This document shows positions 1 to 64,000 of a stretch of DNA of 64,000 nucleotides, in pieces (the first letter of the stretch is position 1; every line of letters starts with the position of its first letter). The stretch covers positions 434,001-498,000 of the forward strand of contig NZ_SETE01000002.1 of NCBI RefSeq assembly GCF_004152935.1, in the 5' to 3' direction. Under the pieces are notes generated by a model that ran no database searches, was not told the DNA's origin, and saw only the letters and a program-made list of their open reading frames with translations. The position numbers were made by a program, and so were the translations under genes. This stretch comes from Brumimicrobium glaciale (GTDB taxonomy: Bacteria; Bacteroidota; Bacteroidia; Flavobacteriales_D; Crocinitomicaceae).

Positions 1-50
1 TTGTTGACCGCGATCAGATGGTTGTCCTCATAAATAACGTCAATTGCCAT
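1..50 (-). CDS. RluA-family pseudouridine synthase, N-terminal fragment
   Basis: Only the first 16 codons are in the window; the gene runs off the left edge. An ATG at 50-48 (minus strand) opens a frame reading MAIDVIYEDNHLIAVN. The YEDNHLIAVNK signature is typical of the first strand of RluA/RluC/RluD-type RNA pseudouridine synthases, which isomerise uridine in rRNA or tRNA. It starts 2 nt after the panB stop codon, so the two genes are probably co-transcribed. Family assignment rests on this short motif only; the target uridine cannot be told. Confidence 0.6.
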   Translation of the reverse strand, partial: MAIDVIYEDNHLIAVN

Positions 51-52
51 TC

Positions 53-868
53 CTAGTATTGTTCTTCTTTATTAGGGAAATCTCCAGAACGCACATCGCT
101 GATATAGCTTTTCACTGCGTTTGTCATTTCTTCGAATAAGTTATGGTATTTACGCAAGAAACGTGGATTAAAGTCATTGTTGATCCCCAACATATCGTGA
201 ACCACCAAAACTTGTCCATCAACTCCTCCACCAGCACCAATTCCAATAATTGGAATATTTACTTCCTTAGCAACTTTTGCTGCTAATTCAGCAGGAATTT
301 TCTCCAAAACGATAGAAAAACATCCAGCTGCTTCCAATGCCTTAGCATCTTCAATCAAGCGATTTGCTTCTTCCTCTTGCTTAGCTCTTACCACGTAAGT
401 TCCAAACTTATAAATTGATTGTGGCGTTAATCCCAAATGTCCCATAACTGGAATTCCAGCCGTAAGAATACGTGTAATAGATTCAATGATCTCTTGTCCA
501 CCTTCCATTTTCACAGCGTGTCCACCAGATTCTTTCATAATTCGAATCGCAGTCACCAACGCTTCTTTCGAATTCCCTTGGTAAGAACCAAAAGGCATAT
601 CCACCACTACCAAAGCACGTTCTACCGCACGAACTACAGAAGCCGCATGATAAATCATTTGGTCCAAAGTAATTGGCAAAGTTGTTTCGTGTCCAGCCAT
701 CACATTCGAAGCCGAATCTCCAACCAAAATGACATCAATTCCAGCAGAATCAATAATTTTAGCCATCGAAAAATCATATCCAGTTAACATCGAGATTTTC
801 TCTTTGTTATCTTTCATTTCTTGCAACGTATGAGTGGTTACACGCTTCACATTCTTATGTACAGACAT
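53..868 (-). CDS. panB: 3-methyl-2-oxobutanoate hydroxymethyltransferase
   Basis: PanB transfers a hydroxymethyl group from methylene-tetrahydrofolate to 2-oxoisovalerate, the first committed step of pantothenate (coenzyme A) synthesis, in the cytoplasm. Family hallmarks are visible: the [19 protein letters not shown] opening, a [15 protein letters not shown] metal/substrate loop, DMPFGSYQ, a KMEGG motif, [11 protein letters not shown] and [18 protein letters not shown] near the C-terminus. The product is 271 aa, normal for the family. The frame is open further upstream to 907, but the ATG at 868 is preferred because a TACATTTG promoter element lies at 886-893 and homologous proteins start near this point. 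A pseudouridine synthase gene follows after 2 nt. Confidence 0.95.
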
Positions 869-885
869 AATTGTTTTGTTTTCTG

Positions 886-893
886 CAAATGTA
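886..893 (-). promoter_or_regulatory. -7 promoter element of panB
   Basis: Minus-strand TACATTTG matches the Bacteroidota TAnnTTTG consensus exactly and sits 17 nt upstream of the chosen panB start. No good TTG -33 element lies at the usual 17-23 nt distance, so this is half a promoter by sequence. Confidence 0.5.
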
Positions 894-946
894 CGAGAAC
901 AAATCAAATTGGGTGTTGAAATTTGGGAAATTTGTGTGGGATTTGC

Positions 947-990
947 GTAGGGGCGGTTTGTGTAAGGGCGGTTTGCAAACCGCCCCTACA
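947..990. repeat. REP-type palindrome, copy 1, with a half copy
   Basis: Positions 961-990 form a 30-bp palindrome centred on TTTGCAAA with arms of the GTAGGGGCGG type (one mismatched pair). A partial direct copy of the left arm lies just before it at 947-960. The right arm supplies the TAG stop codon (986-988) of the transposase gene. The same motif recurs at 1542-1561 and 1776-1811, bracketing the transposase, as expected for the substrate of a REP-associated transposase. Confidence 0.85.
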
Positions 991-1483
991 CATCATCCCA
1001 ATTCCTCACATTATCATTGATGTATTTCTTCACATTCATCAGACTAGGTTCATCTTTAATTATTCTATCATCAAAACTTCGCTGCCAAAAAGAGGATTTA
1101 TACAGATTATTTGCAACTACTTTTCTAGTTACAGCACCTTTAAAACCTCTAACTATCGCGCCCAATGAATTTTTCGGAGCTTTAAATTGACCAACTTCAT
1201 TCTCCTTGTTTACAGAATGTCTTATCTCTACGATTGCATGAAAATGATTTGGCATAATTACATAGTCGTGAAGTTGAATGTTTTTACGCAATTTCTCTGT
1301 GATTTTCCATTCTTCTTCCAAAACTTGTCCAATTTTGGTTAATTCTAGCTTTCCATTTTCTATACGACTCAACAATTTCAGCTTATCTTCTACATTAACT
1401 GTTATAAAATAAAAGCCCATGGAAGAGTAATCATAACCTTTAAGTCGAACGCTTTTGCGGTGGTGTTTTTCTGGGTTAAACAT
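986..1483 (-). CDS. REP-associated tyrosine transposase (RAYT), IS200-like Y1/HUH family
   Basis: A single-strand DNA transposase-like protein of 165 aa, related to IS200/IS605 TnpA and to the E. coli RAYT. Visible motifs: an N-terminal RLKGYDYSSMGFYFITVNV strand, the metal-binding HUH motif as His80-Phe-His82 in MPNHFHAIV, a WQRSFDDRII segment, and Tyr154 in VKKYINDN at the place of the catalytic tyrosine (E. coli RAYT Tyr115). All key residues are present, so it may be active. It is flanked by palindromes of one family on both sides; in known RAYTs these are the cleaved substrates. Its stop codon lies inside the downstream palindrome. Confidence 0.9.
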   Translation of the reverse strand: MFNPEKHHRKSVRLKGYDYSSMGFYFITVNVEDKLKLLSRIENGKLELTKIGQVLEEEWKITEKLRKNIQLHDYVIMPNHFHAIVEIRHSVNKENEVGQFKAPKNSLGAIVRGFKGAVTRKVVANNLYKSSFWQRSFDDRIIKDEPSLMNVKKYINDNVRNWDDV

Positions 1484-1541
1484 AATATTTGATTTAAGTA
1501 TTATGTTAAGATAGTGAAAAAAATGAGATTGTTTGTAATAA

Positions 1542-1561
1542 TGTAGGGGCGATTTGCAAAT
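1542..1561. repeat. REP-type half palindrome, copy 2
   Basis: One arm and the centre of the transposase-associated palindrome (TGTAGGGGCGATTTGCAAAT) without the returning arm. It marks the left border of the 14-bp tandem array. Confidence 0.75.
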
Positions 1562-1590
1562 GTGTAATGGATATGTGCGATGGATATGGG

Positions 1591-1780
1591 TGGTGGATGT
1601 TGGGTGGTGGATGTTGGGTGGTGGATGTTGGGTGGTGGATGTTGGGTGGTGGATGTTGGGTGGTGGATGTTGGGTGGTGGATGTTGGGTGGTGGATGTTG
1701 GGTGGTGGATGTTGGGTGGTGGATGTTGGGTGGTGGATGTTGGGTGGTGGATGTTGGGTGGTGGATGTTGGGTGGTGGTG
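1591..1780. repeat. 14-bp tandem array, 13 exact copies
   Basis: Thirteen perfect head-to-tail copies of TGGTGGATGTTGGG run from 1591 to 1772, followed by a partial unit to 1780. Two degenerate precursors (GATGGATATGGG-like) precede it from about 1565. Because 14 is not a multiple of 3, all frames stay open on both strands, which produces spurious Gly/Trp- and Pro/His-rich reading frames. The array sits between a half and a complete REP palindrome and downstream of the nucleotidase gene. The stretch 1484-1803 otherwise holds no gene. Confidence 0.95.
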
Positions 1781-1811
1781 TAGGGGCGATTTGCAAATCG
1801 CCCCTACACCA
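1776..1811. repeat. REP-type palindrome, copy 3 (36-bp perfect)
   Basis: A perfect 36-bp inverted repeat centred on TTTGCAAA with GTAGGGGCGA arms, same family as the copies at 947-990 and 1542-1561. Its right arm holds the TAG stop (1804-1806) of the metallophosphatase gene. It may also act as a hairpin 3' end for that transcript. Confidence 0.9.
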
Positions 1812-2712
1812 TCACCAAATCATGTCGCTTGTTCCTCTTCTTCTCCCCTAGAAAGAAATCAATCCTCCCCATAGCCAATCCAGCCCAACCCACCTGATTT
1901 ATCAGCACCTTTTCGCCCAATCTGTTAAAATGAATTTCTGGTTTAGGCAAAAAGGTATGCGTGTGTCCACCAATAATGAGGTCTATGTTTTCTGTTTCGG
2001 AAGCCAATAATTGATCGTTGTCTAAAAATTGTTTGGGTTTGTAGCCTAAGTGGGAAAGACAAATCACTAAATCACATTTTTCTTCAAAGCGAAGATGTTT
2101 GGCTATTCGGTTGGCTATTGGAATTGGTTTTAACCATTCTGTATCTTGGAAATGCGCTTTTGCAACTAGGCCGTTTAGTCCAACTCCTAAACCGAAAACT
2201 CCAACTTTAAAAGGTCCTTTATTGAAGATTTGGTATTCCTTTGTGACGTCTTTTAGGATAGTATTGTCGAAATTATAGTTTGAACAGACGAAAGGAAATT
2301 TGCCATATTGATAGGCGTTTATGAAACCATCTAATCCGGCATCGAAATCATGATTCCCCATTGTTGCACAATCGTAGCCCATGTGGGTCATGAGTTTCAT
2401 TTCTAATTCTCCGTGGAATTTATTGAAATAAGGTGTTCCTTGGAAAATATCTCCTGCATCAAATAACAGTACATTTTTCTCTTGTTTTCTTATTTCTTTT
2501 AATAAAGCGTATCTTCTAGCTACTCCTCCTTGATTTGGATATTTGGCGTGAGTAGCTGGAAATGTTTCAATATTTGAATGGGTGTCGTTGGTATGAAGAA
2601 TGGTGATTTTCTCTAAGTTTTGAGGATCTTTTGGGAAACTCAATAAACTTGGACTAATGGCTAATCCTGCTCCAACAACTATGCTTTTTTGTAAAAATAT
2701 GCGACGTTCCAT
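1804..2712 (-). CDS. 5'-nucleotidase metallophosphatase domain protein (N-terminal half of a split UshA-type enzyme)
   Basis: A 302-aa secreted metallophosphatase that should release phosphate from nucleotides together with the neighbouring C-domain protein. It carries the complete two-metal site: HTNDTHS (Asp43, His45), FDAGD (85-88), GNHDFD (119-124), the SHLG histidine and GGHTHT. The N-terminus MERRIFLQKS plus a hydrophobic run fits a twin-arginine (Tat) signal. The usual substrate-specificity C-terminal domain is missing from this protein and is encoded by the gene just upstream, 1 nt away. The last residues and stop codon come from a REP palindrome, so the C-terminus may have been trimmed or rewritten. 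Confidence 0.88.
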   Translation of the reverse strand: MERRIFLQKSIVVGAGLAISPSLLSFPKDPQNLEKITILHTNDTHSNIETFPATHAKYPNQGGVARRYALLKEIRKQEKNVLLFDAGDIFQGTPYFNKFHGELEMKLMTHMGYDCATMGNHDFDAGLDGFINAYQYGKFPFVCSNYNFDNTILKDVTKEYQIFNKGPFKVGVFGLGVGLNGLVAKAHFQDTEWLKPIPIANRIAKHLRFEEKCDLVICLSHLGYKPKQFLDNDQLLASETENIDLIIGGHTHTFLPKPEIHFNRLGEKVLINQVGWAGLAMGRIDFFLGEKKRNKRHDLVMV

Positions 2713-2713
2713 A

Positions 2714-3424
2714 TTACCATTTTATGCGGTTATCCAAAATTGGACGAAGTGTATCTATTGCTTCCACCCTTTTTATTAATGCTTCTCTGAGGAAGATTCC
2801 AGTATCTGTAGTTTTATAGCTTCTTTTAAAAAAGCTCATGTTATCTCCTCCATTTGACAAATAATCGGTGGTGATGACATATAATGTATCTTCTAAAATT
2901 GCTTGGTTGTTAAAACTAATTTCAACTCCATTAATTTGAAATCCTCCGATGGGTTCGCCACCTGAATTCTTTAAATAAGCAACAATCGATGCTAATTCAC
3001 TTGTTGGAAGTTTTGCCAAAACAATGGTGTTATCGAATGGCATTAGTCGGTAAATATCTCCTACAGTAATATTCCCTTTTGAAATGGGTGATCTTAGACC
3101 ACCATGATTCATAATAGAAATATAATGTTTGCCTTTCAACCAATCGTATTCTTTGAGGTAATTTTCTGTTTCATCGATTACGAAATTTCCCAAAGCTCCT
3201 TCAGGTCGGTCTCGCAATAAATCTCCAGTGGCAAATCCTATTACTCGGTCCATATTGGCAGCCAATTCTTTTTTAAATGGCGCAATAAAAGCCTGCAGAC
3301 TATCATCTGGAGATGTAGCAGTATTGATTTCAACTTTATCAGTTTGGACAAATACAGAAGCAGAAGAGCAGGCCCAAAGACCTGCTCCTAATGCTAATAT
3401 CCATAAAATTTGAAAAACTTTCAT
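2714..3424 (-). CDS. 5'-nucleotidase C-terminal-domain lipoprotein
   Basis: A 236-aa protein consisting almost only of the 5'-nucleotidase C-terminal (substrate-binding) domain. Family motifs: GALGNFVIDE near residue 95, MNHGGLRSPISKGNIT and the DIYRLMPFDNTIV segment. The signal sequence ends in LWAC with Cys19, a lipobox, so it is probably anchored in the outer or inner membrane. Normal UshA-type enzymes carry this domain behind the metallophosphatase domain in one chain; here it is a separate gene placed before it, separated by 1 nt. The two products presumably form the active enzyme together. Upstream lies the endonuclease gene after 15 nt. Confidence 0.88.
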   Translation of the reverse strand: MKVFQILWILALGAGLWACSSASVFVQTDKVEINTATSPDDSLQAFIAPFKKELAANMDRVIGFATGDLLRDRPEGALGNFVIDETENYLKEYDWLKGKHYISIMNHGGLRSPISKGNITVGDIYRLMPFDNTIVLAKLPTSELASIVAYLKNSGGEPIGGFQINGVEISFNNQAILEDTLYVITTDYLSNGGDNMSFFKRSYKTTDTGIFLREALIKRVEAIDTLRPILDNRIKW

Positions 3425-3439
3425 GGTTTATATCATCTA

Positions 3440-5725
3440 TTATTGAACGATAATTCTTTTTACCAAATTACCTTTTTCTGTATTAATATTCAACAAATAA
3501 GTTCCTGCATTGAATTTCGTAACATCTACTTCAACGAATTCTGTTGCTGCAGTGAATGTTCCAACTGTTCTTCCAGTCATATCCGTTACATTAATTGATG
3601 TGATTTTAACTCCATTCAATTGAACATAAACGATTTCATTACTTGGATTAGGGAAAATAGACAAGTTGTTTTCAATAAAGTTAGAAGACAATCCTAATTC
3701 ACATCCTTCTGAAATGTAAGAAACAGCGTAGAAATCAACATAACAAGCGAAATCAGCACTATCAATGTAAGGATTTCTATTGTTTTGAATACTGTAAATT
3801 AACTCATGACGAGCAATTTCGTAACTATCTGGCACATCATCAAAGTGCCATTTTTTCAATACGTCTTGCTCTTGGTTTGAAGGCATTCCCCAGTTATCAC
3901 CAGTTCCACTAGCACCATTATATGCTGTTGCCATGTAGAAAATTGATCTCGCTAAGTTTCCTTTTTGCTGATCTCTTGGTTCATAAACTAATGAACCACT
4001 AGCATTTTGTCCTCTAGAACCTTCTAAATATGTAAAAGCTGGTGTTCCAACGATTTCACCGAAAGGTAGATTACTTCTTGGCGTATTTGCTTTATTTAAG
4101 TTTGTTGGATACAAGTTGTGATAATCTGCATACTCTAATTCCTCCGGTGTTCCGTTTGCTGGATTAGTTGGGAACCAAGAATGTGCATAAGTATGTTCTC
4201 TTGAATATCCTGTTGCAGTCCAATCAAAAGATCCGCTATACACTTTTTTCTCACCTGAGTAAACACAAGTAATGTAGCTTTCTCCTGCTAATGTATCTAA
4301 AGCTTCAAAACCATCCATTAATAATGTCTTATATAAAAAGTAAGAACTATAATTATGAGGATTAATTAAAGCAGTTAAGTCATCAGTTAAAGTTGATGTT
4401 CCAGTATTTAAAGCACCATAATAAGAACCAATGTTACTTCCACTCGACATTTGATTATCAATTGCAACATCTGTTTGGTTGTAGTTAACAAAGTTTCCAT
4501 AACCATTTAAAACATAAACCGCAAAATGGTAGTCTATATCTGCACGAATTCCTCTAGGAGTAAAAGTTTCAGAATTTCCAACATAAGCAACTTTACTATC
4601 ACCGATCACATCTCCTCTTAAGTACGAAGTTCCATCAACAGGAACTCCAGTTGGAGTGCTTCCTTCTTTCCAAAGAATAAGGAAACCTTCACCATCAAAA
4701 GAAGCATGGCTCTGAACATTCATAGTGTACGCTTGAACATTTGTAATTCCAATAATCGATGTTCCAAAACTTGGCTCTGTTGCTAAATTATCATTCCCAA
4801 TTCCGTATAAATTCAAAGTAAAAACTGGATCAGTAGGATCATCAGATGATATAGCAATTGTTGAAATTCTAGAACCGTTTACTGTTGTAGAAAAAGCTAT
4901 ATTTCCAGTAACACTTCCAGCACCTGCGATAGCTCCAGTTACTAAATTCGTTGAGAAATCAGCTGCAGCAGCACCAGCGAAATTAATCGCAGAAACTGTT
5001 AAATTGTTAACTCCAATATTTTTTAATTCAATTGGTGTAGAAGCTGTAGTTCCAATTTGAATAGTAGCACCGTTTAAAACAGGTGTTCCATCAACTAAAA
5101 CCTCAATTTTCTTGTCCGGAGCAGTATATCCAAAGATATCATTTATATCACGCGGCAACAATTGGAAAAGTCCGTTATATTCACTCAACAATCCAACAAC
5201 TGACTGCGCTCCACCTGGAATCGTCTGTCCTGCCATTGCTGTTCCAGAATTAATACGAAGCGTTCCTGTATTTGTACCATCTGTAAAATTGTAGTTTGTA
5301 CTATTAGCGAATGCTGCCCCTGAAGTTGGGAAAGTTACATTATCAATTCTTACCAAACGCCCTTCATACGTATTTCCTAAATCAACAATATTTATATTCC
5401 AAGGTGCAATTTCTGTTCCTGCTCCATTTGGAGTCAATGAAGTTATTGGATCTATTTCCAAAAGTCCACTAAAATCTTTAATTACTCCTGTTAAAGTTAC
5501 AGAGTCTCCTCTATTCACTCCGTTTGCCATACTACCATAAATTGGTATTCCACCCGTTGCATCTTGAATATAACGAATTGGACCTAATTCTCCACTATCA
5601 GAAGAAACCCCTTTAATAGTAACAGTAGCTCCAACTGGAAAATTACGTGCGTCATCGATACTTGTTTGAGCAAACAAGGCTGACATCGAAAACAACGCAC
5701 CAAAAAGTAAAAGTTTATTTTTCAT
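3440..5725 (-). CDS. secreted endonuclease I family protein with T9SS sorting domain
   Basis: A 761-aa extracellular nuclease expected to cut DNA/RNA outside the cell. Order of parts: signal peptide (1-20); an OB-fold-like nucleic-acid domain (about 25-195, VGATVTIKGV, DATGGIPIYG); an Ig-like choice-of-anchor region (about 205-310); a linker domain; the endonuclease I domain (about 436-665) with REHTYAHSW (509-517), YADYHNLYPT (532-541), PRDQQKGNLAR (583-593) and NRNPYID (649-655); and a T9SS type A sorting domain (686-761, FPNPS to IIVQ). It sits between a TonB receptor gene (30 nt upstream) and the split 5'-nucleotidase (15 nt downstream), which suggests joint use of extracellular nucleic acid. 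Confidence 0.92.
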   Translation of the reverse strand: MKNKLLLFGALFSMSALFAQTSIDDARNFPVGATVTIKGVSSDSGELGPIRYIQDATGGIPIYGSMANGVNRGDSVTLTGVIKDFSGLLEIDPITSLTPNGAGTEIAPWNINIVDLGNTYEGRLVRIDNVTFPTSGAAFANSTNYNFTDGTNTGTLRINSGTAMAGQTIPGGAQSVVGLLSEYNGLFQLLPRDINDIFGYTAPDKKIEVLVDGTPVLNGATIQIGTTASTPIELKNIGVNNLTVSAINFAGAAAADFSTNLVTGAIAGAGSVTGNIAFSTTVNGSRISTIAISSDDPTDPVFTLNLYGIGNDNLATEPSFGTSIIGITNVQAYTMNVQSHASFDGEGFLILWKEGSTPTGVPVDGTSYLRGDVIGDSKVAYVGNSETFTPRGIRADIDYHFAVYVLNGYGNFVNYNQTDVAIDNQMSSGSNIGSYYGALNTGTSTLTDDLTALINPHNYSSYFLYKTLLMDGFEALDTLAGESYITCVYSGEKKVYSGSFDWTATGYSREHTYAHSWFPTNPANGTPEELEYADYHNLYPTNLNKANTPRSNLPFGEIVGTPAFTYLEGSRGQNASGSLVYEPRDQQKGNLARSIFYMATAYNGASGTGDNWGMPSNQEQDVLKKWHFDDVPDSYEIARHELIYSIQNNRNPYIDSADFACYVDFYAVSYISEGCELGLSSNFIENNLSIFPNPSNEIVYVQLNGVKITSINVTDMTGRTVGTFTAATEFVEVDVTKFNAGTYLLNINTEKGNLVKRIIVQ

Positions 5726-5755
5726 TTTATTCTAATTTATTATGATCCTCAATTA

Positions 5756-8482
5756 TTAAAATTCGAAACCTAAGGAGAAATTCACACGAATTCCTTGACC
5801 AAAGAAAACACCTGAAGAAGTAGCGTCGAAACCACTTCCATTTTGGTTATTTCTAGCATCAGAAATATACAATGTATTTAATGCATTAAATACATTACCT
5901 CTCAAAACCAAGCTTGATTTTTCAAATTTGAAACGGTAACCAGTATGAATTGACAACATTCCATAATCAGGAATTTGCCATGACTCTTTACCTCCATTAC
6001 CACTTGCAACACTTAAAGAGAAAGGATCAAAATCACTGAAATATCGAGCGAAATGTGTATATCCTGCTTTTATATATAAACTTGGCAGGGGCTCAAAACG
6101 AATTGCTCCAGCAAATGTACTTTGCGCTGCATCTCCTACATGAACACCTTTTGCATCAAACTCAAAGATCTGACCAACAACATTAATTTGCTCAGATGAT
6201 TGCCAAGTCCAGTCACCAATAGAAACCATTCCTTCAAGTGAAAGTTTTTTAAACACTTTATAAACAGCATCAAATTCAATTCCCATGTGTAATGCATCCA
6301 TTCCATTCACGTTAGCCCTAACAAACTCTGTTGGATCGTTTGGATCAGGTACAGATACACCAAAAGGAAATGGTTTATTTTGCCACATTGTGTAGTAACC
6401 ATTAACATTTGCACTGAATTTTTTAGATCTAAATCCGTATCCAGCTTCAAATGCTAAAATATTTTCATTCAAAATTTCTTCAAAGAATTGATTGTCCTCA
6501 CTGTTAATTACATTACTAAACTGAGGAGTTCTTGACAAATATCCAGCATTAACAAAAATATTCATTTTCTCTGTAATATTGAAGTTAGCACCTGCTTTTG
6601 CAGTAAAACCAGCCAATAATTTCCAGTCAGTTTGATTGTATTTTAAATCTGGATGATCTGGGTGATAGTATTCACCCTCATATTTCACTACATCTTGTCC
6701 TCCAATATATAAAATTGTATCAGCCAAATGAATTTCTCTTTTTTGGTGATAATCAATTCCTTTATATCCGTTAATAACAGTAGATAAATTTACAAATGAT
6801 GACCATCTTCCTTTATTGTATTCTACTTGTCCAAAAGCTCCTCCCCATTGAACCAAAGCATCACGGTAATTATGGTAAGGTTGCCAACCCACTTTATCAC
6901 CCACTTTTTTCATGTTGGTAGATGCGTTTTGGTCATTAGAATTAATCCAATAATTTCCTCCTAATAAATCTGTCAATTCTGTATAATGTTCTCCTTTGTA
7001 ATAACGGTAATCTAAACCTCCAGATATTTCCCAGTTATCATTTAATTTATAATCGAATTGTGAAACACCTCCAACCCACATATGATTATTTACTGCTGAA
7101 GTAATAACTTGAGAAGATTTCAATAAAGTTGGATGATGTGATGGATCAACACTTGGAACAATAGTTCCAAAAAGTTTAACTTCTTGGTTATTTTCTATAA
7201 TTTGATCCCAATCAACATGTCCTTCCTCATCATAAAGAATTCCGCTTGAATTTTTCAAACGTTCTCCTCCACCTCTACCAATCGACATGTAAACCATGTT
7301 TGAAATAGATAATTTTTTATTCACTTTCCAAAAATCTTTCAACGTGATTTGTGGTTTGTGGTAGTAATTTCTTCTTTCTGCTTTTTGTACTCGATCTCCA
7401 TTTGAATTTGTTATGTAACCAAAATGTTGATTAGAACGAATTCCATTATCAATATTAACAGCATCTGCAGCAACTTCAATCCCTTGATTTCTTGCATATT
7501 CTGAATCCCAATATTCAATTGGTTGATTATATGTACGCTGAGCATGTTCTTGTGGAGCACCAAATCCACTTAAAGAGATCAAGTGTTTTCCCACTTTCTT
7601 TTGAATTTTTAAATAATAGAAGGCACCACGCGTACTCAATCCGTCAACCCATCCATCACCTTGTTTGTATGAACCAGAGAATAAAACTCCCCAACCATTT
7701 TTCAATTTACCTGACTTATAAGACAAAGAAGTTCTAAGGAAGTTCCCTGACCCATATTCTTGGTTCACTTTAATTTCGCGTTTCCCACCTGTAGGTTGAG
7801 TAATGATATTCATGGTTCCACCAACAGAAGGCATAGCTAATTTTGTAGCACCTAATCCACGTTGAACCTGAATTTGATTTGTAATTTGGTCTAATCCAAA
7901 CCAATTACTCCAATATACTGCTCCATTTTCCATGTCGTTTACTGGAACACCGTCTATCATTACACCGATATTTCTTTGGTTAAATCCACGAATACTAATT
8001 CTTGCATCACCATCACCACCACCTTGTTGAGTTGCGTGAACTCCTGGAGTGGAATTTAGAATCATTGGTAACTCTTGAGATCCCAATTCTTCGGTAATTT
8101 GCTTGGCTGAAATACGGGTAACAGCAACAGGAGTTTTTCTATCTACTGCCAATTGACCAATAACTTCGACTTCTTCCATTTCTTGGGTATCTCCCATAGA
8201 AAAGTCTTTAATTACAACTGGCGCATTTATAGTGATAGTTGTAAATAAAGTATCGTAAGAAAACATTGATATTCTTAATTCATATTTACCATAAGGCAAA
8301 TTTTGAATTGAATAAGACCCGTCAAGTTGTGCTTTTGATCTATAATCATCAGAAATATAGACATAAGCTCCAATAACTGGCTCATTGGTTGCATGATCTT
8401 TAATTTTTCCGTTTAGGGTTCCTTTTTGCGCAAGAGCAAAAAATGGAAGTAGGAAAGCGAGGAATATAATTTTCTTTATCAC
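5756..8482 (-). CDS. TonB-dependent outer-membrane receptor
   Basis: A 908-aa outer-membrane active transporter. It has a signal peptide (1-18), a carboxypeptidase-regulatory-like domain (about 19-105, GTLNGKIKDHATNEPVIGAY), a plug domain (about 120-230, VAVTRISAKQITEELGSQEL and SIRGFNQRNIGVMIDGVPVND), a 22-strand-type barrel and a terminal aromatic residue (FEF). No SusD partner gene is present, so it is not a classical SusCD pair. The substrate cannot be read from sequence; its position between a lamin-tail protein and a nuclease/nucleotidase set suggests a product of nucleic-acid breakdown, or a metal or phosphate-linked ligand. This is inference from neighbours only. Confidence 0.9.
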   Translation of the reverse strand: MIKKIIFLAFLLPFFALAQKGTLNGKIKDHATNEPVIGAYVYISDDYRSKAQLDGSYSIQNLPYGKYELRISMFSYDTLFTTITINAPVVIKDFSMGDTQEMEEVEVIGQLAVDRKTPVAVTRISAKQITEELGSQELPMILNSTPGVHATQQGGGDGDARISIRGFNQRNIGVMIDGVPVNDMENGAVYWSNWFGLDQITNQIQVQRGLGATKLAMPSVGGTMNIITQPTGGKREIKVNQEYGSGNFLRTSLSYKSGKLKNGWGVLFSGSYKQGDGWVDGLSTRGAFYYLKIQKKVGKHLISLSGFGAPQEHAQRTYNQPIEYWDSEYARNQGIEVAADAVNIDNGIRSNQHFGYITNSNGDRVQKAERRNYYHKPQITLKDFWKVNKKLSISNMVYMSIGRGGGERLKNSSGILYDEEGHVDWDQIIENNQEVKLFGTIVPSVDPSHHPTLLKSSQVITSAVNNHMWVGGVSQFDYKLNDNWEISGGLDYRYYKGEHYTELTDLLGGNYWINSNDQNASTNMKKVGDKVGWQPYHNYRDALVQWGGAFGQVEYNKGRWSSFVNLSTVINGYKGIDYHQKREIHLADTILYIGGQDVVKYEGEYYHPDHPDLKYNQTDWKLLAGFTAKAGANFNITEKMNIFVNAGYLSRTPQFSNVINSEDNQFFEEILNENILAFEAGYGFRSKKFSANVNGYYTMWQNKPFPFGVSVPDPNDPTEFVRANVNGMDALHMGIEFDAVYKVFKKLSLEGMVSIGDWTWQSSEQINVVGQIFEFDAKGVHVGDAAQSTFAGAIRFEPLPSLYIKAGYTHFARYFSDFDPFSLSVASGNGGKESWQIPDYGMLSIHTGYRFKFEKSSLVLRGNVFNALNTLYISDARNNQNGSGFDATSSGVFFGQGIRVNFSLGFEF

Positions 8483-8544
8483 AATGGAAAAAATTGATAT
8501 GAAAAAGGGGAGCTTTTATACTCCCCTAAATAAATTTTGAATTC

Positions 8545-9555
8545 TTATTTAACTATAACACGACGAGAAGTTACAACTCCATTTGATGTCTTTAGATTAA
8601 CTAAATAAACACCTGGTTGATTTCCGATTGTGAAAGATTGAATACCTGTTTTGTTCTCTTGAGAGCATACTTTTTGACCAACTACACTGTAAACTTCAAC
8701 ATTTACGATATTGCTTTCAGTTGCAAAGTTAAATACTCCATTTGAAGAAGGATTAGGATAAATAGACAATTTGATTGCTACTTCATCATTTACTGACAAT
8801 GCATTACATTCACAGTCATGGTTTCCTAAAGTCGCCCAGTTTCCTTCAATACGAGGATTTCCAGCTCCATCTAAAATAGGATCTCCATTAGCATCCAACA
8901 TTGGAAGAACTGCTGGTATAGAATCCCATTTTGCTAGTGCATTGAATTCTGTAATAGTAACCGCTGTTACACCTTTTTTAACACCTGGCTTACGGATTAA
9001 AGAATGGTCAACTGTAAGCACTGTTCCTACTCCGTAGAATGGAGAAGTATCTGTCCATCCATTGTAAGGATCTCCAACATCTGGATCTTCACCAATTTTT
9101 CCGAAAACATCAATTAATTGAGAGTTAGCAATATCAGACAATGTACCTTTTGCTAAAACCATAGCATCATTTCCGTTGAAGTACATTGCTTTAGAAACAT
9201 TGTACTCTGGAGAGTAGAAACCATCAGCACGGACTTGTAAAGAATCCCAAACCGGTGCTTCTTGACCAATTCCGTTTTCGTCTCTTTTGTCTATTACTGC
9301 TACATAAACATCGTAAGCTCCGATTGTACCATTCAATTGAACTCCTGACTCAGGACCTACAAAAGTAGCTCCGTTAGAATAACGTACTAACATGTAGTCA
9401 TTCAAATTAATTGGTGAACCTGTTGGATTGTAAATCTCTATTGCCTTGTTGTTTGACCAACCTTCAACGTATTCAGAGATAAACAAACCGTCACAATCTT
9501 GTGCGCTAACAGCAGCACTTAAAAGTAGACCGAATGAAAGTAAAATTTTTTTCAT
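8545..9555 (-). CDS. lamin-tail-domain protein with T9SS sorting domain
   Basis: A 336-aa secreted protein. Signal peptide (1-18), then a lamin-tail domain (about 20-165: CDGLFISEYVEGWSNNKAIE, IYNPTGSPINLNDYMLVRYS), a middle region, and a C-terminal T9SS type A domain (LSIYPNPSSNG to VIVK). Lamin-tail domains are frequent in secreted bacterial nucleases, where they probably bind DNA or help localisation. Here the domain stands alone, with no catalytic domain, as first gene of the run that includes the TonB receptor and endonuclease. A DNA-capture role is plausible but unproven. Confidence 0.85.
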   Translation of the reverse strand: MKKILLSFGLLLSAAVSAQDCDGLFISEYVEGWSNNKAIEIYNPTGSPINLNDYMLVRYSNGATFVGPESGVQLNGTIGAYDVYVAVIDKRDENGIGQEAPVWDSLQVRADGFYSPEYNVSKAMYFNGNDAMVLAKGTLSDIANSQLIDVFGKIGEDPDVGDPYNGWTDTSPFYGVGTVLTVDHSLIRKPGVKKGVTAVTITEFNALAKWDSIPAVLPMLDANGDPILDGAGNPRIEGNWATLGNHDCECNALSVNDEVAIKLSIYPNPSSNGVFNFATESNIVNVEVYSVVGQKVCSQENKTGIQSFTIGNQPGVYLVNLKTSNGVVTSRRVIVK

Positions 9556-9583
9556 AGTTATTATATTTATTTGAGAAATGTTA

Positions 9584-9605
9584 CAAATTTAAAAAAACAA
9601 AAATA
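9584..9605 (-). promoter_or_regulatory. candidate -7 elements for the nuclease/receptor operon
   Basis: Two minus-strand matches to TAnnTTTG lie upstream of the lamin-tail gene: TAAATTTG (9591-9584) and TATTTTTG (9605-9598). Either could start the five-gene transcript running to 1804. A clear -33 TTG at correct spacing is not seen. Confidence 0.4.
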
Positions 9606-10201
9606 GTTGCGAGTTTGAACAAACTTATATGGATACAACTTATTTTATAATCGTTTTTTAATGTTTTATTGTTTTATCATTTAATGGTTTCAGCATGAAA
9701 TTAAATTGCCTCAAGGAGAACATAAAATGATTTTCAGTACAAAATTAAGGCTTTTTATTGAACCTTATATTATCAAATTATGAACAATTTATGTTTTTTT
9801 GGTAAAATCGTGTGTAATAAATGTATAAACACATGTAAATACTTGACTAGGTACACTTAATTTTAAATTGAATAATTGCATAAAACATGGATTAATAACA
9901 GGATATAGCGAAATATCACTTTTTATTTATTAAAAGAAATTAGAGAAAATAAAATTGTTGAAAAAATATGTGAAATACTATTTTAGTCTTTTAACTTTCA
10001 ATTGACACTTTGAAAATTTTTCTTTCTGAACTAGAATATTGGCTCTACATGAAATACTGCGGGTAATCAATTTTAATCTTTCCAAAAACTAATCTTTATA
10101 CCACGAATTAAACTGAAACTTAAAAGATTTGAATTTTAAAATATTTATCAATACGCTGTCAAGTCTTTTCGAAGGATATCTTTTGTAATTTATAAAGATA
10201 T
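9606..10201. other. AT-rich non-coding stretch
   Basis: No open frame with coding character, RNA gene or clear repeat was found. It is part of the 1.2-kb gap between the divergent nuclease/receptor operon and the peptidase gene. It ends where a 375-bp repeat element begins. Confidence 0.5.
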
Positions 10202-10576
10202 GATTCTACCCTGATCTTAATGGAAGGTTTTAGAATATTAATTCAATATTAATCTGAACTACTTAATAATAAAGATATTTGAAGAAGTGATTCCTCGGCA
10301 CTTTAATTATTTGGTAAGAATTAAAACTTTGTCGGAATGACAGTCAAGTTGGTAGGTTTTCGGGGAAAGTGTTGCTCAAGCGGAACTTGAGCAACACTTT
10401 CCCCGACCAATAAATCCGAACCTCTTGTCATTCCAACAGAGCACCGCGACGAGGAATCTCTTTTTTTATTTTATAAAACATTACGATAGTTTTGTAAATA
10501 GAGTGAATCCGTTTAGTGACTCGAAGCTTTATATAGTTGAAAAAATTCAATATTCCATTAAAATAGTGGTAGAACC
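10202..10576. repeat. 375-bp MITE-like element, copy 1
   Basis: The ends are inverted repeats: GATTCTACCCTGATCTTAAT at 10202 onward and the complement of GGTTCTACCACTATTTTAAT ending at 10576. The same ends, in opposite orientation and at the same 375-bp distance, occur at 34801-35175. Inside are nested inverted repeats: an outer GATTCCTCGGC / GAGGAATC pair (10289 and about 10452-10461), a GGAATGACA pair (10334 and about 10427), and a hairpin with 21-nt perfect arms (10360-10380 and 10386-10406). No transposase is encoded, so any movement would need an enzyme in trans. Confidence 0.7.
10360..10406. repeat. 21-bp perfect-arm hairpin in repeat element
   Basis: Left arm 10360-10380 (TCGGGGAAAGTGTTGCTCAA plus G), 5-nt loop CGGAA, right arm 10386-10406 as exact complement. 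It forms the centre of the nested palindrome within the 375-bp element. There is no T-run, so it is not a standard terminator. Confidence 0.9.
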
Positions 10577-10610
10577 AAATATACAATGAACTATATTTCA
10601 GAACAATAAA

Positions 10611-10654
10611 GCCAGCAGGACGGCGTATTAATAGCCAAAGACGTAAGTCCTTGG
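10611..10654. repeat. fragment of second repeat family (GGCGTATTAATAGCC type)
   Basis: The segment AGGACGGCGTATTAATAGCC followed by a small hairpin (CCAAAGAC...GTCCTTGG, 10635-10654) resembles the core of the element at 34887-34931 (AGGAGCGACATATTAATAGC plus a 22-bp palindrome). An A/C-rich tail with AAACAAAACCCA follows in both places. It lies just outside the first 375-bp element. Confidence 0.65.
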
Positions 10655-10747
10655 TATAATATCAACAGAGACAAAACAAAACCCAACAAAATCATATAAA
10701 ACTAGAATATTTCGAATTAGCAACCATTTGGAATTTCATGAAGCAAC

Positions 10748-10776
10748 TTGAGAATAAGGAATTTCTTTTATCTTCG
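10748..10776 (+). promoter_or_regulatory. promoter of the dipeptidyl peptidase gene
   Basis: TTG at 10748-10750, 18-nt spacer, TATCTTCG at 10769-10776 (7 of 8 positions of TAnnTTTG counting the two free ones). It ends 18 nt before the ATG. Confidence 0.6.
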
Positions 10777-10794
10777 TAAAAAAATAATTTCGGC

Positions 10795-12987
10795 ATGAAA
10801 AACATCATTTTATCAGCATTGATAATAGCTTTTACAAACTTTTTAGGTTTGGCACAAGAAAAAGATTCAACTAACGAATTAACAGTTGAAAAAATCTGGA
10901 AAGAATATCAATTCTATGGAAATGGAATTAGTGGATTCCGTTCAATGAAAGATGGAGAACATTATTCTCGTTTCGCTTTAGTGGATGAAAAAAAATCTAT
11001 CATGCGTTATTCGTTTGAAGACCTTTCGGGAACTGGTGAAAACATCCTCGATGGAAAAGAACTTGTTTATAAAGGTGTTGAATTAAAAGTTGACGGATAC
11101 GAATTCAATGATGATGAAACAAAACTACTGCTCACCGTAAATCGTCAAAAGCGATACAGAAGAAGTTTCTCAGCTGAATATTACTTGTATGATTTAAAGT
11201 CTAAAACTCTTTCTCCGCTCGATTCAGATAGAAAACCACAAACTTTAGCATCTTATTCTCCAGATGGTGAAAAAGTGGCCTATATATATAGGAATGATAT
11301 TTACGTCAAAACTATCGCAACTGGAAAAGTTAAAGCCATTACTAAGGATGGAAAAGAAAATGAAATTATCAATGGAACCACGGATTGGGTTTACGAAGAG
11401 GAATTTGCTTACACGAAAGCTTATGATTGGTCTCCAAACAGTGAAAACATTGCGTTTTTACGTTTTGATGAAAGTGAAGTAAAGGAATTTACGATGATGT
11501 ATTTTGAAGACCTCTACCCTAGTCCTTATACTTTTAAATATCCAAAAACGGGAGAAGACAATTCAAAAGTATGTTTGAAGGTAGCCAAAGTAAAAAATGC
11601 AAAGACCACAACCATTGAATTAGGAGACTACGAATACATTCCAAGAATAAAATTTTCATCTGCTGAAAATAAATTAATGGCATTGACTTTAAACCGTCAT
11701 CAAAACCATTTAAAATATCATTGGATAGATGTTGAAGAAAAGAACATGACAGCCAAAGTTATTTATGAAGAAAAAGATGATGCTTATGTTGAAATAGATG
11801 ATAACTTATACTTCCTGAAAGACGGAAAACACTTTATCAGAACAAGTGAAAAGGATGGTTACAATCACATCTATAAAATTGGAATTGACGGATCGAGTCA
11901 GCAAATTTCAGAAGGAAAGTGGGATGTTATTGAATTTATGGGAATCAATGAAGAAAAAGGGATTTTGTATTACACATCAGCAGAAGAAGGCCCGCAATAT
12001 ACAGCACTATATTCTATTCACTTAGATGGAACAAAAAAAGACCAAATCAGTGATAATAAAGGAACAAATTCGGTTACTTTTTCTCAAGGAATGCAATATT
12101 ACGTTAACCGTTGGTCAAACATCAATACACCTCCTGTTTATTCTTTACATAATGCAAGTGGAAAATTGATTATGGAATTAGAGAATAATGAAATCTTAAA
12201 ATTCTTAATCAATGAAATGGATTTTCAACCGAAGAAATTTATTGAAGTTGAAGGCGCAGACCATGATTTGAATGCGTGGATTTTGTATCCGCCAAACTTC
12301 GATAGCACAAAACAATATCCTGTATACTTTAATATATATGGAGGTCCAGGTTCCAATATGGTGAAGGATGCTTATGATGGAGGAAATGGAGCTTATCACC
12401 AATTATTGGCACAAAAAGGATACATTGTAATGAGTGTTGATCCAAGAGGAACAATGTACAGAGGTGCTCAATTTAAAAAATCGACTTATTTACAACTGGG
12501 AAAATTAGAGACAGAGGATATGATTGCTGTTGCTCAGTACATAAAGAAATGGGATTTCGTTGATCCAAATCGCATCGGAATAATGGGTTGGAGTTATGGT
12601 GGTTACATGGCTTCATTGGCAATAACAAAAGGTGCAGATGATTTTAAAATGGCTATTGCTGTAGCACCAGTAACGAATTGGAGATATTATGATAATATTT
12701 ATACAGAGCGTTTCATGCGCACTCCACAAGAGAACCCTTTAGGATATGACGATAATTCCCCTATTTTTCATGTCGATAAATTAAAAGGAAATTATTTTAT
12801 CATTCATGGTTCTGGAGACGATAATGTGCACGTGCAAAACACTATGGAAATGATTACAGCTTTGGTGAAAGCAGATAAAGATTTTGATCAATTTATTTAC
12901 CCAAATAAAGACCATGGAATTTATGGTGGAAACACTCGAAATCATTTATTCAGAATGATGTTAGCCTATACTTTAGAAAATTTATAA
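10795..12987 (+). CDS. dipeptidyl peptidase IV (S9B serine peptidase)
   Basis: A 730-aa exported peptidase that removes X-Pro or X-Ala dipeptides from peptide N-termini, a step in peptide use. Signal peptide (1-20, ending GLAQ); beta-propeller domain (about 60-480) with the substrate amino-group Glu pair in DWVYEEEFAY; alpha/beta-hydrolase domain (about 490-730) with catalytic Ser600 in GWSYGGYMA, Asp675 in GSGDDNVH and His707 in KDHGIYGG. Length is normal and the catalytic triad intact. It stands alone downstream of its own promoter; no operon partner follows before citrate synthase. Confidence 0.95.
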   Translation: MKNIILSALIIAFTNFLGLAQEKDSTNELTVEKIWKEYQFYGNGISGFRSMKDGEHYSRFALVDEKKSIMRYSFEDLSGTGENILDGKELVYKGVELKVDGYEFNDDETKLLLTVNRQKRYRRSFSAEYYLYDLKSKTLSPLDSDRKPQTLASYSPDGEKVAYIYRNDIYVKTIATGKVKAITKDGKENEIINGTTDWVYEEEFAYTKAYDWSPNSENIAFLRFDESEVKEFTMMYFEDLYPSPYTFKYPKTGEDNSKVCLKVAKVKNAKTTTIELGDYEYIPRIKFSSAENKLMALTLNRHQNHLKYHWIDVEEKNMTAKVIYEEKDDAYVEIDDNLYFLKDGKHFIRTSEKDGYNHIYKIGIDGSSQQISEGKWDVIEFMGINEEKGILYYTSAEEGPQYTALYSIHLDGTKKDQISDNKGTNSVTFSQGMQYYVNRWSNINTPPVYSLHNASGKLIMELENNEILKFLINEMDFQPKKFIEVEGADHDLNAWILYPPNFDSTKQYPVYFNIYGGPGSNMVKDAYDGGNGAYHQLLAQKGYIVMSVDPRGTMYRGAQFKKSTYLQLGKLETEDMIAVAQYIKKWDFVDPNRIGIMGWSYGGYMASLAITKGADDFKMAIAVAPVTNWRYYDNIYTERFMRTPQENPLGYDDNSPIFHVDKLKGNYFIIHGSGDDNVHVQNTMEMITALVKADKDFDQFIYPNKDHGIYGGNTRNHLFRMMLAYTLENL

Positions 12988-13238
12988 CGAGTTTTATAAA
13001 CTAGGATTAAAGATGTGAAATTTTCTTGTAAAGAAAAATTATTAAAAGTTTAGCGCTTAGGCGAATAAAATTTTACAAAAAGATTAAAAAAAATAAGTCT
13101 GAAAATTAAGAAGTTGTGAACTTATTGACATTACGTATGTTCTATAGAGAAAAGAACTGCCAAATAAAAGTGAAATAAATGAAAGTTTTCATTAACTTAG
13201 GCAACCAAATTAAAATACATTAAAACGAGTAAAAAAAA

Positions 13239-14525
13239 ATGAGCGAGACTGCAAAAATAGAAATTGGAGGGAAAACATACGAATTCCCTGTTATCACTGG
13301 TACGGAGAATGAAAAAGCAATAGACATCAAGAAATTGAGAGGTACTACTGGAGTAATTACAATAGATCCTGGTTTTAAAAACACAGGAAGTACAACTAGT
13401 GCAATCACCTACTTAGATGGAGAAAACGGAATTTTAAGATACCGAGGATATCCAATTGAACAATTAGCAGAAAAAGCGACATTTTTAGAGGTGGCTTTTC
13501 TTCTTATCTATGGAGAATTACCTACTGAAACTCAACTAACAGATTTTAAAAAGAGTATTACGAATCACACATTGGTTCATGAAGACATGAAGCAGTTTTT
13601 TGAAGCTTACCCTTCAAAAGCGCATCCAATGGGAGTTTTGGCATCAATGGTAGTTAGCTTATCTACTTTTTATCCTGAATCTCAAGATCCAAACAGATCA
13701 CCAGAAGCAGTTGATTTAACAATTCACAGATTACTTGCTAAACTTCCAACTTTAGCAGCAATGTCATATAAAAATGCTGTTCGTCATCCTTTTATTTACC
13801 CAAAAAATGAATTGGATTATGTTGAGAATTTCCTCAACATGATGTTCGCAATGCCAACTGAAGAATACAAACCAAATCCAGTTGTTGCAACAGCATTAAA
13901 TAAATTATTAATTCTTCATGCTGATCATGAGCAAAACTGTTCTGCATCTACTGTAAGAATTGTTGGATCATCTCAAACTAATCTTTACGCATCTATCTCT
14001 GCTGGTATTTCAGCATTGTGGGGACCATTACATGGTGGAGCAAACCAAGCAGTTATTGAAATGCTTGACAAAATTCAAGCTGATGGAGGTGACTTAGACA
14101 AGTGGATTGCTAAAGCAAAAGACAAAAATGATTCTTTCCGTTTGATGGGATTTGGACACAGAGTTTACAAAAACTTCGATCCACGTGCTAAGATAATTAA
14201 GAAAGCAGCTGATGATGTTCTTGAACAATTAGGTGTAAATGATCCAGCTTTAGCAATTGCTAAGAAAATGGAGAAAATTGCATTGGAAGATCCTTACTTT
14301 ATTGAAAGAGGTTTATATCCAAACGTAGATTTCTATTCTGGAATTATTTACAAAGCATTGGAGATTCCTTCTGAAATGTTTACTGTAATGTTCGCAATTG
14401 GTAGATTACCAGGATGGATTGCACAATGGAAAGAAATGGTTGAAAACAAAGAACCAATTGGAAGACCTCGTCAAATTTATACAGGTGCTACTGAACGTGA
14501 CTACGTTTCTATTGAAAAAAGATAA
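13239..14525 (+). CDS. gltA: citrate synthase
   Basis: A 428-aa type II (hexameric, Gram-negative) citrate synthase that condenses acetyl-CoA and oxaloacetate, the entry step of the TCA cycle. Active-site motifs: LHADHEQNCSAST, GPLHGGANQAV (catalytic His), GFGHRVYKNFDPRA and NVDFYSGI (catalytic Asp), followed by IGRLPGWIAQWKEM. The N-terminal small beta domain (IEIGGKTYEFPVI) is present as in the long bacterial form. It is monocistronic, with a strong terminator 25 nt after the stop. Confidence 0.97.
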   Translation: MSETAKIEIGGKTYEFPVITGTENEKAIDIKKLRGTTGVITIDPGFKNTGSTTSAITYLDGENGILRYRGYPIEQLAEKATFLEVAFLLIYGELPTETQLTDFKKSITNHTLVHEDMKQFFEAYPSKAHPMGVLASMVVSLSTFYPESQDPNRSPEAVDLTIHRLLAKLPTLAAMSYKNAVRHPFIYPKNELDYVENFLNMMFAMPTEEYKPNPVVATALNKLLILHADHEQNCSASTVRIVGSSQTNLYASISAGISALWGPLHGGANQAVIEMLDKIQADGGDLDKWIAKAKDKNDSFRLMGFGHRVYKNFDPRAKIIKKAADDVLEQLGVNDPALAIAKKMEKIALEDPYFIERGLYPNVDFYSGIIYKALEIPSEMFTVMFAIGRLPGWIAQWKEMVENKEPIGRPRQIYTGATERDYVSIEKR

Positions 14526-14549
14526 TTTCAAAAACATAAATTTATATAA

Positions 14550-14581
14550 AGTCCAGGCGTTATCGTCTGGACTTTTTTTTT
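14550..14581 (+). terminator. rho-independent terminator of gltA
   Basis: A 10-bp stem (AGTCCAGGCG / CGTCTGGACT with one G-T pair), loop TTAT, then nine T residues. Confidence 0.9.
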
Positions 14582-14848
14582 GATGAATTTTTAAGTAGAA
14601 ATGCTTTTGTAGATTCTAAAAAGCTTCTTCCCTCCTTTCTGGTTAAAATTTAAGAATTCTTTTACTTTCCTTTTGTAAACAGTCAATCAATCCTATTATA
14701 TTTATTTTTCACCTCTTGTTTTTCGAATCAAAATATCACTACATTCGACTTAAAATTACGGAGTGTTTCAAACCTACTTCCACAAAGCCATATACCTTTC
14801 AAACATTGATAAACAGGCTTAGAAATATGTTTGGATTTCCAACTTAAA

Positions 14849-14855
14849 AAGGAGA
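14849..14855 (+). promoter_or_regulatory. Shine-Dalgarno sequence before the antiporter gene
   Basis: AAGGAGA 4 nt upstream of the ATG at 14860. Most genes in this window lack such a site, as usual in Bacteroidota, so this one stands out and fixes the start. Confidence 0.6.
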
Positions 14856-14859
14856 AATA

Positions 14860-17007
14860 ATGACATTAATAAGTATACTCGATACAACTCTGCCCCTTAC
14901 TGACCCAATATTAAAATTCCTTTTGATATTGATGATTATTCTATTTGCTCCTATTCTTTTGAACAAAATCAAAATTCCACATTTACTGGGGTTAATTATC
15001 GCTGGAGCAGTAATCGGACCTTATGGAATTAACCTAATGGAGCGAGACAGCAGTATCATTTTATCCGGAACTGCGGGACTACTTTATATCATGTTCTTGG
15101 CCGGATTAGAAATGAACATGGCTGACTTCAAAAAGAACAGTGGGAAAAGTATGGTTTTTGGAATGTACACATTTTTAATTCCGATGGGATTGGGATTTAT
15201 CTCTGGTTATTATGTATTGAATTTTACTTGGCCAACCTCTGTATTATTAGCAAGTATGTTTGCATCACATACGCTCATCGCCTATCCATTAATCAGTAGC
15301 TTGGGAGTCGCTAAAAACAAAGCGGTAAATATTACGGTTGGCGGAACAATGATCACTGACACCCTAGCACTTTTAGTTCTGGCGGTGATTGTTGGGGTAA
15401 CTACTGGAGAAGTGAACACTGAATTCTGGATTAGACTTTCTGTTTCACTTGTATTGTTTGCGTTGATTGTCATGTTGATATTCCCAATCATTGCAAGATG
15501 GTTTTTCAAACGTTTCGATGATAAGGTTTCTCAATACATCTTTGTGTTGGTAATGGTTTATTTAGGAGCTGTATTGGCCGAATTAGCTGGTGTGGAGGCT
15601 ATAATTGGAGCTTTCTTAGCTGGACTCGCTCTCAATAGATTAATTCCATCAACTTCTCCATTAATGAACAGGATTGAGTTTGTTGGAAACGCCATTTTCA
15701 TTCCCTTCTTTTTGATTGGAGTTGGAATGCTTATCGATTACCGCGTGTTCTTCAAAGACAATGAAACAATAAAAGTTGCTGCGGTAATGATTGTTGTTGC
15801 TACATTTTCGAAATTCCTAGCCGCTTGGTTGACTCAAAAGACATTCAAGTTTTCAGCGGATGAAAGAAGATTGATTTTTGGATTAAGTAATGCACAAGCA
15901 GCAGCAACTTTAGCGGCGGTCTTGGTTGGATACAATATTATATTGGGCGAAACTTCATCAGGCGAACCCATTCGATTATTGAGTGAAAGTATTTTAAATG
16001 GTACTATTTTAATGATTCTCTTTACTTGCACAATTGCATCATTTGCAGCTCAAAAAGGAGCGAAAAACATTGCTTTAGCCGAAGCAAGTGACATAACTGA
16101 TGAAACGGAAGATGAAGAATTAGAAAGGATTTTAATTCCAATCAATAACCTTGAAACGACTGAAGAATTGGTCAATTTAGGAGTTACCATAAAGTCCAAA
16201 AAGAATACAGATGGTTTATATGCTTTAAAAATCATTGACAATACTACACCAGATAGTTCGGATAAAAAAGCGAAGATCATATTGAATAAAGCAGCTGTTA
16301 CGGCTGCAGCAACTGACAATAAACTGCATGAATTACTCCGTTATGATTTGAATATTGTGAATGGAATAACAAGCGTTGTTAAAGAAAATAAAATCACTGA
16401 TATAATTCTTGGACTACATGTAGCCAAAGGAATTTCAGCTAGTTTTATAGGACATTTAACTGAAGGCATTTTAACAAAGTGTAATACGACGACTTTAATT
16501 TACAAGCCAGCTCAACCATTTGGAACAATTAAAAGACATGTTATTATCGTTCCAGAACATGCTGAGAAAGAATTAGGATTTCCGTTCTGGTTGATAAAAG
16601 TTTGGAACATCGCAAGAAACTCAGGTGCAAAGCTTCATTTCTACGGACACAAAGACACTTTGAAAATCATAAAAGAAGTTCAAACAAAACATCCAATAGA
16701 ATGTGAATTCGAAGAGTTTAGTGCGTGGGAAGATTTCTTAATTCTCTCTCGAAACTTTCACAAAGATGATAACTTGATTATCATTTTAAGTCGCAAAGAT
16801 AAACCTTCCTATCATTCAAGTATGAATAAAATCCCACATTATTTGAACAGGTATTTCGAAACAACGAGCTATATTCTGATTTTCCCAATGCAAGCTGGAG
16901 TAATGGATAAAAGTCAGATGAATTTAAAAAATGCGACTTTCATAGAACCAATGGAAATGTTGGAAGATATAAGAAAGAATATCTCGAATATATTTAAGCG
17001 GAAGTAA
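14860..17007 (+). CDS. CPA2-type cation/proton antiporter with C-terminal universal-stress domains
   Basis: A 715-aa inner-membrane protein. The first about 400 residues form a Kef/NapA-like monovalent cation:proton antiporter with some 12 membrane segments; LLGLIIAGAVIGPYG, MFLAGLEMNM and the GAFLAGLALNR segment are typical. The remaining about 300 residues are soluble and look like two universal-stress-protein (UspA-like) domains (ERILIPINNLETTEELVNLG; HVIIVPEHAEKELGFPFW), which in related proteins bind nucleotides and may gate transport. No TrkA-N (RCK) domain is present, unlike KefB/KefC. Ion specificity (Na+ or K+) cannot be told. Confidence 0.88.
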   Translation: MTLISILDTTLPLTDPILKFLLILMIILFAPILLNKIKIPHLLGLIIAGAVIGPYGINLMERDSSIILSGTAGLLYIMFLAGLEMNMADFKKNSGKSMVFGMYTFLIPMGLGFISGYYVLNFTWPTSVLLASMFASHTLIAYPLISSLGVAKNKAVNITVGGTMITDTLALLVLAVIVGVTTGEVNTEFWIRLSVSLVLFALIVMLIFPIIARWFFKRFDDKVSQYIFVLVMVYLGAVLAELAGVEAIIGAFLAGLALNRLIPSTSPLMNRIEFVGNAIFIPFFLIGVGMLIDYRVFFKDNETIKVAAVMIVVATFSKFLAAWLTQKTFKFSADERRLIFGLSNAQAAATLAAVLVGYNIILGETSSGEPIRLLSESILNGTILMILFTCTIASFAAQKGAKNIALAEASDITDETEDEELERILIPINNLETTEELVNLGVTIKSKKNTDGLYALKIIDNTTPDSSDKKAKIILNKAAVTAAATDNKLHELLRYDLNIVNGITSVVKENKITDIILGLHVAKGISASFIGHLTEGILTKCNTTTLIYKPAQPFGTIKRHVIIVPEHAEKELGFPFWLIKVWNIARNSGAKLHFYGHKDTLKIIKEVQTKHPIECEFEEFSAWEDFLILSRNFHKDDNLIIILSRKDKPSYHSSMNKIPHYLNRYFETTSYILIFPMQAGVMDKSQMNLKNATFIEPMEMLEDIRKNISNIFKRK

Positions 17008-17109
17008 GAATTTGAGTCGATTAAACGTAACTTAGAAATAATACACTTTCATAGATAGATTAGTTTTGCAAAATAAATTGTAATAACCTTGTATTTAGAC
17101 AAAAATACA

Positions 17110-17355
17110 ATGGAAATTTCAATAATTAAAATCGGAAAATCAAAAGGTATTCTAATTCCAAATGAGATTTTAAAGCAATACAACATAGGTGATAAAGTTG
17201 AAATGACTTTAGAGGAGAATCATATAATCTTGCGTCCGATTGAAGAGCCTAGGACAGGATGGGATAAAGCGTTTAAGAAGTTGCATGAAAACGGTGATGA
17301 CAATTTATTGATTACAGATGTTTTCGAAGATGAGTCGTTTGAAGATTTAGGCTAA
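17110..17355 (+). CDS. MazE/AbrB-type antitoxin, orphan
   Basis: An 81-aa DNA-binding protein with a swapped-hairpin AbrB/MazE fold: MEISIIKIGKSKGILIPNEI followed by YNIGDKVEMTLEENHIILRP, the classical MazE N-terminal pattern. The tail (GWDKAFKKLHENGDDNLLIT) is the acidic toxin-binding region expected of an antitoxin. A TTG-initiated extension to 17089 exists, but the ATG at 17110 fits the domain start. No MazF/PemK toxin gene is found in the following 335 bp, which hold only short repeats, so the toxin is missing or was lost. Confidence 0.8.
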   Translation: MEISIIKIGKSKGILIPNEILKQYNIGDKVEMTLEENHIILRPIEEPRTGWDKAFKKLHENGDDNLLITDVFEDESFEDLG

Positions 17356-17364
17356 AACTCTGAG

Positions 17365-17446
17365 CTGCACTTTCAGCGCGTGAAAACACCCTCAATTCAG
17401 CAGAACGCGTTGCGTCCTGCTGAGTTGATCTGGACTTTCAGCCCGT
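17365..17446. repeat. hairpin framed by direct repeats after the antitoxin gene
   Basis: Two 17-bp direct repeats, CTGCACTTTCAGCGCGT (17365-17381) and CTGGACTTTCAGCCCGT (17430-17446), flank a 37-bp inverted repeat (17392-17428; arms TCAATTCAGCAGAACGC type, 15 of 17 paired). No gene is seen in 17356-17690; the rest is AT-rich. It could be a small palindromic element or the remains of a recombination that removed a toxin gene. Confidence 0.65.
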
Positions 17447-17690
17447 ACTAATTTTGACATAATCACTTAAAATGACTTCGGTTTGAAAAGGCAACTCAAT
17501 TTAAAATCTTCCGTTAACTCAAATAAAAATATCCTAAGAATTAGAATCTTTCACGCTTTTATCTAAATTGATTAACTTTAAAGATTAAGAAAATAAGTTT
17601 TCATGATCAGAATAAGAGTGGATTTCCAATACTATTTTGAACGAATAACACTTTAAACTGTACAAAATTAAAATCCCAACAAATTTAAAA

Positions 17691-20600
17691 ATGAAGATTT
17701 ACCATAAACTCATATTCCTTCTGCCTTTCCTCCTATTCAACTCATTTTATTCATTCTCTCAACCAGGGAATAAATTCAACGATTCTTACAGGAAACTGGC
17801 TGGAAATGATACAATTTTTAATAAGAAAGAAATCATCATTCTTAATGCTTCAAAAGACACTATAGAAATTAGTGGTTTTAAAAACGGAGAATTAAATGGA
17901 GATCAAACATTGTTTTTTGATAACGGAGAGATAAAACTCATTGCGAATTATAAAAACGGATTGCTTAAAGGAAAAGTAGAATACTTTGATCGAAATAATA
18001 AGCAATTAACACGAACTGAAAATTACAAAGCCATCCCTAAAGAAGGCATTTCTGTTTTACATGGAAAAGTAATTGCGAATTATCTAAATGGTGGAATTAA
18101 GGAAGAATACATTTACAAAAATGGATCTAAAAATGGAAAATACACTATTTACCAACAAAATGGAGGTTTAAAAGAGAAAGGAAAGTTTGAAAATGATTTG
18201 AATATTGGGAATAAGTTGTCTTATGGGAACAATGGTATTTTACAAAGAGATGAGAATTATATCATCATTGACAATCCGAAATCTATTGACAATATATCTA
18301 AGAAGGAGAATAGAGAAAAAAGTTCATCTGATGTAAGGAAGGAAATTCAATATGTACCTGAAAAAATATCAGTTTTAGATGGTTCAATTAAATATTACCA
18401 TTACAACGGGAATATTTCTTCCGATTTACAATTCAAAAATGGACAAAAAGATGGATTATGTAAAGAATATCACCAAAATACAAACAACACATTAAAGTCT
18501 GAGGTTATTTTTAAAGACGGATTGGAACATGGTTCATTTATTCATTTTGACAATGAGGGCAATGAAGCACGAAAAGGAATTTACTATAGAGAAATAGCAG
18601 TTGGAGACACGGTTTACAAAAACGTATATGATGGCAAAATCACGATTTATAATAGTGGTAAACTTCAACGCATAGAAAATTGGGAGAACTTTATGAGAAA
18701 TGGAGTTCAGGAAGATTACTCCTATCACACAGGAAAACTATCAATTAGAACACACTTCAAAGATAATCTGAAGTCTGGAGTTGAAGAACGTTTTGATACA
18801 GATGGACTAAAAATCTACGAAGGACATTTTGAAATCCTTCATATTGATGGAAAAAAAGTCTCTCAACAAACAGGACTAGAAACTAGCTGGACGAAAGGTC
18901 AACTTCGTTACACAACCATGTGGGAAAATGGCAAAAAAGAAGGGGCCACAAAGCAGTTCTATGAAAATGGTGCACTTGAAAGAATCATGCATTTTTCTGA
19001 TGGAGAACTAGATGGTTTGTACAAAACTTATTATGAAAACGGACAAATCAAAGAAGACTATATGTATCAGCGTGTTTATAGTTCTCGCAAGCACATTGGT
19101 TGGAACAGGACTTATGATGAATCTGGTGAACTAACGAGAGTATTTCATGCACAAGGAAATGACAAGAATAGCATAGGATTAAATTATGAAAATGGGAAAT
19201 TAAAAGAATTAAGTATTACTGATGCCCTAAACTTTGAGATTTCACTAGACCAAAAGATAAAATCAATTCACTGGTTAAGGCATTCTCGACCTAGTTTCGG
19301 ATATAATATGTTCACCAATCAGCAATTGAGGAGAATTCATTTTATTGCAGATAAACATTATACTACAACTGCAAATTTCACCTCCAATGGAAAATTAAAT
19401 CAAGTTTATACCAGTACAGGTAATTCCGTTGATGAAGAGGAAATTGATAAAATCGCAAAAAAAATAGCTGACCAATACAATCCAAATTGGAATAATGAGA
19501 AATTAATTACAGAAGGATTCAAAGATGGAAAATACCAATGGAATTATAAAAATGGATTTCCGTTTTTTGAAATAGAATTTAAAGACAGTTTACCCAATGG
19601 GACTTGGATTTCTTACAATCCAATTGATGGTGACACTTTAACTCATGCAGAATACAACAAAGGACTTCCGATTGGGAATTGGGTAGATAAAACGGTTGAC
19701 GGAGTGATTAAATCACGGATTTCTTACTTTCCAAATCATAAAGTGAAAAATGGCTATTCTTATGCAAACGAAGGCTTTTTAAGGGAGGTGAGAAAATATG
19801 ACAGTCTTGGAAAAGAACAATATTTCGCTGATTATTACGAAAATGGAAATTTGAAAAGCATGCGAGAGCCGGAATTGAGCAACAGTATTAGTATGTGGGA
19901 AAATGGTGATACTTCAAACTTTAATTTCTTAAATACGGCTGGAGATTCTATAAAGCTAGAACGTCAATTCTATAAAGGGAACATTCTAAGATTACAACGT
20001 CGAAACAATTTTACAACAGGTTTAGGGGAAGTAAAAACATATTATGAAAATGGTCAGCTCAAAACTTCACATGAAATGAAGGACAGCAAGACTCATGGCC
20101 TTTACAAAAATTTAGATGAAGACGGGAAGCTTATCAACACAGGATATTTCAAGGATGGAAAAAGACATGGACAATGGATAAAGTATGACGAGAAAAGTGA
20201 TGCTGAAATTAGTCAATTCGAAAATGGTGAGTTTATTATTGACAAAAGTTTAGAAGATGAAAACTCATGCAGATGTTATGACAAAACATTGAAATCTGGT
20301 AAAATTGGATATGCTGGTTCCCTATCTCGTTTTGAAGAATTTGAAAATATCAAAGATTTTATTCCAAAAACGATAATTCCTATTGACAGTTTTAACTATG
20401 AAAATATTTTCTACGTTGGTTTACAAACCAGTAACAGTCATTCAGGTGGGTTTACAAGTATGAAATTATTGATGTTTAAAGAGTTTTCTTTTCATTATCC
20501 AGCGGTTAATTTCCTGAAATTCAATTTGAATCCATGTAAAACGGAAGGATACATCAGTAACATAGAGGGGAACTTTAACTACAGTTATTCAAATGAGAAA

Positions 20601-21182
20601 ACTGTTTACGCATACTTGGGTACAAAAACAATTGCGATTGGTCTGCAGCAGAATCCGTTGGTTGATTTGAACAATAAACCTTTTACCATTCATTTTGAAA
20701 CGAAAGGAATGAATTTCGATGAAAATGACATTAAAAGTATTCAATTTATTGATGAAGACAGCACTTGTTATCCACTAGGAATCATCAATGATTTAATGAA
20801 AATTGAAATCTCTAAAGCTGAATTAGATATTCAACCTTCAAGAGGGAAGTACTTTGATGTTCCTCTATTACCGAATGAATCTCAGCAGTTCTATGGTTTC
20901 AATATCACCGAAGCCAAAGTAGATTTTGATTATGTAAATGGAAAAGATTCTATTCAAATTAAAGCCAACGTAAATCGAATTGTTGCTGGAGCTAATTATG
21001 TTGCCGGAAGAATTGAAGTGGAAGGGAAATCCGATAACGTGAATGAATTTACACTCAAAAATGGTAAAACAATAATTAAGACAGAAGAACTCCAAAGATT
21101 CCTAGAGCAAAAAGGATTTTATCGTGTGAAAACAGAAATCAAGGAAGGGCTTTTATTCATCGAATTTTACACAGAAAAATAG
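17691..21182 (+). CDS. large secreted MORN_2/YwqK-repeat protein
   Basis: An 1163-aa exported protein with a signal peptide (1-25, ending SFSQ). Most of the chain (about 50-870) is built from degenerate repeats of the form Y-Y-E-N-G-x-L-K-x-x-x-x-Y-K-x-G-x-x-x-G, as in MORN_2 / YwqK-family proteins; clear units are YENGALERIMHFSDGELDG, YYENGQIKEDY and YYENGQLKTSHEMKDSKTHG. The C-terminal 300 residues are a different domain without recognised motif, containing a CRCYDKT segment near 865. Function is unknown; such proteins are usually periplasmic or surface exposed. It precedes another large exported gene by 15 nt, so the two are probably one operon. Confidence 0.8.
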   Translation: MKIYHKLIFLLPFLLFNSFYSFSQPGNKFNDSYRKLAGNDTIFNKKEIIILNASKDTIEISGFKNGELNGDQTLFFDNGEIKLIANYKNGLLKGKVEYFDRNNKQLTRTENYKAIPKEGISVLHGKVIANYLNGGIKEEYIYKNGSKNGKYTIYQQNGGLKEKGKFENDLNIGNKLSYGNNGILQRDENYIIIDNPKSIDNISKKENREKSSSDVRKEIQYVPEKISVLDGSIKYYHYNGNISSDLQFKNGQKDGLCKEYHQNTNNTLKSEVIFKDGLEHGSFIHFDNEGNEARKGIYYREIAVGDTVYKNVYDGKITIYNSGKLQRIENWENFMRNGVQEDYSYHTGKLSIRTHFKDNLKSGVEERFDTDGLKIYEGHFEILHIDGKKVSQQTGLETSWTKGQLRYTTMWENGKKEGATKQFYENGALERIMHFSDGELDGLYKTYYENGQIKEDYMYQRVYSSRKHIGWNRTYDESGELTRVFHAQGNDKNSIGLNYENGKLKELSITDALNFEISLDQKIKSIHWLRHSRPSFGYNMFTNQQLRRIHFIADKHYTTTANFTSNGKLNQVYTSTGNSVDEEEIDKIAKKIADQYNPNWNNEKLITEGFKDGKYQWNYKNGFPFFEIEFKDSLPNGTWISYNPIDGDTLTHAEYNKGLPIGNWVDKTVDGVIKSRISYFPNHKVKNGYSYANEGFLREVRKYDSLGKEQYFADYYENGNLKSMREPELSNSISMWENGDTSNFNFLNTAGDSIKLERQFYKGNILRLQRRNNFTTGLGEVKTYYENGQLKTSHEMKDSKTHGLYKNLDEDGKLINTGYFKDGKRHGQWIKYDEKSDAEISQFENGEFIIDKSLEDENSCRCYDKTLKSGKIGYAGSLSRFEEFENIKDFIPKTIIPIDSFNYENIFYVGLQTSNSHSGGFTSMKLLMFKEFSFHYPAVNFLKFNLNPCKTEGYISNIEGNFNYSYSNEKTVYAYLGTKTIAIGLQQNPLVDLNNKPFTIHFETKGMNFDENDIKSIQFIDEDSTCYPLGIINDLMKIEISKAELDIQPSRGKYFDVPLLPNESQQFYGFNITEAKVDFDYVNGKDSIQIKANVNRIVAGANYVAGRIEVEGKSDNVNEFTLKNGKTIIKTEELQRFLEQKGFYRVKTEIKEGLLFIEFYTEK

Positions 21183-21197
21183 TTTAAAGACAGAATA

Positions 21198-22943
21198 ATG
21201 AAAAGAATTACAACAATATTGGCTTTATGCTTATTCTCAATAATGGGTCAAACCCAAATTTTAGACGTTTTTCAGAATAAGGAATATTCGGTTTCTTCTT
21301 ATGTGTTAAGCGCTGAGATTAAAAAGGATTATTCTCCAAGTAAACTGGAAATTGTTCATGACAAAAACAAGGATAAGAATGAGGTTTGGTCGAAAATTGA
21401 AGATCAATTCTTCTCAAAAGCAACAGCGACTGTGAACGATGAAGTTTCCTTTTTTCAATTGAACAGTAAAGCTTTAAAACAACAAAGTCAGATTGAAAAA
21501 TGGAATCGTTTGCAAGGAAATGATACTAGATTCTCCACTAATCCGAAATTCAAATCTATTGACATAGAATTAGTTAGTGTGCTTAATAATTGTGGAATCT
21601 ATTCTATTAATTACAATTTTGAAATGAATAGCGGAGGACATTACGGAAAAGATGAAATTCCCATTAAACAATTTTATTTAGCTGATTTTGAAAAGAATAC
21701 TATAATTGAAATCAACGACTCCCCGAGTGCTAAGCAGCAAGATGAATTGAGGAAATTAACACTTTCTAAATTCAAGACGCTTTACTTATTGAAAACACAG
21801 AAAATAGATTTAGACAATTTAGAAAGAATTGAGCATGCGAAAGAAAATAAAGCTATAGGACTAGAAATTGAATCGAAAATCTACTTCTCAGAAGCACTTG
21901 TTTATCCTTATTTAACTGGTGTTATAGTTGAATTCCCAGAACGATCCAATTCCTCTGAACTTTTCAATAATGAGTCATTTCGTGTGTTTCTAAAGGATGA
22001 AGAAGTTCAAGAATTACTGAAAGTTTATCCTGAATTTAAACCTGCTTTCAAAAATGATTTGACTCCATCCTCAAAAACACAAATTGAACAATTGAATAAC
22101 GATAACAACTTTGATTTGTCAAGGTTTCAACATGCTCCAAAAGAATTGCAAATGTTGGATATTCTTGATTTTGAACAAAAAGTCTACACGATGAAAATCA
22201 CGAGTTACCAACTCAATGATACCAATAGGAGATTTATGGGAACGAAAAAGATATTCTTTAATAAGTCCCAGCAGGTTAATCTAATTGAGTACAATGATGA
22301 ATACGGTAAAATCAGAAGTGAAGAAATATATAAGTACAATGCTAAGAATCAATTGGAAAACATAGGAACTTCGGATCGTGATAAATCATTAAAATTGTAT
22401 CATTATAAAAATGATATTTTAGATTATACTGAGAATTATGAGCTCGATGTTGAATCAAGTTACCAAGGAACAAATGTTGATTTAGAAATAGAACAAGAGC
22501 ATATTATTTACAGTAACAACTATCAATATACGCTAAGATTAAACCTAGTTGGTGAATTTAATACCAGAGCTTATACGCAACTTCGATATTTAGAAAAGAA
22601 CCAATTCTGTACAAATTCCTATTGTGTTCTCACTGATGAAAATCAAAATATAATTGGAGTTAAACAAAAAAGATCCGGATTATTTGATATTCTAACCAAT
22701 GACAAAAATCAACCAGTTGAAAGTTATATTGACAATGACAGGCACCAACATTTCTTCACTTATGACGAACAAGGAAGAATTATAGAACTGAATTCGAAAT
22801 CTGACTCTCGAAACTCATTTCTAGTTACTTACAAATATCATATGGATAAAACTAAAGCCTTAGTGATTAAAGAAGTAAGAGGTTCTTATTCAAATGAAAC
22901 TGTTATTGAGCATGTTTATGAGTTTGGGTTTTGGGAGGAATAA
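21198..22943 (+). CDS. exported protein of unknown function with YD-like repeats
   Basis: A 581-aa protein with a signal peptide (1-19, GQTQ). The first half (about 60-280) contains a segment resembling DUF3298-type domains (YPYLTGVIVEFPER). The second half has loosely repeated tyrosine/aspartate strands like those of RHS/YD proteins (YNDEYGKIRSEEIYKYNAKN, FTYDEQGRIIELNSK). No catalytic motif is recognised. It follows the YwqK-repeat protein by 15 nt and probably acts with it at the cell surface; both have repeats that read like text-expansion beta-strand modules. Confidence 0.65.
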   Translation: MKRITTILALCLFSIMGQTQILDVFQNKEYSVSSYVLSAEIKKDYSPSKLEIVHDKNKDKNEVWSKIEDQFFSKATATVNDEVSFFQLNSKALKQQSQIEKWNRLQGNDTRFSTNPKFKSIDIELVSVLNNCGIYSINYNFEMNSGGHYGKDEIPIKQFYLADFEKNTIIEINDSPSAKQQDELRKLTLSKFKTLYLLKTQKIDLDNLERIEHAKENKAIGLEIESKIYFSEALVYPYLTGVIVEFPERSNSSELFNNESFRVFLKDEEVQELLKVYPEFKPAFKNDLTPSSKTQIEQLNNDNNFDLSRFQHAPKELQMLDILDFEQKVYTMKITSYQLNDTNRRFMGTKKIFFNKSQQVNLIEYNDEYGKIRSEEIYKYNAKNQLENIGTSDRDKSLKLYHYKNDILDYTENYELDVESSYQGTNVDLEIEQEHIIYSNNYQYTLRLNLVGEFNTRAYTQLRYLEKNQFCTNSYCVLTDENQNIIGVKQKRSGLFDILTNDKNQPVESYIDNDRHQHFFTYDEQGRIIELNSKSDSRNSFLVTYKYHMDKTKALVIKEVRGSYSNETVIEHVYEFGFWEE

Positions 22944-22957
22944 TTATGCGCTGTAAT

Positions 22958-23104
22958 GGAACGCGGATGACGCGGATCTCCGAACGCGGATTAAAGGCGG
23001 ATTTTTATTTTTGTAAAATTAAAAAACAAAAACACAGACTGATTTTTAAACTAAAAAATCCGTGATTATCCGTGTTGCTTCAGCATCCGCGTCATCCGCG
23101 TTCC
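22958..23104. repeat. 147-bp inverted-repeat element with GACGCGGAT arms
   Basis: The outer arms GGAACGCGGATGACGCGGAT (22958-22977) and their exact complement (23085-23104) are 20 bp long. Inside are more GCGGATT / AATCCG pairs around an AT-rich centre. It fills the gap between two plus-strand genes, starting 14 nt after a stop codon. It looks like a small non-autonomous palindromic element and differs in base composition from the flanks. Confidence 0.9.
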
Positions 23105-23180
23105 GTCATCAGAACAACAACTTTTGTGGATTAAAAATTAAATTCATAAATTTAACCATCAATAAATTAAAAACACGAAC

Positions 23181-24089
23181 ATGAAAACACTTCTACTCTT
23201 CTCATTTCTACTCCCTACTCTCCTATTCGGACAAATCATTAACCATTTTTCTCACCAAGACGCAAAATGGAATGTTGCTAAAACTTTTATTGCTGGGAAC
23301 CCAGAACATCCAAGTTTTGTAGCTACAACAACGGCAATTTATGGTTTTCAAGGAGACAGCACAATAAATGGCGAAACATGGTCAAAAATGTATTCTACAA
23401 GCGATTCTCTATTTCAAAACAATCTTGTATTTGAAGGCTTAACGAGAGTTGAGAATGATTTAATTCTTTACAGAAACTCGAATAATCCTGTTGACACACT
23501 TTATAATTTTGGTTTATCAGTTGGCGATAGTGTGCTTTATGATTTTAATGGAACACCAGAATGGTTATACCTTGAATTAATTGAAAATATTCAAATCGAT
23601 GGACAAACCTATCGGAAATTTAACTTTACAGAACCAAGTTTAATGGGATTCTTTCACCTCGGTGAAGAATGGATTGAAGGAATTGGAAGTATTCATGGTC
23701 CGCTATTCCCTCACACACCTATTCTTTTCAGCGAAGAAATGCCAGATTCATTGTTTTTAACTTGTACTTACGCTAATTCTCAGGATTTATATCAAAGTCC
23801 TAAATATTCAAATTGCTACGTCAATATAACTTTAGGTATTGAAAACCAAGAAGCGATCAATTTCAGCATTTATCCAAATCCGGTAAGTTCAATTTTGACG
23901 ATTGAGAGTTCTCAGAAATTAAATTGCGATATTGAGATTTATGATGTTAATGGGAAGTTGGTGCATTCAGTAAAAGCTAATGGAGAAACGACGACAATCG
24001 ATGTTTCTGATTTTGAAAATGGAGTTTATTTCTTACATTTTGAAGTTGGAGGTCAGAAGATGGTGAAGAAGGTTTTGGTTGAGAAATGA
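23181..24089 (+). CDS. T9SS-exported protein of unknown function
   Basis: A 302-aa secreted protein: signal peptide (1-17, LLFGQ), a domain of about 200 residues with no recognised motif, and a T9SS type A sorting domain (about 225-302; FSIYPNPVSSILTIES, ENGVYFLHFE, KKVLVEK). The central domain has the look of the Bacteroidota proteins that follow a query-type pattern (GDSTINGETWSKMYST, LSVGDSVLYDFNG), a group with no known activity. Its stop codon overlaps the next start (ATGA), so both genes are translated together. Confidence 0.8.
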   Translation: MKTLLLFSFLLPTLLFGQIINHFSHQDAKWNVAKTFIAGNPEHPSFVATTTAIYGFQGDSTINGETWSKMYSTSDSLFQNNLVFEGLTRVENDLILYRNSNNPVDTLYNFGLSVGDSVLYDFNGTPEWLYLELIENIQIDGQTYRKFNFTEPSLMGFFHLGEEWIEGIGSIHGPLFPHTPILFSEEMPDSLFLTCTYANSQDLYQSPKYSNCYVNITLGIENQEAINFSIYPNPVSSILTIESSQKLNCDIEIYDVNGKLVHSVKANGETTTIDVSDFENGVYFLHFEVGGQKMVKKVLVEK

Positions 24090-24898
24090 GAAAAATCAGT
24101 AGAAGGAAATTTGTAAAAGGAAGTGTTTTAACTGCGCTGGGATTAATTCTACTCGACTCTTTATGGTTTGAGAAATATGTAATCGATTGGAACTATTATG
24201 ATATTGCGAAGTCAAATGATAACAAAATTAAAATTATTCAAATATCAGATTTACATTTTGACAAACTACGGTATTTTCATAAAACAATCGCTAAAAAGAT
24301 AAATTCAAAAAAGCCAGATCTAATCTTTATTACAGGAGATTCTCTTGACAAGCCTAACAATACGGAAGCCTTAAATCAATTTCTAGAATTGATAGACAAC
24401 TCTATTCAAAAGTACGCCATTACAGGAAATTGGGAATATTGGGGAAATGTGGATTTAACAGAGCTAAAACAGGTGTATGAAGCTAACAATTGTCAATTAC
24501 TCATCAATGAAAACCGAACAGTTTCAATTCGAAATAGAGAAGTCTCAGTTATTGGAGTTGATGATTTAGTTGGTGGGAATGCTGATTTCACAAAGTCAAT
24601 AGAAGACCTCACTCCTTCTGATACAAATATCGTTTTATCTCATTGTCCAATATACAGAGATACGATTACGGAGCAAAAAGGTGATTTGAATATTGACTTA
24701 GTTCTTTCTGGACATACACATGGTGGACAAATTACCTTATTCGGTTATGCACCATTTAAACCTGAAGGAAGTGGGAAGTATTTGAAAGGATGGCACAAAG
24801 ATGTTGAACCAAAAATGTATATTTCAAAAGGTATAGGAACTAGTGTTTTACCTATTCGTTTTGGAGCAAGAGCAGAAATGGTAGAAATGGATATTTAA
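24086..24898 (+). CDS. metallophosphoesterase with twin-arginine signal
   Basis: A 270-aa calcineurin-like phosphoesterase of the YkuE/YaeI type. Metal-site motifs: ISDLHFDKLR (Asp, His), FITGDSLD, a Gly-Asn-Trp-Glu at TGNWEYWG (the usual GNHD is GNWE, a variant known in this group), LSHCP and LSGHTHGGQ. The N-terminus carries a perfect Tat motif SRRKFVK followed by a hydrophobic stretch, so it is exported folded and may remain membrane anchored. Related enzymes act on lipid A-linked or other phosphodiesters; the substrate here is unknown. It overlaps the preceding T9SS gene by 4 nt. Confidence 0.85.
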   Translation: MRKISRRKFVKGSVLTALGLILLDSLWFEKYVIDWNYYDIAKSNDNKIKIIQISDLHFDKLRYFHKTIAKKINSKKPDLIFITGDSLDKPNNTEALNQFLELIDNSIQKYAITGNWEYWGNVDLTELKQVYEANNCQLLINENRTVSIRNREVSVIGVDDLVGGNADFTKSIEDLTPSDTNIVLSHCPIYRDTITEQKGDLNIDLVLSGHTHGGQITLFGYAPFKPEGSGKYLKGWHKDVEPKMYISKGIGTSVLPIRFGARAEMVEMDI

Positions 24899-25124
24899 AG
24901 CGTTGAAAGATAGAAAAAAAATTCAAAATACATTTTATGGGGACTTTATTTATTTAATTATGTGTTTCGGTATTCTAAAAGTGTTACAAATTATGAGATT
25001 ATTTTATTATTTAAAACATTAGTTGACAACTTTAATTCTTGATACTTTAATATAAAAAAATAAGAATCTTTAATTTGGGTATATTTGATGTTATTCGAAC
25101 AATGTTTAAAAAAAATTAAAGGTT

Positions 25125-25436
25125 ATGGATGTTCATTTTGATATAGTACGTATTGGTGAAATTAGAAAAAATTTTCTTGCTGAAAAATTATTAAAACAAA
25201 ACTTAATATCTCTTAAAGACAATATCGTTCGTTTTTTTAAAGAATACACAGACAAAGACTTAAAAGTTATTCATTTGATAGTAATAATTCCAGGAAAAGG
25301 TTATGTAGTATCAGTTGATGCAGAAAATATTAAAGATTCCCTGATGAAAATTGATTTTATAAATGCTTTTTCAAACTTTATTTACAAAGGGAGATCATCT
25401 ACTATTGACCAAAACATGCACAATAGAGTATTTTAA
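25125..25436 (+). CDS. hypothetical protein
   Basis: A 103-aa protein of unknown function: no signal peptide, no membrane segment, mixed charged helices and a hydrophobic strand in the middle (KVIHLIVIIPGKGYVVSVD). The ATG is preceded by an A-rich leader and a TATATTTG promoter-like element at 25080-25087. It ends 20 nt from the convergent T9SS gene. Codon use resembles the neighbours. No family is recognised. Confidence 0.55.
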   Translation: MDVHFDIVRIGEIRKNFLAEKLLKQNLISLKDNIVRFFKEYTDKDLKVIHLIVIIPGKGYVVSVDAENIKDSLMKIDFINAFSNFIYKGRSSTIDQNMHNRVF

Positions 25437-25456
25437 GTATTTCTCATATTATGATT

Positions 25457-26857
25457 CTACCTCAAAACCAACCTCTTCTTCTTGCCATTCACCTCCAAGA
25501 TATAAATCCCACGCTCAACACCTCTCAAATCAACTATCTCCTTATGACTTCGAACCATTCCATCAAAAACAACCTTCCCTTCTAATGAAACAACATTAAA
25601 TGGAATATGATTTTCGAATTTACTCATTGAAATTGTAATATTTCCATTAGATGGATTTGGGTAAACTTCAAAGTCAATAGATTCGGCTTTATAGTCGTTT
25701 ACTGAAAGATTGCAGTCTGCTCCGTTATAAAACAAATAGTTGGCAGGAATATTTGTAAAAACATGTCCTGCTTGTTTGCCACCAAGATTAAAAGATGTCA
25801 TGGAGAAATCGCAATTTGTACCCAAAGAATTTGGACAATTAATAACCCCAGGAAGTGAACCTGCATCAACATTAAAAAGGTAGACTCTAGCATCTGGAGT
25901 TAAATACAATCTACTTGCTGTAACACCAGAATTAATAGTCACTTTACTTCCAAAAATATTTGTAGCAGTTAAATCATATTGATTCAAATTACCACTTCCA
26001 ATTGCGTATAAAACTTTTCCATTGGGAGAAAATGCAAAAGATGATTCTGGAAATGATCTAATAACTGAAAGTTCATTCAATAAATTATTATAATTATATA
26101 GTATTCCTCCAACAATAACGTGTTCTTTAGAAGGTGAAAATACAATTCTCTTCGCTCCTTCCACATGAACTTTTATATTTCCAATTCCATTATCATCCAC
26201 TTCTATGCTGTATAACGAATCTAGAGTATAAGAGAATACAAACCATCCATCATCATTTGCATTTGAAATTGCTGCAAGTGGTTCATGGTTCGTGCTCAAT
26301 CCAAAGCCAGGATCAAACGGAACAACTTGATTCCCCTTATTCACAACTTTACCCAATCCATTATTAGCATCCATATCAATTTCACAATATGTTAATCCTG
26401 AATTATAACTCGGAGTTGTGACTGAACTTTCAACACAATCACGCATGAAAATATAATAAGTTGAATTACTTGGGCTTGCGCTACCATCAAAATTTGAATT
26501 ACTTGGAGATTTAGGAAAAGCAACCGCACCATCAAAAGAACTAATACATCCGCTTTCACTGCCTAAGATTCCATTCTCCATAATTACATGATTAGCGTTC
26601 CAAACAGCGCCTACACTTGCAGGAACAGTTGGACTATCACCTCCATTACTATAAAAGAGTAAATCTCCATTTTGAGAACACATTGAAGCGGCTGACTCAA
26701 CTCCTATCATTTGACTATTGGTCAAAACGTAAGGATTTCCTCCTGTAAAATCAATTCCTGCCGTTCCGAAATAGCATTTATCATACTCTCCTTGAGCATA
26801 CAAAGAACCGCAAGAAATAAAAGTTAAAATCGTGTAAAATAGTAGTTTCCGCATCAT
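25457..26857 (-). CDS. T9SS-exported beta-propeller-like protein
   Basis: A 466-aa secreted protein: signal peptide (about 1-21), a region typical of a Bacteroidota surface family (CYFGTAGIDFTGGNP, GDLLFYSNGGDS, VWNANHVIMENG, YYIFMRDC), likely a WD40/YVTN-type propeller (about 22-385), and a T9SS type A sorting domain (VYPNPSNGNITISM, GIYILEVNGKKKRLVLR). Related proteins often carry gliding-motility C-terminal domains. No enzyme motif is visible, so it is probably an adhesin or structural cargo. Two adjacent ATGs open the gene; either may be used. Confidence 0.8.
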   Translation of the reverse strand: MMRKLLFYTILTFISCGSLYAQGEYDKCYFGTAGIDFTGGNPYVLTNSQMIGVESAASMCSQNGDLLFYSNGGDSPTVPASVGAVWNANHVIMENGILGSESGCISSFDGAVAFPKSPSNSNFDGSASPSNSTYYIFMRDCVESSVTTPSYNSGLTYCEIDMDANNGLGKVVNKGNQVVPFDPGFGLSTNHEPLAAISNANDDGWFVFSYTLDSLYSIEVDDNGIGNIKVHVEGAKRIVFSPSKEHVIVGGILYNYNNLLNELSVIRSFPESSFAFSPNGKVLYAIGSGNLNQYDLTATNIFGSKVTINSGVTASRLYLTPDARVYLFNVDAGSLPGVINCPNSLGTNCDFSMTSFNLGGKQAGHVFTNIPANYLFYNGADCNLSVNDYKAESIDFEVYPNPSNGNITISMSKFENHIPFNVVSLEGKVVFDGMVRSHKEIVDLRGVERGIYILEVNGKKKRLVLR

Positions 26858-26892
26858 CTTTTTGTTACAATTTACGAAAATATTAATGGAAA

Positions 26893-26944
26893 TAAAAAAA
26901 TCCAGCTACCTCGAGTTTACAACTCGTGGGCTGGATCTTTTTTA
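26893..26944 (-). terminator. terminator of pepT
   Basis: A stem-loop (ATCCAGC...CTCGAGT / ACTCG...GCTGGAT) with seven A residues on the left, which read as a T-run on the minus strand, and six T residues on the right. It can work in both directions; pepT is the gene it follows. Confidence 0.8.
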
Positions 26945-27013
26945 TTATCAATTAAATAAGTTCGAAGTTCTTTCGCTCTTTGCTCTAACTCTAAGCATAA
27001 ATAAAGCTGCGCT

Positions 27014-28264
27014 TTATTTATGCTGCTCCCAAATTTGAACCAACTCTCCCATCGTCTGAACAGCCTTCTGCATATCTTGAACACTCACGTATTCATGCTT
27101 AGAATGTATTGCCATTTCACCTGTAAACAAGTTTGGACAAGGTAATCCCATGAAAGATAAACGTGAACCATCTGTTCCACCACGAATAATAACTGGACGA
27201 GGCGTGATATCCGCTTTTTTCATTGCTTCGATTGCATAATCAGTAACAAAAGGAACAGTTTTTAGAATTTCCTTCATGTTTCTGTATTGCTCTGTTATTT
27301 CAAACTCCATGCTCGCACCAGGATATTCGGTAACAACTTTCTCAGCTATTTCTTTCAAACGAGCTTCATATTCAGCTAATTTACTTGTTTCGTGATCACG
27401 AATGATAAATCCGATTGTAGCCTTCTCTTGAATTCCATCAAATGCTGTTGGATGAACAAATCCTTCTCTACCTTCCGTAGTTTCTGGTGACCAGCTGTCA
27501 TTTGGAAGTGCAGCAAGTATTTTACCTCCGATTTTTAAAGCATTAACAATTTTCCCTTTCGCATAACCTGGGTGAGCGCTTACACCATGAACTGTGATTT
27601 TAACTGCATCTGCAGAAAAGCTTTCGTCTTCAATAGAACCTAAAACTCCTCCATCTAAAGTGTAACCGTAGTCAGCATTCAGCTTCTCCATATCTAAATG
27701 ATCAACTCCTCTACCAACCTCTTCGTCTGGTGTGAATAGAATACGAATATCTCCGTGCTTAATCCCAGGATTTCCCATCAAATATTCCACGAAATCCATG
27801 ATACATGCAACACCTGCTTTATCATCTGCTCCAAGCAAAGTCAAACCACTTGCAGTAATCAAATCATCTCCAATCTTTTCCTTTAGGTAAGGATGCTTTT
27901 CTGTTGTGATAACCTGAGCGTTATCGTCTGGAAGTGTAATTGGATTCCCGTCGTAGTTTCTATGTAGAATTGGCTTAACATTTTTCCCTGTCACGTCTGG
28001 CGCAGTGTCCATGTGTGCACAAAAACATACTGTTGGAACATCATTCGAAGTATTTCCTTTTACCGTTCCAAATACATAACCCCATTCATCCATTTCAGCA
28101 TCTTTTACACCTAAATCAAGTAATTCTTGAAGTAAGAGTCTACCTAAATCTTTTTGTATCTCTGTAGATGGAAATGAAGTTGAATTTGGATCTGCTGTTG
28201 TATCGATTTGTACATAACGCATCAAACGCTCTGCTACCTTGTGATTATAATCTTTTATTGCCAT
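27014..28264 (-). CDS. pepT: peptidase T (tripeptidase)
   Basis: A 416-aa cytoplasmic M20B zinc aminopeptidase that releases the N-terminal residue of tripeptides. Motifs: FCAHMDTAPDV (zinc His, Asp), TLLGADDKAGVA (bridging Asp), FTPDEEVGRGVDH (catalytic Glu pair), YTLDGGVLGSIEDESFSAD and the late IHSKHEYVS histidine. Length and order match PepT throughout. It is monocistronic with a strong terminator. Confidence 0.97.
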   Translation of the reverse strand: MAIKDYNHKVAERLMRYVQIDTTADPNSTSFPSTEIQKDLGRLLLQELLDLGVKDAEMDEWGYVFGTVKGNTSNDVPTVCFCAHMDTAPDVTGKNVKPILHRNYDGNPITLPDDNAQVITTEKHPYLKEKIGDDLITASGLTLLGADDKAGVACIMDFVEYLMGNPGIKHGDIRILFTPDEEVGRGVDHLDMEKLNADYGYTLDGGVLGSIEDESFSADAVKITVHGVSAHPGYAKGKIVNALKIGGKILAALPNDSWSPETTEGREGFVHPTAFDGIQEKATIGFIIRDHETSKLAEYEARLKEIAEKVVTEYPGASMEFEITEQYRNMKEILKTVPFVTDYAIEAMKKADITPRPVIIRGGTDGSRLSFMGLPCPNLFTGEMAIHSKHEYVSVQDMQKAVQTMGELVQIWEQHK

Positions 28265-28412
28265 AATTTTTGATCTTTTATTGAATTGCTAAGTTAACGA
28301 AAAATCAGGAATCTTGAAGCAATTTAAGCAAGGAGAATTCAACACATAAACCAAGGCTGTTCGCTAATTAAGAATCATGAAAAGGAGTCTTAAATTTCAG
28401 AAAGGAAAAAAT

Positions 28413-28766
28413 TTAACCGAAGTTCCAACGGGCTCCGTGTATGAGAATATCAATAAAAAAGTATAACAAAATAAAGGTCAGCCCAAATAACGGAGCAATC
28501 AAACTTCCTTTGATCCATAAACGAATCTTTTCGTCTTTTGAAGAATTTTGATTTAATAAATGAACTATAACAGCGTTAGTGGTTAAACAAACTGAAAAAA
28601 CCACCAGATAAAATAATGCGCCGTAGCTATAATCATCTACCCGTAAAGCCTCAATTAATGCTACCCAGTTGTACAACTTATAAAATACAAGTGGACTGAT
28701 TACAGCGCACAATAAAATAGTTATTCGTCTCCTGAATTTAAAGCTCTCTGCAATGCGTATCTTCAT
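28413..28766 (-). CDS. small membrane protein, unknown function
   Basis: A 117-aa protein with three likely membrane segments (about 17-33, 46-68, 86-108) and a basic N-terminus (MKIRIAESFKFRRR). No family is recognised. It stands between pepT and the divergent toxin-antitoxin pair and shares no operon with either. Confidence 0.6.
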   Translation of the reverse strand: MKIRIAESFKFRRRITILLCAVISPLVFYKLYNWVALIEALRVDDYSYGALFYLVVFSVCLTTNAVIVHLLNQNSSKDEKIRLWIKGSLIAPLFGLTFILLYFFIDILIHGARWNFG

Positions 28767-28815
28767 TCTTCAAAGGTAATTAAATATAAATTATGTCAAA
28801 AAAAAGTACAATTAC

Positions 28816-28846
28816 TTGTAAGTCAAAGTAAATATACTTAATTTCG
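28816..28846 (+). promoter_or_regulatory. promoter of the Xre/RES operon
   Basis: TTG at 28816-28818, 20-nt spacer, TAATTTCG at 28839-28846 (one mismatch to TAnnTTTG), 15 nt before the antitoxin start. Confidence 0.5.
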
Positions 28847-28861
28847 TGTAAAGCAATAATT

Positions 28862-29287
28862 ATGAGCACAAAAGAACATCCATATAAGATTGAAGAAGCA
28901 CCCGCTACAGTATCTGATGTAGAAATGGTTTACTACGTCAATTCAGTCAACATAGCAAGTAGAGAGTTTAAATTCTTCAAAAAATTAGCTCGAAAAACTG
29001 ATAAAATAATTTCTGAATGGTTCAATATCAGTGAAAAAACGTTTCAAAACTACAAAAATTTAAAAACAGAAATCTCCATGCCATTCAAAGAGAAGTTTTT
29101 ACTTTTAGTATCACTTTATAAAAAAGGCGAGTTGGTTTTTGGTTCAAAAGAAGCTTTTAATCATTGGTTAGAAACTCCAAATTTTCAATTCAACAACACG
29201 CCTCCAGTGGAGTTTTTTAAAAGTATTTCAGGTATAAGGTACATCGAAGATCGTTTAACAGGAATAGAATACGGTGATAACGCCTAA
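28862..29287 (+). CDS. Xre/MbcA/ParS-type antitoxin
   Basis: A 141-aa antitoxin of a RES-Xre type II system. The N-terminal part (about 30-80) fits an Xre-like helix-turn-helix (WFNISEKTFQNYKNLKTEIS), and the C-terminal half is the MbcA/ParS/Xre toxin-binding domain with SKEAFNHWLETPNFQFNNTP, FFKSISGIRYIEDRLTGIEYG. It neutralises the toxin encoded 2 nt downstream and probably represses its own promoter. Confidence 0.9.
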   Translation: MSTKEHPYKIEEAPATVSDVEMVYYVNSVNIASREFKFFKKLARKTDKIISEWFNISEKTFQNYKNLKTEISMPFKEKFLLLVSLYKKGELVFGSKEAFNHWLETPNFQFNNTPPVEFFKSISGIRYIEDRLTGIEYGDNA

Positions 29288-29289
29288 AT

Positions 29290-29745
29290 ATGGAAGTATT
29301 TAGAATTTCGCATACAAAACATTCAAAAGAATTATCGAGTTCTGGTTCTGCAAATCGATGGAATAGAAAAAATGAATTTGTCATTTATACAGGCTCCTCA
29401 AGGTCTTTGTCTACCCTCGAATTAGTCGTTCATCGAAGCTCCATAAGTCCATTCCCAAACTACGAGGTTATGATTATTTCTATAGCGGATGAAGAAGAAT
29501 TGGTTGAACAAGTTTCAATTACGAACTTACCAAAAGACTGGCGAAAATTCCAAATGTACCCTAGACTGCAAGAAATTGGATCTGAATGGTACAAAAGTAA
29601 ACGTACGTTAATTCTCAAAGTTCCTTCTGCTATAATCACCCAAGAATATAATTACATCATCAATACACAACATCCTTTATTTATAGAAAAAGTGAAATTG
29701 GTTAGAAATGAAGATTACTTTTTTGATGGGAGGTTGTTTTCTTAA
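29290..29745 (+). CDS. RES-domain toxin
   Basis: A 151-aa RES toxin; members degrade or phosphorolyse NAD+, or ADP-ribosylate targets, and stop growth. Signature residues are in place: the Arg in FRISHTKHSKELSSSGSA / RW pair, Glu in TLELVVH, and the Ser in LKVPSAII, followed by NTQHPLF. It follows the antitoxin by 2 nt in the usual antitoxin-first order. All three RES residues are intact, so it is likely active. Confidence 0.9.
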   Translation: MEVFRISHTKHSKELSSSGSANRWNRKNEFVIYTGSSRSLSTLELVVHRSSISPFPNYEVMIISIADEEELVEQVSITNLPKDWRKFQMYPRLQEIGSEWYKSKRTLILKVPSAIITQEYNYIINTQHPLFIEKVKLVRNEDYFFDGRLFS

Positions 29746-29803
29746 ACCTTTTATTTTTCATGCTTAAACAGCACCCTATCGGAGATGAAATCACACCTGC
29801 TAG

Positions 29804-30244
29804 TTATCCTTTTTTAGAATAATGCTTTTGAATCAGATAATCCACTGATAACTTATCCCATTTTCTCGGTAAGAAAAGCAACGCCACTAACAAGATTGTA
29901 CGGTTCATTACATGAGACAAATCCCAAATTGGTTCAGCTAAACCATGACCAAATGTTACGATAATCAAAACTGAGCCAAGAGCATATAACGCAATGTTCG
30001 CTCTCAGGCCTACGACCAATAGAAATCCACCAATCAACTCCACATACGAAGTATAATAAGCTGTTATATGAATAACATAGTCCGGAAGAATATCTTTAAA
30101 CGTATCACCGAAGAAGTCAGCATTAATGACATTCTCCATTCCCCAAGTAAAAACCTTTCCAAATCCTTGCATTAGAAAGATCAAACCTAAAAGCATACGA
30201 ATAATAAAAACACCTACTACTTTATTTACATCAATCATTTTCAT
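29804..30244 (-). CDS. DoxX-family membrane protein
   Basis: A 146-aa protein with four membrane segments and the DoxX start (FIIRMLLGLIFLMQGFGKVF), then YVELIGGFLLVVGLRANIALYALG. DoxX proteins are found with oxidative-stress or quinone-linked functions, but their reaction is often unclear. No partner gene is next to it. The first two methionines are both possible starts. Confidence 0.8.
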   Translation of the reverse strand: MKMIDVNKVVGVFIIRMLLGLIFLMQGFGKVFTWGMENVINADFFGDTFKDILPDYVIHITAYYTSYVELIGGFLLVVGLRANIALYALGSVLIIVTFGHGLAEPIWDLSHVMNRTILLVALLFLPRKWDKLSVDYLIQKHYSKKG

Positions 30245-30370
30245 GGATTTTTACTAAAGATTAAAATATTTATTCTTCACTAATCATTTCAACAAAGGCG
30301 GGCTAAGCATGAGATTATAAGAATTGAGGCGCAATCTCTTGCTTTTTTGATGGCAGGTTGTTTTGAATAA

Positions 30371-30483
30371 ATTCCCGTGGGGGGTATTTCCGTGGGGAGG
30401 TTATTTACGTGGGGCTTTTTATTTCCGTGGGGGTTTTTATTTCCGTGGAGGCGCAATGCATTGCGCCTCTACGGAAATAAAAA
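30371..30483. repeat. TTTCCGTGGGG direct repeats and 50-bp palindrome after pheT
   Basis: About five imperfect copies of ATTTCCGTGGGG (spacing about 16-20 bp, 30371-30448) lead into a 50-bp near-perfect palindrome (30434-30483) whose 22-bp core GAGGCGCAATGCATTGCGCC(TC) is exact (30448-30469). Arm and centre architecture resembles the RAYT-linked palindromes at 961-990 and 1776-1811 (GRGGCG arms around an ATGCAT/TTGCAA centre). It touches the pheT stop codon at 30484. Confidence 0.8.
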
Positions 30484-32922
30484 TTATGATCTTAATTCCG
30501 CTTTTAACTGTCCTTCTAATTGCATACGGATATTTTCCATAACCTTATCAATCTGATCATCTTTCAATGTTTTCTCTTCATCTTGGAAATAGAAACTAAC
30601 AGCATAAGACTTCTTACCTTCTGGTAATTTATCTCCTTCATACACATCAAAAAGATTTACTTCTTTCAATAATTTTCTATCCGTTTTGCGTGCCACTTCT
30701 TCAATTTCTTGGAAAGTAACAGCCTTATCTAACAGCAGAGAAAAGTCACGACGCATTGCAAAAGTCTTTGGTAAAGGTTTGAACAAAACTTTGTTTCTAT
30801 TGCCTAAACTAAGAATCATATCCCAATCTAAATCAGCGATATAAACCCTTTGTTTTAAACCTAAGCTTTTATTCATTTTTGTACTTGTCCAACCAATTTC
30901 TCCAATCTTATCTTTCTGAACATACAATTGCATTCCGTCTTCAAGGATTGATTTCTTTAAACCTTTCATTGATGCCATTCCATCCAACCCAAGTCGATCT
31001 AAAATCGCAGTAACAATTCCCTTTAGCGTAAAGAATGAAACCTCTTCTTGGTTTGAATTCCATTGTTCTGGATCTTTCACACCCGTTAAGAAAATCGATA
31101 AACGTTTGTTCTCATGAAATTCTCCGTTAAACTTTTGGTAAATCTTACCAAATTCAAATAATCCTAAATCAGAGTTTTGACGGTTTTTATTGTGAGCTAC
31201 AGTTGATAATCCTTGAAAAATCAATGATTGACGCATCACATCTAAATCTAAACTCAATGGATTAAGCATCTTCACTGAATTGTCATTCGAGAAGGCTTCT
31301 CCTCCATGATCATCTATTAAATTACTTGATGTCAAGGAATTATTCATCATCTCGAAATAACCTTGAGACACCAATAAATCAGCAATTGTATTCAGTTTCA
31401 TCTCTTCACTTCTCAAGTTTTGATCTGAAAGACTGATGTTCCATTTCTGTGGAAGTTCAATATTATTAAATCCATAAATCCTCAACACTTCCTCGATAAC
31501 GTCAGCCTCACGGGTAACATCAACACGGTAAGTTGGGATTTTCAATTTAACTTGATCTCCATTATTTTGTAAAATCTGAATATCTAATGCATTTAAAATC
31601 TCACCCACTTTCTCCACATCAATATCATTCCCAATCAATTGATTACATCTTGAATAACTAAACATTACTTCGTTTGGTTCAACACGTTTTGGATAAAATG
31701 GAATTGGTTCATGAGAAATATTTCCTTCGGCAAGCTTTGCAATCAATGTCGCCGCTCTTTTCATTGCGAATGGAATCATACAGATATCCACACCTCTTTC
31801 ATAACGGAAAGACGCATCTGTATTCATTCCATGACGTTTTGCAGTCTTACGAACGCTTATTGGATTGAAATAAGCCGCTTCAAGGAAAATTGAAGATGTT
31901 TCATTATTCACACCTGAGTTAGCACCACCAAAAACACCTGCAATAGCAAGATTCTTTATTCCATTGGTAATCATCAAGTCTTGGTCTGACATTGTGCGCT
32001 CAACGTTATCTAAAGTCATGAATTTCTCACCTTCTTCAGCGTGCTTCACAACGATCTTCTCACCTACTTTGCTTAAATCGAATGCATGTAAAGGCGTTCC
32101 CAATTCATGCATTACAAAGTTGGTAACATCAACAACGTTGTTGATTGGCGTTAATCCAATTGTCAACAAGTAATTCTTCAACCAATCTGGCGAAGGCTTT
32201 ACTTTCAAATTAGAGATAACGCAACCCATATATCGGGTACAATCATCTGGTGACTGAACTTCAATTTTCACTTTCTCACCACTCTCAAACACTTCGTAAG
32301 CGCTAATATCTGGTAAAAGTAAAGAGCTTTTTTCAACCTTATGAACTTTGTTATAAGCCACAATATCACGTGCTACACCCAAATGACCTAAAGCATCACT
32401 TCTATTTGGTGTTAATCCTATTTCAATTCTATAATCATCTGCTAAGTTAAAATAGTCAGCAGCTTTTTGTCCAATTTTAGCGTCCTCGGGCAATACCAAA
32501 ATTCCATCATGAGAAACGCCCATTCCTAATTCATCTTCAGCGCAAATCATACCGAATGATTCAACACCTCTAATTTTTGCCTTCTTGATTTTAAAAGGCT
32601 CATCAGGATTTGGGAATAAAGTAGTTCCAACAGTCGCTACTACAACTTTTTGTCCGGCAGCAACATTTGGTGCTCCACAAACGATTTGAACTTCTTCATC
32701 TTCCCCGATATTTACGCTCGTAACATTCAGACGGTCAGCGCCTTCATGAGGCACACAACTCGTCACCTGACCAATTACAACGCCTTCCAATCCACCTTTA
32801 ATGATCTCAACTTTTTCAAGACCTTCAACTTCAAGCCCAGTATCCGTAAGGATTTCACTCAAACGTTCAGGTGAATGCTCAGTTTTAACGTAATTTTTTA
32901 ACCAGTTATATGAAATCTTCAT
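30484..32922 (-). CDS. pheT: phenylalanine-tRNA ligase beta subunit
   Basis: The 812-aa beta chain of the alpha2-beta2 PheRS that charges tRNA-Phe. Regions: N-terminal B1 and the EMAP-like tRNA-binding domain (about 40-150, GQVTSCVPHEGADRLNVTSV), B3/B4 editing domain (about 205-400), B5 domain (about 405-475), a catalytic-like core and the FDX-ACB domain at the C-terminus (about 720-812, FAMRRDFSLLLDKAVTFQEI). Full length for the family. pheS is not adjacent, which is common in Bacteroidota. Its own promoter lies just upstream. Confidence 0.97.
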   Translation of the reverse strand: MKISYNWLKNYVKTEHSPERLSEILTDTGLEVEGLEKVEIIKGGLEGVVIGQVTSCVPHEGADRLNVTSVNIGEDEEVQIVCGAPNVAAGQKVVVATVGTTLFPNPDEPFKIKKAKIRGVESFGMICAEDELGMGVSHDGILVLPEDAKIGQKAADYFNLADDYRIEIGLTPNRSDALGHLGVARDIVAYNKVHKVEKSSLLLPDISAYEVFESGEKVKIEVQSPDDCTRYMGCVISNLKVKPSPDWLKNYLLTIGLTPINNVVDVTNFVMHELGTPLHAFDLSKVGEKIVVKHAEEGEKFMTLDNVERTMSDQDLMITNGIKNLAIAGVFGGANSGVNNETSSIFLEAAYFNPISVRKTAKRHGMNTDASFRYERGVDICMIPFAMKRAATLIAKLAEGNISHEPIPFYPKRVEPNEVMFSYSRCNQLIGNDIDVEKVGEILNALDIQILQNNGDQVKLKIPTYRVDVTREADVIEEVLRIYGFNNIELPQKWNISLSDQNLRSEEMKLNTIADLLVSQGYFEMMNNSLTSSNLIDDHGGEAFSNDNSVKMLNPLSLDLDVMRQSLIFQGLSTVAHNKNRQNSDLGLFEFGKIYQKFNGEFHENKRLSIFLTGVKDPEQWNSNQEEVSFFTLKGIVTAILDRLGLDGMASMKGLKKSILEDGMQLYVQKDKIGEIGWTSTKMNKSLGLKQRVYIADLDWDMILSLGNRNKVLFKPLPKTFAMRRDFSLLLDKAVTFQEIEEVARKTDRKLLKEVNLFDVYEGDKLPEGKKSYAVSFYFQDEEKTLKDDQIDKVMENIRMQLEGQLKAELRS

Positions 32923-32952
32923 GCTTCTTTAATTTCGGTATTTTTCAATATG

Positions 32953-32986
32953 CAAAAATAGTCAAATTATTGTGGATAGAGGACAA
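32953..32986 (-). promoter_or_regulatory. promoter of pheT
   Basis: Minus-strand TTG (32986-32984), 23-nt spacer and an exact TATTTTTG (32960-32953), 30 nt before the ATG. Confidence 0.65.
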
Positions 32987-33045
32987 TGGATAATAGGTAA
33001 TTGACAATTATCAAATGTTAATTATCAATTATAAAATCTCATGTC

Positions 33046-33053
33046 TATATTTG
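33046..33053 (+). promoter_or_regulatory. -7 element before the RluA-like gene
   Basis: TATATTTG, an exact match to TAnnTTTG, followed by CATC, 32 nt upstream of the ATG. The -33 element is weak. Confidence 0.55.
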
Positions 33054-33085
33054 CATCAAATTTCAATTCCAAATAGCACAAGTCA

Positions 33086-34765
33086 ATGCAAAATCCTTCA
33101 AGATTTATTCCTTTTAAAACTGAATTACCCGCTATTTCATTGCCTGAGCAATTTACTTATCCGTTTTATTATACTCCGCATCCATTAGCCCTAACTGCTA
33201 CAGAAGAATTGCAATCATACATAGAAACGCATGACTGGAACCACAATTTTGGAATAGATGCGAATGCGGATGGACTAGAAATAGGGAAAATGTTTGGCGT
33301 TTTGGTTGTTGAGAATCCTCAAGGAGAATTGGGATATTTAGCAGCTTTCTCAGGGAAATTGGCGAATTCTAATCACCACAAATACTTCGTTCCTCCGGTT
33401 TTTGATATGTTGACAGAAGGAAGTTTCTTTTTGGAAGGCGAGTTAAAAATTAACGCAGTGAACGCTAGAATCGCTGAATTAGAAGGAAATGAAGAATTTA
33501 TAAAGCTTAATCTAGAATTCAAAATTCTTCAGAAATTATTAATTGAAGAAGAAGAAGCACTGCGTGAAAAAATGCGGAATGCAAAAGCCAATCGAAAGCA
33601 ACAGCGTCAAGAAAACGAAGGGAAAATGAATTCTGCTGACTTTGAAACGTTGATGAATTCTTTAGCGGATGAAAGTATAAAATACAAAACTGGTTTAGCA
33701 CAATTTAAACGCAATCAGAAGGAACAACTTACTGATATTCAAGCTAAGTTGAGTCCTTTTACAGATGAGTTAGAATTACTACTTCAAAAACGCAAGACAG
33801 ATTCAGCACGATTACAGCAAAAGCTATTTACTTCTTACAAATTCCTCAATAAAGATGGTAAAGAAGAGGCATTACTAGATATATTTAAAGATACTGCATT
33901 CAGGAAGCCTCCTGCTGGTGCTGGTGAATGTGCTGCTCCAAAACTATTGCATTATGCTTTTAAGAATGATTTAAAGCCTGTTGTGATGGCTGAATTTTGG
34001 TGGGGAGCACCTCCGGGAACAGAAATTCGTAAACACAAACAATTTTATCCTGCTTGTTTGGGGAAATGCAAACCAATTCTCTCTCACATGCTGCAAGGAA
34101 TGGACGTTGAGGTGAATCCTTTATTGGCTAATCCGGGAATTGACAAAGTTATAAAGACAGTTTATGAAGATGATGCAATTTTAGTCATCAATAAACCACA
34201 TGATTTACTTTCTGTTCCAGGAAAAGAAATTTATGACTCTGTTTATGCTCGAATTAAAAAGCAATACCCTGATGCCGAAGGTCCACTTTTGATTCACAGA
34301 TTAGATATGTCGACTTCTGGATTATTGATTATCGCTAAAGATTTGAAATCACATAATTTTCTGCAGCAGCAATTTATCAAACGTAAAGTTAAAAAGACCT
34401 ACACTGCCCTATTAGAAGGTTATTTAAAAGAAACTGAAGGAATTATTGATTTGCCTTTACAGCAAGATATTCTAGACAGACCGCGTCAGAAAGTAGATTT
34501 TAAAACTGGGAAATCGGCCAGAACAGAATGGAAAGTTCTAGAACGCAAGAAAGGAATGACCAGAATTGAATTAACTCCTATTACTGGAAGAACACATCAA
34601 TTGCGCGTTCATTGTGCGCATGTCAAAGGATTAAACGCACCGATCAAAGGAGATGATTTGTATGGAAAAGTGAAAGATAGACTTTATTTACATGCAACAA
34701 CGCTAGGTATTAAACATCCAATTACAAAGGAAGATATGTTTTTTGAAGCGCAACCAGAATTTTGA
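33086..34765 (+). CDS. RluA-family pseudouridine synthase with long coiled-coil N-terminal half
   Basis: A 559-aa RNA-modifying enzyme. The C-terminal about 220 residues are the RluA catalytic domain: YEDDAILVINKPHDLLSVPG, catalytic Asp in HRLDMSTSGLLI, KKTYTALLEG and GRTHQLRVHCAH. The first about 330 residues are unlike E. coli RluA: a domain sensing FGVLVVENPQGELGYLAAFS and a coiled coil (about 130-255, rich in Glu/Lys/Gln), then a Cys-containing PAGAGECAAPKLLHYA segment. This architecture is known from Bacteroidota and some gammaproteobacteria. Target RNA unknown. Confidence 0.9.
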   Translation: MQNPSRFIPFKTELPAISLPEQFTYPFYYTPHPLALTATEELQSYIETHDWNHNFGIDANADGLEIGKMFGVLVVENPQGELGYLAAFSGKLANSNHHKYFVPPVFDMLTEGSFFLEGELKINAVNARIAELEGNEEFIKLNLEFKILQKLLIEEEEALREKMRNAKANRKQQRQENEGKMNSADFETLMNSLADESIKYKTGLAQFKRNQKEQLTDIQAKLSPFTDELELLLQKRKTDSARLQQKLFTSYKFLNKDGKEEALLDIFKDTAFRKPPAGAGECAAPKLLHYAFKNDLKPVVMAEFWWGAPPGTEIRKHKQFYPACLGKCKPILSHMLQGMDVEVNPLLANPGIDKVIKTVYEDDAILVINKPHDLLSVPGKEIYDSVYARIKKQYPDAEGPLLIHRLDMSTSGLLIIAKDLKSHNFLQQQFIKRKVKKTYTALLEGYLKETEGIIDLPLQQDILDRPRQKVDFKTGKSARTEWKVLERKKGMTRIELTPITGRTHQLRVHCAHVKGLNAPIKGDDLYGKVKDRLYLHATTLGIKHPITKEDMFFEAQPEF

Positions 34766-34800
34766 TAATTGATAATTCACAATTGATAATTGATAATTGT

Positions 34801-35175
34801 GGTTCTACCACTATTTTAATGGGAACTCATACAATATGGATTCTAAAATATTTATCAATAATTATTCATTCCTTAAATAACTAGCTCCAGAGGAGCGACA
34901 TATTAATAGCCAAGTACACTAGTGTACTTGGTTATCAATAAACAAAAAACAAACCCACCGAAATCGGTATAATTGCATGCAATTATACCGATTTCGGTGG
35001 GTTTGTATAGAGATGGATTTCATTCATATCTATTAATATGTCGTTCCTCTGGAACTGAAAATATTAAACCCATGTATTGCAGTTATTTGAACTCAAAAAT
35101 GGAAACATCTATATAAAACTAGTTTTGATAAAATGGAAAGGTTAATGGTTTAACCATTAAAATCAGGGTAGAACC
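34801..35175. repeat. 375-bp MITE-like element, copy 2, with nested palindromes
   Basis: Ends are inverted repeats matching at 19 of 23 positions: GGTTCTACCACTATTTTAAT at 34801 and the complement of GGTTCTACCCTGATTTTAAT ending at 35175. Inside, 22-bp arms CCAGAGGAGCGACATATTAA(TA) (34887-34908) pair with 35031-35052 at 21 positions; a 22-bp perfect palindrome lies at 34910-34931 and a 56-bp perfect palindrome at 34950-35005. Together with the ends this gives three levels of symmetry. The end sequences and the total length equal those of the element at 10202-10576, in opposite orientation, but the cores differ. The rest of 34766-35508 is AT-rich with no gene. Confidence 0.8.
34950..35005. repeat. 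56-bp perfect palindrome
   Basis: Left arm 34950-34977 (starting CAAACCCACCGAAATCGGTA) and right arm 34978-35005 are exact complements with no spacer. Such a long uninterrupted palindrome can extrude as a cruciform and is normally unstable on chromosomes. Confidence 0.95.
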
Positions 35176-35508
35176 TCTTTATTTAATTAAATCTGCCTTT
35201 AACACAAAAGAGATCCCCCTTTTTTTCACTCCAAACCCAATCTAGGAATGTCATTCTTTAATCAATATAAATCTTTGATTTTAGTGATTGAAGGATCTTG
35301 CTGGAGCGCGAAGCATAATGATTTAAATATATGCTCAAATTAATTCTATCGGCTATTCTCTAATTACATTATTATTAAAGTGTTAATTTAGATAGCTCTG
35401 GGGATAGTAAGAAGTAAAACCATCGCATCCATCGGAGTATTGAGATTGTTTATAAATTTCTAATCCATATTAGATGGGAAAGACTTTAATTTCTATTATT
35501 TTTGTATC

Positions 35509-36624
35509 ATGAGTGATTATATTGTTTCTGCAAGAAAATACAGACCCAAAACCTTCGATACGTTGGTGGGTCAAGGCAATATTTCTACAACTTTAAAAAA
35601 TGCAATCAAAAACGATCAGTTAGCGCAAGCATTTTTATTTTGTGGTTCGCGTGGTGTTGGTAAAACATCCACTGCTCGTATTTTAGCAAAAACAATTAAC
35701 TGCTCTAATCGCACTGAAAACATTGAAGCATGCGGAGAATGTCCATCATGTAAATCTTTCGATGAAGGTCAATCTTTAAACGTTTATGAATTAGATGCCG
35801 CTTCTAACAATAGTGTGGACGACATCAGAAGTTTAATTGACCAAGTTAGAGTTGCTCCACAATTAGGAGATTACAAAGTCTATATTATTGATGAGGTGCA
35901 CATGCTTTCAACAGCTGCTTTTAATGCTTTCTTAAAGACATTAGAAGAGCCTCCAAAGCATGCAATTTTCATTCTTGCAACAACCGAAAAGCACAAAATA
36001 ATTCCTACCATACTTTCCCGTTGTCAGATTTTTGATTTCAGTAGGATTCAAATTTCTGATATCGCTGAACACTTGAAAAAGATTTCAGTTAGCGAAGGAA
36101 TTGATGCAGAAAGTGAAGGATTACATTTAATTGCTCAAAAAGCAGATGGTGCATTAAGAGATGCGCTTTCTATGTTTGATCAAATTGTAAGTTTTACAGG
36201 AAAAACATTGACTTATCAATCGGTAATAGAGAATCTAAATGTTTTGGATTACGATTACTATTTCCGATTAGTTGATTACGCTATAGAGGAGGATATTACA
36301 AGTAGTTTATTATTGTATCACGAAATCGTAAATCATGGATTTGATGGTCACCAATTCTTAGTTGGACTTTCTGAACATTACCGTAATTTATTGGTGGGTA
36401 AAAATCCAAAAACCGTCGAATTACTCGAAGTTGGAGATTCTATTAAGCAACGTTACAAAGACCAGTCAGCAACAATTGACGCTAAACACATAATGCGTGC
36501 ACTTGGAGTTATAAGTAGCGCTGACACTAATTATAAAGCAGCTAAAAATCAGCGGTTACTCGTTGAATTAACTTTGATGCAATTGTGTTCGATTAAAAAC
36601 GAGCTCGAAAAAAAAAAGCCTTAA
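35509..36624 (+). CDS. dnaX: DNA polymerase III gamma-like short product
   Basis: The unshifted product of dnaX: 371 aa ending in ELEKKKP, with the complete AAA+ ATPase, zinc site and the start of domain III but no tau-specific C-terminus. In E. coli the short gamma form is made by -1 frameshifting at A AAA AAG; here it would be the default product and the long form would need the shift. Whether it is made in the cell is unknown. A TATTTTTG element at 35497-35504 ends only 4 nt before the ATG, so the mRNA may be almost leaderless. Confidence 0.6.
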   Translation: MSDYIVSARKYRPKTFDTLVGQGNISTTLKNAIKNDQLAQAFLFCGSRGVGKTSTARILAKTINCSNRTENIEACGECPSCKSFDEGQSLNVYELDAASNNSVDDIRSLIDQVRVAPQLGDYKVYIIDEVHMLSTAAFNAFLKTLEEPPKHAIFILATTEKHKIIPTILSRCQIFDFSRIQISDIAEHLKKISVSEGIDAESEGLHLIAQKADGALRDALSMFDQIVSFTGKTLTYQSVIENLNVLDYDYYFRLVDYAIEEDITSSLLLYHEIVNHGFDGHQFLVGLSEHYRNLLVGKNPKTVELLEVGDSIKQRYKDQSATIDAKHIMRALGVISSADTNYKAAKNQRLLVELTLMQLCSIKNELEKKKP

Positions 36625-37244
36625 CTGACCCTGTTGAGATCATTCCTTTTAAAGGACAAAAAGACAGTAAAGCATTACGCGATAATAAAGGAAATTCTGC
36701 TCCACAAGCGAAGACAGTTGAAAAACCAAAACCGATAACTTTAAACAAGGAAGCTAAGCAGCTCTCCGCTCCTACTCGAAAGCTCAATAATTCCTACTTA
36801 GGCATCAACGATTTAATGTCTCAAGCGAATGAGAAAAAAGAGGAAGTTGTTGAAGAAAACCACGACAATCGTCCAACAGATTCATTTTCTATTGATGATT
36901 TAAGAATGACTTGGAGAAAGTTCGCATTCAAAGCTAAAGAAGATGGAATGGGAACACTCTACACAGCGATGATTGGAAATGACCCGGAAATTGGAGAAAA
37001 CTTTTTGATAAAGCACAGAGTAGATAATGATGTTCAGCTAGGATTTATTCAAACGCATGAAACAACATTAGTTGGATATTTAAGAAAAGAACTCAATAAC
37101 TGGTCTATTCAATTAAAACTAACTGAAGAAACAATTGAAGCAGGAAAATTCTACTCAAGTCAAGATAAATTTAACGACATGGCGGAGCGTAATCCGCATT
37201 TAACAACATTACGTCAAAAATTTAAGCTAGATATTGATTTTTAG
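35509..37244 (+). CDS. dnaX: DNA polymerase III tau subunit, read through a -1 frameshift
   Basis: Tau is the clamp-loader ATPase that joins polymerase cores in the replisome. Frame 1 (35509-36618) encodes the AAA+ part: Walker A GSRGVGKT (46-53), zinc cysteines 65, 75, 78 and 81, DEVH (128-131) and the LSRC arginine finger. After codon 370 the frame stops (TAA, 36622-36624), but the -1 frame is open without a break from 36618 to 37244 and encodes 208 more residues, a Pro/Lys-rich linker followed by a C-terminal domain ending KFKLDIDF. A shift at the run of ten A residues at 36608-36617 joins both into a 578-aa tau, the usual length. Essential gene, so either slippage is productive or the A-run length is misassembled. 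Confidence 0.8.
36608..36618 (+). other. A10-G slippery site in dnaX
   Basis: Ten A residues then G, read GAA AAA AAA AAG in frame 1. A homopolymer this long allows transcriptional slippage and ribosomal -1 shifting; a gain of one A (or loss of two) restores the tau frame. The frame-1 stop follows two codons later. Confidence 0.8.
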
Positions 37245-37258
37245 TAAGCCAATAAGCA

Positions 37259-37288
37259 TTGTAGTAATTAAACAAATATGTATATTTG
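37259..37288 (+). promoter_or_regulatory. promoter of rplS
   Basis: TTG (37259-37261), 19-nt spacer, TATATTTG (37281-37288), an exact match to the Bacteroidota promoter, followed by CACC. A second weaker element TAATATTG lies at 37363-37370. Confidence 0.75.
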
Positions 37289-37404
37289 CACCACTAATTA
37301 AACGCGAATTAAATTTTTAAATAATATTCAATATCCGGCGTGTTTAATTCATAAATTATATGTAATATTGCACCCCAATTTCGGATAAGAATAAAATAAT
37401 AGTC

Positions 37405-37755
37405 ATGGATTTAATAAAAGAAGTTCAAAACGAATTTTCAACGGCATACGACGCACCAGTTTTCGGAGCAGGAGACACAGTAGCTGTTTCATATAAAATT
37501 AGAGAAGGTGAAAAAGAGCGTATTCAGCAGTACACTGGGGTTGTTTTACAACGTCGTGGTGTTGGATCAACGGAGACTTTCACTGTTCGTAAAATATCAG
37601 GTGGTATCGGAGTAGAGCGTATCTTCCCATTACACTCACCTTTTATTGACGATATTAAAGTTCTTAAAAGAGGTGCTGTACGTAGAGCTCGTATTTTCTA
37701 CTTCCGTGAAAGAACTGGTAAAGCTGCAAGAATTAAGGAAAAAAGAAGATTCTAG
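37405..37755 (+). CDS. rplS: 50S ribosomal protein L19
   Basis: A 116-aa ribosomal protein located at the 30S-50S interface. Recognised by [60 protein letters not shown] and [20 protein letters not shown]. Full length. Transcribed from its own strong promoter and ended by a hairpin terminator; the usual trmD neighbour is absent. Confidence 0.98.
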
Positions 37756-37779
37756 AATTTTCTTTCCTAAAATATATTT

Positions 37780-37812
37780 AAGGACTTTCTTTCCAAAGGA
37801 AGTCCTTTTTTT
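37780..37812 (+). terminator. terminator of rplS
   Basis: Stem AAGGACTT (37780-37787) / AAGTCCTT (37800-37807), with an inner CTTTCCAAAG hairpin, and a T-run to 37812. Confidence 0.85.
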
Positions 37813-37834
37813 GGTTGAATAAATTTCAATTAGA

Positions 37835-38548
37835 ATGAAAAGGAAACGAAAGCGTCCAGTCATAATCCCACTTATTCTATTCCTAATCATTTTCAGCTTG
37901 ATCCTTTGGAGTTCATTACAGTTTAAAAGCAGTGATGATTTCAATTATGCAATTCCAAAAAACTACAAAGGATTCGGAATCGACGTTTCTCACCACCAAG
38001 GTAAAATTAATTGGGACACTTTATTTTCCAAACCGCTTTCTCCAACTATTCAATTTGTTTATGCAAAAGCAACTGAAGGAAAGGACCATACAGACAGAGA
38101 GTGGGGATACAACCGATCTGAATTGATAAGAAAAAAAATAAAACATGGAGCCTACCATTTCTTTCGACCAGAAACAAATCCTTTAGAACAAGTAAACCAT
38201 TTTTTAAAGCAATACCAACCCCGTGAAACCGACTTAGCTCCAGTTTTAGACGTGGAAATCGAAGCTATTTCTGATGAAGTACTTCTAGAAAACATGAAGA
38301 TCTTCTTAGTTGAAGTTGAAGAAAGAACGGGTAAAAGACCAATTATCTATACTTCATTCCATTTCTACAGAACAAAATTCAAGAATCAATTCGAAGATTA
38401 CAAATTTTGGATAGCAGCCTATTCAGAGCCTTTTCTTTTACCCAAAGACGAACGAATTCTATATTGGCAATTTACAGATCAAGGAGATTTACCGTATCAT
38501 AAGAATGTGAAATTAGATCTGAATGTGAGTCGGGTGGCTTTTGATTAA
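37835..38548 (+). CDS. glycoside hydrolase family 25 (lysozyme-type muramidase)
   Basis: A 237-aa exported or membrane-anchored muramidase that cuts the glycan backbone of peptidoglycan. Basic N-terminus and one membrane segment (about 9-28), then the GH25 barrel: GFGIDVSHHQGKINW (Asp50), VYAKATEGKD, GAYHFFRPETNP and the catalytic LDVEIE (Asp139, Glu141). The N-terminal anchor suggests it stays at the inner membrane facing the periplasm. It starts 22 nt after the rplS terminator and is the only gene of its transcript. Confidence 0.92.
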   Translation: MKRKRKRPVIIPLILFLIIFSLILWSSLQFKSSDDFNYAIPKNYKGFGIDVSHHQGKINWDTLFSKPLSPTIQFVYAKATEGKDHTDREWGYNRSELIRKKIKHGAYHFFRPETNPLEQVNHFLKQYQPRETDLAPVLDVEIEAISDEVLLENMKIFLVEVEERTGKRPIIYTSFHFYRTKFKNQFEDYKFWIAAYSEPFLLPKDERILYWQFTDQGDLPYHKNVKLDLNVSRVAFD

Positions 38549-38765
38549 CAACTGACTTCGTCTCCGCTCAGCCAACTGTTAATTTTACTCAGCCGACTAG
38601 CGTTTTATTGATTATTAAAGTTCCCCTGTATTTAAAATCCCCCCCAAAGCAACAAGCCGATCATCTAAAAGAAAAAACACATATAGAATAGCTCTTCATC
38701 CTCGCTCTCCACTTTAACAATCGACAAATTAGGGAATGAGGCGAAATCAAATGGAATATGCTATA

Positions 38766-39026
38766 TCATAAAATTGAAATAATCATTATTTGACTCAATA
38801 AAATTGCGGAAAGAAAAAATATATAAAGATAAACTAAATCAATTTTCTTCAAAAGTGAAAAAGCACCATAAATCAAACCAAAAACAACACTTACTAAAAT
38901 TGAAATAAAAGCAATTTGAACAATGATAAATTCTGGGCGTCCATTATAAATCAACTCATGATATATCATCAGCAAAAAGCCAGACGATAGTAGTATGCCA
39001 GTTTTGATAAAAATTTTAAGTTTCAT
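38766..39026 (-). CDS. small membrane protein, unknown function
   Basis: An 86-aa protein with three hydrophobic segments (about 6-24, 32-54, 62-84) and no recognised family. The ATG at 39026 is chosen; a TTG-initiated extension to 39044 is open but has no support. It lies among repeat remnants and may be recent or degenerate. Confidence 0.4.
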   Translation of the reverse strand: MKLKIFIKTGILLSSGFLLMIYHELIYNGRPEFIIVQIAFISILVSVVFGLIYGAFSLLKKIDLVYLYIFFLSAILLSQIMIISIL

Positions 39027-39107
39027 TATTAAAATATTTAGCAACTTTAAAACATAATGTAAAGTACATTTTAAACTTTAAATCGAGGCGGCTGAGCTTT
39101 CGGTTAT

Positions 39108-39120
39108 TGAGCCTGTCGAA
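39108..39120. repeat. 13-bp dispersed motif
   Basis: Complement of TTCGACAGGCTCA, inside a small inverted repeat (CGGTTATTGAGCC...CGAAATACCG) downstream of the isochorismate synthase gene. The same 13-mer recurs at 59264-59276. Confidence 0.6.
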
Positions 39121-39137
39121 ATACCGAAGCCCCGACA

Positions 39138-40115
39138 TCACCCAAATATAACAGACAACAAAGTCTCGCTTTTATCTTCTGTTTCTTGTAATTCTTTTGC
39201 TAGATCTGAAGCAAGCGTAATTCCTCCTCCAACATATAAAGCGAAGTTTTCTTTTAAAACTTGCATGCAGCGAAGGTTTACATAAACAGCCAATTCATCT
39301 TTAGATTTCAATCCAACAAGTCCTGTATAAAACTCACGTTCATGTGGTTCGTTGGTAAGAATGTGTTCTTGTGCTAAATCACTTGGGGTTCCACAAACAG
39401 CCGGTGTTGGGTGAAGCGATTGCATTAAAGCATTCCATTTTTCTTTTGGCAATTGGAATTCATAATCTGTTTGCAAATGATAAACTGCTCCTTTTTTTAC
39501 TGTTTCCGCTTGCGAAACAACTAGTTTTCCTGGAGATTGTTCATTGATTTTATCTTTTACAAAATCTACTACATATTGTTGTTCTTCTTGCTCTTTTTCT
39601 GTCCATTCAGTTTCTTCAGAACTTTTTGTTCCGGCCAGAGCCATAGATTTCATACAATTTTCATTTCCAGAAAGTAAAGTTTCTGGAGTCGCCCCTATCC
39701 AAGTTCCGAATTTTTCATCGCTTGCTAAATAGACCAAAGCTTGGCTTTTGTATGCTTTTGCTAATCGATTAAAAACAGTTTCCATTTCTAACAAATCTTC
39801 TTTTTCTACCAATTTAATTCTAGAGAAAATAGCTTTTTGGATACCGAACATTTCGAAGCCGTCAATGAAATATTGAAGTCCGTTTAAGTAAGCTTTTTCG
39901 TTGGCTACAAAAATATTGTCTTCATTATTAAAAGTTAAATCAGCATTAGAAAAAGAACTGATTTCCTGATCTATTTCAAAATAAAACGACTTTTTCTTGG
40001 TGAAATCTGTAATAAAAAAACAGTCGTCAGGAAGTTTTTCCAGGCCTTTCTCTACCCATTTACCTTTATACATCTTTGCAGTTCCATTTGGAAACTGATA
40101 TGCTAAACAAGCCAT
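39138..40115 (-). CDS. menF: isochorismate synthase (chorismate-utilising enzyme)
   Basis: A 325-aa enzyme converting chorismate to isochorismate, the first step of menaquinone synthesis. Motifs of the chorismate-binding fold: AIFSRIKLVE, the IGATPETLLS box, the LAGTKSSEE loop, the LHPTPAVCGTP motif and YVGGGITLASDLAKELQETEDKSE. The frame is open to a TTG at 40139, but the ATG at 40115 avoids overlap with the thioesterase gene, whose stop is 8 nt upstream. The symbol is given because menaquinone is the standard quinone of this phylum; an entC-type siderophore role is less likely without other siderophore genes nearby. Confidence 0.85.
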   Translation of the reverse strand: MACLAYQFPNGTAKMYKGKWVEKGLEKLPDDCFFITDFTKKKSFYFEIDQEISSFSNADLTFNNEDNIFVANEKAYLNGLQYFIDGFEMFGIQKAIFSRIKLVEKEDLLEMETVFNRLAKAYKSQALVYLASDEKFGTWIGATPETLLSGNENCMKSMALAGTKSSEETEWTEKEQEEQQYVVDFVKDKINEQSPGKLVVSQAETVKKGAVYHLQTDYEFQLPKEKWNALMQSLHPTPAVCGTPSDLAQEHILTNEPHEREFYTGLVGLKSKDELAVYVNLRCMQVLKENFALYVGGGITLASDLAKELQETEDKSETLLSVIFG

Positions 40116-40122
40116 AATAATT

Positions 40123-40542
40123 CTATTTTCTAGGTACAACCATAACTGTTAAACGTCCTGTACAAACCAAAACACCTGTTTCATTATCAGTCAAATCAAC
40201 TTGCCAAACATGCGTTCTTTTTCCTGCATGCACAACTTTTCCAACCGCTTTTACTAAACCAGATGACATTCCACCCACGTGATTTGCATTAATTTCAATT
40301 CCAACAGGTACTTCCTTTTCAATATCTAGCATCAATGTTGAACCCATCGAACCAATACTTTCAATTAAAGCTGCACTTGCTCCACCATGAAGTAATTTCA
40401 TAGGTTGATGCGTTTTTGAATTCACAGGCATTGTTGCCACTATATAGTCTTTTCCTAGTTCCACACACTTTATATCCAAAACTTCCATCAGCGTGTCCTT
40501 ACTAAAAGAATTGATATAATCTAAATCTACTTGTTTGAGCAT
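40123..40542 (-). CDS. PaaI-type hotdog thioesterase, likely 1,4-dihydroxy-2-naphthoyl-CoA hydrolase
   Basis: A 139-aa hotdog-fold acyl-CoA thioesterase. The active-site helix is LLHGGASAALIESIGSMGS with the HGG motif and a catalytic Glu; GIEINANHVGGMSSG and a terminal VCTGRLTVMVVP strand follow. It is transcribed directly ahead of isochorismate synthase (7 nt apart), which suggests that it releases DHNA from DHNA-CoA in menaquinone synthesis (MenI role). The general PaaI assignment is firm; the specific substrate is inference from the neighbour. Confidence 0.8.
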   Translation of the reverse strand: MLKQVDLDYINSFSKDTLMEVLDIKCVELGKDYIVATMPVNSKTHQPMKLLHGGASAALIESIGSMGSTLMLDIEKEVPVGIEINANHVGGMSSGLVKAVGKVVHAGKRTHVWQVDLTDNETGVLVCTGRLTVMVVPRK

Positions 40543-40597
40543 AAAATTGATTTTAAAAAGTTTTTAAATACTGAATAATGATAAAACAATCAACTTC

Positions 40598-40605
40598 TGT
40601 ATTTG
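40598..40605 (+). promoter_or_regulatory. -7-like element before murB
   Basis: TGTATTTG followed by TGCACC, close to TAnnTTTG. It lies inside the possible upstream extension of the murB frame, which supports the later ATG at 40647. Confidence 0.35.
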
Positions 40606-40646
40606 TGCACCCTAAAAGTAATTACATTCGTATAAAAATTGACAAA

Positions 40647-41657
40647 ATGCTTCAAGAAAACGTAAATCTTAAACCATTCAACACTTTCGGAATAACTGTT
40701 CATTCGAAATATTTCGCTACTTTCTCATCAATAAAAGTGTTACAAACCCTTCTTTCTGAGGTAAAAGACAGAAACTTATTGATTTTAGGTGGAGGAAGTA
40801 ATGTACTATTTCAAGGGGATTATGATGGCGTTATTTTACGCAATGAAATAAAAGGAATTGAACTTATCCAAGAAACTGATAAGGAAGTAATTTTGAAAGT
40901 TGGTGCTGGGGAGAATTGGCACGAATTAGTTCTACATGCAATTAAAAAAGGATGGGGAGGAATAGAAAATTTATCTCTTATTCCGGGAAGTGTTGGCGCT
41001 AGTCCTATGCAAAACATTGGGGCTTATGGAGTAGAAATTAAAGATGTCTTTGAATCTTTAGAGGCATTAGAAATTGCTACAGGTCAAATCCGTACTTTCT
41101 CGCATGAAGATTGTCAATTTGGTTACAGAGAGAGTGTTTTTAAAAAGGAATTAAAAGACAAATTCGTTATTACTTCTGTCAATTATAAACTCAGGAGATC
41201 TTCACAACTCAACACAAGTTATGGTGCAATAGAAGAAGAGTTGAACTTGAGAAAGATTACAGAGCCTTCAATTAAGGATGTGAGTGATGCGGTAATTGCT
41301 ATTCGTCAATCAAAACTACCTGATCCTAAGAAAATTGGAAATGCTGGGAGTTTCTTTAAAAACCCAGTAATTCCTACAAAGCAATATGTAGAATTACAGA
41401 AGCGTTACGCGAATATTCCTTCTTATAAAGTGGATGAATTGAACGTAAAAGTTCCAGCAGGTTGGCTGATTGATCAATCTGGATGGAAAGGCAAAACAAT
41501 TGGTGATTATGGTGTGCATAAACGCCAGGCTTTGGTCCTTGTGAACTATAAAGACGCCAAAGGAGTGGATATTTTAAATCTATCAGAACAGATAATTCAG
41601 GATATTTTTGAGGGTTATGGGATAAAACTCGAACGAGAAGTGAATATTATCCATTAA
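40647..41657 (+). CDS. murB: UDP-N-acetylenolpyruvoylglucosamine reductase
   Basis: A 336-aa FAD enzyme that reduces the enolpyruvyl group to form UDP-MurNAc for peptidoglycan. Type I MurB features: NLKPFNTFGI start, LLILGGGSNVL (FAD loop), SLIPGSVGASPMQNIGAYG, the GYRESVFK tyrosine-arginine, catalytic Ser in GNAGSFFKNP and the C-terminal Glu in LEREV. The frame continues upstream to an ATG at 40578, but homology begins at 40647. It is divergent from the thioesterase gene. Confidence 0.96.
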   Translation: MLQENVNLKPFNTFGITVHSKYFATFSSIKVLQTLLSEVKDRNLLILGGGSNVLFQGDYDGVILRNEIKGIELIQETDKEVILKVGAGENWHELVLHAIKKGWGGIENLSLIPGSVGASPMQNIGAYGVEIKDVFESLEALEIATGQIRTFSHEDCQFGYRESVFKKELKDKFVITSVNYKLRRSSQLNTSYGAIEEELNLRKITEPSIKDVSDAVIAIRQSKLPDPKKIGNAGSFFKNPVIPTKQYVELQKRYANIPSYKVDELNVKVPAGWLIDQSGWKGKTIGDYGVHKRQALVLVNYKDAKGVDILNLSEQIIQDIFEGYGIKLEREVNIIH

Positions 41658-41720
41658 AAGTAGTATTTAAAAAAGTTCTAAACAACTTACACCACTATAA
41701 AACAACTATTTAAACAATAT

Positions 41721-41737
41721 ATGATTTAATAAATCAT
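41721..41737. promoter_or_regulatory. candidate palindromic operator upstream of the oxoamine synthase
   Basis: ATGATTTA-A-TAAATCAT, 8-bp perfect arms with a 1-nt centre, located about 33 nt upstream of the -7 element at 41770. Shape and place fit a dimeric repressor or activator; no regulator gene is nearby. Confidence 0.35.
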
Positions 41738-41769
41738 CATTTAGAGTATGAAAATCTCTAAAAATCAGC

Positions 41770-41777
41770 TATCTTTG
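41770..41777 (+). promoter_or_regulatory. -7 element of the oxoamine synthase gene
   Basis: TATCTTTG, an exact TAnnTTTG match followed by CAAAC, 51 nt before the ATG. Confidence 0.6.
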
Positions 41778-41828
41778 CAAACATAATTAATAGCAACTTT
41801 TTATAAGGTTGGCTAAAAAAAGACTTTT

Positions 41829-43094
41829 ATGGCTAAAGACATATTTGAAAAAATAAAAGAAAATAGAGGTCCGATAGGACAGCATGCTAAAGGAGTTCAT
41901 GGCTACTTTACTTTCCCTAAATTGGAAGGTGAAATCGGAAACAAGATGTTATTCCGAGGAAAAGAGTGCCTTGTATGGTCAGTAAACAACTACTTAGGTT
42001 TAGCAAATCACCCAGAAGTTCGTAAAGCAGATGCTGAGGCGGCTGCAAAATGGGGGATGGCTTATCCAATGGGAGCTAGAATGATGACTGGTCAGACAAG
42101 TGAGCACGAAGCTTTAGAAAATGAACTTTCAGATTTCATGGGTACAGAAGACACCATTCTTTTAAACTTCGGTTATCAAGGAATGGTTTCAGCTATCGAT
42201 TGTTTAGTAGACCGTAATGACGTTATCGTTTACGATAGTGAATCTCACGCGTGTATTTTAGACGGAATGAGATTGCATGCAGGAAAACGCTTTGTTTTTA
42301 AGCACAATGATATGGAGAGCTTTGACACACAAATGTCGAGAGCAACTAAATTGGTTGAAAACAATAACGGTGGAATTCTTGTAATTACTGAAGGTGTATT
42401 CGGAATGGCTGGAGATCAAGGAGACCTTAAAGGAATCGTTGAATTCAGAAAGTCAGGAAAATACGACTTTAGATTATTCGTAGATGACGCGCATGGTTTC
42501 GGAACTATTGGTGAAACAGGAATGGGTGCTGGTGAAGAACAAGGTGTTCACGAAGAAATCGATGTATTGTTCGGAACTTTTGCTAAATCAATGGCTTCAA
42601 TTGGAGCATTTATTTGTGCAAAAGAACACATTATCGAATTCATGCGTTACAACATGCGTTCGCAAATGTTTGCCAAATCACTTCCAATGCCTTTAGTTGT
42701 TGGTGCGCGTAAGCGTTTAGAGTTATTAAGAACTCAGCCAGAACATAAAGAGAACCTTTGGAAAATCGCAACTGCATTACAGAAAGGATTGAGAGAAAAC
42801 GGATTCAACATTGGAGAAACTAACTCTGCTGTAACTCCTGTTAATCTTCAAGGAAATCTTGCTGAAGCAACAAATATGACTTTTGATTTACGTGAAAACT
42901 ACAGTATTTTCTGTTCAATTGTTATTTATCCAGTTGTTCCTAAGGATACAATTATGTTGCGTTTAATTCCTACAGCGGCTCACACCCTAGAGGATGTACA
43001 ATACACAATTGATACCTTCAAAATAGTGAAAGCTAAATTGGATAGAGGAGAATACAAAGCAGAAGAGCTTGCAAACGTTGAAGTTGACAAATAA
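41829..43094 (+). CDS. alpha-oxoamine synthase family PLP enzyme (serine palmitoyltransferase or cysteate acyltransferase type)
   Basis: A 421-aa PLP-dependent acyltransferase joining an amino acid with an acyl thioester. Hallmarks: WSVNNYLGLANHPEV, GMAYPMGARMMTGQT, DSESHACILDG (His140 stacking on PLP), FVDDAHGFGTIG (Asp219/220, His222) and the Schiff-base Lys253 in TFAKSMASIGAF. In Bacteroidota such enzymes start sphingolipid (serine plus palmitoyl) or sulfonolipid (cysteate plus acyl) synthesis; glycine C-acetyltransferase and BioF are the other family members. No kbl or bio partner (tdh, bioD) is adjacent, which makes a lipid role more likely. Monocistronic with a strong terminator. Confidence 0.85.
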   Translation: MAKDIFEKIKENRGPIGQHAKGVHGYFTFPKLEGEIGNKMLFRGKECLVWSVNNYLGLANHPEVRKADAEAAAKWGMAYPMGARMMTGQTSEHEALENELSDFMGTEDTILLNFGYQGMVSAIDCLVDRNDVIVYDSESHACILDGMRLHAGKRFVFKHNDMESFDTQMSRATKLVENNNGGILVITEGVFGMAGDQGDLKGIVEFRKSGKYDFRLFVDDAHGFGTIGETGMGAGEEQGVHEEIDVLFGTFAKSMASIGAFICAKEHIIEFMRYNMRSQMFAKSLPMPLVVGARKRLELLRTQPEHKENLWKIATALQKGLRENGFNIGETNSAVTPVNLQGNLAEATNMTFDLRENYSIFCSIVIYPVVPKDTIMLRLIPTAAHTLEDVQYTIDTFKIVKAKLDRGEYKAEELANVEVDK

Positions 43095-43150
43095 AATTTC
43101 TGAATTAGAAATTGAATATATATTTTGCTTAACTTGTTAATATAATTAAG

Positions 43151-43181
43151 TGCTCCCCAACTATGTTGGGGAGCATTTTTT
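43151..43181 (+). terminator. terminator of the oxoamine synthase gene
   Basis: Perfect 11-bp stem TGCTCCCCAAC / GTTGGGGAGCA with loop TAT and six T residues. Confidence 0.95.
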
Positions 43182-43608
43182 GTTGGCTCAAACTATATCA
43201 GCATTAATGAAATTCCAATTTTCAAGCTATAATACTGTTATAATGATTTTATCTTTAATTGTTTTAAATCTTTACCATTCCTTCGCTTGAGAACCCAAGG
43301 CCCCAACATTTCATTTTTTTCTATTTAAGCCTTAATTCAACATCTTTTTATTTGACCAAAAAGCCACATGATTTTACATAAGATTAACAGTCTTTTAAGT
43401 AAAATAAGCTTACGATTCCTTTGAATCCTCTTTAATTATTAGCCGAAAACAAATACTGAGTTAGCTCATGTCCTATCATGACTTATATCATTATTTTGTC
43501 CTTGTTAAGAATGTATGTTGCACCATGATAAGTTAGACTACTATCTTAATAAGATGGATGAAGTAGAAAGTCTATAATTCAACGAATAATAAATAAATTG
43601 GAATAATT
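43182..43608. other. AT-rich intergenic stretch before the flavoprotein
   Basis: No coding frame or RNA gene seen. A TATGTTGCACC segment near 43510-43525 resembles a degenerate promoter -7 element and is the best candidate for transcription of the next gene. Confidence 0.4.
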
Positions 43609-45333
43609 ATGACAAATAATAAAAGCAATGTTCAATCAATTCTTGAAGGCAGCACGGTAGATTTACTTGTTGTTGGATCTGGTACAGGAATTTCTGCCGC
43701 ATTAGCTGCAAACGAAAAAGGACTAAGTACTATGGTGATCGAAAAAACAGAATTCGTTGGAGGATCAACCGCACTTTCCGGCGGAGCGTTTTGGATTCCT
43801 GCCAATCCTACTTTAAAAGCTGGTGGCTCTAAAGACACGATTGAAAAAGGTAGGACTTATTTAAAAACCCTTGTTAAAAATGATACTCCTTCAGAAAGGT
43901 GGGAAAACTTTTTAGAGAATGGAAGCGCAACTGTGGAAATGCTATTGAGAACAACACCAATGAAATTTTTCTGGGCAAAAGGATATTCCGATTATCACCC
44001 GGAAATTCCAGGAGGAGATCCATTAGGGAGAACATGTGAGTGTAAACCTTTTGACCTTAAAAAATTAGGTGACAATTTATCCAACTACCGCCCTAGTCAG
44101 ATGGAAGCTCCAGTTCCAATGCCTGTAACTGGTTACGATTATAAATGGATGAACTTAATGGTTAGAAAGCCTTTTAAATCATTTCCTATAATTTTCAAAA
44201 GATTATTTCAAGGTATTGGAGGTTTAATAATTGGACGAAAGTATGCTGCAGGTGGTCAGGCTTTAGGAGCGGGTTTATACGCAGGAGCATTAAATGCAAA
44301 CATTCCAGTTATAACGAACACCAAACTAGTAGAACTTTTAATGGATGGCGAAAACGTTGTTGGCGCTGTTGTTGACCAAAATGGAACTATAAAAACAATT
44401 AATGTTACCAAAGGAGTAGTATTGGCAGCTGGTGGATTTGATCACAACATGCCAATGCGTCAAAAGTATCAATCTGCCTCCTTACAGCCGAATTATAGTT
44501 TCGGAGCGGAAGGAAATACAGGAGATGCTATTTTACTTTCTCAAGCAATTGGAGCTGATATCGACTTAATGAAACAAGCTTGGTGGTTCCCGGCGGTTGC
44601 TCCAGTGAAAAAAGGTGATTCCCCACAGGTTCTCTTAGCTGAACGTTCGCTTCCTGGAAGTTTCATGGTAAATAGTACAGGGAAAAGATTTATTAATGAA
44701 GCAACCGACTATATGAGTTTTGGTCAAAAGCTTTTAGCGGATGAAAAAGAAGGAACACCGATTGGTGATATGTGGTTGGTATTCGACCAAACCTATCGCA
44801 ACAGGTATATTCTAGCTGGATCATTATTTCCAAGAGCCAAACTTCCAGAAGAATGGTATAATGCTGGAATTGCCTATTCCGCTGATTCAGCTGAAGAACT
44901 TGCTAAAGCTATAGGTCTGCCAGTAAATGAATTCAATTCAGCTTTTAACCGCTTTAATGAAATGGCTGATAAAGGTAAAGATGAAGATTACAAAAGAGGT
45001 GATAGCGCTTACGACAGATACTACGGTGACCCAACGGTTAAACCGAATCCAAATTTACTCGCTTTAACAGACAAGCTGTATGCAGTTAAAGTTGTTCTGT
45101 CAGACCTAGGAACATGTGGAGGACTTGTTGCCGATGAGCATGGTCGAGTATTACGTAAAGACAAATCTACAATTGAAGGATTATATGCAATTGGAAACAC
45201 AGCTGCGAACATTTTCGGAAAAACATACCCAGGAGCTGGAGGAACAATTTGCCAAGGACTTGTATATGGATATATTGTTGCTCAACATGCATCAAAAAAA
45301 GCGCCTGTAAATGTCAAACTTCAAAATGCTTAA
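43609..45333 (+). CDS. FAD-dependent oxidoreductase, 3-ketosteroid 1-dehydrogenase-like
   Basis: A 574-aa flavoprotein of the fumarate reductase / KstD superfamily. FAD motifs: LLVVGSGTGISAALAANEKG with VIEKTEFVGGSTALSGGAFW, the late VVLAAGGFDHN, and the closing LYAIGNTAANIFGKTYPGAG. The GTCGGLVADEHGRV and YPGAGGTICQ motifs and the length fit 3-oxosteroid 1-dehydrogenases, which introduce a double bond in ring A of steroids. No other steroid-degradation gene is near, so the real substrate may be another enone-type compound. Such genes are typical of Actinobacteria and some Proteobacteria; transfer is possible, though base composition matches the surroundings. Confidence 0.8.
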   Translation: MTNNKSNVQSILEGSTVDLLVVGSGTGISAALAANEKGLSTMVIEKTEFVGGSTALSGGAFWIPANPTLKAGGSKDTIEKGRTYLKTLVKNDTPSERWENFLENGSATVEMLLRTTPMKFFWAKGYSDYHPEIPGGDPLGRTCECKPFDLKKLGDNLSNYRPSQMEAPVPMPVTGYDYKWMNLMVRKPFKSFPIIFKRLFQGIGGLIIGRKYAAGGQALGAGLYAGALNANIPVITNTKLVELLMDGENVVGAVVDQNGTIKTINVTKGVVLAAGGFDHNMPMRQKYQSASLQPNYSFGAEGNTGDAILLSQAIGADIDLMKQAWWFPAVAPVKKGDSPQVLLAERSLPGSFMVNSTGKRFINEATDYMSFGQKLLADEKEGTPIGDMWLVFDQTYRNRYILAGSLFPRAKLPEEWYNAGIAYSADSAEELAKAIGLPVNEFNSAFNRFNEMADKGKDEDYKRGDSAYDRYYGDPTVKPNPNLLALTDKLYAVKVVLSDLGTCGGLVADEHGRVLRKDKSTIEGLYAIGNTAANIFGKTYPGAGGTICQGLVYGYIVAQHASKKAPVNVKLQNA

Positions 45334-45382
45334 TTTGAATAATAATTATACTATTTAACATTTTACCATTCACACTTCAATT

Positions 45383-45415
45383 AAGTGCCATTCAAAAATG
45401 AATGGCACTTTTTTT
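45383..45415 (+). terminator. terminator of the KstD-like gene
   Basis: Perfect 11-bp stem AAGTGCCATTC / GAATGGCACTT, 6-nt loop AAAAAT, seven T residues including stem end. Confidence 0.9.
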
Positions 45416-45490
45416 ATTTATACAGTGTGCTTTTCTTAACAATTCAACTGATTTCTAACTAAAAAAGAAGTGTTAGAGTTTAAGATGTAC

Positions 45491-45498
45491 TACTTTTG
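45491..45498 (+). promoter_or_regulatory. -7 element before the phosphatidyltransferase gene
   Basis: TACTTTTG, an exact TAnnTTTG match followed by TACCC. The -33 position is weak. Confidence 0.5.
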
Positions 45499-45561
45499 TA
45501 CCCGTTGATTATATTATCACAAAACACAGGGGTTTCATATCTCTACTTGTTAATAAAATAA

Positions 45562-46329
45562 ATGTCTAAACTTCCTTTAGAATACAAATTCATTGACGTA
45601 TCAGATTATGGTAGAAAACCAGGTAGATGGTTTGCACAATCATTGGTCAACACAAAAGCCACTCCAATTCATGTAACTTCATTGTTCATTGTTGCTGGAT
45701 TAGTAGCAATTGCGTGTATTCTTAGTGGATATTATTATGCTGCGGCATTTTTCATAGTTTTAAAATCAATTATCGATGCTTCTGATGGAGAATTGGCGAG
45801 ATTAAAAAATACTCCTTCTTACACTGGAAGATTCTATGATTCACTGGCAGATCTTTTTCTAAACTTCCTATTTCTTTCATCAATTACCTACGTTACAGGA
45901 ACGCCGTTTGGAGAAATGCTTTTGGCCTTTTTTGGAATCCAATTACAAGGAACACTTTATAATTTCTACTATGTTATTCTAAGAAATAATGTCAACGGAG
46001 ATTCAACTAGTCGTGTTTTTGAAAATGAAGTACCTATAGCACTTCCAGGTGAAAAGCAAAGTACTGTAGACAAATTATACAAAGCCTATATTGCATTTTA
46101 TGGACCATTTGATAAGATTATTTATGCAATGGATAGAGATGCAGCCAACAGTAAACCTTTCCCAAAATGGTTTATGACACTGGTCTCAATTTACGGGTTA
46201 GGATTTCAATTGTTAATTATGGCGGTAATGTTAATGATAGATTTAGCAGAATACATCATTCCATTTTTAACTTGGTATTCAGTTTTCATTTTGGTATTTA
46301 TTGGAATAAGAAAGCTATTTTTAAAGTAA
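45562..46329 (+). CDS. CDP-alcohol phosphatidyltransferase
   Basis: A 255-aa inner-membrane enzyme that transfers a phosphatidyl (or similar) group from a CDP-alcohol to a second alcohol. The family signature is complete: DASDGELARLKNTPSYTGRF followed by YDSLAD, that is D-x2-D-G-x2-A-R-x8-G-x3-D-x3-D. Six membrane segments are visible. The acceptor (glycerol-P, serine, inositol-P or other) cannot be told. The oxoamine synthase two genes away suggests polar lipid synthesis as a common theme, but they are separated by two terminators. Confidence 0.88.
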   Translation: MSKLPLEYKFIDVSDYGRKPGRWFAQSLVNTKATPIHVTSLFIVAGLVAIACILSGYYYAAAFFIVLKSIIDASDGELARLKNTPSYTGRFYDSLADLFLNFLFLSSITYVTGTPFGEMLLAFFGIQLQGTLYNFYYVILRNNVNGDSTSRVFENEVPIALPGEKQSTVDKLYKAYIAFYGPFDKIIYAMDRDAANSKPFPKWFMTLVSIYGLGFQLLIMAVMLMIDLAEYIIPFLTWYSVFILVFIGIRKLFLK

Positions 46330-46470
46330 CGGATTTTAGCTTTTGGATATATACTTTAAGCTGTATGCCGTTAGTTTAAATCGATCACTAGTTCTACATT
46401 GAATAAAATTAGTAATCGGAACAAGAAAAGGTGTGGTTTATTTACTTTCATTCTAGACACAATAAAAATA

Positions 46471-46989
46471 ATGAATATCAACTTTAGAAAAGCAGACAAT
46501 TCAGATTTACCTTTAATTTGGAACATCTTAAATCAAGCAATTGCAAGAAGAAAAGCTGATGGAAGTAACCAATGGCAAGATGGCTATCCGAATGAAGATT
46601 CTATAAATTCAGACATTGAAAAAGACGCTGGATTTGTTCTTACTGAGAATGATATAGTAATTGGATATTGCGCGATTTTGATTAACGATGAGCCTGAATA
46701 CGCTAATATTCAAGGGAAATGGTTGACAAATGGAGATTTTGTTGTTTATCACCGAGTTGCTATTGCTGAAGGTCATTTGGGAAAAGGTTTGGCCAGAAAA
46801 ATGTTGAATTTCATAGAAGAGTTTGCTTTAGAAAATAAAGTACACAGTATTAAAGCGGATACAAATTTTGATAATGGAGCAATGTTAGCCCTTTTTGAAA
46901 AACTGGGTTATGTGTATTGTGGAGAAGTGTTTTTTAGAGGAAGTGCTCGTAAGGCATTTGAGAAAACTGTATTGAGTAGAGAGTTTTGA
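46471..46989 (+). CDS. GNAT-family N-acetyltransferase
   Basis: A 172-aa acetyltransferase using acetyl-CoA. The acetyl-CoA loop is VAIAEGHLGKGLARKMLNFI, with the Q/R-x-x-G-x-G/A pattern as EGHLGKGLA; HSIKADTNFDNGAMLALFEK and LGYVYCGEVFF complete the fold. The frame extends upstream to a TTG at 46399, but the ATG at 46471 begins the domain (MNINFRKADNSDLPLIWNIL). Substrate unknown. Confidence 0.88.
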   Translation: MNINFRKADNSDLPLIWNILNQAIARRKADGSNQWQDGYPNEDSINSDIEKDAGFVLTENDIVIGYCAILINDEPEYANIQGKWLTNGDFVVYHRVAIAEGHLGKGLARKMLNFIEEFALENKVHSIKADTNFDNGAMLALFEKLGYVYCGEVFFRGSARKAFEKTVLSREF

Positions 46990-47003
46990 GTAAGGAGATT
47001 AAA

Positions 47004-47030
47004 AAAAGGCAAACGAATCGTTTGCCTTTT
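47004..47030. terminator. bidirectional terminator between convergent genes
   Basis: Stem AAAAGGCAAACGA / TCGTTTGCCTTTT with a one-nt centre between GNAT (+) and thiolase (-) genes; A- and T-runs on both sides. Confidence 0.85.
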
Positions 47031-47050
47031 AAATTTAAATAATATTGTCT

Positions 47051-48262
47051 TTAAACCCTTTCAATTATAGCTGCGTAACCTTGACCAACACCAATACACA
47101 ACGTAATCAAAGCATATCTTTTTTGTGTTTTTTGAAGTTGAATCGCTGCCGTTTGCAAAATACGAGAACCTGTCATACCCAGTGGGTGACCCAATGCAAT
47201 TGCTCCACCATTTGGATTTAATCTTGGGTCATTATCTGCTAATCCCCATGCTCTTGTACAAGACAATGCTTGGGCTGCAAAAGCTTCGTTCAATTCAATG
47301 ATGTCCATATCATCCATTGTTAAGCCTGTTCTTTTTAGTAATTTATTGGCAGCGTAAACAGGTCCAATTCCCATGATTCTTGGTTCAACTCCTGCAACAG
47401 CAGCTCCAATAAATCGAGCCATTGGTTTTAATTGGTGATCTTTTAAACCTTGTTCACTCGACAAAAGTATTGCTCCTGCTCCATCGTTTAATCCTGAAGA
47501 ATTTCCAGCAGTTACAGAACCGCCTTCTTTCTTAAAAGCTGGACGTAATTTACTTAATGTTTCAACAGTTGTTCCTGGACGGAAAAACTCATCTTTATCA
47601 AATATTAAAGCATCTTGTTTACGGCGTGGAATTTCAACAGCAACTATTTCTTCTGCTAAACGACCATTTGACCATGCAGCTTCTGCTTTTTGTTGTGACC
47701 ATGCAGCAAATTTATCTTGATCTTCACGAGAAACACCATATTTCGCGACCAAGTTTTCTGCGGTTTGCCCCATTCCTTCTGTTCCATAAACTTGATCCAG
47801 TTTAGGATTTACAAAACGCCATCCGAAAGAAGAATCATACAATTTAGCATCACTCCCAAAAGGAACAGCTGATTTACTCATCACCCATGGTCCACGTGTC
47901 ATGTTCTCTACTCCACCTGCTAAATAAATATCTCCAGCACCGTCCTTGATTGCACGAGCGGCAGTTACAATTGCTGACAAACCAGAAGCACACAACCTAT
48001 TGATCGTTTCACCACCAATTGAGCTTGGTAATCCCGCCAATAAAAGTGACATTCTTGCCACGTTTCTATTGTCTTCACCCGCTTGGTTAGCGCAACCAAA
48101 AATCACATCTTCAATTGCATTTGGATCTAACGTTGAATTTCTTTCTACAACAGTTTTCATTACTAATGCTGCCATATCATCTGGACGAACATTTGATAAT
48201 GCACCTCTAAAACTTCCGATTGGCGTTCTCACACCGTCTACTATATATACTTCCTTGCTCAT
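47051..48262 (-). CDS. acetyl-CoA acyltransferase (thiolase, PcaF/FadA type)
   Basis: A 403-aa degradative thiolase. Catalytic residues: Cys91 in NRLCASGLSAI, the NEAFA loop, His in GGAIALGHPLGMTG and the second Cys in TLCIGVGQG. The FGCANQAGEDNRNVARMS segment and overall length fit beta-ketoadipyl-CoA / 3-oxoacyl-CoA thiolases, used for fatty-acid or aromatic ring-product cleavage. No beta-oxidation partners (fadB, fadE) are adjacent in this window, so the pathway is not fixed by context. Confidence 0.93.
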   Translation of the reverse strand: MSKEVYIVDGVRTPIGSFRGALSNVRPDDMAALVMKTVVERNSTLDPNAIEDVIFGCANQAGEDNRNVARMSLLLAGLPSSIGGETINRLCASGLSAIVTAARAIKDGAGDIYLAGGVENMTRGPWVMSKSAVPFGSDAKLYDSSFGWRFVNPKLDQVYGTEGMGQTAENLVAKYGVSREDQDKFAAWSQQKAEAAWSNGRLAEEIVAVEIPRRKQDALIFDKDEFFRPGTTVETLSKLRPAFKKEGGSVTAGNSSGLNDGAGAILLSSEQGLKDHQLKPMARFIGAAVAGVEPRIMGIGPVYAANKLLKRTGLTMDDMDIIELNEAFAAQALSCTRAWGLADNDPRLNPNGGAIALGHPLGMTGSRILQTAAIQLQKTQKRYALITLCIGVGQGYAAIIERV

Positions 48263-48431
48263 CTTTGTATTTGATTTTGAATGGCTAAAATAAGAACAAT
48301 TTTAGAGAATTAAGGTAAATATGCACATCAAGACCTTGAAGAAACCCATTTTTATCTAATCTCATTTGGTGATTTCATTCTAAGGAATCCAATAAATTAT
48401 TTTACTTTTAAGATCGATAAAATTATAGATT

Positions 48432-49529
48432 ATGATAAAACGAAAATTATTCTTTGCTGGAATTTGCTTATGCTTTTTCGGCCCAGTAAGTTTTGCTCAG
48501 GAACTCACAGAAAAAGAACAAGCTTACATGGATTCTATTGCCGCTGAAAATAAAGAAAACAGCACAATTGCAGCAAGCCAAGAAGCTTACAATAAAGGAA
48601 TAGAATTATTCAAACAGAAATCTTATACACAGGCAATAGCCTCTTTTAAAACTTCTATTGCTTCAGATCCAAATTTCACTGCGGCTTATTACAACAAAGG
48701 TGTTGCAGAAAATGAAGCGAATCAATTTAGTGATGCTTCAAAAACTTTATCGACCTTATTAGAGAAAGATCCAAGCTATTCAAAAGCATATTTTCAACGT
48801 GCACGCGCTCATCAAGGAAGTTTAGAATATTCTAAAGCTGAAATTGATTACAAAAAGTCAATTGAAATAGATCCAAAAAATCCAAATGCATATTATAATT
48901 ATGGAACACTTCAATTCTTACAAAAAGATTATGACAAAGCGATTCAATCATTTACTACAACCATAGAAATGAATGGAAATTTGGCTTATGCATACAATGA
49001 TCGCGCAAGTTGTCACCGAATGAAAGGTGATTATTCAAAAGCTATTGCAGATTATGAACAAGCAGAAAAGAAAAATCCAAATTTGGCTTTCGTGTTAAAC
49101 AATATCGGAACAACTAAAATGAAAATGAAAAACTACGATGGAGCAATGGCCGCTTTTAATCGAGCTATTTCTATCGATAAGAATTTTCATTTAGCGTATA
49201 ACAATCGTGGAGCAACACAGATGGAGCGTAACAAATTAGATGAAGCCTTATCTGATTTCGAGAAATGTGTCAATGTAAGCAGTAAATATGCACCCGGTTA
49301 TGCAAATATTGCTGCTGTAAAATTCAAGAAAGAAGATTACAAAGGAGCTAAAATAGCTGCTGACAAGGCGATTCAATTGGATAAAGATTATGCAACTGCT
49401 TATGTCAACCGAGGAATGATTAACGAGATGTTACGTGATATGAATGCAGCTTGTGAAGATTGGCAGAAAGCCAAAGAATTAGGTTCTGAAACAGGCGGAC
49501 AATATGCTGCACAAAACTGTGGATTCTAA
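48432..49529 (+). CDS. exported TPR-repeat protein
   Basis: A 365-aa exported protein: signal peptide (1-22, SFAQ) and about eight tetratricopeptide repeats (about 45-350; units such as AYYNKGVAENEANQFSDASK, NAYYNYGTLQFLQKDYDKAI, AYNNRGATQMERNKLDEALS). TPRs are protein-binding scaffolds; it is probably periplasmic. It precedes the OmpA-family gene by 12 nt, so the two are likely one operon and may act together at the cell envelope. Confidence 0.88.
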   Translation: MIKRKLFFAGICLCFFGPVSFAQELTEKEQAYMDSIAAENKENSTIAASQEAYNKGIELFKQKSYTQAIASFKTSIASDPNFTAAYYNKGVAENEANQFSDASKTLSTLLEKDPSYSKAYFQRARAHQGSLEYSKAEIDYKKSIEIDPKNPNAYYNYGTLQFLQKDYDKAIQSFTTTIEMNGNLAYAYNDRASCHRMKGDYSKAIADYEQAEKKNPNLAFVLNNIGTTKMKMKNYDGAMAAFNRAISIDKNFHLAYNNRGATQMERNKLDEALSDFEKCVNVSSKYAPGYANIAAVKFKKEDYKGAKIAADKAIQLDKDYATAYVNRGMINEMLRDMNAACEDWQKAKELGSETGGQYAAQNCGF

Positions 49530-49541
49530 AAATTGATAATT

Positions 49542-51617
49542 ATGAAAAAAATAAACAGATATATATTAGTTATTTCACTTTTTATCAGTGGATTTACTAC
49601 AGCCCAAAATGTTGAATTTAAACGCAGTAATTTTAAAGATAACGTTGAAGAATTTAAAGAAGCAACTGATGCTATCGACAAAGGGGTTCCACTTTTTGAA
49701 GAAGGTTCAGTAGCTATTTTTGAAGTTAAAGACCCTAAACTAGCATTTAAAAAAGCTCTTGTCCAATTCAAAATTGCGCAAAAGTTAAATGCAGAAAATG
49801 CTTTGAATAATTTTAGAATCGGTGTTTGCTATATTCACTCCTCAACTCCTTACAAAGCAATTTCATACCTAGAAAAAGCTTATGCCTTAGATCCTGAATG
49901 TGATCCATTCTTATATTATTACCATGGAAACGCAATGCAGTTGGAAGAAAAATTTGACGAAGCTTTAGTTTCTTACAAGAAGTTTGAAGAGAACTATAGA
50001 AAATCTGATAATTTCAACAAATTCGTTTCTATGCGCAAACTTGAATGCGGCTATGCTAAAAAGTATAAAGCTGAGCCAGTGCGCTGTTGGGTTGATAATG
50101 TAAAAACATTAAATACGGAGTTTGACGAGATTGCTCCAACTATTACTACAGATGGATCTGAAATTATCTTCAGTTCTAATCGTCCAAATTCAAATAAACC
50201 AAATGAAGTTGGAGAGTATGATCATGACATCTATACTTCTCTGAATGAAATGGGAACTTGGAAAAAAGTGAAAGCTATCCCTGGAAGTGTAAATTCCCCT
50301 TTAGATGACATCGTAAATAATTTATCTTATGACGGAACAAAAATGTTGATGCACAAAGATAACGAAGGTCAAATAGATATTTATGAAACTGTTTTAAATG
50401 GAGCAAATTGGGGTACTCCTGAAATTATGCATTTTCAAATAAGTACAAAGCGTACAAATGATATGTATGCATCATACAATCATGACGGTTACAACATCTA
50501 TTTTGCGCGTGGAAATGAAAATTTAAGCAAAGGAACAAACATCATGTATTCTGGAATGCAGAGTATGCTGAAGAAAGATTATAAAACTGCAACAACGATT
50601 AATCAAGTAAATAGTCAGTTCAATGATGGACCAATTTACATGCATATTGACGGTAAAACAATGTATATCGCTTCACAAGGACATGAATCTATTGGTGGTT
50701 ATGATATTTTTGTTTCTAAGAAAATTCAAGGTGGATGGTCGAAACCAGAAAATATGGGTTATCCTATAAATACACCTTACGATGATTTTTTCTTTGCAGC
50801 AACAGCGAATGGAAAATATGCTTATATTTCTTCTAATCGTCCGAATGGCGCAGGTGGATTTGATATTTACAAGGTCACTTTTTGGGGAGCTCAAAAACAA
50901 CCAATTGTAGATATGGAAGATTACCTATTGGCTTCTATTGCAGAACCAATAAAAGACCCACAAATTGAGGAGGTCGTAAGTGTTAACAAAGTTTCTTTGA
51001 CTGTTTTTAAAGGAAAAACAATTGATGCACTTTCAAGTAAAGCCGTTGAAGCAGCTATTGAAATCACAGACAATAAAAGCGGAAAAATAATTGAGCGTTT
51101 CACAACAAATAGTGCAACAGGTAAATTTCTACTTTCGTTAACTGCAGGTAAAAACTATGGAATTGCTGTTAAAGCAGATGGATATTTATTCCATTCAGAA
51201 AATTTTGATGTACTAGATGGAAGTGCATATAATCTTATCAATAAAACCATAGAACTGAAAAACATTGCTGTAGGAAGTAAAATTGCATTGCGTAATATTT
51301 TCTTCGATGTTGGTCAAGCTACTTTACGCAGTGAGTCAAATGCTGAACTAGACAGATTGGTGAAATTACTGAAAGATGTTCCTTCATTAAAAGTGGAAAT
51401 CTCCGGACATACTGACAATACTGGTTCTTCTTCTATCAATGATAAATTATCTCAGAACAGAGCTGATGCAGTTGTTGTGTATTTAAAAGGAAAAGGAATT
51501 TCTGCAGGAAGATTATCAGCGAAAGGATACGGTTCATCAAAACCAATGGAAAGCAATAACAATTCACAAGGAAGACAAGAAAATAGAAGAACAGAATTTG
51601 AGATTATAGAAAATTAA
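49542..51617 (+). CDS. OmpA-family protein with TPR, PD40 propeller and CRD domains (PorE-like architecture)
   Basis: A 691-aa cell-envelope protein. Order: signal peptide (about 1-20, TTAQ); TPR region (about 65-160); PD40/WD40-like propeller (about 195-440; repeated IIFSSNRPN, KTMYIASQGHESIGGYDIFV, YAYISSNRPNGAGGFDIYKV); carboxypeptidase-regulatory-like domain (about 490-575); and an OmpA peptidoglycan-binding domain (about 580-691; LRNIFFDVGQATLRSES, EISGHTDNTGSSSINDKLSQ, RLSAKGYGSSKP). This order equals the T9SS-associated PorE of Porphyromonas, which tethers the secretion machinery to peptidoglycan. Several paralogues occur in Bacteroidota, so PorE identity is unproven. It has no lipobox. 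The ATG at 49542 is chosen over an upstream TTG. Confidence 0.85.
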   Translation: MKKINRYILVISLFISGFTTAQNVEFKRSNFKDNVEEFKEATDAIDKGVPLFEEGSVAIFEVKDPKLAFKKALVQFKIAQKLNAENALNNFRIGVCYIHSSTPYKAISYLEKAYALDPECDPFLYYYHGNAMQLEEKFDEALVSYKKFEENYRKSDNFNKFVSMRKLECGYAKKYKAEPVRCWVDNVKTLNTEFDEIAPTITTDGSEIIFSSNRPNSNKPNEVGEYDHDIYTSLNEMGTWKKVKAIPGSVNSPLDDIVNNLSYDGTKMLMHKDNEGQIDIYETVLNGANWGTPEIMHFQISTKRTNDMYASYNHDGYNIYFARGNENLSKGTNIMYSGMQSMLKKDYKTATTINQVNSQFNDGPIYMHIDGKTMYIASQGHESIGGYDIFVSKKIQGGWSKPENMGYPINTPYDDFFFAATANGKYAYISSNRPNGAGGFDIYKVTFWGAQKQPIVDMEDYLLASIAEPIKDPQIEEVVSVNKVSLTVFKGKTIDALSSKAVEAAIEITDNKSGKIIERFTTNSATGKFLLSLTAGKNYGIAVKADGYLFHSENFDVLDGSAYNLINKTIELKNIAVGSKIALRNIFFDVGQATLRSESNAELDRLVKLLKDVPSLKVEISGHTDNTGSSSINDKLSQNRADAVVVYLKGKGISAGRLSAKGYGSSKPMESNNNSQGRQENRRTEFEIIEN

Positions 51618-51646
51618 AAAAAATTAAACTTCATCAATTAAAAAAA

Positions 51647-51681
51647 GAGATTCCTCGGCGTTTTAATTCTTTAGGCAGAAC
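51647..51681. repeat. solo copy of GATTCCTCGGC repeat
   Basis: GAGATTCCTCGGCGTTTTAA and the following TTCTTTAGGCAGAACTAA match 10289-10322 closely. Only the outer arm is present here, with no returning arm. It is a fragment of the nested palindromic family at 10202-10576. Confidence 0.65.
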
Positions 51682-51756
51682 TAATAATATCTAAAATATG
51701 ATGTTTTAGGTATGTTTAGCTGGATAAATTATTAGCATAAGCTTTAACTTCACACC

Positions 51757-53142
51757 ATGACAAAAGAACAAGTAGAATATTTAATGAAAGAATTTAAGGA
51801 CATCGCCTTAACTGATACTGATTCTTTGGATAAATATGGAAGAGATGAAACGGAAGATTTATTGTTTCCTCCACACATCGTTCTAAGACCTTCAAAAACT
51901 GAAGAAATCTCTGCTATTCTGAGTTATTGCAATGAAAATAAAATTCCTGTCACACCTTCGGGAGCTAGAACAGGATTAAGTGGTGGAGCTTTACCTATTA
52001 ACGGTGGAGTTGCTTTGAGCTTAGAAAAGATGAATAAAATCATCAACATTGACGAGAATAATTCTCAAGTGATCACGGAACCTGGCGTAATTACTCAGGT
52101 TTTACAAAACGCGGTTAAAGAAAAAGGTTTGTTTTACCCTCCTGATCCTGCTTCAAAGGGAAGTTGTTTTATTGGTGGAAACATCGCCGAAAATAGCGGA
52201 GGACCAAAAGCAGTCAAATATGGAGTAACAGCAGATTATGTTTTGAATCTAGAAGTTGTTTTACCAAATGGTGAAATTATTTGGACAGGCGCTAACGTTT
52301 TAAAAAATGCAACGGGATATAATCTCACGCAATTGATTGTTGGAAGCGAAGGAACATTAGGAATCGTGACAAAAATTGTATTGCGACTCATTCCGCATCC
52401 TACAGATGACATGTTGATGTTAGTTCCCTTTTTTGATGCAAAGAAAGCTTGTGAAGCCGTTGCAGCCATTATGAAAACAGGAATTACACCCAGTGGTTTA
52501 GAATTTATGGAACGTGATGCAATTCAATGGACATTAAATAATATTCCGACGATTCAAATGGAAATTGATGAAAGACATGAAGCTCACTTACTAATTGAAG
52601 TAGATGGTTTTGATGAAAACAAACTCATTGAAGAATGTGAAAAAATCGCCGAGGTTTTAGAGCAATTCGAAACGGGCGATATTCTTTTCGCAGACAGTCA
52701 AGCACAAAAAGATAAACTTTGGGAAGTCCGACGAAAAGTTGGAGAAGCAGTAAAATCCCATTCTATTTACAAAGAAGAAGATACTGTTGTACCCAGATTT
52801 GAATTGCCAAATTTATTATCGGGAGTGAAAGCAATAGGAAAAAAGTATGGATTCAAATCTGTTTGTTATGGTCATGCTGGCGATGGAAATCTTCATGTGA
52901 ATATTATTAAAGGAGCACTAACAGATGACCAATGGAACAACGAACTTCCTTTGGCTATTCGAGAAATATTTACGCTAACAGTAAAACTTGGCGGAACTAT
53001 TTCAGGAGAACATGGAATTGGACTCGTTCAAAAATCTTACATGGATATCCCTTTTACAAACGTTTCATTGCAACTTATGCGAGATATCAAGAAAATTTTT
53101 GATCCAAACAATATTTTGAACCCGGGAAAAATTCTAATCTAA
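51757..53142 (+). CDS. FAD-linked oxidase, GlcD/D-lactate dehydrogenase type
   Basis: A 461-aa flavoenzyme oxidising a 2-hydroxy acid (glycolate or D-lactate) and passing electrons to a carrier. FAD_binding_4 domain (about 40-180: VTPSGARTGLSGGALPINGG, YPPDPASKGSCFIGGNIAEN, SGGPKAVKYGVT) and C-terminal oxidase domain (about 215-458) with the CYGHAGDGNLHVNII and GGTISGEHGIGLVQKSYM motifs. No GlcE/GlcF partner is adjacent, which is more like a single-subunit D-lactate dehydrogenase. Precise substrate unknown. Confidence 0.9.
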   Translation: MTKEQVEYLMKEFKDIALTDTDSLDKYGRDETEDLLFPPHIVLRPSKTEEISAILSYCNENKIPVTPSGARTGLSGGALPINGGVALSLEKMNKIINIDENNSQVITEPGVITQVLQNAVKEKGLFYPPDPASKGSCFIGGNIAENSGGPKAVKYGVTADYVLNLEVVLPNGEIIWTGANVLKNATGYNLTQLIVGSEGTLGIVTKIVLRLIPHPTDDMLMLVPFFDAKKACEAVAAIMKTGITPSGLEFMERDAIQWTLNNIPTIQMEIDERHEAHLLIEVDGFDENKLIEECEKIAEVLEQFETGDILFADSQAQKDKLWEVRRKVGEAVKSHSIYKEEDTVVPRFELPNLLSGVKAIGKKYGFKSVCYGHAGDGNLHVNIIKGALTDDQWNNELPLAIREIFTLTVKLGGTISGEHGIGLVQKSYMDIPFTNVSLQLMRDIKKIFDPNNILNPGKILI

Positions 53143-53153
53143 ACCAGCAGATT

Positions 53154-53621
53154 TTAATCCCAATATTTATCGTCGTTATTCTCTACAAATTTCAATTCAT
53201 CATGAAGCTCTGCAATCTTTTGCATTTCTGACGGAGTTGCTTTTTCTTGAATTACCATAAATAATTCTCTTTCTTCAAACCTGATATGTCGATCAAGTTC
53301 CTCTTCAATGTGATTGATTGTTTTGTCAAGATCATTTTCCTCAGTAAATAAACGGATTAGTCTTCGGTGTTCTGTAAGTGCTTTTTTAATCATTTCATCT
53401 TCATCACCAAGAATAGGGAAAATATATTTCTCTTCATCAGCGAAATGAGGCTTCAAATGATTTTCAAAAAACCAGTCATTGTATTTTTTAATTCTTTCTA
53501 CAGAAACTCCATTTTTAATCCCTTTTCGAATTTTCCAACACAAAAGAAGCCCTTGGTGATGCTCTCTACTAAACGATTTAATTGATTCATGTCGCTTAAG
53601 TGGTTTCATTTTGCTTTCCAT
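53154..53621 (-). CDS. hemerythrin HHE-domain protein
   Basis: A 155-aa four-helix bundle with a di-iron site. Ligands visible: HH in REHHQGLLL, the H/E pair in NHLKPHFADEEKYIF, His in LTEHRRLIRLF and the RHIRFEERELF pair. Bacterial members sense or bind oxygen, NO or iron, or repair iron-sulfur centres. It is part of a minus-strand run that contains a truncated hemoglobin and thiol peroxidase, which points to NO or oxidative stress. Ends 12 nt from the convergent GlcD gene. Confidence 0.87.
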   Translation of the reverse strand: MESKMKPLKRHESIKSFSREHHQGLLLCWKIRKGIKNGVSVERIKKYNDWFFENHLKPHFADEEKYIFPILGDEDEMIKKALTEHRRLIRLFTEENDLDKTINHIEEELDRHIRFEERELFMVIQEKATPSEMQKIAELHDELKFVENNDDKYWD

Positions 53622-53622
53622 T

Positions 53623-53946
53623 TTATCTAATTTGTCTATGTAAGTGTGAAATTATTGTTGAAGTATCAGTGTCAGCATATACACCGTACGCATTCAGAAG
53701 TACACCTTTCACATCATGCTTATTTGAAGAAATCGCATACACAATCATTGAGTCTCCTGGATCATTTTCTCCTTCAAAACGATGAATTTCATCAATAACG
53801 AAGTCTTTTTCAGACAATGCTAAATCTGATTTTCTACAAACAATACAATCTTTTGTAGCTTCAATATAAAAATCAGTAGTATAACCGCGTTTCATTAAAT
53901 CATTAATCGCCTCGGATACTGTTTCATACGTTGGTTTTCTTTTCAT
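53623..53946 (-). CDS. conserved hypothetical protein (small family mislabelled PRPP synthetase)
   Basis: A 107-aa protein with IDEIHRFEGENDPGDSMIVY and NAYGVYADTDT blocks and two pairs of cysteines (CIVC). Small proteins with this block are common in Bacteroidota and are often labelled phosphoribosylpyrophosphate synthetase, but they are far too short and lack the PRPP-binding and ATP motifs of that enzyme. No function can be given. It starts just 1 nt upstream of the hemerythrin gene and is co-transcribed with it. Confidence 0.65.
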   Translation of the reverse strand: MKRKPTYETVSEAINDLMKRGYTTDFYIEATKDCIVCRKSDLALSEKDFVIDEIHRFEGENDPGDSMIVYAISSNKHDVKGVLLNAYGVYADTDTSTIISHLHRQIR

Positions 53947-53968
53947 GATTTCAAATTTAAAGCAATAC

Positions 53969-54547
53969 CTAATTTGGCATTACCATGATATGAGCTCTAT
54001 GAGTACCTGGATCCATAATCCAAGGCATTCCCGGAGCAGAAGGTGAAAGAGGAAGCCCTGTTGACTCTTGAGTTGCATAAGGAATGTAAATCACATAACG
54101 TAATTTACCTTCCTCTAAAACTCCTGTTTTTACATCTAAATTTTCTTCTTTACCACTAAAAACATACATCATGCTTTGACCTTTAGGAAAATCCAATTCT
54201 CCAGAATCAATTTCAACTTTTCTAATCTCTCTTACTTCAATAGGAGATTTTCCTTCTGACTTCAAAACTCTGCCGCGCTGAAAGAAGTCTTCAAGCTCTG
54301 TATAATAGCACACAATTTGAATTCCGTCTTTATTTGGATCATCTGCAACACATGTCAAATAACTTTTAGAATCTCTCAAAACAGTCATTTCTACACCGTC
54401 GGCATAACCAATTACTTTGGCTTCATTTTTATCTTTTTCAGGTAAAAAATGAGTTGCTAAATTAATTTTAGCTTCATTACTCAATGCTTCTTGTGAAAAT
54501 CCAGTTGAAACCAATAAAAAAGAAATTCCTAATATTATATTTTTCAT
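53969..54547 (-). CDS. exported hypothetical protein
   Basis: A 192-aa secreted protein with a signal peptide (1-19, STGFSQ). The start is the ATG at 54547; a longer frame to 54583 lacks a signal sequence. A strand pattern (VIGYADGVEMTVLRDSKSYL, TCVADDPNKDGIQIVCYY) follows, with one conserved-looking histidine pair near the C-terminus (GTHRAHIMVM). No family known. Probably in the same transcript as the hemerythrin and peroxidase genes. Confidence 0.6.
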   Translation of the reverse strand: MKNIILGISFLLVSTGFSQEALSNEAKINLATHFLPEKDKNEAKVIGYADGVEMTVLRDSKSYLTCVADDPNKDGIQIVCYYTELEDFFQRGRVLKSEGKSPIEVREIRKVEIDSGELDFPKGQSMMYVFSGKEENLDVKTGVLEEGKLRYVIYIPYATQESTGLPLSPSAPGMPWIMDPGTHRAHIMVMPN

Positions 54548-54611
54548 ATTCTTATTTTTTCGATAAGGTATGAAAATAAACACACTTTATAATGTCAACA
54601 CAGAAACAAGT

Positions 54612-55103
54612 TTACACTTTATCTAAAGCTGCTTGATAATCTGGTTCGTCCGTTACCTCCTGAACTAATTCAGCATATTGAATTACTAAATTTTCATCAG
54701 TAACAATTACACCTCTTGCGTGTAACCCATTTAACGGCCCACCTTCCATCACGATTCCCAACTTATTAGCATCTCTGTAACGAAAATCAGATGCTGTTAC
54801 AGCATTTTCAATTCCTTCCGAAGAACAAAAACGTTTAAATGCAAATGGTAAATCCAATGATGCGAAAACTAAATCAACATCGTTTCTATCTTTCAATTTG
54901 TCTGCAAATTTACTTAATTGCATTGCACAAACAGCCGTATCAACACTTGGGAAAATATTAAAAACTACTTTCTTTCCTTTTAAATCTTTCGTGTTTAATT
55001 CAGATAAATCTGCTTTCACTAATTTCATTTCAGGCAAAGTATCTCCAACTTTTGGGAAGCTGCCGTTTGTCTTAATTGCTGTTCCTTTAAATTTAATTTC
55101 CAT
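54612..55103 (-). CDS. tpx: thiol peroxidase
   Basis: A 163-aa atypical two-cysteine peroxiredoxin reducing peroxides in the periplasm or cytoplasm. FPSVDTAVCA gives the peroxidatic Cys59 and RFCSSEGIEN the resolving Cys93; the DLPFAFKRFC block is diagnostic of Tpx. Full length. It sits among stress genes of the same strand. Confidence 0.96.
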   Translation of the reverse strand: MEIKFKGTAIKTNGSFPKVGDTLPEMKLVKADLSELNTKDLKGKKVVFNIFPSVDTAVCAMQLSKFADKLKDRNDVDLVFASLDLPFAFKRFCSSEGIENAVTASDFRYRDANKLGIVMEGGPLNGLHARGVIVTDENLVIQYAELVQEVTDEPDYQAALDKV

Positions 55104-55241
55104 TTCTTTATAATTATTAATGTTTAATTATTAGTGTTTAACGACCCTATTACTTATCATATTTCACTTTTTTCTATTCACTTATCTAGTCTTTGAGATT
55201 TCTTATCAAAGACTAGAAAACGCATAGTTTTCTTGCGGACA

Positions 55242-55646
55242 CTATCTATGTAAACTGTTTTCTGGACGATGATTCCAGATTGCTAAAAACAAACCTGTCG
55301 ACATTTTTCTTGCCCCATTTTTTGCTCTATCTGCTAATCTTCCTTCAAACATTTCGTCAATGGTTTTAAACCATAAACGCATCCAATGGGCAAAATGTTC
55401 TTGCGTAACGCCATAATTCATATTTTGATCAACTTCGGCATGGACCCTTGGTGGATTGCCTTTAAATTTAGGAATTCCAAATAAATTAGTTTCCCAAAAA
55501 TCTGTAAGTTTTTCTAGATGTGGCGGCCATTGTTCAGCTGAAAGATGCGCATTAAAAATAGGTCCCAAGACTTCATCCGCTCTTATTTTATCATAGAAAG
55601 CATGAACCAATTTACTTACATCTTCTCTGTTTTCTATCTCTTTCAT
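55242..55646 (-). CDS. group III truncated hemoglobin
   Basis: A 134-aa two-on-two hemoglobin. Blocks typical of group III: VSKLVHAFYDKIRADEVLGP, WPPHLEKLTDFWETNLFG and YGVTQEHFAHWMRLWFKTID (proximal His in HFAHW). Group III globins bind O2 and NO and are linked to NO or peroxide resistance. It overlaps the upstream cupin gene by 4 nt (ATGA), so both are translated together. Confidence 0.93.
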   Translation of the reverse strand: MKEIENREDVSKLVHAFYDKIRADEVLGPIFNAHLSAEQWPPHLEKLTDFWETNLFGIPKFKGNPPRVHAEVDQNMNYGVTQEHFAHWMRLWFKTIDEMFEGRLADRAKNGARKMSTGLFLAIWNHRPENSLHR

Positions 55647-56017
55647 GATTTAGAATCTTCGGCTACTTTTTCAACACGTTCTGGTGAATCTAATTTCGAT
55701 AAAGTTAATCGAACTACACTTTCTTCATTGGCCAATAAATCATGAGGTATATTTCCCTCAAGGGTTAAAATATCACCTTTTTTAAGTTGATGCTTCTCCC
55801 CTTTTACTCCAAATTCAATTGAACCTTCTAGTAAATGTACTACAATTGGAAAAGCAGTTTTGTGTTCTTTCATTATTTGCCCTTTTTTAAAGGCAATTCT
55901 AATTTCCTTAGAGAAAGAAGTTTCTAATACTACAGATATTTTTACTTTATCATCTGTAAAGACTAAATCGTTATAAAAAGAATTTTGTTCCATTTTGCTT
56001 GACATTATATTTAACAT
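55643..56017 (-). CDS. cupin-domain protein
   Basis: A 124-aa single-domain cupin: FPIVVHLLEGSIEFGVKGEK and LKKGDILTLEGNIPHDLLAN give the metal-site strands (Glu and His). Small cupins with globins in this phylum are thought to act in haem/NO or sulfur stress, but the reaction is unknown. The first Met codon (56017) lies within a palindromic operator candidate (56005-56026), so translation may start at a later Met (56005 or 55993), giving 120 or 116 aa. It is the first gene of the globin transcript. Confidence 0.78.
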   Translation of the reverse strand: MLNIMSSKMEQNSFYNDLVFTDDKVKISVVLETSFSKEIRIAFKKGQIMKEHKTAFPIVVHLLEGSIEFGVKGEKHQLKKGDILTLEGNIPHDLLANEESVVRLTLSKLDSPERVEKVAEDSKS

Positions 56018-56026
56018 TAAATATAA
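56005..56026. promoter_or_regulatory. 22-bp palindromic operator candidate of the globin operon
   Basis: TTATATTTA-ACAT-TAAATATAA: 9-bp perfect arms with a 4-nt centre, over the first possible start codon of the cupin gene. It fits a dimeric repressor (Rrf2/NsrR-like or other) that would block the promoter/start of the cupin-globin unit. No matching regulator gene is in the window. Confidence 0.55.
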
Positions 56027-56089
56027 GCAAAATTAAGCATTCAGCCAATAAAAGACAAGTTTATCCTTTATAGTTTTTAGGAAATAAAA

Positions 56090-56115
56090 AGAGGAGAACT
56101 ATAAAGCTCTCCTCT
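56090..56115 (-). terminator. terminator of the L31 gene
   Basis: Inverted repeat AGAGGAGAACT / AGCTCTCCTCT (one mismatch) followed on the minus strand by a T-rich run (56082-56090). Confidence 0.8.
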
Positions 56116-56138
56116 TCAATATGTTTATAGTTGGGTCA

Positions 56139-56396
56139 CTATTTTTTCATGTGACGCGCATATCTATTCTTAAACTTATCAATACGACCTGCAGTATCAA
56201 CGTATTGCTCTTTACCTGTGAAGTAAGGGTGAGACATGTGAGAAATATCCAACTTAATAAGTGGGTACTCTGCACCATCTTCCCATTCAATTGTTTCCGT
56301 AGATGCAGCGCATGAACGTGTAACAAATGAATACTCATTCGTCATATCTTTAAATACTACTAAACGGTAGTTTTCTGGGTGTATATCTTTTTTCAT
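56139..56396 (-). CDS. rpmE2: 50S ribosomal protein L31, type B
   Basis: An 85-aa L31. [20 protein letters not shown], the [20 protein letters not shown] block and absence of the zinc CxxC pair mark the type B form. Many bacteria use type B when zinc is limiting, but in Bacteroidota it is often the only copy. It has its own promoter and terminator. Confidence 0.96.
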
Positions 56397-56434
56397 TTCA
56401 ACTAAAATTTCTTGTTCTATCTAAAATCGGATGG

Positions 56435-56466
56435 CAAATTTAATAATTAAAATTCAATTCACACAA
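56435..56466 (-). promoter_or_regulatory. promoter of rpmE2
   Basis: Minus-strand TTG (56466-56464), 21-nt spacer, TAAATTTG (56442-56435), exact match to consensus, about 38 nt before the ATG. Confidence 0.6.
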
Positions 56467-56745
56467 TCGAAGTGCGAAATATTTCAATATTAAATTTCTT
56501 CTGACAAATATAACCTAATTAGTTTGCTATTTGAAGCTTGACAAGAAATAAATTCCAAAATATTCATTTCTGTTTGTTTTGGGGATCCTTTAGCAGACTT
56601 ATTTTTGATTAAACCTTTTCAATAGTTAGAAAAATCAGCTTCTATTACTTTATTAAAATCCTTATTATTACCACAATTGAAAATGAATTTCTCAAAATAA
56701 AACCGATAATAAATCGTTACATTAGCAGCATCAAAAAATATCACT
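56467..56745. other. non-coding region between divergent genes
   Basis: AT-rich, no gene, RNA or repeat recognised. It should contain the promoter of the lipoprotein gene at 56746, which could not be identified with certainty. Confidence 0.4.
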
Positions 56746-58137
56746 TTGAGAAAATTAATTTATTTACTTCCATTTATACTATTTGCTTGGTTGACCTCCT
56801 ACCTTACAAGTTGTAAAAAAGACGTTTTATTCTCTAAAGATTACCTCTCTTTTTCTGCAGATACAGTCTTGTTTGACACTGTTTTCACCACGATAGGTTC
56901 AACTACAAAAAGATTGAAAATTTACAACACATCTAATCAACCTGTAAAGGTGAAAAGTGTTATTTTGGTTGGTGGAGAGAACTCTCCATTCAGAATAAAT
57001 TTAGATGGAGTTTCCGGAACAATTTTTAAAGATTTCGTAATTCCAGCTGATGATAGTCTATTTATGTTTGTGGAAGTGACATTGGGAGAAAACAATGACA
57101 CCGTACCAATGATTATTGAAGACATAGTTGAATTCGAAACCAATGGAAAAATGCAAAGTGTGCAATTGGCTGCTTGGGGACAAGACGCGTATTTTCATTA
57201 TAAAGACTTGAACGAAGGAATATGGGATAACTTGAAACCACATGTTATTTATGATTTCGCCTTAGTAGATGAAGGTAAGTCTTTGACAATAGAGGCTGGT
57301 ACACGAATTTACATGCATAAAGGGGCTATTCTTTATGTAAACAAAGGAGAATTACATATTGAAGGTGAATATGAAAACAAAGTAATTATTGAAGGAGATC
57401 GATTAGAGCCATTTTATAAAGATGTGAAAGGTCAATATTATGGAATCTATTTTAATGAAGCACTTTCATCCACCATTGATAATGCAATTATAAAAAACGG
57501 GACAGCTGGTGTTCACGTTTTTGGAAACAATTCTTCAAATAGTGGATATACAGTTGAAATTACCAATACTGAAATTTCTAATCACGCCAGTTATGGAATT
57601 TTTAATTACTCTGGTGGAAAAGTTAAAGGTGAAAATTTGAATATTCATAGTAATGGATTATATGCCTATTTCTTATTAGAAGGAGGAAGTCACAACTTTA
57701 GACACTCTCAATTTTTGAGTTATGGTTCTGATGGGAATCAACCAGCTGTGGCGATTAAGAACTACTTCACAAGAGAAGATAAAATTACATATATCGGAAA
57801 TGTTGGCGAAGGCGCTTTTTACAACTCAATAATATACGGTGGTGGAGATTTTCAAATTGCTTATGACACTATTACCAATAATGGAGCAGTTTCGATTGAT
57901 ATAGAATACAACACCAATTTCATTAGACAAAAAACGGTTCCAACAAATGCGGGATTTGTTAGCAATACATGGAACGTAAATCCTAATTTCGAAAACGTTG
58001 CGGGTAAAGAATTTATCATTAGAAGTAATTCTTCATGCAGAAACAATGGCAGTAGTGCTTTTGCTACTCAAAAAGATATTATTGGTACTTTTCGAGATAT
58101 GGCTGCACCTGACATCGGTGCCTACGAGTTAGATTGA
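56746..58137 (+). CDS. lipoprotein with beta-helix-like region, TTG start
   Basis: A 463-aa lipoprotein. The start appears to be TTG (56746), since no ATG in frame lies nearby and the signal peptide begins right there: MRKLIYLLPFILFAWLTSYL, lipobox LTSC with Cys23. An Ig-like domain (about 40-140) is followed by a right-handed beta-helix-type region (about 165-440; repeats such as YYGIYFNEALSSTIDNAIIK, NGTAGVHVFGNNSS) and a C-terminal DIGAYELD motif common in Bacteroidota surface proteins. Likely exposed on the outer membrane. It runs into the Ntox23-like gene. Confidence 0.78.
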   Translation: MRKLIYLLPFILFAWLTSYLTSCKKDVLFSKDYLSFSADTVLFDTVFTTIGSTTKRLKIYNTSNQPVKVKSVILVGGENSPFRINLDGVSGTIFKDFVIPADDSLFMFVEVTLGENNDTVPMIIEDIVEFETNGKMQSVQLAAWGQDAYFHYKDLNEGIWDNLKPHVIYDFALVDEGKSLTIEAGTRIYMHKGAILYVNKGELHIEGEYENKVIIEGDRLEPFYKDVKGQYYGIYFNEALSSTIDNAIIKNGTAGVHVFGNNSSNSGYTVEITNTEISNHASYGIFNYSGGKVKGENLNIHSNGLYAYFLLEGGSHNFRHSQFLSYGSDGNQPAVAIKNYFTREDKITYIGNVGEGAFYNSIIYGGGDFQIAYDTITNNGAVSIDIEYNTNFIRQKTVPTNAGFVSNTWNVNPNFENVAGKEFIIRSNSSCRNNGSSAFATQKDIIGTFRDMAAPDIGAYELD

Positions 58138-58139
58138 AA

Positions 58140-59054
58140 ATGAGATTAAAACTCTATCATATTCTTTTTTTAACTCTATTGAGTTCTCACTTGACAGCCC
58201 AAAAATGGTCAGGAGAATATTGGGGACTTCAAGTAGGAATTTCTGCTGACATTGGAACACACATCAATCAAATTGGATTGAAAGTTCAAGGTTATTACAC
58301 ATCAGAATTTATTCAATTCAACTTAGGAAATCAAATCAGATTTAACACTTCTAATTTAGGCGGTCGGAAAAATTATGTCACACAAAGGATTAACACTGGA
58401 ATTGCTCTTTTTGGAGGAGAAAAAAACAGTAGACCACAACTGATTCTCGACGGACTAAATCACCAAAGTCAGCATGATTATGCCATTGCTTATAACTATC
58501 TCTGGTATACTGACAATGCAGGAACTTCTCAACGTTCTGGAGGATTTGGGCTCCACATTAAACAAATTAGTTTTTATGTGGAGAATGATTTATTCTCTGG
58601 AACAGGTGGCGATAGATTCAGAACAAGTCACGCAAGCGTAAGTTATCATGACGATTTATACAACTTTAGTTTGAACACACAATTATGGACTGGTGACACC
58701 AGAGGAACGCGACTCTTAAATACTGTTGACAGCATGTACATCATTGGATATAAAGATTTGAGTACAACACAATATGGAAGGTCAAGTAACGGAATTCTTA
58801 GTGTAGGATTTGATTATCAAATAATCTATGGAAATCATTTTTCGGCAGTTGCAGGAATTGATAGTGAACGCGTCCGTCATGGATTGCAAAATAGGTTTAT
58901 GCACAATAAGAAATTCATTCCAATGCGTTGGAGAAAACCGAATGTTAATTACCCAATGCTCAATTCAGATGGTTATCCAGTGCATTATAAAGAAGAAGCT
59001 GCGCCCGCTAAACTTTTCTTCCAGTTTGGATTGAATAGGAGTTTTACTTATTAA
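58140..59054 (+). CDS. exported protein with polymorphic-toxin type 23 (Ntox23)-like domain
   Basis: A 304-aa exported protein: signal peptide (1-20, LTAQ) and one domain (about 25-295). Blocks such as GTHINQIGLKVQGYYT, LDGLNHQSQHDYAIAYNYLW, YTDNAGTSQRSGGFGLHIKQ, GGDRFRTSHASVSY and RVRHGLQNRFMHNKKFIPMR agree with the family called Ntox23 in Bacteroidota. The strand-rich sequence, signal peptide and terminal aromatic residue (RSFTY) look more like an outer-membrane barrel than a toxin. It begins 2 nt after the lipoprotein stop and is likely co-transcribed. No immunity gene follows. Confidence 0.65.
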   Translation: MRLKLYHILFLTLLSSHLTAQKWSGEYWGLQVGISADIGTHINQIGLKVQGYYTSEFIQFNLGNQIRFNTSNLGGRKNYVTQRINTGIALFGGEKNSRPQLILDGLNHQSQHDYAIAYNYLWYTDNAGTSQRSGGFGLHIKQISFYVENDLFSGTGGDRFRTSHASVSYHDDLYNFSLNTQLWTGDTRGTRLLNTVDSMYIIGYKDLSTTQYGRSSNGILSVGFDYQIIYGNHFSAVAGIDSERVRHGLQNRFMHNKKFIPMRWRKPNVNYPMLNSDGYPVHYKEEAAPAKLFFQFGLNRSFTY

Positions 59055-59483
59055 AAAGGAATGAATAATTAAGCGAAAATTCGCAGAGGGGCAAAGTTTC
59101 GCAGGGTTTTCACGGAGGTTCGCAAAGGAAAAAGAAAGAAAAAAGAGTTATGCGGAGATTCTCAGAGTTTTCGCACTTGTACAGAGCATTCTAAGATATA
59201 ACCTAATTATTTGTATATTATTTCAAGTCTTTTCAATATGTTTTCTCTTGCCTCTTCAATGCCTTCGACAGGCTCATTCAACGGATTACTCTTCGGTGAC
59301 TAGCCTGCAGAAGTAAATTTTCGCAGAGAAGAGAAAAAGGGAAGGTTTGAGGAGTGAATGGAATAAAGAATTATGCAAAGACTTGAAAGAACAAAAACGC
59401 TTGTATTGATTTGAGGCGGATGAAAAACATGAATAAGGAGATTGAAAAATTGATAAGTTAAACCACATAAAATTATAAATAAA
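59055..59483. repeat. remnants of TTCGCAGAG-type repeats and a 13-bp dispersed motif
   Basis: Several imperfect TTCGCAGAG / TCGCAAAG copies (59080-59130 and about 59320-59335) surround A/G-rich stretches. The 13-mer TTCGACAGGCTCA occurs at 59264-59276 and also at 39108-39120 (complement). No gene is seen in this stretch. Confidence 0.6.
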
Positions 59484-59507
59484 AAGGGCGACATAAATGT
59501 CGCCCTT
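59484..59507 (-). terminator. terminator of the PA-domain T9SS gene
   Basis: Perfect 11-bp stem AAGGGCGACAT / ATGTCGCCCTT with a 2-nt loop; A-run to the left gives the T-run on the minus strand. Confidence 0.9.
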
Positions 59508-59530
59508 CTTTTAAAATATTTTAAAGCTGC

Positions 59531-61255
59531 TTAGTGATTAACCACTACTTGCATTGTGTGAGTCATGTTGTTTGTCAAGTATACCTTAACGATATAAACT
59601 CCATTCTCAACACTTGCTACATTCATAGTTGCAGTTTCAGCATTGTTAGCTACATTTTGAGAAACTACTGTTTGTCCCATCATGTTAACTAATTCAACCT
59701 TATTCACTTCGTTACTTTTGAAATCTACATTCAATAAGTCAGAAGCAGGAGAAGGATAAGCATTCATTTTGATTGCTAATTTCTCTTGGTTTAAACTTAC
59801 TTTAGCAGCATCAATAAATCCAACAGTTACACCCGTTACAGTTTCTGGTCCAAATCCTCTTGGGTCAAAATCACCAGCAACTTCAATAGGGAACATTGGT
59901 TGTAAATAGTAATCAATATTGAATGTGTAATCTCTAGTTGCATCATGTCCTAAAAATACATTTTCATCATACGTAGTTGCACAGAACATGTAACGAACGT
60001 CATTTTCTAAAGCCATAACATCAGCATTATCAAATGGAGCTGTAACTGTTACACCTGCAGCATCAGTTGTATATTGGTAAATTTTTTCATACATCAATAT
60101 TGGCGCACCGATTGGAACAGTATATCCTGGGTCGTTAATATCTGTAAACAAGTCATCATATTTAATAACTTGAATCATAATATCTAAACCAACTAAAGAA
60201 GGATCTATTGCATCAGCACCTTTTGAAGCTGAGAAAGAAATGAATTTTGGAGCTAAAAGACTTGCATTAGCATCTTTAAATGTCATACAAGAAGAAAACT
60301 GAGCTACTGGAGAAACTGCTCTTAAACCAGTCAATCCTGAAGGCTTCATTGTTGTTTCATCAATATTTGCATAAGACAAGTCAGTTGGACTGATTACGAA
60401 ATCAGATTCCAAAGCATCATCAAAAATATACTCATCAGTTGTACCACTTGAAATTGAATACATTAATTTGTAATACCCTTCTGCCCAAGTAGCAGGAGCG
60501 AAATCTGGCAAGCTAAACAAAATACTATCACCTGAAACGATGGTAGCTGAAGTTGAAGTTTCGTTATAGATTTCATTTCCATTAAAAGTAATCACTGCAT
60601 TAAGCACTACTTCTGTTTGATCAGCACTACCATAGTTAAAACCATAAGCAGCAAGATCAACTTGATACTCGTTTCCTGTAGCTGCTAAAGCAGAAGGAAT
60701 TGAAGAGTATTTTGGACGTAAAATTTGTGAAGCTTTAATTCCAAGGTCATTAGCAAAGTAACCTTCTTTGTTACCGATAAAAACGTTAACAGGTCCATTT
60801 TGCATTTCTGCCATTATAGTAGCTCCGTCTGTTTGAGAAAGCATGATCGCTGGAATATTAACTAATAATCCGTCAGTACCACCTGCCATAGCAATTGGAG
60901 CACCTGGAATGTTATTAATAATTACACAAGCAATTGCTCCTGCAGCTTCTGCTTTCAACACTTTTGATGAAAACGAACAGTCAGCTCTATAAACTACTGC
61001 AATTTTTCCTGCTATTGCTGCTGCATTTGTTGCTGAAGTACATGCTGTACTATCAGCTCCATAAGCAACTAAGTCACCTGTTACTGAGTTAGCTGGAAGA
61101 CCAAAGTCTGGATTTGCCCAGTCACTTGCTGGCATTCCGTAGGTCATTTCATAACCTCCTGCGATATTAGCTGGGCTAAGACCTAGGAAAATTACTTGGG
61201 CATTCATTGCTCCCGCAAATAATAATGCCAATCCTAAAAGTAAATTTTTTTTCAT
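59531..61255 (-). CDS. PA-domain protein with T9SS sorting domain
   Basis: A 574-aa secreted protein: signal peptide (1-19, GAMNAQ), a protease-associated (PA) domain (about 60-160; IAVVYRADCSFSSKVLKAEA, AGAIACVIINN, VNIPAIMLSQTDGATIMAEM), a long region of beta-sandwich repeats without enzyme motif, and a T9SS type A domain (about 495-574; MNAYPSPASDLLNVDFKS, GVYIVKVYLTNNMTHTMQVV). PA domains usually accompany peptidases, but no catalytic domain is present. It may be a surface adhesin or peptidase accessory. The start has an A-rich leader. Confidence 0.85.
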   Translation of the reverse strand: MKKNLLLGLALLFAGAMNAQVIFLGLSPANIAGGYEMTYGMPASDWANPDFGLPANSVTGDLVAYGADSTACTSATNAAAIAGKIAVVYRADCSFSSKVLKAEAAGAIACVIINNIPGAPIAMAGGTDGLLVNIPAIMLSQTDGATIMAEMQNGPVNVFIGNKEGYFANDLGIKASQILRPKYSSIPSALAATGNEYQVDLAAYGFNYGSADQTEVVLNAVITFNGNEIYNETSTSATIVSGDSILFSLPDFAPATWAEGYYKLMYSISSGTTDEYIFDDALESDFVISPTDLSYANIDETTMKPSGLTGLRAVSPVAQFSSCMTFKDANASLLAPKFISFSASKGADAIDPSLVGLDIMIQVIKYDDLFTDINDPGYTVPIGAPILMYEKIYQYTTDAAGVTVTAPFDNADVMALENDVRYMFCATTYDENVFLGHDATRDYTFNIDYYLQPMFPIEVAGDFDPRGFGPETVTGVTVGFIDAAKVSLNQEKLAIKMNAYPSPASDLLNVDFKSNEVNKVELVNMMGQTVVSQNVANNAETATMNVASVENGVYIVKVYLTNNMTHTMQVVVNH

Positions 61256-61332
61256 AGTATTTATTTTTCAATTATTTATAGCGAAATTAACGTATTTAAA
61301 GTTAAATAAAAAATTAAAGTGAATCTAAATAA

Positions 61333-62472
61333 CTAGTAAATAGTTAGAAGTTCACTTTTTATATATTCTTCTGAGAATTTTTGTGCGTAATTACAAATAT
61401 TATTTGCACTGTAATTTGACTTTGAAAAGCTTTTTAAAGCCTTAAACAACCCAGCTACATCTTTAGATTTTATTTGTACTCCGAGTTTAGAATCGTTTAT
61501 TTCAGTAAGACCTCCACATTGACTATAAATTGCAGGTAATCCGGATGTCCACGCTTCTGCCAATACAACAGAGAAGGTTTCATAATTGCTAAACAATACT
61601 AAACAGTCAGCTGCACGCATTGCATTACCAATTTCATCAACTGATAGTTTACTATTAACAATACATTTCGATTTGGGAATATTGTATTTCTCCAAAGCAG
61701 TCCATACTTCAGCCTCTTCTCCCTCAGTTATAAGGTGTAATACAAAATCATCTTGAAGCTGACTAAATGCCGACAACATCCCCGAAATGTTTTTATGTTC
61801 ATCATCAAATGTCGAAATATGTAGAAATCTGTTTGGCAAACCACTTGACTCCATGGTTTCCTTCGGATAAAAATATTCGGATTTCACGACATTATTAAGA
61901 ACTGAATAATCATTGATCAAATCAAGTTTTTGCAAAGATTTACCTAAATGGTCCGACACAGGTAAAACCTTACTTGCATTATTAAAGATTTGTTGATAAA
62001 TGCGCTTTACATAAAAAGGTAAGGATTCATAAATCTTATGATGCGACAAGAATCCAGTCCAATGCACAGTGGCGACATACGGAGTTCCGTAATTATTTTT
62101 TATCCATCTGGCAAACATCCCAGCAGGAAAAACAGCATTAAGGTGAACAACATCATACGTGTTGTCTAAATACTTGTAACCTGTTCTTAAAGCGAGTAAA
62201 TAAGTCTCTTTTTTGAGAACAGTACTAATAAAAGGTACATTTGATTTAATAGGTGGGTAGTAAACGATAACAGTGCGTACATTATTAACCAGTTCATCAA
62301 CAACAGTGATTTCATCTACAGTTTCTGAATCTACTGCGTAGAGTACATCCACATTTGCAATTTCATTTGCTAACTCAGCATGTTTTTGAACAAAATTGCC
62401 AAGTGTAGAATTCTCTTTGCTTGGATACCAACTAGCTAAAAACAGCACTTTTTTCTCTGATTTCTTCCCCAT
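61333..62472 (-). CDS. glycosyltransferase family 4
   Basis: A 379-aa GT-B fold sugar transferase. N-terminal half with VLFLASWYPSKENSTLGNFV and DVVHLNAVFPAGMFARWIKN; C-terminal nucleotide-sugar half with RFLHISTFDDEHKNISGMLS and the ELVLFSNYETFSVVLAEAW-type EX7E motif (ETFSVVLAE), SGLPAIYSQCGGLTEI. Such enzymes build surface polysaccharide or glycolipid. No other polysaccharide gene is adjacent, so the product is unknown. Confidence 0.88.
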   Translation of the reverse strand: MGKKSEKKVLFLASWYPSKENSTLGNFVQKHAELANEIANVDVLYAVDSETVDEITVVDELVNNVRTVIVYYPPIKSNVPFISTVLKKETYLLALRTGYKYLDNTYDVVHLNAVFPAGMFARWIKNNYGTPYVATVHWTGFLSHHKIYESLPFYVKRIYQQIFNNASKVLPVSDHLGKSLQKLDLINDYSVLNNVVKSEYFYPKETMESSGLPNRFLHISTFDDEHKNISGMLSAFSQLQDDFVLHLITEGEEAEVWTALEKYNIPKSKCIVNSKLSVDEIGNAMRAADCLVLFSNYETFSVVLAEAWTSGLPAIYSQCGGLTEINDSKLGVQIKSKDVAGLFKALKSFSKSNYSANNICNYAQKFSEEYIKSELLTIY

Positions 62473-62526
62473 AAGTAAAAAGTTAGTGTTTTTAATAGGA
62501 TGAAGATAAAAGCTTTTTTTTAATAA

Positions 62527-63249
62527 CTAAAGAAAATCTGAAATATCATTCGTACCAACCGGTCTTTCGGTAATAAAACCTTCGCCATACTTAACTCCAA
62601 TATCCCTCCCGTATTGTACTAAACGCGCTTCGAGTGCAGCTAAAAATTCTTGTCCAGAAATAGGCGTTTTAGGTCCTGTCATATCTGATTGGAAAAACTG
62701 TGTTTTATAAGCCAAAATTGCTTCAAACTTTTGATCTCTTTGCTCAGAGACATCTACAATAAAATTAGGCGTTAAATACCTGTCTTGGATATAGTGGTAC
62801 ACAACTTTTGGACGCCAATGTAATTGTTGCTGTCCTTCCTCTTCTGTTTCAATTTTCAGTAAACCAGATAAAAAACAAGCACGCGAAATCAATCCATTAC
62901 CCCTTCCATGATCTGGGTGACGATCAGATGGCGCATTGGCAAAAACAATCTCAGGTTGATATTTTCGAATTGCAGTGATTACTTTTATCAAACTTTCTTC
63001 GTTTACTTCAAAGAAACCATCTGCTAACTGAAGATTCTCCCTAAAATTAACGCCCATAATTTTAGCTGCATTTGCTGCTTCATCGTAACGGGTCTCAATT
63101 GTTCCTCTAGAACCAAGTTCTCCTTGCGTTAAATCAACAATAGCAACTTTCTTTCCCTGTTGAATACTTTTGATGATCGTCCCTCCTGCTGCTAACTCAA
63201 CATCATCTGGATGTGCGCCAAAAGCTAATATATCTACCTTATTAACCAT
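62527..63249 (-). CDS. bshB1: bacillithiol biosynthesis deacetylase BshB1
   Basis: A 240-aa zinc-dependent LmbE-like enzyme that removes the acetyl group from GlcNAc-malate in bacillithiol synthesis. AFGAHPDDVELAAGGTI carries the zinc His and catalytic Asp pair, and SDRHPDHGRGNGLI the second zinc His. VDLTQGELGSRGTIETRYDE is diagnostic of BshB1. The ATG at 63249 overlaps the glutathione-peroxidase stop by 8 nt; a longer start at 63276 is possible. The overlap shows coupled expression with a thiol-dependent peroxidase. Confidence 0.9.
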   Translation of the reverse strand: MVNKVDILAFGAHPDDVELAAGGTIIKSIQQGKKVAIVDLTQGELGSRGTIETRYDEAANAAKIMGVNFRENLQLADGFFEVNEESLIKVITAIRKYQPEIVFANAPSDRHPDHGRGNGLISRACFLSGLLKIETEEEGQQQLHWRPKVVYHYIQDRYLTPNFIVDVSEQRDQKFEAILAYKTQFFQSDMTGPKTPISGQEFLAALEARLVQYGRDIGVKYGEGFITERPVGTNDISDFL

Positions 63250-63718
63250 TGATCCAATCTGTGATTTCTTTTGCATTTGGAAGTGTTTTCGGGTGAATCT
63301 CTTTCACAAAATTACCCTCTTCATCAATTAAGAATTTATGGAAATTCCAAGCTACTTCTTCTGCTCCGCCATTGTTTTGACTTTCTTCTAGTAACCAAGA
63401 ATATAAAGGGTGTTGTTCACTTCCTTTAACAGCAATTTTTGACATCATAGGGAAGGTAACTCCATAATTCTTTTGACAGAAAGAAGCGACCTCATCGTTT
63501 GCTCCTGGTTCTTGCGCTCCAAAATCATTTGAAGGAAAACCAATAATCATAAATTCATCTCGAGAAGATCCTTCAAAAAGTTCTTGCAATTGCTCGTACT
63601 GAGGAGTCAATCCACATTCAGAAGCAGTGTTCACCACCATTACTTTTTTTCCTTTCAACGCACTTAAGTCAAAAGACTCGCCGTTGATTTGATCTACTTT
63701 AAAATCGTATAAATTCAT
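63242..63718 (-). CDS. glutathione peroxidase family (BsaA/Gpx) enzyme
   Basis: A 158-aa thiol peroxidase. NTASECGLTPQYEQLQELFE carries the peroxidatic Cys at the usual place (Cys instead of selenocysteine), FPSNDFGAQEPG the catalytic Gln, and VAWNFHKFLIDEEG the Trp and Asn of the tetrad. Normal length. The electron donor is probably bacillithiol or thioredoxin, given the overlapping bshB1 gene. Cytoplasmic, no signal peptide. Confidence 0.92.
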   Translation of the reverse strand: MNLYDFKVDQINGESFDLSALKGKKVMVVNTASECGLTPQYEQLQELFEGSSRDEFMIIGFPSNDFGAQEPGANDEVASFCQKNYGVTFPMMSKIAVKGSEQHPLYSWLLEESQNNGGAEEVAWNFHKFLIDEEGNFVKEIHPKTLPNAKEITDWING

Positions 63719-63722
63719 AATT

Positions 63723-64000
63723 TTATTTTTTTGATTTCTTTGAAGAATCCATTAAATACTTAACTGTAGTCAACAATGTGAATCCACCAAATATTCCAAG
63801 TGCAACAAATACAGACGTTGGCCATTCCGCAACACCATCTCCTTGTGCGTAAGAATGTAATCCTACAAGAATAAAGTTCACTCCGAAGAATGTAAATAAA
63901 ATTGCAGAATAACCCCACAAACTCAACACATTAAATAGGAATCTACTGCTCAACGCTGGAATGAAACGCAAGTGAATAATGATGGCATAAACCAACACTG
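63723..64000 (-). CDS. cytochrome c biogenesis protein CcsA/CcsBA, C-terminal fragment
   Basis: The last 92 or so codons of a gene that continues past the right edge. The IIHLRFIPALSSRFLFNVLS and ILFTFFGVNFILVGLHSYAQ segments with three membrane helices match the C-terminal end of CcsA/CcsBA haem-handling proteins; HSYAQGD is typical. It ends 5 nt before the glutathione peroxidase gene, so the two may form one operon with bshB1. Confidence 0.75.
   Translation of the reverse strand, partial: VLVYAIIIHLRFIPALSSRFLFNVLSLWGYSAILFTFFGVNFILVGLHSYAQGDGVAEWPTSVFVALGIFGGFTLLTTVKYLMDSSKKSKK

Follow-up and report, generated by a model that had tools for sequence, protein, structure and literature searches.

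The dnaX gene of Brumimicrobium glaciale is split between two reading frames that meet at a run of ten A residues, and it is probably functional, with programmed slippage at this run deciding between its two products and RNA polymerase most likely slipping. Within the 64,000-nucleotide stretch that was analyzed (the window), the 0-frame ORF lies at 35509-36624 on the forward strand and encodes a gamma-like product of 371 aa with the AAA+ ATPase, lid and domain III. Its 3' end reads GAA AAA AAA AAG CCT TAA, with the stop codon (TAA, 36622-36624) two codons past the A10 run (36608-36617), which is flanked by G on both sides. The -1 frame is uninterrupted through the run up to TAG at 37242-37244, and the tau-specific half of 208 aa (36618-37244, forward strand) is read in this frame; translation with 11 A's gives a joined product of 578 aa. 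The earlier note on this DNA had described the two frames, the short 0-frame product, the open -1 frame and the 578-aa product, and its coordinates are accurate to the base. Directly downstream, an ORF at 37405-37755 of the window encodes what we take, from its sequence, to be ribosomal protein L19 (rplS).

Slippage of RNA polymerase on the A10 run would generate messages with differing numbers of A's. Computed translations with 8, 11 or 14 A's yield products of 577, 578 or 579 aa, and those with 7, 9, 10, 12 or 13 A's yield products of 370-373 aa. Messages with 11 or 8 A's would therefore bring the tau half into frame (tau of 578 or 577 aa), and messages with 10 A's (unslipped), 9, 12 or 13 would give gamma-sized proteins of 371-373 aa. 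The region after the run is closed in both other frames (36622-36628, forward strand), by the TAA in the 0 frame and by a TGA in the +1 frame (36626-36628), so that a message out of register with tau would end as a gamma-sized protein. Some tau may also come from ribosomal -1 slippage on the A AAA AAG that lies in the run, because its product would be the same 578-aa protein. Sequence comparison shows the split, how it is conserved, constraint acting on the two halves, the drift of register and the closure of both other frames; we infer the main slipping machine, most likely RNA polymerase, and the tau:gamma ratio. Tau connects the clamp loader with the polymerase and the helicase, as described in PMC11470591 and generally known; if our reading is true, the cell depends on a slip for the long form of DnaX.

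The gene appears to be the only full-length dnaX of its genome: with the ATPase half as query, the single full-length match was this dnaX, and three weaker places matched over parts at 29-32% identity. The genome holds 40 exact A10 runs, of which only those of dnaX and L199 touch an ORF longer than 103 aa. The dnaX run sits 366 codons into its ORF, and the L199 run reaches from the last part of a 343-aa ORF into the opening codons of one of 303 aa. The other runs touch ORFs of 61-103 aa at most, or none that reaches 60 aa.

Profile searches matched both halves to the same DnaX model. The joined 578-aa product scored 752.8 bits on NCBIfam NF011531 (PRK14971; DnaX), above the cut-off of 685. By itself, the ATPase half scored 684.4 bits over positions 1-364, just below the cut-off, and the shifted half matched profile positions 424-614, the C-terminal third (E = 3.2e-21). 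Pfam recognized DNA_pol3_delta2, DNAX_ATPase_lid and DNA_pol3_gamma3 in the ATPase half and nothing above cut-off in the shifted half. Against the PDB, the ATPase half matched gamma/tau chains (best E = 2.2e-68); the tau half as a single sequence returned one chance-level row (E = 0.28), and as a profile it returned 26 rows (best E = 0.0033), with no replication protein among them. We utilized AlphaFold2 to model the last 150 residues of the tau half from 33 aligned sequences, and the model is a compact small alpha/beta domain (pLDDT 86). Structure comparison placed 4tps_B (Z = 8.6) and 8a3v_C (Z = 8.4) at the top, which we took by chain length as DnaA domain I and DciA, respectively; chains of DnaA domain I and DciA entries appeared among the top rows at Z = 8.6, 8.4, 7.6 and 7.4, a size common for models without a clear match, mixed with RbfA, ribosomal KH domains and a mitoribosome factor. 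Foldseek gave a best E of 0.02, and the tau domain V of E. coli was absent from the best 50 structure rows. Tau domain V has a pseudo-KH fold. The predicted model is in keeping with tau domain V but is no proof of it.

Comparison with the dnaX genes of related genomes, which the earlier note had suggested, revealed that the split is widely kept. Each of the 10 genus genomes has it: nine carry A10 with tau at -1, and one (L009) carries A9 with tau at +1. Of the 89 distinct genes examined from the family, 88 are split. These 89 comprise 72 genes with a run and tau out of frame, one with a run and tau in frame, and 16 that are split without a run; G057, another gene with tau in frame, enters the counts as its named record L037. 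L037 and L038 are named relatives, MAGs labelled Flavobacteriales and Crocinitomicaceae. The family search found a dnaX match in 193 of 200 genomes. Among the matches listed, most open frames were 372-405 aa, and the exceptions were those of G057 (595 aa) and G167 (587 aa), with A11 and tau in frame, and of G189 (486 aa), G015 (448 aa), G161 (428 aa) and G155 (413 aa), with A10 or A11 and tau at -1. An annotation restricted to the 0 frame would label this dnaX as truncated and would overlook tau in most of a family.

Both halves are under constraint. Across 45 pairs of genus members, the median Ka/Ks was 0.02 for the ATPase half (10 pairs finite) and 0.118 for the tau half (16 pairs finite). 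The median pN/pS of the tau half over the 45 pairs was 0.39 in the shifted frame, compared with 1.01 and 1.56 in the other two frames, which indicates purifying selection on the tau half in its shifted frame. These values bear on the reading that the split is an assembly or sequencing error or a decaying gene. Homopolymers are indeed error-prone; nevertheless, nine of the ten genus genomes and the one-contig genomes L152-L154 carry the split with the same run and register, and other species would not be expected to share A10 and register, nor the shifted half to be under purifying selection, if the gene were an artifact or in decay. We therefore give error or decay almost no weight. The earlier note had left slippage, a polymorphic run and error side by side; the comparative evidence favors programmed slippage, and the shared run and the selection speak against error. 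From these comparisons, the split dnaX appears to be a real and long-kept slippage site, neither an assembly error nor a decaying gene.

We next consider how far this kind of junction extends. For a dnaX survey, 206 loci were gathered and 191 distinct genes kept, with 15 dropped as duplicates, short matches or contig ends. The sample is uneven (89 of the 191 genes come from one family), and it includes partial genes and two family genes (L148 and L234) whose ATPase half is interrupted by stop codons. A junction run of 9-13 A's was found in 159 of the 191 genes: A10 in 133, A11 in 15, A9 in eight, A12 in two and A13 in one. No gene had A8, and 32 had shorter runs. Outside the junction, the same genes (330 kb) contain 32 runs of eight A's, five of nine and one of ten. 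Relative to the ATPase frame, tau lies at -1 in 96 of the run-bearing genes, at 0 in 57 and at +1 in six, and the run itself is found in all three phases. Among the 77 named loci kept, 61 have a run, with tau at 0 in 47, at -1 in 13 and at +1 in one. The base after the run in the 96 genes with tau at -1 is G in 42, T in 37 and C in 17.

We built a FastTree phylogeny from 185 ATPase rows, leaving out six rows shorter than 300 residues, all of them A-run genes with tau at -1. On this quick tree, in which 65 of 180 inner branches are weak, the tau register changes at least 18 times among the 153 run-bearing rows, only twice within the run-bearing rows of the family, and the A-run was gained or lost at least eight times. 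Programmed transcriptional slippage calls for an A-run of roughly nine or longer that persists irrespective of register, and this is the pattern found here. Moreover, both non-tau frames stop within seven codons of the run in 148 of the 159 genes, compared with about 16-20% at control positions in the same genes. With both wrong frames closed, each message outside the tau register yields a gamma-sized protein in most genes, whatever the genomic register.

This pattern also bears on whether the DNA itself might toggle between 10 and 11 A's in the population, a form of phase variation raised in the earlier note as a polymorphic A-run. Long A-runs can slip during replication, and family members with 11 A's and tau in frame do exist (L037/L145 and L146). 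Yet the run is exactly ten in most run-bearing genes with tau at 0 or at -1 and in five of the six with tau at +1, and both wrong frames are closed far above control positions. Tau is an essential part of the replisome, for which a two-state supply would be odd. We consider such toggling highly improbable. The site offers a clear comparative case for slippage as a stable gene design, in which the A10 run is kept while the tau register drifts through all three frames.

We next weigh which machine slips. A rival route is programmed -1 ribosomal frameshifting, which would use the A AAA AAG in the run and resemble that of E. coli dnaX with the roles of the two products exchanged. In our estimate it is unlikely to be the main route, though several observations would suit it. 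The heptamer is present in the right phase in the window's own dnaX, and in PMC5009743 the reversed dnaX type is described as ribosomal frameshifting, with Chlorobium phaeobacteroides given as a candidate that has stimulators like those of E. coli. The 30 of 34 tRNA loci that were read include two tRNA-Lys(UUU) genes and no CUU type; having only tRNA-Lys(UUU) among them, as in E. coli, would permit ribosomal slippage. For Thermus, PMC5009743 suggests that a second tRNA-Lys may bear on the use of transcriptional slippage there. Against ribosomal frameshifting as the main route, the run is held at nine or more A's though seven would do, the following base is free, all phases of the run are found, and six genes need +1. 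Since the base after the run is free, the heptamer is not kept among relatives, and a -1 ribosomal shift cannot serve the six genes with tau at +1 (one of them in the genus, L009 with A9). Transcriptional slippage would explain all of these features: the length floor at nine, the free phase and register, the free next base and the +1 cases. The floor also matches the length of nine from which, according to Baranov et al. (PMC1088944), a large share of genomes shows selection against slippage. Judged from sequence, the pattern fits transcriptional slippage, as in Thermus, better than ribosomal frameshifting of the E. coli type.

We also examined possible ribosomal stimulators around the run. 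Synonymous constraint is unusually strong at codon 365 (GAG for Glu; 36601-36603, forward strand), which ends four bases short of the run. It is GAG in 62 of the 67 rows with Glu (69 genes), compared with about 24% GAG among the Glu codons of the ATPase halves, and its bias ranks second of 231 columns; this strong conservation speaks for ribosomal frameshifting. Glu 129, far from the site, is GAG in 67 of 69 genes, a bias stronger than that of codon 365, so the preference at codon 365 does not prove that there is a signal. Both codons are nearly always GAG in family dnaX genes that otherwise prefer GAA. The GAG at codon 365 lies beyond what transcriptional slippage explains and could be a weak ribosomal stimulator. 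A Shine-Dalgarno-like motif within 25 bases upstream of the run was found as GGAG in 24 and as AGGAG in 20 of 79 genes; with a motif longer than the GAG codon in only a minority of genes, a Shine-Dalgarno stimulator was not favored. Downstream RNA structure was likewise not favored as a stimulator: in 71 family genes it showed no excess over shuffles (mean z +0.11 and +0.28), which counts against ribosomal frameshifting, although this fold z-score is a weak test, as the E. coli dnaX hairpin scores about 0 despite a far lower energy (-19 vs -7 kcal/mol). By the same score, there was a mild excess in 30 other shift-needing genes (mean z -0.52, with five and four below -2) and in 57 in-frame genes (mean z -0.32 and -0.45, with seven and five below -2).

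Sites of this kind are not without precedent. The GeneTack analysis reported 17 two-ORF dnaX genes of 12 genera, nine of them with exactly 10 A's, and proposed transcriptional realignment for them (Antonov et al. 2013, PMC3711429). As described there, those genes resemble the present one in having two ORFs with an A-run at the overlap, a tau that needs a shift, and a -1 relation on the DNA. The kind of slippage site was therefore already predicted in print in 2013, and by that description this dnaX belongs to it. The earlier note had rightly set the gene against E. coli, where the shifted product is the short one, though the reversed arrangement, too, was in print by then (PMC3711429). Whereas the GeneTack set comprises those 17 genes, the present analysis follows the split across one family and further afield and counts the changes of register. 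What is new is the extent of the A-run type, together with run-less relatives that carry a stop/start overlap, mostly at a conserved ATC.

Three other systems offer comparison. In Thermus thermophilus dnaX, A-run slippage yields messages in all three frames and, as here, a stop lies close to the run outside the tau frame, according to PMC1088944; unlike here, the run has nine A's and tau needs no slip. Escherichia coli dnaX is the same gene with the same two products, but its site is A6G with an upstream AGGGAG and a strong hairpin, and it works by ribosomal frameshifting with gamma as the shifted product (as described in PMC5009743). Shigella flexneri mxiE is similar in that its longer product needs transcriptional slippage (PMC1088944) and different in that it is an unrelated gene with a run of U's.

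Sixteen relatives in the family lack the run and still have tau at -1 (L117, L118, L120-L122, L124, L126, L128, L140, L215-L220 and L223). Nine are from g11, four from g5 and one from g23 (the full yield of the genus searches), and g8 and g20 contribute one each from the family sample. In 13 of the 16, the join reads ATC-N-TAR, where the ATC belongs to the tau frame and overlaps the stop of gamma. At the remaining three joins, a canonical start overlaps the stop: ATGA in L122, GTGA in L219 and TAATG in L140. L219 keeps ATC as the codon after its GTGA start, and L122 reads AAACAAGCATGATAA where L218 reads AAACAAGCATCTTAA, with almost identical upstream bases and the ATG of L122 at the position of the ATC; the protein alignment instead places the Met of L122 one column before the Ile. 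Any TGA stop that follows A, G or T creates a start codon in the tau frame by itself, which makes L122 and L219 less telling than they first seem. The Ile column at the join is ATC in 14 of the run-less genes and ATA in one, compared with 345 ATT, 109 ATC and 87 ATA among the Ile codons of their ATPase halves. Other Ile columns are equally uniform (column 58 is all ATT, and column 8 of the tau half has 14 ATA and two ATT), so the uniformity of ATC at the join is not proof by itself.

For six of the 16, just 12 bases separate the opening of the -1 frame from the end of gamma's stop codon, which confines a shift or a start to the last few codons. A -1 shift at the ATC-N-TAR join is the less preferred reading of the two; as the join has no evident slippery heptamer, restart of translation is preferred. 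Slippage may perhaps have been replaced in these genes by termination-coupled restart, mostly at a non-AUG AUC, which would make the tau domain a separate polypeptide (a split tau); going by the joins, we put this forward tentatively, as a reading with nearly even support. We found no literature on a split dnaX or an AUC-started tau among the open-licence papers listed in our searches. On the tree, the 16 run-less genes group together, but the group also takes in L127, which has an A10 run, which implies either repeated loss of the run or its return. The run-less relatives offer a natural test of the need for a covalent link between gamma and the tau domain. As a separate observation, L117, L118 and L120 have GGAGG four bases before the ATC.

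A few further dnaX genes had unusual structures. In L069, the 0-frame ORF ends in CTGTCTCTTATACACATCT, which looks to us like a Nextera adapter, so this MAG contig may carry adapter sequence. L076, L103, L081 and L113 have no run of nine or more A's, and none is counted in the 159. L081 (4100-4200), the dnaX of a MAG labelled Bacteroidales, has its tau half in the +1 frame, which could be either an error or another arrangement. In L113 (4099-4101), L103 (4102-4104) and L076 (2788-2790), the gamma and tau parts are separated by one in-frame TAG. These are Bacteroidota MAGs, two of them labelled Bacteroidales, and an exact pattern search for the motif found it in none of 395 genomes of the class. 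The three genes share the context CATAGATTGCNAGG around the TAG; either read-through or restart at ATT may take place there.
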